A DNA stretch of 64,000 bases. Origin: Mugil cephalus. Lineage: Eukaryota; Chordata; Actinopteri; Mugiliformes; Mugilidae. Location: positions 13,399,913 through 13,463,912 of the forward strand of contig NC_061783.1 in the NCBI RefSeq assembly GCF_022458985.1, read 5' to 3'. Within the stretch, counting starts at the first letter, position 1; every line of letters begins with the position of its first letter. Below, in pieces: positions 1 through 64,000 of the stretch. The position numbers were made by a program, and so were the translations under genes. The notes beneath the pieces are model-generated. The model worked only from the letters and a program-made list of their open reading frames with translations. It did no database searches and was not told the DNA's origin.

Positions 1-3000
1 TAAGTCAAAGCATTGATCAACTGGTGGTAGTTATTGGCTGGCAGACCTGATCACAGCAAAATTATTTGTCACTGTGGCTCCAGGTGCCGATTTTGTTAAA
101 TTTTTACCGATGAGTAAGATGATTGAGTCACTGTATTTATATACTTATCTCTAGGAAGTGTTTTTTTTTTCTTTTTTTTGTGAATGACTTTGTTTATTGC
201 AGAGGAGATACAAATGATATTTCTATGTTTGTTTGGTCGAGATGAAAATTAAACAGGAAATGCTTGATATCACACTGTGAAGTATTTTTATTTTTTTATT
301 TTAGCTTAATTAAGATTCATGTTTGTTGTCACTTCCGCAGTATGTTAATGATAAAAATAGAGAGGTGTGAAATATTGTCCTACTTCCACAGTGCTACTTA
401 TATGAGGGCAAAACAGAATAACTACTTTAATTACTTCTACTACAAGACAAAGAAGATATTTATGTATATAAACACGTTATACAAGAGAAAATCAGTTTCA
501 GCTGCTGATGTTCGATACCACTGATTTTCGAAGTATATTGAGCTAGTGACCTCATTTATAGCCGAGCTGATACAACAGCCACACAGAGGACACACAATCA
601 CACAACATATGTGAAAATGCAGTTTCAAACACTAAAAACAGAAATAACTAAAATAATAAGTATCTTGATTTAAGTATCGAGCATAAAGTTCTGGTATCGC
701 AGGTATCGATATTTCAGTATCGATACACATCCTCACTACAAGAGGGGCGACAATGGGACGACCCCCGACACAGGAATGGTTTTACAAGTGGATGCCACTA
801 ATATTTTTCCCCTCCTCATCTTTTCTGACCGTTTTGTAACTAGTTTTACATTTGACCAGTGTCGCTTCTTGTAGCATGAGGCGATACCTGGACGCTACAG
901 ATGTTGCACAGGCCAGTCCCACTCCTCCAGGAAGACGCCTCATTACACACGACTGGTTTGCTGTGTCTCCCAGAGCAAATCTACACAAACCGTCTCTGAA
1001 TTAAATACTTTGCTGCAGAGCAAATCTGTGTCAGTAGCCGGTCCTGCGTGGTTGCAGTGACTCTCTGGAGGCCAAACTGCTGCCTCAGTCAATGAGGTGA
1101 GGCCGTCGCGTGGCACACTCACAGAGCCTGACCTCCTTCGCCTTGTCTCTCTCTCTCTGTCTCTGTCTCTCCCCAACCCTTATCTCTCAGTTCATTTAGG
1201 ATTTGCAGCTTTTAATCTCTCACAATCTCTGGCCCATTCACCTTTCAGTGGGATATCACGTTATTCTCATTCTTCCCTGCTGCAGGATCATTGTGCTTAC
1301 TCTTTTTTTTTTTTTTTTGTCTTGTTTGCGTGTGCAAAAGGCAGATGTATTAATAGTGAAGGTCACTCGGTGATGACTGTTACTGCGGCCGCTCAAAGCC
1401 ACACTATAAAAATCGTTCCCTAATCTTTCCAGCGTCCGAGAGGCCTCACGTAGCAGCATTATGCAGCCAAACGAATGAGTCCATTCCCCCAAATACCATC
1501 CCAGGGTTTTTACTGTCTTCTAGTAAGTGTGGGAGAAAGAGATTAAGGCTTTGTGATTCGTGTCATTACGTCAGAGCCCTCTCTACGCATAACATAAATG
1601 CCTGTGTTTAATAATAGGGAAATGTGAACACGACTTTTGTCTTCCTGTTGAGTCGCGGCATTTTAAAGAGGTGGCAGACTGGACAGTATTAAGTCATGGC
1701 AGGAGAAGAAAATCCCCTAATGTGACGATGATGCGGTCCACCCACCAGAGCTTAGCGCTGTGGTCACTGGCCCATCTGTCAGGCTTGGTCTGGGACATCT
1801 GCACACAGAGAGACAGACTGACATGAGATTGAAGTCTACTTTTTCATTCTAATATTATAAAAGCAAATCTAAAGCCATTCCATTTAGGTTTGTGTCTTTT
1901 ATGGCAGAGGATATGTCATGTTTTCAAGAATAAAACATGATACACTAATTTGGCCATTCATTCTAAGAGGCTGCATTTATGGCCTGGAACAAACAGACCT
2001 ATATTTTTCTGTGTGGTTGTTTCATAAAACCCGTTAGCAATGTGCATCTTGCGGCAATAAAAACGATTTTGGGTGCTGGTCCCGCTTCAAAACTTTACCA
2101 CAACCACGAACCAATTCCCACATAGTGAAGAGTGGAGCTTTGTTGGATCACCCTGGCCCCTTTTGCCCATTCAGTAATTTCATCCTTGCAAAAGATAGAC
2201 AAATCATGAGAAGTACTTCCCTCTCTTAGGTTTTAAACATGTTAGGTAAAAGTGTGGACTTGATTGTACCCTGTCACGCTGATATTTTCATTTTGGAGGC
2301 TGCAGTTTGCCCTTAGTGATAACAACATAACATTTTTTTTTTTTTTTTTTTTTGAAAATCTGGCACTACAAAAAACAAAACAAAAACAAAGATTCATCAA
2401 AATCAATGTTGCTAAAAAATCATTGATATGTAGCCAAGCCTCTAATAACCCCCCTGTGAAAAATCCTCTTTGCATCTTTGCATTTAGATGATTGAAAATA
2501 TTTAAATTTTAGCGTTTTTTTCACGTAAAAAAATAATGAAAAAATATTAACATATGCTATTTTTAGCATATTTTTTTTTTACCGTTTTTGAACGTAACAT
2601 TTTTTTTTTTTTTAAATATAAATAAATAAAAAATACACCAAAATCTAAAAACTCCACTTTGCACGTAGATTATAAAGGGCATATAAAGTCAGAAATGTAA
2701 CAAACGTTTGGTATTTAGGATTAGGACTGAAGTGAATTAAAATATTTATGTAAAAAATGTGATAAATGTGTGATTTATGTGAAAAGAAATATTAGCATAC
2801 GCTATCTTTAGGGCGTTTTTGGTCACTGTTTCTGTGTAACCCCAGGAATGAGGCTTACACAGCATATCTATTTATTTCTGTTTATACCTCTTACTTTTTT
2901 ATCATATATTATCGTACAGTTATAGACCCGAATCTCCCAATAAACTGTCAGTAAATGGACGGAAGTGAAATGCTTTTCTCATTTGGCTGACACAAAAGTA

Positions 3001-3100
3001 AAACCATGGCCATCAGGGGAGCTTTGAGCTGACATATTTCAGTGTGGTTATAGAGTATTTTCCATCCATCCCTCTGATCTCGGTCAAAATCCTCCCGGTG
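1..3100. other. Intergenic DNA upstream of laptm4b
   Basis: No supported gene. Open frames are short and carry no recognisable domain. The stretch is AT-rich with long T tracts (for example about 2334-2353) and a short TCTC/TCTG run near 1147-1173. In the human order the gene to the left of LAPTM4B is MTDH, but no MTDH exon is visible here. Confidence 0.7.
2542..2811 (+). repeat. Pair of 25-bp imperfect direct repeats in AT-rich DNA
   Basis: Positions 2542-2566 and 2787-2811 match at 22 of 25 bases. Both carry an ATATTARCATAYGCTAT core. The DNA between is T- and A-rich. It may be a remnant of an old dispersed or tandem repeat; the family is not recognised. Confidence 0.4.
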
Positions 3101-3110
3101 GTCACGTGAC
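3101..3110. promoter_or_regulatory. Perfect palindromic CLEAR/E-box (GTCACGTGAC) upstream of laptm4b
   Basis: The ten bases GTCACGTGAC lie 236 bp upstream of the laptm4b start codon. This is the consensus CLEAR element bound by TFEB and related MiT factors, which drive lysosomal genes. LAPTM4B is a lysosomal membrane protein, so a TFEB site is plausible. The motif is seen directly; its use is inferred. USF or MYC-type factors also bind CACGTG. Confidence 0.55.
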
Positions 3111-3345
3111 TCCGGGATGAGCCAGATTAACGTCTCTCCGTTTGCCGGAGGTCCACTTGCTCCAAACATACGCTGGATGTTGTTGTCCCAGCACCGAGGA
3201 CGCCGCGTCTATCACACATTAGTTTTCATTCCTCGGACATCGCAGCATCAAAGCAATCGTTATTTTTATTTTATTTGTTTTGTTTTTTATTATTATTTCT
3301 TCAGCATTCATGAAATAGCGTGGAAATTAATTTGTGTGATTAAAG

Positions 3346-15087
<11,742 letters not shown>

Positions 15088-16935
15088 GGCTCACCCCTTG
15101 CTGCTGGATTATATGCCGCACATGAACCCCCCCCGAACACCTTCTACACTTTCCTCAAACACTAGGACCCCATCGCTGGCGGCAACGTGTTGAAAAAAAA
15201 AAACGAGACGAAACTGCGTCTTAGACTTCAGCTTTGGCTCCTGCCAGCTTTAGACGAGATTAGGCCGACCCCGAGCCAGAGCCACCACTAACCAAGTCTT
15301 CCCCCGTCTGTCGCCGTTACTCGTTGTGACTTATTGTCGTCCCTCTCGTCTCCGCTGTTCTCCTTCCGGGGACTTTATCACAGCAACTTTCCGCCAGCCC
15401 TCCCTGTGTACAGCTGCTGTTCCCTGAACACTCTGACCCGACCCGACTTTTTTTTGAGTGAAAACTGTCCCCCCAACCCACCCCCCAATACTGTGAACTA
15501 CCCTCGTGGTTTTTGTCTAGAAACTACCTGAAGAGATATAGCAACAGAGAGATGGGAAGCGACATACATTATCAGCTAAACGGAAGCACTTTTTTTTCCA
15601 AGAAATTGACAAAATTTTCTTCATTGAATGTAATGTCGTGGTATTTTTGTATGACTTTTTTGTATAACAGTGGGAGAAAAGGAAAAGCGAAAGGCTGTCC
15701 TGTTGTGATGAAACATCACGATGTAGTTTGTCCTGCTGGAAACCACATTGTAAAAGGTTCCTCGACCGATAACGTCTTCCTTTTGTAGCCGCGCTCCACG
15801 TAAACCTGTACTCTTTTCTCCCGTTATTCCTGTTTGCCTTCCTGCTCGTCCTAGTTGTGATTTACACGTTCACACACTACAGGTCCGCATCCAGAGAGGC
15901 AATACACACGAAAAGTAGAGCGTGAAAATGTTGAGACTGCATCGACTGTGTCTTTATTTCTATAACGTGGATCGCGGCGTTTAATCGGATCTTTTTAGTT
16001 GAGCTAACTTAGCTGGACTGAGGGCATTTTCTCGCAAAGCCTGCGCGACGTGCTGCCGCACACGCAGAGACTCTGTACATGTTTTTTTGTGAGCGCGCTC
16101 GTCTGCTTGTGACCTTATGATGTAACTCCCAGGTCCTTTGTAGACACATGTAGACACATTTGTTACATGTTTGTTTACACACGCGCCGTGAAATCGTGAT
16201 GAGGTATTTCTGGGGGCTGGTGACCTTTTTAAAATGAACATCAAATGAGAATCTAAAGCAGGTTTTTTTTTAGCTCCGTTTAGTAGCACAGAAAAGTAGA
16301 TAAACACCACATGAAAGTAGCTGAACTGTGCAAAGGAAGGAAATTTGTGACAGATGACTATAGAGCAAATAATCTTACTCTTTGTACCGACAGAAACGTT
16401 CATTCAGACTATGCAACAGAGCATTCACCGACTCATTCAACCTGGAAACACATGAAGTAGTTCGACTCTATTTGATACTGATGCTGTAGTTGATGCTGTA
16501 GCCATTCGTCTGCCCCTCCATCCTCGTCCCCCGTGTGAATCGCGACCCCCGCTTCTGCAAATCCAACAGAGCTGAAAATAAAATTGCACTTTAAAGTCAG
16601 CGTGAGCTCACTGAGAAAAAGATGTATTCGTGTTTTAGTCATCTTTGCCGTGTTAGTCCGTAGCTGAGGGGTTGTAACATGACGTCTGTGTGGATGATAC
16701 GAGCTTCTCAACTGTGAATCGGTGTAGTCGTGTTCGTGTGGTCTGTTTTGAGAGCTGCAGATTTCGTTGTGTTTTTCTTTTAAGGTTTGCACAGTACGTC
16801 GACCAGTGGACGGCTCTTTGTGTTTGTCACCGCGAGACTGTTCTGCTCTCTCCTCTTGTTGGATCTGCATGAGCTCATGTCATGTCTTCAATTCAGAATA
16901 ATAAAAAGCTAATTCAAACCGTGGATTTATACACC
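15088..16935 (+). other. laptm4b: laptm4b 3' untranslated region
   Basis: Non-coding sequence from the TGA at 15085-15087 to a canonical AATAAA at 16910-16915, giving a 3' UTR of about 1.8 kb. Open frames on either strand here (for example antisense frames near 15981-16870) have no domain and look like chance. Confidence 0.75.
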
Positions 16936-17091
16936 GAGTCATTATTATTGGGTGGTTTTAGAAGGTTTTAAAGGTTTTATTGACTCTGGTTAAGATTTTT
17001 AACTAAAAATGACTCCCAGGATTGTTTTTCTTTTCTTCCCCAGGGAAAGGAGTTAATTTTTTTGTTTTGTTCCTATTTAATTAATATAAAA

Positions 17092-17267
17092 CAGCCACAA
17101 CAGTAAAACCACTGACATGTGTCGGTGTTGTTAAAGGTCTCTGATCACACAAGCGAACGATTAACATGTCCAACAAGTATCTACACAAATAGATAAATGT
17201 GACAGAGCATGTACTTGTACACCATCTATAATATGCACCAATCAGCCACAACATTAAAACCACTGAC
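17092..17267 (+). repeat. Two direct copies of a common fish repeat end
   Basis: Positions 17092-17116 and 17243-17267 differ at one of 25 bases and share CAGCCACAACA and TAAAACCACTGAC. The motif is familiar from dispersed teleost repeats. The two copies are 151 bp apart in the same orientation, so this is either a local duplication or nested insertions. Confidence 0.55.
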
Positions 17268-17662
17268 TGGAGAAGTAAATAACTGATCATGTTGTGACAA
17301 TGTCCTGCTTACTTAAACATGTAGCACCCATCTAGACTGGAGCAGACACCCCCACCACATAGCAATGACACTACTTGGAATTATTACTTTAATGACCAAC
17401 AACAACTGCACTTTAAGTGGAGGGGAGGAAACATCCCACTCTAAAATATTTTAGGCGGATTCATTGAATTCATTCAATAAAGAACAAGTTTGTTGCTGAA
17501 GATTTCTTCGGACTTGAGACGCATCTTAGGAGAGTTTCGTATTGATCTCCAATATCTAGTTAAGAGGTTGTGACTGTCAAAAAAAAAAAAAAAAAAGCTA
17601 AAAGATCAGTAAGGACTTACCCGCCTGCTTCAAAATGGAGGCTGGCATTACCCCGAGTCTGA

Positions 17663-17670
17663 CCAGACAA

Positions 17671-17717
<47 letters not shown>
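17663..17717 (+). repeat. CAGA tetranucleotide microsatellite
   Basis: About 55 bp of CAGA units, interrupted by CAAA variants in the left half, lying in intergenic DNA. Confidence 0.9.
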
Positions 17718-19952
17718 CGCTCACCTACTTTCTCTCACTGGGACAGGACAGGAAAACATGTGGGTCACATCATTCAGTGTCTTTTCTTTCTGACATGTGC
17801 AGTGGCATCAGCCTCCAAAGAGATTTTGAAAGAGCCAGAATGGATGTTTTTTTTTTAATCTTTCAGCAGATTTTTATTTTATTTATTTATTTTTTTGTAT
17901 GAGCTGGATCCTGTTCAAATCCCCCTCTAAAATTGTCCAGCAGACAAATAACAGACACACTAAGAGAGGTCTTGCCTCTAGTAAATGTTCATGGACATGG
18001 AACTAAATAAAAAAACTGTAAAAATCCCCCAGACAAGAAACTTGAGTAGTTGCATGCCTCGTCCTCAGGAAACTTTGTTTCCATTTATGGTGCAGATTGT
18101 TGGTTATGTATGTTCATTGGCCTCTTTGGACAGTGTCCTCTCTGCGTGCGAGGCATCTGCCGCACGTGACCCGGATCAGCGGGGATGATTTCATTTGATT
18201 TAATTGGAAAATCGAGAAAATGGCTTAGGGATGTGGAAGAAAGTGGGTCAAAGCACCACTGATGGATGACGGACAGTTCACGTCGGCCCTGATAGGAGAG
18301 CAAACATGCAACTAAAAGAATCAAATATGTAGCATTAGTTTATAAAATCACAACCTGCTAAACTTCGATTCTAACTTCAGGCTTCAGGGCCTGTTCTGCA
18401 GTTTTTAAGGCACCGCATGTGTTGCACTGCAACCATCTTTCCATTTTTTTTTCTTCTAATATATCTCTTCCATCACTTCAGCTCACATTTGCCGTAATGC
18501 ACTCAGATGGGTCATTTTATTAAGCCTGTTACCGACAAGAAGTGACAAATTTGTCCTTTCTTCTAGGGCTGTGAGAACATACCTGGCCAGGTAATTCATA
18601 CTTCACAAGAAACTCACATTTCCCTTTTTTCCAAATGAACCACAAGCACTTTCAATATCCGCTTTGTTTTGTTTTTTCTTTTTTCTTTTTCCTGGAATCC
18701 AGCACTTGAGTCTCCCAGAAAGTACAAAGAACCTGGCCACAACAAACTTTGTTCTGGCTCCTCACCTCAAGAACAAGAACACATTTGTCGAGAGAAGTTT
18801 GTTCTCGTACCTAGGGCCGTGAGAACAAAGTGAAGTCCTCCGTTTGAGAATTCTCCGAGCTGCTCTCAACACATCATCAACCAGACAGGACGATCATGTG
18901 GTGGCTGGCAACTATTCTGTGATTGGTCAGTAATTGGGAAGTGGGCGTGGTTAACTCAGTTTAGGACCCAAATCCTCATCCAATTGGCTACAAAAGAGGT
19001 TTCAGTCAAGAAATAAAAAATAAAAATAGCAGATCTAGAGATTCAAGATCTCTGGAGGAAGAATTTTTAACCGGGTAATTAGTTAGTTATAAAAAACATA
19101 ATTTTTCAGTATTATTTTTAAAATATTAGAGTCTGGTGAGCGGTCTGTGTGTGTTTTGGTGTCTCAGAAAACTGCGTGTCAGCAGCTTTTCAGTGAAAAA
19201 CAACAGCAGAGGAGAACATGTTTTAAGTTTGACGGCAAGATCTAAACGATTCAGGTGGAAATTCACATAATCAGCTGATTAGAGAAGAGAGTAATGACGT
19301 CCTGATTGAACTTATGCTGAGCTTAATGACCTCTTAGATCGTCATGTGTCAATCACATTTAAAGCACCACAATAATATTATTTTGACCACTTGTAGATGA
19401 AGCTCTGACCCAGAGCATCATTACTGATTCACTGCTAAATAAATGATCTCAATCCTGCGTAGCCAGCCTAAATCTGACTTCTGCACAAAACATTCTCCTG
19501 GACTACTTCTATTTATAAGACAAATCAGTGAGCTGCCTCTCATTTCCATCACAAGACAATTCAAATGAACCATCATGTGACTAGAAGGGACATGTAATTC
19601 AATCTCACATGATTAACATTTTTTTTTTTTTTTAAAAGGAAACTTGATTTTCATGTACACTGACTTTAGAGTATAGCTTTCTAGTCGACTACAATGTTGG
19701 TCAGTATATGAGTGGGACAACGGAAACGTAAAGCCTTTAATGCCTCTTAAACGCATCTTTACTCATCAACAAGCTGCAGTCAGCTAGAATAAATCCCTAG
19801 GTTTATGTAAGGACAAAAAAAAACATGCTCCATCATCAGTTGCATCATTCTGATATAAACGCATAAGTAGAGTCTGGACCATAAATTGAATGACAACAGT
19901 TTTGTTCTGTTAACTCCAACTTTATTTATAACAACGGGGTGGGGAAACAGCT

Positions 19953-22528
<2,576 letters not shown>

Positions 22529-22670
22529 GTTTATAGTTTAGTCCGGACCGGCCAACCTGCGGGCACAAGGATAGGAGGAGGAAACTGTCGTTAAGACGTG
22601 AATGGTGATAAAATGTCGAAAACTTTAGAAAATTGTACGTTTTATTCGGAAAACTCGGAGCGGTTCTTAC

Positions 22671-22709
22671 TGTGAGTGAACTCAAATATGGCCTCGGAGA
22701 GAAAGGAAG
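22671..22709 (-). promoter_or_regulatory. rpl30: rpl30 5' UTR exon with terminal oligopyrimidine (TOP) start
   Basis: On the minus strand the predicted transcript begins CTTCCTTTCTCTCC at 22709, a classic TOP motif of ribosomal-protein mRNAs controlled by mTOR and LARP1. A donor (ACA|GTAAGA) follows at 22671. A pyrimidine-rich acceptor (GCCCGCAG|GTTGG) opens the next exon at 22556, which contains the start codon. Exon ends are inferred from splice signals, not transcripts. Confidence 0.65.
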
Positions 22710-24031
22710 TCCCAGCGTGCATTGCGCTGCTATCTGTCGGCAAGGCTGCGCAGTAGAGTTCTGCGCAGGAAAGAGATGTTGACCGAAGTCAGTGACCGAA
22801 ATCCCATCAAAATGTAAGGAAGCGTTTAATTTAAAATTATTTCGTTAATTTTCATAATTCAAAACGAGTAATCTCTCGATATTAAACTATTTTTCAACAG
22901 GCTAGATGTAGACATAGCATGTAACAATTTAAAAATACTTAATAACTAGTAAAAATATAGCTTTCCGAAAGTCATCGGACACATGAGGATGCAGTAATAG
23001 CCTAATTTATTGTAGACTATATCTGTTAAGTTGTGCATAATGGTGTACGAATATTTTAATGTTCCAGTTGTAATGTTTCAACATTTATAACACTGTGCGG
23101 TGTCGGCAAATTAAATTTACCAACTAAGTCTAATCTTGATTAAAATTAAATTCAAGGTATGTAATTTATTTTGAAGGATATTGTAACTCAAATGTTATGA
23201 GAGAACAACTGACTTATGTGCCTCCTCCTGGCTGTATTTAGAGGGTTTATAAAAATCACAGGGCATTTTACATTTTTAGTGTCACTGTATTAGGTGTTCC
23301 TATTACTCTACATATCACATTGCTAGTGAAGGTTCAATGGTGTTTGAGGTTAAGTGGAGCCTGAGGTTACTGTATATGAGTTAGTCTACTGATTTGATTT
23401 GAACTATACTGATTTAGAGATATTACATATATTACATACATATTTTGGTATTTTACTTTGGAAAGCCTTAACCCACTTTTAATATACTGTAATATACGAG
23501 AGTGGAAGAATGAAAGCAGGTCTCAGAGTAATAGTTATTTTTATAAGTCACAGATCTCATTAAGGTGCCTCATCGGTCACTGGGGAGATTTTGTATTTTC
23601 CCCGCGGGTCTTTGCTCAAAGGCACGCCGGCAGCAGGCTAATAACCAGAGCATGGAGCTTTTTCGCTTTCCCCGCCCTAAGAGGTGGACGCTGCAGACTG
23701 GCTGAATAATGTATTTTTTGCCCCTGCGCCAGTCTCATGGAAACAGCCTAAGTTACAGTACACAACAAAAGACCACATTTCACCTGCGTGTCCAAGCTGC
23801 CGTCGGCACACAAGGACCTGAACCCATTCACAGGAGGAAGTAACGCAATGCGCAATTACGCGCGGGAGTAGAGGAATTTAACGACCGGCCAGTGTCTTTG
23901 GCTCTGCTCCGGGGCTTTTGCATTTCTCCGTTTAGAGGCGATTTATATGCTGCGACGTCATCATTGCAGCCGCAGCCTGCCCTCACCTGTTAACTCTCAA
24001 CTCATCCAGTCCTCTGTGCGCACAGGGCAGG
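22710..24031. other. Intergenic / divergent promoter region between rpl30 and erich5
   Basis: No coding region is supported. The right part (about 23590-24031) is richer in CpG and probably holds the erich5 promoter and 5' UTR. The left edge is the rpl30 promoter. The middle is AT-rich with nothing recognisable. Confidence 0.6.
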
Positions 24032-27000
24032 ATGGGATGCTCCACCAGTTCTCAAACTTCAGCGGTAGATACGACTCGACCCAGTGCTAAGCCCGAGGAG
24101 AGCAACGGAGCCAGCACCACAGGTGAGGCAAACAAAGAGATATGTTCAAGTACGGTGTACAACAAGAGATATGTTCACATAACTAAAAATAATGCTATCT
24201 TTAAAAAAAAATCCATACACGAATTTACAAAAGAAAGTACCAAGTGAGTGTATTTATTTTATTTTATTTGCAGCAACAGGTGAGTGTCTGGTTGTTAACA
24301 GACAGTTAACAGTTATATGAGTTTCAGGACCAACCACAGAAAAACAAACAAACAAACTACAAAAACAACAAACTAAACTACAGGTTCAGGTACCTTTGTT
24401 TTAGGTTTGTTTTGTATCTTAGATTTACCATGGCCTGGATGACTGTGAATCTACATAGACTAAAAAAAAAAGAAAAAGGAAAAAAAAGGTTTTATGTGCA
24501 TGTATAACGACGTTTATATTTTTCAAATTATTTCTATCTGTAGCCCCACTCGGTGTCTCCAATGTACTGATCAAACATTTCTCTAAGAGATATTTTATTC
24601 AAAGGTACACTATAAATAGCCTTAGTTTAGGAAGGTGGAAATGGTGTCACCTCGGGAGTTCACTGCTGTCTCCACATAGACTTGCATAGTCCATTTGATG
24701 ATACTGTTTTGATAAGAGTGGCACAGTCCAAATGCAAATAGCTCCCGGAGCACAGTATCCTCTGTCTTTATCTCTAATGAGCCAGAGCTCCACAGTGACG
24801 GGATGAGAAAGTTTATTGTCATTATTTAACAGTGGTTTCTGGCTCTGTCCTCCCTGAGAGAGACAGTGGCATGAAAACAGATTCAGTGACAGTCTACGGT
24901 TTCAGTAGGAAACAGAGAAGCCACTTTGGACACTCTTTTTTTTTTTTTTTTTTTTTTTTTGCCGTAGTGGGTCAGCTGTGGCTCTGCTGTGGTGCAAATG
25001 GGGTGGAGGTTAAACACCAGCACTGGATCATGCATTTGCATTTGACAGTGTGAAGGCAGCTTTGAACAAAATCTGGTCTGTTTGAGCAAATGTTAGTTTG
25101 TTGTATTGCAGCTTTAGCAGTATTTGACGCCGGCCAAAGAATGAGTAAGAGATTGGTAAAAGATTTATTAAGTGGGACCCCTGCTGAGAAGAAGTCATTC
25201 TGCCTTTCCACTCCTTGCAGACCTGCTTGGGAGTCATGCTCACATAAATCAGTACACTGAAATACATAAACTTTAGAGTGAAAAGGGGAATAAAGGGCTA
25301 AAATGGTCATTTTTAGCTCACTATGACCTCTGACCTTCTTATAGAGGTGACAAGCAAAAAGAGAACGTCTCAGAACAGACAAACAAAAACGTTGCTGTTG
25401 ATGACAACAGATACCTGGGCTCCTTTTTCTGTTTTCTCAGCTGGATGATGTCTTCTTAGAGGTCAGATGGAAATTTCACAGGATGTCTTCTAAGTTTTGC
25501 ATGCAGCTTATTTTCATTAACTTGATGCCACTTGTCACTCGCAAGACAGAAGAAGGGCAACACTTCACGCTCGAAATGCGCCGGTCTTAGTTCGACGCAC
25601 GTCATCGGTATCAAAATCACAAAATGGATTTACATTGGAGTAATATTTTTGAAGCTCGTTGATGCAGTCAGCGAGTGCGTCTGCCAGGACACATTTGTTA
25701 AGTGCTGACAAAAATCATGCAAAGTGAATTTTGAAAATAAGTCTTCTTCACCTCTAGTGACAGTTTTAAACGTTGTGTTATTTTATGGCATTTTGTGACA
25801 TTTGGTTATTCTTTGTGCTTGAAGAACATTGATAGTTGATCGGGACTTCTATGATCCATGCAAAATGAGTATGCAAATCACTCTACAAAGAACTCTACAA
25901 GGAAGTGATACTCAGGATTGCTAGACATGCAACAACCTGTTCACAGAGCTGTGAACTGTGCTGTCCTAGGCCATTGCTGTTCATTATTAACACCCACATC
26001 ATTAACACCCACATTAATATTAACACTTTATAACTCTTTATGATTGCATTTAAACACGAGAGGAGGCCTTTTTTTGTTTTTATTTTACATTACTTGTAAG
26101 ATCCGATTTAACAGTTTTACAGGTATTTGGAGAAGGAATAAATCAATATTTCTGCTTTTTATTGCTCATCTGCTTTTTGGTGAAAAGGTCAGTTTTGAAA
26201 TATCCAGCGATCAGAGAATGTAGTGTAAGTCACCTAATTTTGGTCCGTTCTCTCAAATAATTAACGCATTTAACTCGTAAGGTATAAAATCACATGATAC
26301 ATTTGAATTCGTCAGTCAGCGTTGCATGGCAACCATAATGTTAGCAATGCAGTCTGGTCACAGATTAACTTTTCTCTCTTGTTTTGGATAAGTCAACTAT
26401 GTAACCAGTGTGTAGACAACTAAAACAAGGTAAACCCAACTGCACAACAGGCATCCCCAAATCATCTGTCATTTAAGTGAGGAAAGTCTTGTGTCCGTGT
26501 GTGTTTTCTTGGGTAAATCTATGGTTACAAAATAGTGAGTAAAATGCTGTGTTGCCCTGATCTTCAACTTTCATGGAGCGAAATAGAAAATGGCAAAGGC
26601 AATTAAATAATGTCAATACTGGCTCTTGACCCACATTGTGTCACATTTGAATCATGTGAAACAGCTATATTGTAAAATAACGTAATATAGTGGACTATTA
26701 TTGACACATATATGTTATTAAAAAAAAAAAGTTAAATGTGCGGTAAATTATTAAGCATAAGCAAAACTTTTTAATGACCATAGAGTGAGTGACGGTACCT
26801 GTGTTTTCTAACAGGGTTGGCCAATGAGAATGGAAAAGTAGCAGAAGACAGTGAAACTATTCCCGACCAGACACCCGCTGCGCCTGCTGAAGGCGGCGAT
26901 GCTAAGCCTGACAATGAATCTGCTGTCGCTGCGACAGCTGCAGACACCAACTCGGCAAATCCGCCAGCAGCGGAGGAGCCCAAGCCTGCTGCTGCTGACG

Positions 27001-30000
27001 GCCCACCTGCAGAAACGCCAGCAGCGGACAGCAATGCTGAAGCTCCAGGTAGGTGGGAATAAAAATAACAAATACAAGATAATGCCAATTTTTCCAAGGA
27101 GATGGAATGTTAGTAGACCTGAGGCTAGGCAATGCCTGACCTGTGATATAGGCCATAGTGACCCATGAAGACACCCACCTGTTAATCACAGAGTTCTCCA
27201 AATTAGGGAAATTAGCTGTAGAGATCACAGCCTGTTCAACTGGTCACCACAATAGTCACAAAATCCATCAGCCTCATTACGAGAAGGGGACACTTTGTAC
27301 CAATGACCAACAATAACCTGAGCAGTAATTCGGGATGCCACAGCACCCAAGTACATAATGTCCCTCCTGTCCTTTTCCTCCCCAGTCCCTCTGCAATAAC
27401 AGTAACTAGGTGGTATCCAACAACACACAGACATGACTTTGGCTTTTAATGAACACACCGGGGTGGCCGCAGGAATGCGTTTCCCGGTCACACCTCTAAT
27501 TATTTAGTCAGCATCACAGGATCAGCCTCCATATCGCACCAGAAAAGGCTTTAAATTAAGGTTTGATTGGCTGAGCGCCATCTAAAAACTTAGCTACGAC
27601 GTGTACTTCCTGGTGGCCGGGCGGCGATGCTGCAAACTCGTGCATGAACAGCCCGTTGACCAATAATCATTGTTTGTCGAGGGTGTCGAATTTGACTTTG
27701 TAGTTTTGTCTTGCCAACGAAGCAGGTGTCGGGTATCCTAGCAGCTGCCACTTATCATTTCCAACCAGGATCCTCGCATGTCTTTTAAGAGTGAACTGAA
27801 ATGTTTGAAAGCCACTGGATGCCGCATATTATGTAGGTTTAAGCCTGGAAACAAAGCAAGAGGCATTTGTTGTCTCTGGGGGAAACATGCTGCCTCTCCC
27901 AGACCTTTATTATCAGGGGAATATGCCGAATTATAAATTCAAGAGAGCACTTCAGAGTGACTACCGGTCTGCACAGCGGTAATCTCTCTGCACACTTCCC
28001 TCTGCATGATTATCTGTACATGGAAGTGCTCCACAGGGGTGTGCATGACACATTGCATTCACTGTTATCACTTCATTTAGTGCTTCATGATGCAAATGAG
28101 TGAGTCCAGCTCCTCATTTGTCAAATGCAAAGTGTATGCAATCTAGGCCATTAGGGAGAAGGGACACAGTAGCAAACCATTGCCATATTAGATGTAATTT
28201 CTTCCCTGATCATTTATTCTGAGCTGTTTCTCGCATAGTTTGACCATAACTTTTAAACTCCTGTCATTACACTAGCTCCTTTTCTTTTTCCCTGTTAAGA
28301 ATACGGTTAAAACTTAGTCACAATATAGGTTGTCATCGGTCCATCCTGTGTCTTTACTTGATCTTGACCTCCTTTGGTGTCCAACCTGACTTGTCCCCGG
28401 TTCAAGCGTGACCCCAGCCCTGTTTGGATGTTCCGCATGCTGTGTGTTCAAAACCCTGCGGCTTCATTAAGGTGCAATCTGAGTCCGCAAAGAAACCAGA
28501 GCACGGCGACACATATAGGGCTTCCACTGACGCCGAACGCTGAGCCTTCATTTCACAGCCAATGGATGGACGGGATCGAGTGTCACATAAGCTGAGTGGA
28601 CAGAGCGGCGCATCCCCTTGTGAGGCGGCTACTGGCCGACTGTAGGATCGGCGTCACAAGTCTCTGAGTGAAGACTGCAAATGGAACAAGTGACTGTTGT
28701 TATTGAGATTTCACACATCAGTATTATTCTGAAGATGTGTACCCTCTCATCTAAAAGGCTTCTTAACCAATCAAAAAAATTGGTAGTCCCAGGCCTGCTA
28801 ACCTCTTGCTGGGTCATTGGGTGTTGCCAAGGTTGTCAAGGAGTTAACCCCTGGTCAACTAGGTCACAAGAGTTTAAAAAAGTCTAGGAACTCATCCACA
28901 CTGGTAAGTATCCATCTTTTAACGGCAATTAGTGGGAACCAATTTGTAGTTCATGAAGTTTCTGATGGGTTTTACCCACAGAGTTCCCTATTTAAACCTC
29001 AACCTCCCACCAGTCTCTTAGGACTGAAGAAGCTACTCGGATAAGCGGTGAAACATCTTCAAAGAAGTTCAGTTCCCTTTTTTTTTAAAATGTCTTTTGG
29101 ATTATCGTGATCTGGATAATTGAGAACCTACACAGACATTTCCATCACACTGAAGTAGCTTTTGGATGAGAGGCGAAAAGGCTTTGCTACCTACAAACCC
29201 TGACCTGGATAACTAGATTGAATGGTGTTATAGGCATTTTTCTTGTTTATGTATTGTGAGCTTGATCAAAACCTTGAATTAATACCCACTTCATATGTGC
29301 AAATACATTTAAAGACAATGTTTACAACCCATACTTACTACCAGGCTCTTTGTGTTCACCGCCGTAGCATGCCCAATGCTGAGGCTCACACGTCATGGAC
29401 ATCATCCACATTATTTGTGCCAAGTGGCTTTGAAGCTCAGAGTGGATGGCGCTGGCTGTTGCCATCTTGGCACAGAATAACTCTTGGCTCTGTCAAAACC
29501 GGGCAAAGAGGTGAAGCCGGAGTGGAACCGAGGCTGGGCAAGTGACACCTGGGCAGACAGCTAACACCCCGGGATGGCACCCATCGGTCTCTTAAAGCAG
29601 GCACTGTCTCAACTCTGCATAACTTTAAGCCTTGCTACTGGAGTTGACCTCGAGTGAATTGATTAAAACTGATTGATTGGGGTGACAGTGCATTATGTCT
29701 GTTGAATGTTTTAAATATAATTTTAGTTTTGGAAAGTGAACACAAACTAGATCAGTAGAGAGCCAACACACAGGGACACATGTATGCATCGAAAATCCGT
29801 GGTTTGTTGCGTTTTCCTAACCCCGTCGACCACCAGGTGAATACAACCTCCTGAGACCCTGCGTCCTCATATGGGGACGTTAAGTTTCAGGTTTGTGGCA
29901 TTCATTATTACACAGGGGAAGATGTTACAATCCCTTGTGCCAAGGCCCACATAATGCCGTACCCCAGTAGCGTGTGAGTGGGAAATACCAGCATTTCAAC

Positions 30001-30552
30001 CACCTTAACAGTAGGTGGGCCCTTGGTAAAAAGCAGCTTTTTCAGTTTCATTTATCTTTTATCCTCATAACTAGATGCTAGTTGCTGTAAAAACATGAAA
30101 GGATTCAGTGGATTCATTCTTCCACAATCATGTAACAAAAGTGGACAAGGCACAAAACCTCATCACATTTTACAGCTGATTTATTGTTATATACAGTAAA
30201 ATAATCCTCATGCCCACATGTGAGGACATAATGTTTTCCAACTTCCTGTCCAAAGGTGATGCTTAGTTTTTATACTTCTTGGGTCCCATTAATCCCAAAT
30301 ACCCGATGCAATAAAAACAAACAAAAGCTCTGGTCTTATGACGTTAAACGTGATCATTGTTCAAATCCACAATTTTTCTTGTCTCTCTCTCTAAACAGCA
30401 AATGAAGAGGCCACAGCGGCTGACACAGAGCCCAAAACAGAGGAGGCACCAGGTGAGCGGCGTCGATGTAGTTTCCTCATCATGTCACGCAATCCACAAA
30501 CAAATATCCTAACACGATTTCCCTCTTTGTGCTTCCAGCCCCCAGCGAGTGA
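24032..30552 (+). CDS. erich5: Glutamate-rich protein 5-like, short acylated Ala/Glu-rich protein
   Basis: Four coding exons: 24032-24122, 26815-27048, 30399-30452 and 30539-30552, all joined at the same phase, encode 130 residues. The protein starts MGCSTSSQTS. Gly2 with Ser at the sixth position fits N-myristoylation, and Cys3 could be palmitoylated, so membrane anchoring is likely. The rest is low-complexity and acidic (Ala, Pro, Glu and Asp), resembling BASP1-type proteins. The MGCSSS-like start and position between RPL30 and RIDA match human ERICH5 (C8orf47). The fish product is about a third of the human length. No enzymatic domain is seen and the molecular role of the family is unknown. 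Exon 4 adds only four codons before the TGA. Identity rests on the N terminus and synteny because the rest is compositionally biased. Confidence 0.85.
29020..29216 (+). repeat. Dispersed teleost repeat in erich5 intron 2
   Basis: Contains ACTGAAGAAGCTACTCGGAT, GGTGAAACATCTTCAAAGAA and the GATCTGGATAATTGAGAACC / CTACACAGACA block, which recur together in many fish genomes. A second small piece of the same block (CTGGATGACTGTGAATCTAC) lies at about 24433-24461 in intron 1. The element class is not certain. Confidence 0.55.
29380..29690 (+). repeat. Probable dispersed repeat in erich5 intron 2
   Basis: The block with GGATGGCACCCATCGGTCTC and GCATAACTTTAAGCCTTGCT looks like a repeated genomic segment I associate with fish DNA, but only one copy is in this window, so the call rests on recollection. 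Confidence 0.3.
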
Positions 30553-31085
30553 GGTGCAACATGAACGACTTTGTCTGTCTGCATGAGTAAATGTATGTAT
30601 GTGTGTGTGTATGGGAGACATCACCTTGTTGCCAAGATGCAGACCCTGTGATGACCATTTTGAGTCAGGGTCCTCAGTCACCGCTGTGCCTATTTCCTTC
30701 TTGATGGCTTTAACTGTACATAGACAGAGATCTATAGTGCTTCACGATCATCTGAATCAACTGAAATTTCTATTTATTATTTGTGTAGAAATTTATAATA
30801 GCATGACACATAACTTGAACCTAAGACTTCACTCTTTTCTACCAAACTGTAATTCTATGAAAGCCAAAGTACCTTTGACTTGTGCAATTCTATTGTTTTT
30901 GGGATGGGGGAGAGTAGCTGGCTTTGATTTTAGGATCATGTCTGGAATGAAACTGCTCCAGTAAAAGTGTATTTAGCACTTTCCACCTGATAGATGAGCA
31001 TGTGTGAGACTGGAATAAACCTGGAATCTGTAACATAAGCCATGACCTGTCAGAAAAATAAATAAAACGGCCGCCTGAAAAATCT
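30553..31085 (+). other. erich5: erich5 3' untranslated region
   Basis: Runs from the stop to overlapping AATAAA signals at 31057-31066. The rida 3' UTR approaches from the other strand about 80 bp further on. Confidence 0.65.
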
Positions 31086-31164
31086 AACACCACATGTCTT
31101 GTCTTTTATAAGTTAACGTACAATTGATGCAAATGTGGTAATTTAAGGATAAATGACCACTTTG

Positions 31165-31416
31165 AGGTTTTACTACATTTTTATTGCATATGTGTCAGTT
31201 TATGTGAAAAAACAAACAAACAAACAAACAGAAAATGAGTAACTTTTTATGCTTTAGTTCATGTACAGTTTGCCAGATTTCCAAGCAGAGATTTATTGTG
31301 AAAGGCAAATCTAAAGGTTTGAAAATGGTCCATCTGCAACAAAAGTCAGGAGATAACGGTTTGGATGGTTTAACGAGACGGTTTGGCTACAACTTGTTTC
31401 CGATGTGGCCGGATAG
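31165..31416 (-). other. rida: rida 3' untranslated region
   Basis: Follows the TGA at 31419-31417. The first AATAAA on the minus strand is at 31185-31180, giving a 3' UTR of about 250 nt that ends close to the convergent erich5 transcript. Confidence 0.6.
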
Positions 31417-34400
31417 TCAGGAGTCAGAGAGAGGACCGAGAACAGCGACGGCCTCAATCTCCACCAGTCCACCCTGAAAAAGAAGTGGGCAGAGAGACAT
31501 TGAGGACACAGGGACAGAAGAAACGTAGGTACGAAGATATTACAAGACATGATCGAGTCATGATTCCATCACTCATGAGTAGGAGTCTTACACGTTTTCA
31601 GGCCTAGGATCCCCAAACTGATGGCGAGATTAAGTAGGGGCCCCCTACCTACTATATGTGTTCTATATTAAACGTGGTGCTAGTGCTATTTATAAATATA
31701 CATTATTATTATCATTTTGCATTCATTATTAAGTTAATCAAATAATAAACAGGTCCGTTGGTTGCCACCCCCCTGCAGGACCTCTATGGTCCTCCTAGGG
31801 GTTGCGGACCCCCTGTTGAAGACCTATGCTTGAGAGTATGTTACATTTGTATTAATTTCCTAGAGATTTGGACTAAACGAAACCATTATGTGCCATTCGC
31901 ACACTGCTAACACTCACCCTAACCTTTAGTGAAGTGGGGTTGTTTGAGTCAATGTGGGCTGAACGCTGCACTTTGGAGAACTAGAGACAAGAGCTCCACT
32001 GTACACAGTGGAAAGGCTCAGCAGCTATTTAAGCCACTTACACTAGCCCCTCCTTAAACAGTCAATTTCTACTTCACTTCATATTCAAAAAATTATAAAT
32101 GCTTTACCTTAGTGTCTGACAGGCTTTTTCCCACAGGGCAGTGAAGCCACTATATTCCTCTCCTCAGAGCCACCAGACTCCCTTTATAAAAGCTTTACTT
32201 TATCTCACAGAACCTGGGGGTTGCAGGTCTATCACTGCATGACTTGGGTGTTTTATTGAGCTAACTTAGATCCAAACTTAAGCGTTAACACACCAAAGTC
32301 AAACAATGACACAGACAAATGAACCGATCTAGGCGGCGGTGGACCGGCAACCCTAGTGATCTGTGAGATAATAATCTAATTTTTGTCTTTGGAGTCTGGT
32401 GAGCATAGATCGATATAATGGCTTCAGTTCCCTGTTAGAAAAATCTGTCTGACACCAACTTAAAATGCTGATAATATTCTGTAGGAATAACAACAAGTTT
32501 ACATCAATTCATGACTTAACTGAAGCCAAACTATTCATCTAACTCTGATCTAAAAATAATGTTTAAACCACAGCGACTTGCCATCTGTTGTGGTATTTAA
32601 GCATTGAAAGGTTCACCGAAACTATTTTACACCAAAACCAGCAGTGACAACGGCCACGTATTGTTGTCTGAAAACACTCGCCACGGATGAATGAGCATGC
32701 ACCTAGCTACAAATATTTTCCATCAGCCCCTGGGTATCGATGCGCACACAGTAAATCAGATGTGCTGGTTGTACTTACTCTGGGCAGAGCGGCAACTTGA
32801 TAGGCGGCTCTTGCAGGGAAATTTTTACTGAAAACTGCAGAAAGTAAAAACAAAAAGATAATTTTCATTACATTTGCATTGTCAAAGAAGCGTATTGGCA
32901 AGCTGTAGTTAAATCTCTTCATCCATCTATGGACACTTCTGTTTGAATGGAATATTTGACTTTCTAATAATACAAATAAAAAGAAAATGACTAAATGTGA
33001 CCAAATGAGCAAATATATAACGCATTTATTAAGGCTAAGTGATAAAAACAGTGAGCAGATAGCAGCAGAGGCCGGAAACCTGTATTATTATGCCTTATTA
33101 GAAAATGTATTAACGTTATACTGTCAAAAAGCAAATTGAGCTTTTATTGCCACAATATAAACAGGTAATAATTGATTTAAAATACACTATAATGGAACTT
33201 TAGGGAGACATTATTGAGGGTTTATTAAACTAAAGCCTGTTTTATCTTTAAATTTATTATGTCTGCATTTTACTACATAGTCTCACTTCTTTTGTAGTGT
33301 AATGTATTAAATATTTATTTATTGATAAGTACTTAATGGTGCGGTTAAAATAAAGTTCTTCAGTGATGAGGTTTGAAGTTCCTGCATCTGCAGTGGATAA
33401 ACTCTAGATAAACTCTCCTTATTTTTCAAAGGTTTTCACCAGACAGAATGGAAAAATGTACTTTTTACCTGTGATTTACTCAAATCTACACCACATTGCA
33501 TCACACTGAACACATGTCCTCCCCTTCTCCTTGTCAGGGTCAGGGAAAGTTCCCTGCCTGCGGTTTAGGGTTGAGTGGAGCAGACGTGAGGGAGCTGGGA
33601 GTCGAGGCTTACGAGCGCCCGAGTCAACGCCCGCTGCTGCAGGTTGGGTTTCACCTGCGTGCCTGCACAGCGGTGTCTCTTTACAACTCGCTGGACTCCG
33701 CAGATTCCATTACACCCAGGTGTTGTGATCCAGGAGGAAATGCCCGGTCGAGGGAGCGAGGAGGGTGGTGCATCCGCACAACAGAGGAGGAGCTGAGTGA
33801 GCCTCGCTTTCAGGTGACGGCTAAACCCGGAGGCGCTCATTTTCTGAGGGATGTCAGTGAAATATGAGGCTCTGCTTCTCCTCGCGGCCTCACAGGTCTG
33901 GAGAGCTCTATTAAAACCCTTTAATATATGTGGTGCTGGATATTTATGTATTATCTGTCTTCCATCCATGTCTTAATTGTGTGAACATTGGTCATATTAA
34001 TTAAATGTGAGCATAATAGGATTTTTTTTATTTTAATTGATGTAATTCAATCTAATTGTTATATCACAAAAAACGAATTAAACCAATGCATGCTTTGTTT
34101 TTTTTTTCACTAAGTGCCTTGCTCAAGGATACTTCAGCTGGCTACACAACTGATACCATGGGAGACACAATTATGAACCCTGTCACTCAGCTAAAATCTA
34201 AAAGGCTGGATCACAACAACAACAGTTGTTTGTGTGGAGGCCACTGACATGACTGCAGCTCTGGCAGCCTCGGGTTAAAGCTGCCCCCGTGTGGCTGCTT
34301 CGTATATTTAAAATATGAGAGGAGCGGCTACATTTTATCAGAACAAGTTGAGGCCAAATTAATGTCTGTTATATTCCTTTACAGCATGGGATAAAGGCTG

Positions 34401-36283
34401 TGTAGTGTTAGTTCACTATCCTGATCTTTACTGTACATGTAAAGCCAGCTGTGATAATTTTTCAAAGCTGGCCACAAATGTTAAGGTTTCATTCCTAATT
34501 TCCTCTCTCAGACAGGAGCAAATTGTGCGTGTGTTGGGGACTACTTTCAGGGGCGGATTAATTCTCGTTTTGGTAAAAGACTTCTAAGGCTCATATTTGA
34601 CAGCACAGTATGTTGCTGATAGTGAGTCAGGCCTCCTGCTGATTGGTGTTTTAATGTGACACCGATTAATGTCCATACCACCATAAACAATAAAGTATCG
34701 ACTCACACGTCTTGTAGACCTCGTTGACGCTGTTGAAGTCGTTTATATCTGCCAGCAGCACAGTCGTCTTCACCACTGAAACGAAAAGGCAATTTGTTGA
34801 GAGTAAGAGAGTTTGTGTTCAATGTTAAAAAAAGAACGTGTGAAAAGTACGAGAAGAAGCGGAGTAAAGGAAATGTGTGATAGCAGAAGTGAGATCTCAC
34901 CGTTGCTATAGTCACAACCAGCAGATTTAAGGATCTCCCCCATGTTGATAAGAGCCTGAGAGAGATTAAACATGTAATCATTTATTTATTTATGTGGATG
35001 AGGCCTTAATTCATTTTTATTATATGTATATATATATATTTTTTAAATGCTTATGGTTACCTTCAGTCATCTCTGAAAATTTTAGATTTCGTTTTAAGTG
35101 ATCATTATAGTAACACACAATGGTACTTAAATAACTCCAGACAATTAAAATAAAAAATTAAAGGATACCTGTCTTCTTATTAAAATATAAACAGATGTTA
35201 AAATAGGAATTAAATTTCTGAGCCAGCACATGGCACTAAACTTTTCCTCACACTTATATGTTGTATGCGAGTTATTTCTCTGGGAATCATTGAACAAAAC
35301 GGACTCAAATGTGGTCAGCTGTCACCTGTTTGGCTTGGGCCTGCACTCCTCCATCTACCAGCTTCCCGGAGGCCACGTCCAGCCCCAGCTGACCAGAGAT
35401 GTACATGGTTCGGTCCACAACCACCGCCTGGCTGAGGACGACACACAGGACACACATATACGCTACTTAGACCTGGAAACTTCCACCAACTGCATGACAG
35501 CAACAGATTTAGTCCTTACATGGCAGTACTAGAGTGAAGAATCCTGTTTGATACTTTCTCACACTGTTTCCAGCACCTTTCATTATTATCTGTCCGTCAG
35601 TGGTTAGACACTCGTGGCCACATAAAAAGTGAATAATGATATTTAATGTCTACAAAAATCTGACACAAACTAGAGAAGAGTCCATTCAAACACAAACCCC
35701 TCCTGCTGACAGCCAATTGGCCAGAGCAGGAACACCCCTCAGTTTGTCTGCAGACTAAACTAAACAACAAAATAGCTTTGTGACAAGTTATTTCATATTA
35801 AATATCACTTCTTCTTCTTTTTTTGTTAATGTAAAGATATTATAAATCAAAATTTTGATATTTTTTTAATAAGGCTCCTTGAAGTCCAATCATTACATTT
35901 TCAACGACATATTTATTATATTCTTACCTGTATATTCCCTGTCTGACAGGAGCTTTTGGTGTGTAAGTGATTTGTCGACGGATAGTTGCCATAGTTGTCA
36001 AATCCTGATGCTCCCTGTCTGCCTGTCCGTTTTACAGATTTCTGCTCTGCTCCGTTAAACTTTGGCACTTTCTTTTTTTTTTTTTTTTACGGGGTAGAGT
36101 CAAGCAGGTGAGTTCATTGAACACTAAGTCACGCCCCTGAGCAAATACGATTTGATTCACGCAAACATTTTAGCTCCTGCAGCCCACGTGTTGCTGTGTG
36201 TTGGTATATTTGTCGTACCTGTATGGGCCGATGGCAGCAGGGGCTGCTGTGGTGTTAACGATCCTCCTACCGAGGGCAGACAT
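31417..36283 (-). CDS. rida: Reactive imine/enamine deaminase RIDA (UK114/HRSP12), canonical first exon
   Basis: Six coding exons on the minus strand: 36283-36219, 35431-35326, 34955-34901, 34775-34707, 32834-32779 and 31473-31417. They encode 135 residues (human 137). The enzyme hydrolyses reactive 2-aminoacrylate-type enamines and imines to 2-oxo acids. Family signatures are present: AIGPYSQAVVVDRTMYISGQ near the N terminus, KTTVLLADINDF, and NFPARAAYQVAALPR carrying the carboxylate-binding arginine (Arg107 here), then VEIEAVAVLGPLSDS at the end. Exon phases all agree. A second candidate first exon lies in intron 1 (entered separately). The gene is convergent with erich5 and lies just downstream of the stk3 polyadenylation signal on the same strand. 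Confidence 0.96.
31603..31830 (+). repeat. Dispersed repeat, copy 1 of 2 (rida intron 5)
   Basis: Shares ATCCCCAAACTGATGGCGAG-type ends, the CCCCCTACCTACTATATGTG core and a GGACCCCCTGTTGAAGA end with a second copy at 60788-61080. No coding capacity. The CCCC/GGGG ends suggest a non-autonomous DNA transposon, possibly hAT-related, but target duplications are not clear. Confidence 0.7.
33485..33870. other. CpG-rich segment inside rida intron 5
   Basis: This block is clearly more GC- and CpG-rich than the surrounding intron and is open on both strands (33496-33867 plus, 33969-33565 minus). Neither translation shows a domain. A pyrimidine stretch ending in CAG precedes it, so it could contain an unknown exon or regulatory island, or be a repeat. 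Confidence 0.3.
34108..34195 (+). repeat. Short dispersed repeat fragment in rida intron 4
   Basis: CTAAGTGCCTTGCTCAAGGA and the following bases match a repeat found very often in fish introns (usually GTGCCTTGCTCAAGGGCAC). It is a short 3' fragment only. Confidence 0.45.
35928..35992 (-). CDS. rida: Alternative first coding exon of rida (exon 1B)
   Basis: Within intron 1, the minus strand holds an ATG at 35992 followed by 21 codons plus 2 nt, ending at a good donor (CAG|GTAAGA) after 35928. This is the same length (65 nt) and phase as canonical exon 1 (36283-36219), so it can join exon 2 in frame. The peptide starts MATIRRQITYTPKAP and ends GIY, with the last serine completed by exon 2. It matches the canonical 22 residues at 9 places without gaps. 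It keeps the KAP and YSQ landmarks of the family but replaces AIGPY with RQGIY. Best read as an ancient duplicate used as an alternative promoter/first exon. It could be silent, but no stop or broken splice site is seen. Confidence 0.75.
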
Positions 36284-36509
36284 GTTTCCCTGATTTCAGG
36301 TGCGCTGGTAATAAATGAATGAAGAGGTTGTGCAACAAGTTGTGGAATATCGGGAACAGTTGCACTCGTAAAAGTTACCGTAATGTATAGTCAACAAGAG
36401 CCGCACGTAATTTTGGAGTGAGGAAATGTCGCGGAAAAGCGAGCTAATTGCGCTCGTATTGGAGGAATTACGGTACAACAGGTGTAAAATAAAATCCAGG
36501 CCACTGCAC
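36284..36509 (-). promoter_or_regulatory. rida: rida promoter region, squeezed behind stk3
   Basis: Only about 230-250 bp separate the rida start codon from the stk3 polyadenylation signal on the same strand. No TATA box stands out, and no coding region is supported. Confidence 0.4.
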
Positions 36510-38967
36510 TCCGGGTTAACTATACTTTTATTATTTCTTGCACGGTTTCAAACTTTTTAAAGTATTCCAAACAAAACATAATAAATTAAGTGGTTCAAAC
36601 ATAAATGCTTACATTCCACTCTACACCCTTAAGTCATTATATGGAAAGAACAATAAAGACGGAGAGAATCATAGAGATATAGCAAAACGTGATTTCAGAG
36701 AACTGTACATGATATGGCCGATTATGAACCATTTCAAATTTTAAAACAGGACTTTCGTTTTGTTAATTGTACAGAGAAATTGATTTTATTCGAAGCATAA
36801 TTAAAAATAAAGCATCTTCTGTATTAACAGTACTCTTTCCTGTGCAGTTACTACAAGAGCATTCCACTACATAGCAAACGTAATGATAAACATGCATAGT
36901 CTAAACACAGAGAAATCACATTTCTTTGACCTGGAGTGGAAACAGTAACAGCCAGAATTAGCCATCTTATTTAAATCACAAAAAGAAAAAGAACACGCTT
37001 TAATAAATAAAAGTTTGAATGCTTGTGTGTAGTAAGTTGCCAATGATCTGCAGTTTTAATTCAGTTGCAGGTGATCACGTTAAAAAAGGTTCCTCCTTCA
37101 AGTAGAAAAATAGACCAAGACAGAAGAAAACAAACAAACAGATATAATGATTTACAATCTGGTGGTTACTACTGATTGAAATTTGGATTCATGTCCGCTA
37201 AGTTTGGCCCCGAGATGTGACAGTGAGACACTTCATATGCATCAATAGCCAAACATTGTAACAGCAACCTGCAGACATATTGTACGTACATTTAATTCAA
37301 TTCATTCAAAGGGTCACGATTAGCACGAAATAAACTGCTGATGGGAACAGAAAACAGCTTGTATTATGAAGTGACATGTTTATATATTACTGGTAGGAAA
37401 AATGTTTGACAGTGGAGAAAAATGTGATTATAGGAATAAAATTTTGATTATGTTGGTTCTTATGTGCTGTATGTGAGACATTTTACAGTTCAACAGGAAA
37501 CGTGCCAGCTCTCCCTGATGAGGAAAACTGTGTGATACTTGACAATTGCTGCAAGGTTATCTTTAGCATTTGTGTATGAATATGTACCGCGCCCTCCGCA
37601 GTTAAAGTGACTTTAACAAGATATAAGACTTGGGTCGTTTTCAGATTAAAAAAAAAAAACAATGCAGAGAGTACATCTTCATTCATTGCTGGCATCTCAC
37701 TCTAAATGTCGGCACGTCACTTTCATGACTGCGAAAAAAAAAGAAAACTTGATGTGATAACAAAAAAGAAAACGATCTTACGTGCGGCTCTGTTTTTACC
37801 TGTATGAGTCAGTAATGATACTTCCACTCAGCTACTCCACTGAGTCCTGTTTTAATGTGGTCCTCTGCTTTCTGTTAAGAACAGCATCACACTTGGCTCA
37901 AATGTTCTTTAAAGTCTCTTAAAACTGAAGTCAGTTGGAGAAAATTGAGAACTTCTACATAAATCTGCAAGTTTATTTTAAAAAATCAAAGTCAGTATTT
38001 AGGAATGCTTGTACTTTTTCCCCTCCTAATTAGGAACACATTTCTGTGCCGTCTCTTCTATTAAATCAAAAACAGTGTTTCAATCTGTTGAGTGAGGGCT
38101 CTGTTGTTAGAGACCGGACTGGAGCTGGGTCAGAGTGTTAACATGAGGCACTAAGATGCATCGCGCCCGTCACTATAGACAGTGGATGTATAACTAAGCC
38201 CAAAACATAATACCCTGAAAACAAGTTAAATAAGAGAGATCATTTTCTGGTCCACAAACGGGTTGAAAACATGCGTGATCCGTTCTTCGCCATCCACACG
38301 ATTTCCTGCTTGTGCTGACAAACATTTGCAGCTTTCACTGGTTCACTTCCGTCTCGTCTCCAAGCGAGACGACGGATTCAACCATCCAATTACTTGGTTG
38401 TTTTTATTACATTGCTTATTTTGAAAACCAGGTTTCAAATATTTTTTAAGGCATTCTCCACTTCATCATCAACATCATCATCAACATCATCTTGATTGTC
38501 TTTGGTCATGGATGAACCTCCACAGCTTTTGTTGCAGGTATTTTCAAACTAGGCTCTGTATTATATTTACACTGAAAGTAAAAATTCTGAGAGGGTAAAA
38601 AAAGAAGACCACGTCACTGACCCCACTCCTCATGCTGCTGCTACTGCCGAAGGGTTGTTTATGTGCTGATGTGGATTTCCCGAGGGTTCTTTGCATAACG
38701 TGACAGCAATTTCATGGAGAAAACAGGAAGCTATTTTAGTGATGTATACTGGCCTCGGTTTGTTGGCTTGGCCGGCGCCCTGAGCGTCGTTCGTGTTGAA
38801 AGCAACAGCATCTAACTTCATTCAGAGGCCAGTTCGCAGTCAGTCAGAACCGTGGAGGGCGTCCGATGAGAGGAATTAGGTCATCTTAGTTACCCAGAGT
38901 CACTGGGGTATGAGCTTTGTGGTAATGGTTACAGTTGGGAAAGGAAGGAGGAGGAGAGGAGGAGCGC
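36510..38967 (-). other. stk3: stk3 3' untranslated region
   Basis: About 2.45 kb of AT-rich non-coding sequence downstream of the stk3 stop, ending near AATAAA on the minus strand (36532-36527). It includes a small ATCATCAAC tandem run around 38463-38492. No other gene is supported. Confidence 0.6.
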
Positions 38968-44117
<5,150 letters not shown>

Positions 44118-44209
44118 AGAAGAGGACAGCACCAGTTTTGCTTATTATTGTTGTTTTCTATTTTTGTAGTGTATGACCATGTAAATAAATACAGCTCAAG
44201 GACTGGCTT

Positions 44210-44840
44210 CAGAGTGTATTATTCATTGGCATGTCAACCGTAAACATTGCTTTTTGTTGTTGTTGCTCAAGTGAAGACTGATGTGTAGGGGTTTGAGGGT
44301 TATTAAAAATACAATTTTAAGTTGCCTTGACTGTTTTCATAGTTTTTGTTTAATCATTATCAGCGTTTGGTTTGAGACCTCTTAAAAAGCCTCTATTATT
44401 TTTTTGTAAATTATTCTCCTCTTAGTGTTAACAAACCTATTAAGAGAAAATTAGACCTGTCAGAGATGTCTTATTTAGTTGTTTTCAAACAAAAAAACCC
44501 AACTTAGAAGACGTGAAGACAAATATAGTATGAAATGGATTGTGTTTTTTGGTGGTTTCCTAATAAGAATGAAAAAAAAATCAAAGTTATGTTATTTATA
44601 AATTATAACGCATGATATACTTACTGCCGTACCGATGATAAATTTGAATTGCAACTTATAAACTGAGTGTGTGAAGTGGTCAGTGTGCTAAAATAATGTA
44701 CATAATTAAATTAAAGAAGACAGAAACTATGCCAAACTGGGAAATTGTGGCCTTGCACATGCTACCAGTCAGTACTGCACATGAACAATCATCAGTTTAA
44801 AGCAGTGTTTGAAATACAAAGTAAAGATGCTAGAGGTTGT
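44210..44840. other. Intergenic DNA between polr2k and spag1
   Basis: AT-rich with no supported gene. It is notable mainly because no exon for the N-terminal TPR block of SPAG1 is seen here, where full-length SPAG1 would be expected to begin. Confidence 0.55.
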
Positions 44841-44849
44841 ACCAACTCC

Positions 44850-46275
44850 TCGTGCCGTGACGCTTTAAGCAGGAAGTCGACTAGTCGCCGATCACGTGAC
44901 AACAACAACAACGGACACCTCGGAGAAGACCGGTGAGGAGTCCGGTTTGTCATTGCAGCAAACTAGCAGCGGATCATAAAGTGTGTATTTGCAGAGCAGT
45001 ATGAATCTTTTAGTTGATATAGTTGTAGAGCGTGTTTCTGGTTTTGTCTTGTTTTGTTTTTGCCGAGCGAGAGCCGCATATGTCGGACTGATAGTGTCTA
45101 CACTTGTGACGTGGGCTACAGCCGACAGTAGTGTTTGTGTTGAGATTCAGTTAACTCGCAGAAACCCCCCCCCGTAGCTTATTTTGTGTGAGACGCTACA
45201 ATATGCATTCAGGACAAGAACATATAACGTTAGATTTCATTGCTGCAAAGCATTATTATTTGCTACTGTGTTTTTAATGTGTGACGCCATCGTGGACTCG
45301 ACTTTCACCACATATTTACACTTTAAAAAATCTTAAAGTCGTTCAGAGCCCAAAAAAAGTGCACAATTTTAAGCTATTTCACATACTTTATAATATTATA
45401 CACTATGTGACTGACTGTTTTTTTTTTTTTTTTTTGGCCGTTAGCAGTTGCCATGGCAGCCAGTGCAGATTCCAGAGGTGTAGTTTTTTCATGGCTACCA
45501 CACCTTGTTGGCAGAAGACAGTTTTGCAACAGCAGAAAACGCATAGATGCCATCAATAAAAATTAAAACTATATACTGCCAATAACCAATAACCAATAAG
45601 ATAGGTCCAGGCTGCTTGTATTGTGTGGTCTGGACTCACATCACAGCAGCTTTAGTAGAGCAGAGCTTCCAATAATGAAATCTGATGCACCTATGCTTTC
45701 GTGTAATTACACATTTTGTTACTTTTGCATGGAGCCAAGTGAAATGCCTCCTGTCTAATATAGTATTGTCACCGCTAGTATGTGATTATATGTTATTATT
45801 ATTATTTTATGACTAATCCACAACATCAGGACATTGACACTTAATGCAATTGAAAACAGACTGAATATCTAATTCAGTGTTTCCTCTTAATTTAATAATA
45901 AATAATAAAAAATATAACTGTATGATATTATTTGTTGTGTTTGACTAATAGCTGTGAATTAATAGTCTTAAGTTTCATTAACCATTGTGTATTCTTGTGT
46001 TTCTTTTAGTATTCCCGTACGTTCCACTTCAGCAGGGCCACCAGTGCGTCGCTCTGAAGTCTAAACTGAGGCTCTCCCATCAGAGCTGTCCTACTGCAGC
46101 ACTGCATCCCTCTGGCCCTTCCCCCCATCACCGACGTCACTTCTGACGCCTCACACGGGAGGCGTGTCCAGCAGAAATCCCCAGCAAGCCACAGATGTAG
46201 CTGCAGGTCTGACAGAAGGAGAAGCTGGGAGGGAGGAAGAGTTTTGGACGCACACACTGCAGAGGGAGTGCGGCT
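44850..46275 (+). other. spag1: Predicted spag1 5' untranslated region (two exons and one intron)
   Basis: A GC-rich block with ATCACGTGAC at 44891-44900 ends at a strong donor (GACCG|GTGAGG) after 44932. A pyrimidine-rich acceptor (TGTTTCTTTTAG) precedes 46010, which opens the exon holding the start codon. An in-frame TGA at 46210-46212 separates that exon's upstream part from the ATG at 46276. Boundaries are inferred from splice signals. Confidence 0.5.
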
Positions 46276-49200
46276 ATGGGGAACGCACAGGAGAAACCCC
46301 CCGGCAGCGGAGGAGGGGCGGCGAGACCGGATCAGGCCACAGCAGCAGCAGCAGGAGGGAGCGGGACAAGAAGCAGGGGAGGAGGCGGCGGAGGAAAGAT
46401 GAACAGGGCTCCAGAGAGGGGGGTGGCCAATGGAGGAAGCCGCCCCGCTGGTGGACAAGAGGATCAGGGTAGCCCTGCAGTGGACACGAGTTACCTGGAC
46501 GCTCCTGCCGGGGCCCTGCCTCCTCACCTGGCCCGGCTCAAGAACGAAGGGAACCACCTCTTCAAACATGGCCAGTTTGGAGATGCGCTGGAGAAGTACA
46601 CCCAGGCCATTGAGGGATGTGCTGAAGCAGGTGGGAGAGACATGAACAGTTTACACTTTCCATGTGAACATCACTTCATCCAGTAGAGATTAACTAGGAA
46701 TTAAAAACCCACACACATATTTTCACCCACGCTTTAGGAAACTCTGCTTTGTTACGCATCAGTTGAATTCTACTTAAATAATGACTGTGAGGAAAAAGTC
46801 TGCACCTAGCAACTGTTTTCTTTAATTCATTAAGGGATGTCAGAATATGTTCCAACGGTCTGTTAAGGTTAACAAAAATACAAATGCTTTAAAATGTGGA
46901 ATAACACTAAGCGTATAAATATTTTAGAAGCTAGGTTGTTTGGACAACATCCACACAGTTGTTCACAGTGCTCATAACAAGTCTACGTCTAACGGACTCC
47001 CTAACAACAGATGGGCGGCACAGCAAAGGACAGAGAACCTCTCGTGGCATCTGCGCGTCGTTTGTAATCCACAGTATCCCTCGTCCATTATGAATGCATT
47101 ATGTCACTGCTTGGCATGCCGTAGAGTTTACCACGTCGTTCTGGGATTTCACTGCGACTCAAGTGCATAGGGTGCGCAGTTCGCCTCAGGTTTTTTGGCT
47201 AACGTTCAACAACTACAGCTGACACATGAGGTGGCACAGGTGATTTGTGAATGCAGTGTTGGCCTCGAGACAACTGCAGACAGAGGTCACGTGCTGTTAC
47301 ACGGAGGCTTTTAGGTGAGATTGAATGTGCCTTTAAGAGCTCCCGGCCAACTTTCCCTCCTGTAGCCGGCAAGAGAGATGTCTGCTTTCTATAGGCACAT
47401 TAGCAAGGATCGGACAAAATACCATCGCAGATTCAACAGAAAGTTGCTTGTATAAAGATGTCTCTGAAACAGTTGTTTGTGTTCTGCACTGTTGATGTCT
47501 GATTTAGGGACTGGAGCAGCGTGTAACTCTAAGCTAGAGGTTAAAGAGCTGCAGTGGAGACTCTCAGGAGAAGAGCAGATAATGACTCTACCTAAGAGAC
47601 TATTACGCACCCATTTATCTGGCTACCATTCACTCGTTTCAGCAATTCTGGACACTTGAAATCGAACTGCTTCAGCTGTCTTGATTCCCCTTTAGTCAAG
47701 TCACGGCCACACTGTTCACAAACATCAGAAGAAGAGAAGCGCCAAGGCCTGTCCTCACGCACGTTTTTTTTTTTTTTAGATCAAACATGTCTCGACTGAG
47801 TCAGATCTTTCAGTTGTTTTGGTTGTTTGCTTCGCAGGCGTCGATAGTCCAGAAGACCTGTGCATTCTCTACTCGAACAGAGCTGCCTGTTACCTGAAGG
47901 ATGGAAACAGCGCAGACTGCATACAGGACTGCTTCAAGTACGTGACCACCTATTTTAATTTAATTTTAATATATCAGTCAGGTCTGCAGAGAACTAGCGT
48001 TTTACCCCAATAACTTTGTCAAGCTCACGATTCACAGGTTTTATTGATCAAGTTCAAAATGAATCACTAAGAACCAGAGACCTCTTTATACGATGTATTC
48101 TTCTTACACGTCAAACCCTTAGACCAGCGGTGTCATTTTAGTTCAGGGGGGTCACATAAAGCTCAATTTGATCTCAAGGGGGCCAGACCAGTAGGATAAC
48201 TGCTTAATAACTTATGAATAAGTCCAAACTTTCCCTTTGTTTTGGTGCAAAGAAGAACAAGTACATTTGAAAATGTTTTCATTTAATGACTATTCTTTTA
48301 CAAAACATTTTATGAAAACCACGCAAATTCTTAAGAAAATTTTCTGTCATTGCTCTCTGCTGTTCAGTTCTGGGTACCAGATTTGTGTTTTCTTCCTGTA
48401 TTCCCACTAAAACTGTGGACAGATTAGGAACAGCAGTGACTTTTTATTAAAAAAAATTTGAAATTTGTAAATTTATCCTGCGGGCCAGACTGGACCCTGT
48501 GAGGGGCTGATTTTGAACCACAGGCCGCATGTTTGACACCCCTGCCTCACACTGTATATAAAAGACTTTGAGATATTTTGAGGTCCTGAATTTGATATTT
48601 TGAGTGTCTTTGGTCTGAAGTGCTCCTAAACACACCTTTTTTCGAGGCCCTGATGTCTAACTAAATATGGAATTATTTTCAAAAGGAGACTTTACTCTGG
48701 AGATTTTATTTTGGAACCGCTACCTAGCAACCATAAATGGTAATGCACGTTCAGTCGTGGTTATATTGGCTTCAATTTTCATGCTTGGTGGCTACGTCCA
48801 GCTTTTATAGTTATATGACAAAACCTTTTGCCTGGATCACCCACAATTCAAAATTACAGTTTAGTGTGTTACACTAGGAGGAGCTTACTGTATGTGGTCT
48901 TGAGTTTAGCAAACACACTTCTTATAAATCAGTGTTGAGGCATGTTTATCTATTTTATGTAGTTTTTGATCTGCTGACATGGATCAGTATGTTAACATTT
49001 CTTCAGAGTTCATTAGGCCACATTTTTTATTTTCCTGCCGGAGACCAATCTATAACTATGAGATTGCAACCACCTTCCTGTCAAATGCACACATTGGTGG
49101 AAGCTACAGATCAGCCCACTTACACCTGTCGCTTTGTTTGATCATCTGCGCCGGCGTCTCTCTGATCCTCTTAGGGCTTTGGAGCTGCAGCCCTTCTCCT

Positions 49201-52200
49201 TGAAGCCCCTGCTCCGCAGAGCTATGGCCTATGAGTCACTGGAGCGCTACAGGAAGGCCTATGTGGATTATAAGACGGTGCTGCAGATCGACACCGGGGT
49301 GCAGGCGGCTCATGACAGCGTCCACAGGTCAGCTGCACGCGTGGACTACAAAACCCCTCTGCAGATGTCAATGTTTTATATATATGTATATATATATATG
49401 TTCTTTACGGTTGTCTCTGACAAAGCTGATTTCGTTGATTTGATTAGCTTCTTCTGAAATCAGCTTTGCTGGTCAGCGCCACACACATCCTTCAGTGTTA
49501 ATTTAAGGCTTTGCATTCAGAGTACAAGAAATCCACCTACTTTATTCTGGTGCTTTCGGCGTCAGGCATCAATCAAAGCATGAGTGAAACCTCACGTACA
49601 GAGAGTAAAATGTTATTTTACTGAACTGAGTCTAGACTGCGTGAGTGTGTCATTTCTTTATACCAAGTCCGAATGCCCAGACAGATCTGTAGACGCCTCT
49701 CCTGTTTAACCTTTTATTTCAATCCCTAAAAAACGTCCGACCGATGCTACAACTTTACCTCTCGGAGACTTGAACTGTCAATACTTATTGCATTGCCATT
49801 GTCTCCTCAACTACCCCATCCTCTGCGGTTTAGTTTCCTCTCAGCGTCTAAGTGGAGCCCTCAAACCCCGCTGGAGTCTTATTAGTCTACAGCTAATGTA
49901 GCAGCTTGTGTGTCTTTTTTACTCTTGACTCTTGCCTCCTGCCAGGATCACCAAGATGCTGATCGAGCAGGACGGGCCTGAGTGGAGGGAGAAGCTTCCA
50001 GACATTCCCGCCGTCCCTCTGTCCGTGCAGCAGCAACACAGAGAGAAACCGGTCAGCATCGAGCAGGCCCAGGCCCGAGCCGCCAGGGCCGCACAGGAGG
50101 AAGGTGAGTGACGCCCTCTGAGATTAAAAGAGTTAAATGGTTTGTTAAAGCGTGTGCTTTGTGTATGGAAAGCCTAAACTTTTGCTCCAAAAAAAGAGAT
50201 GCTGCATCCAATTTGGACTTATTTTTCCCTTTGCATTGGGAAAAAAAAGTGTTTTAAATGTTGCCTAATAAATTGTGGGAGTTTTGAAAAGAAACTGGGA
50301 CCATGAGGCAGCAGATGTCAGTTCAGTGAGAATCAGTGTGTCAACGCTGAGCACTGAAATGAGTCTATGTGTGTGTGTGTGTGTGTCTCAGTGGACTATC
50401 AATAATGCAGAGGGAAGGCGATCCACGCTTGACTATAGTACAGCTGCTGTAATGGAACAATCCAGGTCAGGTTTCCTCTCGGCTCCTCGAAGACCACAAG
50501 TCTCAACCTGAGCCGTGAATGCAAATATGTTCAAGAACATGCGGTGTGGCCCACAACTGCAAAACAAATACACTGACGTAAACCAATAAATTGATTTACA
50601 TCGATGTGATATGAAACGTACCCACCGAGAGCGGCTGACTTACATGCACAGACTCAGCCGCACGCTGTACATACATCAACAGTTAATGAGTGTGAAGATG
50701 GTGCGGTTAATTTTAGAATAGCCGTTGCCGTTGCTCGGGAAACAGATTGAAAGCGGGTGAACTTTTTGCTGCATAAAATATGCAAAAGACTCTGCTTTTA
50801 AAGTATGTGATGCCAACTTCTGCAATTCTAACAACTGACCAGCTCTATTTGTATCCCTGGGCAGTGATTCAGTGCGGACACAATCCTCAGTGTGTTTTGG
50901 GTGATACTCAGAGACATGACTCTACTCTTTCCTCTTGAATATTTTATTAAATATTAGATCAAAAGTGGGGGTCAACAAAATTTTAGAATGACTAACGCTC
51001 CAAATTGTGTACGTACCCCTGTGTAGGCTGTCAGCTCCATAAGTAACAACGTGCAGTGAAGGCAACACAATAAAGCGACACAGTTTTCTTTTAAACAGCC
51101 AAAGCTCTAGTCCCAAGCACAACAGATAAAAACAAGCATCCGTTTCATCGCTCCGGGCACAGTACCCCACTCTACGATGATGTTTAAGATCCAGCTGAGG
51201 CTTTTAAAAACACAGACCGACCACGACGAGTCGTGTTTTCTTTTACGTCACGTGGACGGCTTCACTTTGAGGACACTGGTTGCAGCAGAGACTTGTGATG
51301 CTTTCGGCTGTAGTTCTGCAGGGAGACCTTGGGTCATGCCACTCGTGTGGATGTTACTTTGACACCTGCCAAAGCGTCGTTGCTGACCACGTTCACCCTT
51401 TCGTGGAAATGTTATTCTCTGACGGCAATGGCCTATTTCAGCAGAATACTGCTCCCCGCCTCAAAGCAAACATGCTTCAGGAATAATTCCAGGAACACAG
51501 TGACGAGTTCAGGGTGTTGACTTGGCCTCTAAATTCCCCAGATATTTACAAAGAAGGATGACCCATGGTAGCTCCCCCTCACAAACTGCAGGATTTTAAG
51601 GAGTGACATTTAGCACACTTTCACTTTGTGATCTGTGCCTCGATGGGTCAGGGCTGTTTGGGCAGAGTAAAGTATTAAAAGGAAGATTCGTGTCTTAAAT
51701 AGCGAGGCCAAAATGTAACACATAATACTTTCTTGAAATTCTTGAAATCCACCCAGAATTTAAATTTCTGCTGGGATCAGGGTAACACAGTTTTTTTTAA
51801 ACACATGTATCCTAACACATTTCAAACGTGTGAACAGCACATACTGAATGTTCGATACAGACAAACATAGGAGTAGCAAGTCGTTTAACCTTCCTGCCAC
51901 CAATTTACAAGATTTTTTGAAACCCAGTTACCAAAATGTTTTACTTCTCAACAACTGGACACAGGTATTTTTTTTTTCTATCAATTTTGTTTCCTGGCAA
52001 CAGAGCAGCTCTGAAAAAAAAAGTCTGACTGAAGACGTCTCAGTGGAAGTCTTTAGCACAGAGTTGCTAATTCAGATCCTCCTCTTTGTGCACACTGTAC
52101 ACAGTCTTATGTCCAACACTGAACAAAGATAAAACATGTTAGAATGTCTTTGTTACAAAATCAAAAAACAATTCACACTCCTAATGCTGTATTTTGTTGA

Positions 52201-54184
52201 CAGTTTATTTTCTGAGTCAATAAACTATTTCAGTATCTGGATCAGTATTTTAGTCGACACATGTGTTTGGTATCTCTATGCGTGTGTGCGTTTCCCACCA
52301 CTCATGAGATGTAGTGACTTTCTCAGCACAGCAGACAGCAAACTGAGGAGGAGTTGACTCATCCCTTCTGCTCCTCTCAGACTCTTGCTGACAGACCAAC
52401 AGATTTATTGATAAGTCCTGAAACTGTGTGCTGGACTGAGGCCAGAGGCTTCTTGAAAGACAACCCCATTTAGAGCACTTCTAACAAATCCATAGCTATA
52501 AATTAACACTTCACAGAGTCTAGCTCCATCATATTTTTCCATTACCAGCCACAGGAATATTGATTGTTTTCTTTAATAGCAGTGAATGTTTCAGTGTGTG
52601 TATATATAAATATATATATATATTTTTCTTTTCTTCTAAAATGACATTTTTTATGTTGACAGCCAGAAGAAAAGAAGCTCGCTTTAACTTACTCAAACAG
52701 GAAGGCAACAGTCTTGTCAAGAAAGGACAGTTCCAAGAGGCTCTGGAGAAGTACAGTGAATGTCTCATCATAAAACCTGACGAATGCGTTCTCTACACAA
52801 ACAGGTACGGAGAAAAACAAGCCCAAGACTTCTCATACAATATATGGGCCTCACATAATAAATACATGAGGATGGATGCACTTCACTAAAAGCTGTTCAT
52901 CTATTTAAATATAAAGAATGATACAGACTTGTCTAGTCAACAAAAACAGCTATACGCATTTTCAATGTGGAAGCAGCCACAGATATTACTGCTAGTTGTG
53001 TTACCAATGTCGTGACATCTTCAAATGTTACTTAGTTGTGTAGAAATACATGCAGGGACTGAGCCAGATCTGAGGCTGCAGCACAAAGCCGATCTACTTT
53101 TGGGACATTATAGCTGTAGAGACAGCAGAGGGCACCGTCTGTTTACCTGGCTGTTCGTTGTGTTACCATTGTTGGTAATAATGCTGCCAGTATTTGTCCA
53201 GATATGATAATCACCTGTTATTACCTATTAAGATTCCTGCGCCAGAGCAAGTGCAACATTTCCTTTTTAAGTTTAAGTTGCAATTGTATAAAAACCTTAA
53301 CAGATGGAGAGTTTGATCTCTTTTTGTCATAAGAGTCCCTGGAAATATTATTACACACTGCAAAAATGTCCACATTAACAAGTCCAGTACACACAAGATA
53401 CATTTTAAAACAAGTGTTTTAGTATTTGAGGTGGAGCGGAGCTATGTTATTTTAAAATAACTGTAACAGGGCTTCTGTAGCTTGGGCCTAATAATCGCTC
53501 CTAATGGCAGATGACTGGGGCGTCTGATGTCTGAACCCTTTGCTCTCCTTCAGAGCCATTTGTCTCCTGAAGCTGGATCGCTTTGATGAGGCCAAACAGG
53601 ACTGCGACTCTGCGCTGCAGCTGGAGCCGGCCAACAAGAAAGCCTTCTACAGACGAGCCCTGGCTTTTAAGGGTTTACAGGTGTCCGACACTCCCCAAAC
53701 ACACACAGCTTGATCGTCTGTTGTTGCCATTCACCAATTCATTTTCGTGTGTGCGTTTGTGTGAATAACCGCGTCCTAGGATTACCTGTCAGCCAGCAGT
53801 GATCTCCAGGAAGTCCTCCAGATTGATCCAAATGTCCGGGAGGCCGAGGAGGAGCTGGAGGTGGTGACGGGTTTGCTGAGGCAGAGCTTGTTAGACACTA
53901 ATGCACACGCACCAAGGGTAAGAGTACATTACCTTACTGCATTTGCTACAGCAGAATGGCTGCTTTAATGTACCTTTTAAAAAATGTCCTCCAGGTTTGA
54001 TGGCCCTTTGTGGTGCACATATGGCGACAGGTGTGGACACATATCGGACTTTTAAAGCCATCAGCTGCTGTAAGTAAAATGGAAATGACTGGTTTTAAAA
54101 TCCCAGGAGAAGAAGCACCTAGGACGACCAGCTTTTCAACTCTGCACCATCTTCAGTGTGTGCAAACCTCATCATAACTCCTGA
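46276..54184 (+). CDS. spag1: SPAG1-like TPR protein, short form with two TPR blocks
   Basis: Eight coding exons, 46276-46630, 47838-47937, 49175-49327, 49946-50103, 52663-52804, 53554-53680, 53780-53917 and 54107-54184, give 416 residues; human SPAG1 has 926. A low-complexity Gly/Ala/Arg head (1-80) is followed by TPR block 1 (about 85-200, with ILYSNRAACYLKDGN and LKPLLRRAMAYESLERYRKA), a linker with GPEWREKLPDIPAVP, and TPR block 2 (about 257-375, with AFYRRALAFKGLQDY). These match the middle and third TPR regions of SPAG1, an HSP90/R2TP-type co-chaperone for dynein-arm assembly. The N-terminal TPR block and the C-terminal RPAP3_C domain are absent, leaving an architecture like TOMM34. An in-frame stop at 46210 fixes the start. 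Synteny (polr2k to rnf19a) supports SPAG1; it may be the teleost spag1b paralog. The last exon (25 residues) has weaker support. Confidence 0.88.
48125..48544 (+). mobile_element. Non-autonomous hAT-like element in spag1 intron 2
   Basis: A 420-bp element of the familiar fish type with CAGGGGTGTCAAA-like inverted ends: left end CAGCGGTGTC (decayed), right end GTTTGACACCCCTG. Internal landmarks AATTTGATCTCAAGGGGGCC and GCGGGCCAGACTGGACCCTG are typical. Flanking 8-bp sequences CCTTAGAC and CCTCACAC match at 6 of 8 positions, consistent with an aged hAT target duplication. A degraded relative lies at 62210-62550. Confidence 0.7.
51178..51600 (+). pseudogene. Degenerate Tc1-like transposase fragment in spag1 intron 4
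   Basis: In shifting frames the plus strand shows SVVADHVHPFVEMLFSDGNG, then LFQQNTAPRLKANMLQE, then DNA for a TWPLNSPD-like motif. These are landmarks of a different fish Tc1 family from the intact one at 9403. The second catalytic aspartate (FQQDNAP in active copies) reads N, the frame is broken, and the N-terminal half and the final glutamate region are missing or unreadable. Confidence 0.65.
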
Positions 54185-54845
54185 GTACACAACGGAGAGC
54201 TTCATTTAAGAAGGCTAATGTCAAGGTACTCGTGACCTGCTCGCTCTCCCAAATCATTCATGTTATGATGTAATGTACTGTAAACAGAGCTCTGTTATTT
54301 GTCAGAGTAAAACAGGGCAAAGAAAGAAAGAGTGTGTAACGTGTGCCTTACTGAGATTTCTACCACAGTTGAGATGAAACACGCCAAGATTAAAGGTTTA
54401 ATTTTGATTCACTGTGTTCGGTTTTAAAAAAGAAAAGGTTCACTGAGTCCGAAACAAAAGGCCTCACAGAAACCGATTCTGCTCAAAAGACGAAGGCTGT
54501 GCGCGGCACACATTTCAGTACGTGTGCAAGGTTCCAGCTGTTTCAGTACAAGGCATTTGTCATTGTTTACACATATCATGATAACAGCCACGCATACTGT
54601 AAAACACAATTACCATTATCATATTAGCGATTGCTTTGGGGGAGAACATTTCTGCTGCGGATTTCGAACAACAAAAATTTTAAAAATGGTGACTGACTGA
54701 CTGGGGTTGTCGACTTTCTGGTTTTAGATAAACATTGGGCAACTGAAGACAGAGTTACAGGTTACGTGCACAGAACAACTTCATGTAGCTCTCAGGCTCA
54801 GTGTCGAATGTGAGGTGTATAACCTCTACAACCTTCCAGCTGCAA

Positions 54846-55482
54846 TAGAGGATATGCAAGTGACGTCACAGCCAGCCAAGTCTCCATGGTTACAGCCACT
54901 GACTGGCAAAAAGTGGCGGTTGAAAATGGAGATTAGTAGCATTTGTTTGAAGCATAGGCTTTAATACTGTCTAAATTGTAAAATTAATTCTAAAAAAGGT
55001 TAATAGCTGTTGTGTGATTGACTGAACAGATTTGAAAAGCAGTCAGAAATATTTTTACAGATATCTCCGACTGCCAAAGAAATAGAAGTAAATAAGTGCA
55101 TCACTAAGAAACAACTGGAATCCAGGCACAGAAACCTGGTGTTGTGGTTCACATTTAGTGTCCGGTGATATTAATTTATCTAGTTGGACGCTACAGTATT
55201 GTATGGCTAACGTTACTACTCAGTAAAGCTCTTAGAGTTTGTATTTTTTTTTTAACTTTTTTTTAACTGAAATGAACTAAAACTAAATGAAACTGAGGCA
55301 GATCCACTTTTTCAAATCCATATTAGTTTGTATGGATGAGGGTTGAGTCCAGTTGTCCTTAATTTGATCAGATAATCCACATTTTCCCTGGTCTCGCTGT
55401 TTTTACTGTTACATTTCACTGTGTTTTTGCCACTCAGGGGGGCGTGGTTCCAGGTGGCAGTGACGTCAATGCATATCCTCTA
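54846..55482. mobile_element. 637-bp non-autonomous element with terminal inverted repeats
   Basis: Starts TAGAGGATATGCAAGTGACG and ends with the inverse (on the opposite strand TAGAGGATATGCATTGACGT), so more than 20 bp pair with only a small central difference. The interior has matching subterminal pieces (GGTTACAGCCACTGACTGGC at left; CACTCAGGGGGGCGTGGTTC at right). Flanking trinucleotides are CAA and TAA, loosely compatible with a PIF/Harbinger-type TWA duplication, but the superfamily is unproven. No transposase is encoded. Confidence 0.65.
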
Positions 55483-55529
55483 TAAAGAACACATAAGGAT
55501 GTCCATTATAAACCCTTTTATTTGCTCTG

Positions 55530-55645
55530 GTCATAGAGGTCCATACGTCTTTTGTCTTAAGACTAAACTGTCTTATTACAGGAAAATTAACCTGTACGTT
55601 GATGATACCTTACTTTACATACCCAAAGATAAGAATTGGTAACCT
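55530..55645 (+). pseudogene. Small LINE reverse-transcriptase fragment
   Basis: The plus strand encodes KINLYVDDTLLYIPKDKN. YVDD is the reverse-transcriptase active-site box, and the surrounding residues resemble the YADD region of fish LINEs. Only a few dozen codons remain, so this is a dead fragment. Confidence 0.45.
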
Positions 55646-56599
55646 ACCGTCTTAAAACAGTGCCCTTGGATATCATTTCTCACCCAACTCACCCAACTTC
55701 ACAACATCTAAACAACATCTAAACATCTTCAGTTGAGATACATTTCTCAATCCACCCTAAGGCTTCAGTGTCTTTAGTTTTACTGCTAATGTTAAAAAAT
55801 ACCAACGATAAGAGGCACCTTTAAACTATAGTAACTACTTGGCTAAAATTGAGCACAGAGCTTGTGTCTACATCTGTTTGCAGGCTGCGCTTGATAAACA
55901 TCGACTTGTTTCACCCGTTTGCACTTCAGACACACATCTGTCAAGTTTTGTGGCTCAATGTAACATCAGCAGGTTAAAAACTGACACTTGGGATTTTGAA
56001 ATATTTCTTATTAACATTATACCAGGGACAGGAATTGTAAATCTTTGTACAGCTGCACAACGTGCCACAACTTTTAATTGTATTTTGAAGTATTAATTCA
56101 GTTCGTCCAATTTCATGAACTGCCTCTCCAACCGGTTTCTTTTCTTTGTGTTGGCAAAACAAAAGTCTCTCCTTTAAATTTAGCTTAGTAGGCCCTGTTC
56201 ATGTCAGACCGGGGAGGGAAAGCACGGGTGTGTTACCGATGGCTGCATTCCAGTAATAGGAAGTCCTGCCTATGTGCATGCTGGTTCACGGCCATTAATT
56301 TCACCGCTGCTTCCCCTACTGTGATGAGTCAGAATGTTCTGCTGTGAAGAAAAAAAAAAAAAGGCCTATTGCTCCAGATTGTTTTGCTTCAGTGAATGTA
56401 AAAGCATGTACTGTATGTAAATAGACCTGAAGACCTGAATGCAAATGTAAATAATAAACTGCAACGTGAATGCTTCAGATGTGTCGTCCTTAATTATTAT
56501 TTAATGACCATGGTTAATATTGTTCTTCTTCCATGTTAACTATCTGGAAACTGGTGGATTTACTCAAAACAATAATTTGACACCAAAACACAGATGCAA

Positions 56600-58561
56600 T
56601 AAAATGAATTGACAGTTTTATTGTTTAAGGATATGCATTTACATGCACATTATGAAGCAAATAATTAGTAAATATACATGTATACATGTTCAAACAGCAC
56701 AAGCTTCTTGATACCAAATTTGGATACAGAGCTGGCACTGGTCTTCAAACAATAATATAAACTCAGAGGAGTATTCTGCAACCAGAGGCTTTCAAGGTGC
56801 ATCAAAACGTCGCACCGAGCTTTGATGGCTACACACAGCAGGGACTGGACGTGGTTGCTGTCACCGAGCCCTGATGCTGAATACTTTGGATAAAAGGTGT
56901 TTTATTGCCAATATGCGCCGGTCTTTCTCTTTACAGACTCGACAAGTTCGGAGACTTTGGCTACCTCAGGGGAAACGTTTTAAAAATGTCTTCAGCCCAA
57001 ACAAATGTTTTGGTTTGAATGAACTGCCCCACGATGAGTGAATTTCAACAGGTGCTGTCAAATCTGTCATGAATTATTTCCGTCAGGAGTCAGTGGCACT
57101 GAGAGCAGTCTTTGGAAGGCTGAAGGTATAACACAATTAATACTCTCATGATTTTTATGTTTATCATTTGAAGACGTACAGAATGAAGAAATAAAAGTGG
57201 AAAAAAAGAGAAAAAAAACATACGCAGAAATACCCCCCTCCCACAAAAAAAGGCACTATAGGTTTGACGAATATAAAATCATCTGCATCAATCATGTGCA
57301 AGTATTTAAGAAAAAACATCCCGTAGTTAAAATACACCCAGAGCTCTGAATCAACTATTTAACATTATCACTGTACATTCAATACGGAATATTGACTAAG
57401 AAGTGTGTGTGTGCTCGGATACAAGAGAGAAGCTTCTCATTGCACAACAAAATAATTTTTGATAGAAAGTTCACTCGTTTCCTGACTTCACACTTTATTG
57501 TATCGTGACTGAAAGCTATTTTTTTTATATTATTGCGAATATTGTTTGGTTGACTTTCCAGTTTTAGTGAATTTATAAGAAACAAATTGCCAAATTTTAA
57601 AAATCAGGCTTCACGTTCATAAGGAGTAACTTCCCTTTCTTGAATGCGACTACAATGATTCCACAAGTGACTAAAAACTGCAGTGATCATTTTGCGTTTG
57701 CACAGGTGTAAAATGAATAAAAAAATATTGTTCATCAGTGCAGACCGGCTTGTGAAGAAAGAATTACTGCAAGGTGGCCGCTGGTTACATAATGCAAGGC
57801 TACACATTCTGTCTTTTGTCAACACAGTTCCCATCTGATTATATTAAAAAGTTTGGACCCAACACAGGGCTTCAACATTAAAACTGACTTTCCCAAAATG
57901 GAAAATAAAAATAGGCAAACACAAAAAAAAAACAACAACAACAAAGAGTCACATTTTAAACAAAAGCATCCACTGACATTTTTTTTTAGTATATGTGATT
58001 ATGAAACATCTGCTACTGTATGAACTGGTCCCTCTCAGATTTCCATGTTCGCTTTAACGAACCGAGGAAAACCAGGTTTTTGCAGATGTGATATGATGAA
58101 GGAGAAAAGGTTTTTTTTTTTTAATCATAGCAGCTACATTTACTGACGAAAAGACAATCTGACATTTTACTTGCTTTACTTTGCTCAATTCCAGCTTTAT
58201 CAGTTCTGCTTTTTGCCAGCATCGGGAAAAGGCTGAAAAGGTTCGGCCCGGGATCTCTGCAACATCCCACGAACATCTGAGAACCTGCTTTCCACCTGTC
58301 CAATTACATTCCCCTCTACTTACGCTAGGCCTCGTTGCCCCACTTTGAATTCGCCTGCTTATCCTGTCACAACCAAACACTTCACTGTGCTCCTCGTTAA
58401 CTTCATCCACAAATCTCTCTCCAACTTAGACCTCGACCCTCCCTCAACCGAAGGAATAACGTAATATTCCCGCCTTAAACCCTCATCATCACCAGATTCC
58501 CAATATACATTGAGGAGCTGGCTGATAAAGCTAACCGAGCCTGTAGTGGTAAAGAGTTTCT
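56600..58561 (-). other. rnf19a: rnf19a 3' untranslated region
   Basis: About 1.95 kb of AT-rich non-coding sequence from the TAA at 58564-58562 down to an AATAAA on the minus strand near 56623-56618. No other gene is supported. Confidence 0.65.
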
Positions 58562-61500
58562 TTAGATGTCCGTTTGTATGCAGCGCTTCCTCCTCGGGCT
58601 TACGGGCTGCACAGCAGTGTTGCTGGTGGCCTCTGTAACGTTCTCATCCTTCTCCGGCTCGGCAGCGCTGACCACGTCCTCGCTGATGTACAGAAAGGTC
58701 CCCCTGCTTCCGTCTTTTGGTGAGGGAGGGGGCGACGACGATGACAGCAGGCGGTGGGCGAAGGCCGCGTGGCCGCTCTGAGACGGGACGTGCTCCAGGC
58801 GGTCGTGCTCCACCTCGGGCATGGGCGGGACGTCGCCGAGGGCGGCGGCGGGGAGGTGGGGGTCCAGCTGGGAGGAGCAGTGTGGGCGAGCCGGCCTCGA
58901 GGTTTCGGGTTCCGAGCAGCTGAGCTCCGACGAGAAGTGGCTGCAGTGCGAGTCGGCCACGGAGTGGATGCTGCCGCTCAGGGACGGTGAGTCGAACTCG
59001 GAGGAGTTGGTGCTGCGCTGCTCCACATCCCCTTGTGTTTGGTTCATTTTTGTTTCTCCCGCGCAGCTGCTGGCTCTTTTCCACTGCTTACCTTTGCCCT
59101 TTTTGCCCCCTGAAGTGGAGTGGTCCTTTGACCGAGGGGAAGAGGGGCAGCAGTGGTTTCCGTGTTGGGCGCAGCCGGTGCAGGTGGAAGGACACGAATA
59201 AGGGCCCGTGCTGCCGTTATCTCCTTTATGGTCGGCGGTGCTGCTGCTACAGCTGGCTTCATCCAGGCTGCTGCTGCCGCTGCAGTGTCGCACCTTCTCC
59301 TGTTTGGACTCGTCCGCCTGCACCTCCAGACTGTTATCTCTGCAAAATAAGATAAAAAGAAATGTAACTTGTCAGTTTTGTCATTTATTAAAACTTTGCA
59401 GAGAAGCTGCGACACCCTGACAACACACAACAGGTTAAAAGTAGGACAACCACACTAAGACAGCTGACCTCTCCAGAGGCATGTAGGCATTGAGGATGGA
59501 CCCGGCCATGGCTTTTGTGCTCGCATTGTCGCTGATCGTCCCCAGACTGACGGTGGCCGACTCTCCGCTGAGACTGCAGCGTTCCTTCTGGACATCAGCC
59601 TGCACTTCCATCCTGAGACAAGCAGCGAACAGTCACTTATCCACTCTAGAAGAACACAACCATCTACTGCAAAAATTCCTTGACCACCTCTAAATCTGCA
59701 TGTCCACTGAAATATATACAGTATCGTAGTATTCGTAGTTGGGGGGTATCTGAAGCCATAATGCAAGAGTGAATTACCGGTTGTAGCAGCTTCCAGACAG
59801 GCTGCCGGTGATGCTGGTCCCAGCGAGGGCCGTGGTGCTGGCGTTGTCGCTCATGTTGTCTCGCTGCGCGGAGCTCACGCCGCAGCGCTCCATGTGGCTC
59901 CCACTGACACTGAGGCTCAGGCCCGTCAGCCCGCCAACACTCGCCCCGTCTCCGAGGCTGGGATTGTTGAGCCGGGTCTCCGCCACTGAGGTCGTGTCTG
60001 AGCAGGGGAAGCGAGCGCAGGGGAAAATCAAACACGATGAAATATACTGAATCTACAAGTTGAGTATTTATAAATCATTAGATGTGAGGAAGTGTCGTCG
60101 TTGTGCACATAGAAAGGTTAAAGTCTCCGGCGTCATTTGGATTCACTACTGTTATTGTCAGTGTTGACAGAAGCCGAGAGAAACACAGTCTGTCTCTCGA
60201 CACCTCGACGTGACACAGCTGTCACAGCCCCACAGAGCGTCAGTTGCTTTTTTTTTTCCTTTCTGTCTCACTCAATCATCCTCCCACACCTCAAATACTT
60301 GACTGTTAAGCTCATGAAGTGTTGCTGCATTGTATAGACAAAAGAGGACAAGGACACACAAAAGGTGCTGCTGAGAGATGCAGGTGTTGGTGCCAAACAC
60401 ACATACCAAACCCCATTGTTCCACTCCTACAAACTGGTATTTCAAACATTCACGCTGGTCTAGACCTAAAGCAGCCCTCAAATTAAGAGCACATGGACGC
60501 ACACGTTTGTGAAACAGTAAACAATAAAAGTGTCTTTCATGTAGATAGAAGGTCTCACCTGTGGCTGCCACCCCGCTCCCTATGTTCTCATTTTCGTCGT
60601 CGAACTCGATTCGAACCCCTTTGCCGTTGCCGGCAGACACTCCGCAGCCGCCGCTCCGGCACAAGGAGATCGGGACAACTCCGTAGACGTAAGCGAGCAT
60701 GATGGGAACGCCGATTCCTGCACGACACGTTGAAAAGGATGAGTCCGAAATCTAGCATTTCTCGGAATAGATGTTATTGTTTTTAAGGTCAAGGACCCCC
60801 AAACTGATGGAGAGATTAAGAAGGGACCCCCTACCTACTATATGTGTTCTATATTAAACTAGTGCAAATTATAAACACATTATTATTATCATTCAATATT
60901 AAGCTGTTCAAATAATACACAGGTTCACGAAGTGACCCATTTTGCCCTCAGTAGTTGGCTGGCATGTTAATGTGTGTTTAAAGAAATTTTAAGTTGTAGG
61001 AGAAATAAAAAAGTGTCTAATCAACCAAAGATTTTATGACCCTGCAGTACCTCCTCTGCAGACCCCCTGTTAAAGATCTGTGATATAAAGAGTTTAATCC
61101 CTTATGTCACTGACCCACCAAGAAATCCCTTTTCCACTTTTATAATATTAATATATTTAAATTCATTGAGAAGTGGAACAAATAAAAAAAATTTAAAAAA
61201 TTAAATTTCTTACCAACAGTGACTGCAGCGACCACGGGAGACACGATCACAGACAGCGTCACGCCTCCGGCTATCACCAAGTTCCTCTTGTGTTTGGAGA
61301 TGTCCTTGCCCTCGTAGCGATTGTGGATCTGATGTGGTAAAATTGTTTTTATTTTTAGATAGTATTTCTGTGCAGAAAATCACACCACAAAGATTCCTTC
61401 ACTCCATCTTCCTAAAAACAAGACGTGCTCCATTCATCTAGAAACTTCACGCAGCACTTTATAACGAGCTGGATTTATGACATGATTGGTGTGAAAGTAC

Positions 61501-62832
61501 ACACGGGATAGGGCATTTAGATTAGGAACGTGTAATAAGCGATGGTTGGTTGTTTATTGCACCTGTACCACTGTCACCTCTGTTCCCATTTCTCTGAATA
61601 AGCTGTGACCACAGCTGTTCCAGATTGTTTCTGGGTCTCCTCACCTTTCTGCCCACATAAACTGGGATGCCAATGATCATCGCGGGGATGGCGATGCCGG
61701 CAATGAGGGCGATACCCACGGGGGCCCCCACCAACGTGCCGAGCTGCCACAGAATCTTCTTCTTCCTGCTCCAGGGCTTCTTCCCCCAAAAGGTGCAGCC
61801 AGACGGACTGAGAGGATGTGAGAGAGAGGAAATGGTTTGTTAGGGGTTAAGACAGAAATGCTGCGTGTGTGTGTGTGCATCACTGTAACAACTAATACTG
61901 AAAAAACTAATTTCACTATAAGTGCGATGATTCTGAAGCTGGCAAATGTTCGATTTTGTGGTAAATGATCTTTAAAACTCAATCCCACCTTAAGTAGTGC
62001 AGGTCAGAGATCTCCTTCATGCACAGCCAACAAAACTCACAGCCGCACACGGCGCAGGTCATGTGATTACAGCTCCCATCGTTCATCTTGATGATGTAGG
62101 CGGCACAGCGAGGGCATGGCTTGATGTCATCTCCTGGTGCAGGTTGATTGAGTTATTTATTTGTTTACTTTAGTTACAATTCATGGAGCATGTCGTATGC
62201 AATGTCGTATAAAGGGGGACTGGACCAGTAACACAATAGCTTGTTAACTTATAAATGACGGCAACTCTAAATGTTTCTATTTGTTCTAGTGCTGAGAAGT
62301 ACATTATGAAAGTGTTTGCATTTAATGAACTGAACGACTTCAAAACATTTTATGAAGCCAGACGTTTGTTTAGAAAAACAAGTGGAATTTCTGAATATTT
62401 CTTGGTCTCAGTGTTGTGTTACTGTATATCCACAACTCTTACTAAAACTGTGTGAACCCAGTTTGCAGTTAATGTCTTCAATGTATTTTCTACACTTTGC
62501 AAATTCATCCCATGGGCCACATCAGACCCTCTGGAGGGCCGTGCAAAGGCGGAGTTGAAGAAGATGTAAGACAGATCAGGTTAGTCTACATTCATTTCGT
62601 GTAAGTATGTATCCGTATGTTACCTGCGGCTCCGCTCTCTTGGCTGTAGCTGAGCGAGGACGACCTGAAGCTCCTCAGCCGCAGGCTCTGGGCCCTCTGC
62701 TGCCGCGCCGTGTCACATGTCTGGTTGGGATGCCACAGCTGTTTGCAGTGGTAGCAGAACTCCGTCCCGCAGCCCTCGCGCCCACAGGTGATCTTCGGGC
62801 AGCTGGCGCAGCCGAACGCAATGACTGCGTAT
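58562..62832 (-). CDS. rnf19a: E3 ubiquitin-protein ligase RNF19A (dorfin), 3' part
   Basis: Eight exons on the minus strand: 62832-62624, 62133-61989, 61807-61645, 61328-61214, 60717-60559, 59997-59778, 59612-59469 and 59339-58562 (about 644 residues; human 838 in all). The first continues a codon from an exon outside the window. The visible part holds the IBR domain ([20 protein letters not shown]), then RING2 ([20 protein letters not shown]) with the catalytic cysteine expected in DGSCNHM. Two membrane segments follow ([20 protein letters not shown] and the region around [20 protein letters not shown]), then a long serine-rich cytosolic tail ending in QTDI. RBR ligases pass ubiquitin through the RING2 cysteine. 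RING1 is off the right edge. The last exon (778 bp) is more divergent and Ser/Pro/His-rich. Synteny favours 19A over 19B. Confidence 0.96.
60788..61080 (+). repeat. Dispersed repeat, copy 2 of 2 (rnf19a intron)
   Basis: Same family and orientation as 31603-31830. Shared parts are CCCCCAAACTGATGGAGAGA, ACCCCCTACCTACTATATGT and the GACCCCCTGTTAAAGA end. The interior has diverged and is longer here. Confidence 0.7.
62210..62550 (+). repeat. Degraded hAT-like non-autonomous element (rnf19a intron)
   Basis: Related to 48125-48544: GGGGGACTGGACCAGTAACA and TGGGCCACATCAGACCCTCT correspond to internal blocks of that copy in the same order. The terminal GTGTCAAA-type ends are missing, so it is an old truncated copy. 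Confidence 0.55.
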
Positions 62833-64000
62833 CTGAAAACAAAAAAAAAACACATCCAAAATGGTGGTTGTTAAGTCAGAGGGCGGCGTAGGGGTGTAGT
62901 AGTGGAGCACGACACCAGGGGTCAGCAGGGCTGAAATGGTCACGGAGTGAAGCGAAGGAGCAGTTTCTGACGTGATCTGCGTGTGACCGCCGCCGCCGAC
63001 GTCCTCAGGAATCTACCACCTGGCCGGCTCGAAATCTGGGTGAGCGCCCGTCACCGTAGCAACCACCATCAATCATTTCAGTGGTTTGTTTGAGAACGGT
63101 TCACGGCACGGCACGGCGCGGCCCGAGACAAGGTCCAAAGTTATAAATACGCAAATCTAAAAACAACTTGACCAAGTGACACGATTAAAAAAAAAATATA
63201 TATCAGTGTGGCATTAGTCATTTGCACTCGCCAGTTCATTAGGTACACGAGTGAAAATGAAAATGAAAGCTTTCAGCTTTATGAAGGTCACGGTGTTAAA
63301 CGTTTGCTTAAAATAACCCGGAGAGATGTTGATTCAACTGTTACTATTTTAACTTCTACTATTTTTGACAAGTCATGGGTTTGGATTAAAAAAAAAGACA
63401 GAAACACTTTAGCGTTTATTTCAGTCCAGTTCAGCAGCTCCTCGTACTACATCTTCCTAAATGATAATCCAGGTGACTTACTTTTCATAACTTATCTCAC
63501 CTCTCTGACACAGGTTCACCATAAACCAAAAATTATCAGTCATAAAGATAAGATTTATAAGTGCAGGACTGTAGTATTAGAAACCATTCATTCACTAGTT
63601 CACCCAATGAACTGGAAAGTGAGGGTATATCCACTTAATGCCTCATACACATGGGGAAACATGCAATACACAAAATACACTTGTGTCCAGATGGCGCCTT
63701 AAATGCTGCGTACGTACGACGCCTTTAGTTACACGCAGCGATTGTCGTAGCCAGCACGTATCACCCACCGTGGTTATCAAAGGAACATTAGGAACAGACG
63801 ATAAGGAAGAGCAAACACTCTGACGTACGATGTCGACAGCACCGTGCAACAGCTCTGCAGTGGGAATCGTATGTAGCACAGAGGCCAGGTCTCAGAAACC
63901 CCTCAGCTGATCCTCTCTATAATCACACGCAACAGTATCTGGACGGAGAAAAGCCTGCACTTAAACAAGCTGCTTATTCAGTTGAGAGCAAATGCGCCGA
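62833..64000 (-). other. rnf19a: rnf19a intron running off the right edge
   Basis: No upstream rnf19a exon (RING1 or the DCRWCPAPDCG region) is seen before the window ends. A 164-codon plus-strand open frame at 63208-63702 has no domain. The stretch CCAGTTCATTAGGTACAC at 63231-63248 belongs to a very common fish repeat. Confidence 0.6.

Follow-up and report, generated by a model that had tools for sequence, protein, structure and literature searches.

The closest described systems are the two RidA proteins of Salmo salar, SsRidA-1 and SsRidA-2, for which imine deaminase activity is known (PMC7311433). SsRidA-1 prefers nonpolar imino acids, as does goat RidA; SsRidA-2, treated by Digiovanni et al. 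(2020) as a diverged paralog, is weaker overall and relatively better on Glu-derived and most aromatic-derived imino acids, with the exception of the Trp-derived imino acid, on which goat RidA performs better (PMC7311433). Both proteins complement a Salmonella ridA mutant (PMC7311433). The authors put the specificity of SsRidA-2 down to the loop of residues 15–20, where Pro20 and small hydrophobic residues have given way to R17, Q18, and I20 (PMC7311433). The melting temperature of SsRidA-2 is 65°C, as against about 100°C; Pro9 is given as one part of the cause of this low value, and the absence of an N-to-C-terminal intersubunit sheet as another (PMC7311433). The protein is active when made in bacteria and is also known from cDNA; of the two ridA-2 cDNA sources, one is pyloric caeca and the other a mix of brain, kidney, and spleen (PMC7311433). 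The two salmon genes also differ in neighborhood, as ridA-2 adjoins stk3, while ridA-1 is flanked by matn2, pop1, and nipal2 (PMC7311433).

The DNA analyzed here, called the window, is a stretch of 64,000 nucleotides from Mugil cephalus. Its minus strand carries a rida gene in which an exon coding for an N terminus of the SsRidA-2 type stands beside one coding for the canonical type.

Two first coding exons and one enzyme body

The gene is made up of the following parts:

36219..36283, minus strand: exon 1A, encoding MSALGRRIVNTTAAPAAIGPY(S), the canonical N terminus of RidA-1 and human type; donor CAG/GTACGA
35993..36218, minus strand: spacer of 226 nt between 1A and 1B
35928..35992, minus strand: exon 1B, encoding MATIRRQITYTPKAPVRQGIY(S), an N terminus of RidA-2 type with R17, Q18, and I20; donor CAG/GTAAGA
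35326..35431, minus strand: exon 2, common to both forms
34901..34955, minus strand: exon 3, common to both forms
34707..34775, minus strand: exon 4, common to both forms
32779..32834, minus strand: exon 5, common to both forms, carrying Arg107
31417..31473, minus strand: exon 6, common to both forms, carrying Glu122 and the stop codon; AATAAA at 31297

The earlier note had described two ATG exons of 65 nt and equal phase, 226 bp apart, both with good donors and both able to splice to 35431, and all of this was borne out (36283–36219 and 35992–35928). Each exon is open and joins exon 2 in frame, so that, as in alternative first exons, two starts with their own ATG, open frame, and donor meet one acceptor in the same phase; the codon for Ser22 is completed by exon 2 in both cases. 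Each exon occurs once on the minus strand of the window. Position −3 of the ATG context is A in both exons, and in 1B this is joined by a G at +4. An in-frame stop lies 15 nt upstream of the ATG of 1A and 42 nt upstream of that of 1B. A recount of the 22-residue N termini gave the nine identities already noted, including Met1 and Ser22. Outside the exons the similarity was lost, with identity at 24 of 100 bases upstream and 32 of 100 downstream, and the pair thus shows no sign of a recent duplication. No further copies of exon 1 were found in the window, where the next best scores were ≤23, after 91 for 1B and 29 for 1A.

The exon borders of the body are ordinary (AG/GT), and the six-exon gene in its 1A form translates in full, with no stop, into 135 aa, from which the 1B form departs at residues 1–22 only. 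Both isoforms scored well above the cut-offs of PF01042 (141.4 and 132.6 bits; cut-off 27.3) and TIGR00004 (168.5 and 153.1 bits; cut-off 106.25). Tyr21, Arg107, and Glu122, the acetate contacts in RidA (PMC7311433), were invariant in a five-row alignment.

In a PDB search, the first match of the 1B form was 6TCD (SsRidA-2; E 1.9e-72), and that of the 1A form, which has the same body, was 6TCC (SsRidA-1; E 4.2e-69). Exon 1B is identical to SsRidA-2 at 13 of 22 residues, and exon 1A to SsRidA-1 at 15 and to human RIDA at 14 of 22. Of six N termini set side by side, only those of 1B and SsRidA-2 have Y10, P12, R17, Q18, and I20; the other four (1A, ridA-1 of the same genome, SsRidA-1, and human) are canonical. 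The R17-Q18-x-I20 loop, a trait of ridA-2, is present in 1B alone of the two exons. A second trait, Pro9, is absent, since 1B has Thr9; in SsRidA-2, Pro9 lies in strand beta-1 and is a stability feature, not a stated criterion of the family. All of the residues singled out in salmon, 9 and 15–20, are encoded by exon 1 in the window gene. The earlier note had left it undecided whether such an isoform had been described in fish: as a protein, the 1B-type N terminus is already known as SsRidA-2, from cDNAs and a crystal structure (PMC7311433).

As a prokaryotic control, we used the best 80 of 85 confirmed relatives from a GTDB alignment scan. In these 80 loci, position 20 was Pro in 78, Ser in one, and Ala in one, with I20 in none; position 17 was Ala in 68 and Pro in two of the 70 aligned, with R17 in none; and Gln18 occurred in none of the 71 aligned. 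Pro20 is not absolute, as the 1qah chain (PDB) has Ala20. Taken together with the salmon comparison, this control indicates that the R17/Q18/I20 loop is a rare state of 1B and SsRidA-2 and not a common motif. Scans of viral contigs and of GTDB contigs with a fish-typical RidA motif gave 0 matches each, and none of 43 pattern matches was confirmed when viral contigs were searched with the 1A protein.

The window gene and its paralog

The body of the window gene is identical to SsRidA-2 at 99 of 112 sites and to SsRidA-1 at 94 of 112. At the 15 of 112 sites that separate the two salmon bodies, it is SsRidA-2-like at nine, SsRidA-1-like at four, and like neither at two. In a tree of the bodies (10 rows: the window gene, two salmon, human, and, as outgroups, six of the 80 prokaryotic loci), the branch uniting the window gene and SsRidA-2 was weakly supported (56/76), and none of the seven inner branches was well supported. 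Pairing the window gene with SsRidA-1 was marginally rejected (p-AU 0.049); pairing SsRidA-1 with SsRidA-2 was not rejected (p 0.33).

The neighborhood points in the same direction, as the window gene lies beside stk3 and apart from the ridA-1 type of locus with matn2, pop1, and nipal2:

38971..41422, minus strand: exons of stk3 (Hippo kinase), upstream of rida

The SARAH reading frame at 38971–39210 matched STK3 best (6ao5, E 1.2e-23; best STK4 match 2.5e-14). The kinase frame at 40753–41070 did not separate the two (STK4 1e-29, STK3 1.7e-29), and the frame at 41186–41422 was assigned to stk3 by eye only.

A PF01042 search of the fish's own genome (635 Mb, 24 contigs; six candidates scored) returned three matches at E ≤0.001: the window gene, a ridA-1 gene on contig C11, and a distant Rid-like exon on C17. 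The gene on C11 is a second six-exon gene, with an exon 1 of the 1A type (MATLIRRIISTTKAPAAIGPY) and an SsRidA-1-like body; of six neighboring frames tested, four gave families, namely VWA, POP1, NIPA, and LYRIC. No 1B-like exon was found on either strand of C11:20750500–20760400, where the best score was 16.5, excepting ridA-1's own exon 1 (35); 1B itself scores 91. None of the three genome matches was a retrocopy of rida, which might have preserved a spliced 1A or 1B transcript.

From its body, its stk3 neighbor, and the presence of ridA-1 elsewhere, the window gene is most likely the teleost ridA-2 copy, carrying both starts. The earlier note had called it rida; it is most likely not the canonical copy.

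Several other features were observed along the way. The exon on C17 (C17:14867699–14867947; L084:4200–4448; PF01042 46 bits, 19%–22% identical) probably belongs to dph6, a diphthamide enzyme gene with a Rid-like portion. In the window, exons at 23936–30455 on the plus strand, convergent with rida, look to us like erich5; the one frame tested among them, 26793–27059, gave no family match. A Glu/Ala-rich frame lies at the matching place of the ridA-1 locus on C11 (L090 5378–5998), and both duplicated rida loci may keep an erich5 copy. A zinc ribbon exon (PF03604) is located at 43810–44046 on the plus strand and an IBR-domain exon (PF01485) at 62595–62870 on the minus strand. We take the former to be of polr2k type and the latter to be probably rnf19a; with stk3, they resemble the human 8q22 gene neighborhood. 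A Tc1/mariner-type transposase frame (357 aa stop to stop; HTH_SB, HTH_Tnp_Tc3_2, and DDE_3) is found at 9352–10422 on the plus strand.

Start sites, coding constraint, and exon usage

One further feature bears on where transcription begins:

36284..36550, minus strand: stretch rich in CpG ahead of 1A, probably the promoter of a 1A transcript

In the 201 nt centered on 36400, the observed/expected CpG ratio is 1.46, the 99.5th percentile of the window, and the plain count of 12 CpG per 201 nt is at the 95th percentile. A CCAAT is present at 36462. A simple scan also found an acceptor-like site upstream of 1A, a pyrimidine-rich run followed by AG at 36306; a noncoding exon may therefore precede 1A. 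Upstream of 1B there was no promoter signature (CpG ratio 0.74, 76th percentile; no TATA or CCAAT match), and the same kind of scan detected no AG with a pyrimidine-rich run ahead of it in the 226 nt before its ATG. With no such acceptor in the spacer, 1B resembles a genuine first exon rather than an internal exon.

We consider it quite probable that the window ridA-2 joins two alternative first coding exons, with separate starts, to a common body, and that their exchange would swap the specificity loop. In line with the two promoters suggested in the earlier note, transcription would begin either upstream of 1A or between 1A and 1B, i.e., in 35993–36218, and each mRNA would carry its own 65-nt exon spliced to exon 2, with exons 2–6 providing one shared enzyme body. 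Since the choice of start would pick the exon, only residues 1–22 would be swapped, and it is in these residues that the substrate loop sits, to which the salmon structures point as the determinant of specificity. The 1A start would give a canonical RidA with the small hydrophobic loop AAIGPY, and the 1B start a RidA-2-type enzyme with the positively charged loop RQGIY, in which the proline normally adjacent to the active-site tyrosine is missing. Provided that both transcripts are made in Mugil cephalus and that the specificity measured in salmon carries over to this fish, the 1A type would act on nonpolar imino acids and the 1B type relatively more on Glu- and aromatic-derived ones, so that one gene would probably yield two enzymes with different substrate preferences. 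A difference in substrate range, proposed in the earlier note, is accordingly likely by analogy with the altered specificity of the homologous salmon protein (PMC7311433); for the difference in cell location proposed with it, we saw nothing in support.

Alternatively, a single promoter upstream of 1A might serve both forms, the donor of 1A being skipped and the 1B protein arising by reinitiation after a 37-codon frame. The exons are merely 226 nt apart, and the unspliced frame of 1A does end after 37 codons. With that frame and two further ATGs, at 36168 and 36117, ahead of the ATG of 1B, its use from the 1A promoter would need reinitiation and would be inefficient. The strong Kozak context and donor of 1B also suggest a normal first exon, and we regard a single promoter as unlikely.

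That both exons are in use is further suggested by their coding constraint. Against exon 1 of ridA-1, 1A is identical at 49 of 65 bases and 16 of 22 residues (dN 0.20, dS 0.77, dN/dS 0.26), with pS ≤ pN in 0.9% of bootstraps, and 1B at 36 of 65 bases and 12 of 22 residues (pN 0.35; pS 0.78, saturated), with pS > pN in 99.0% of bootstraps. For comparison, the body of the window gene against that of ridA-1 gave dN 0.11, dS 2.15, and a ratio of 0.05, with synonymous sites near saturation. In the direct comparison of 1A with 1B, the ratio was 0.46 and not significant (pS ≤ pN in 16.3% of bootstraps). Outside the window, 1B-type sequence was compared with salmon only, as protein. We also simulated neutral drift, scoring the survival of the ATG, the frame, the GT, and the observed identity to salmon at three assumed distances. 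For 1A and 1B alike, a single run in 20,000 retained all of these at 0.75 substitutions per site; the share was 0.09% (1A) and 0.38% (1B) at a distance of 0.5, and 4.2% (1A) and 7.1% (1B) at 0.3. Both exons look to be under selection: they are short and the single tests modest, and the results are concordant with the salmon match. The suggestion of a duplicated first coding exon kept under coding constraint is thus supported at this strength, by the ratio for 1A and by the SsRidA-2 loop kept in 1B.

It could also be that only 1B is used in ridA-2, with 1A a leftover from before the gene duplication, now absent from mRNA. Both salmon ridA-2 cDNAs encode SsRidA-2, i.e., the 1B-type protein (PMC7311433), so that at the window locus the exon without homologous transcript evidence is 1A and not 1B; moreover, the 1A type is already supplied by ridA-1 of the same genome. 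However, 1A is intact in its ATG, frame, and donor, it keeps its likeness and low dN/dS to ridA-1 exon 1 despite a body dS of about 2.15, and the promoter-like CpG-rich stretch sits upstream of it. We hold this reading to be quite unlikely. Still less credible is that only 1A is used and 1B is a decaying duplicate: 1B has no promoter signature, but it has its loop in common with a salmon protein whose cDNA is known and which showed activity on expression in bacteria, and its donor and Kozak context are strong.

The similarity of 1B to RidA was also set against chance, with open stretches of ATG, 65 nt, and GT as candidates. The window (both strands) held 54, whose best identities, 1A and 1B aside, were five to 1A, six to human RIDA, and seven to SsRidA-2; 5 Mb of Markov-1 random DNA (one strand) held 1813, with maxima of eight, seven, and seven, respectively. 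Exon 1B has nine identities to 1A, nine to human RIDA, and 13 to SsRidA-2. That 1B is a chance open frame resembling RidA, for which nothing speaks except its shortness of 65 nt, can practically be dismissed, as none of the 1813 random candidates reached nine identities to 1A, which agrees with the earlier judgment that the pattern is hard to get by chance, and the match to SsRidA-2 at 13 of 22 residues already refutes it.

Age of the exon pair and comparison with known systems

Nucleotide sites at which two of the three exons agree numbered 20 for 1A and ridA-1 exon 1, six for 1A and 1B, and seven for 1B and ridA-1 exon 1. In this short alignment, changes common to 1A and 1B are not overrepresented, unlike what a doubling of the exon after the ridA-1/ridA-2 split would leave, which weakly favors a pair at least as old as that split, 1B having since disappeared from ridA-1. 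A later exon duplication with fast change of 1B is the alternative.

Following the older origin, it is conceivable, though we hold it only tentatively, that both teleost RidA types were the first exons of one gene before the genome duplication and were then sorted by unequal loss. In that case ridA-1 would have lost 1B, Mugil cephalus ridA-2 would retain both exons, and salmon ridA-2 would be known through 1B alone. Mixed trimers would be conceivable as well, given an active site located between subunits and identical isoform bodies; co-expressed 1A and 1B chains could then give a graded specificity. The published view is that the odd substrate range of RidA-2 is a specialization of a duplicated gene (PMC7311433). 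Here, the loop residues named as its cause lie in one 65-nt exon beside the ordinary version in the same gene, and the locus may be a case of whole-genome duplication sorting pre-existing isoforms between paralogs. The two forms would amount to a natural exon-swap experiment, with identical bodies and differences at 13 of residues 1–22, whereas the bodies of the salmon pair differ too, at 15 of 112 sites; 1B would also separate specificity, as R17, Q18, and I20 are retained, from low stability, as Pro9 is not.

What is known, then, is the RidA-2 protein; apparently new is that its N terminus is encoded by a putative alternative first exon next to a conserved exon of the canonical type, although automatic genome annotations may carry the two N termini as isoforms already. 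No description of a fish rida gene with two first exons was found in the open-access literature, as judged by titles and abstract openings, and the terms "first exon" and "splic" are absent from the main text of PMC7311433. SsRidA-2 (Salmo salar ridA-2, chromosome 14, 6TCD) resembles the window gene in its body, its stk3 synteny, and the R17/Q18/I20 loop of 1B. It differs from the 1B form in having Pro9 instead of Thr9 and at 13 of 112 body sites, and its gene is presented in that main text as a six-exon paralog with no alternative first exon, whereas the window gene has two (PMC7311433). SsRidA-1 and mammalian RIDA (UK114, HRSP12; 6TCC, 1ONI) belong to the same family as the 1A form; the AAIGPYS loop is common to exon 1A and SsRidA-1 and reads GAIGPYS in human. 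The gene of SsRidA-1 type in Mugil cephalus has a locus of its own on C11, where a single first exon was found. Alternative first coding exons driven by alternative promoters are a known gene arrangement. As in such genes, two first exons here lead to one shared acceptor; the window gene differs from them in that the exon swapped is a homologous copy carrying the substrate loop of the enzyme.
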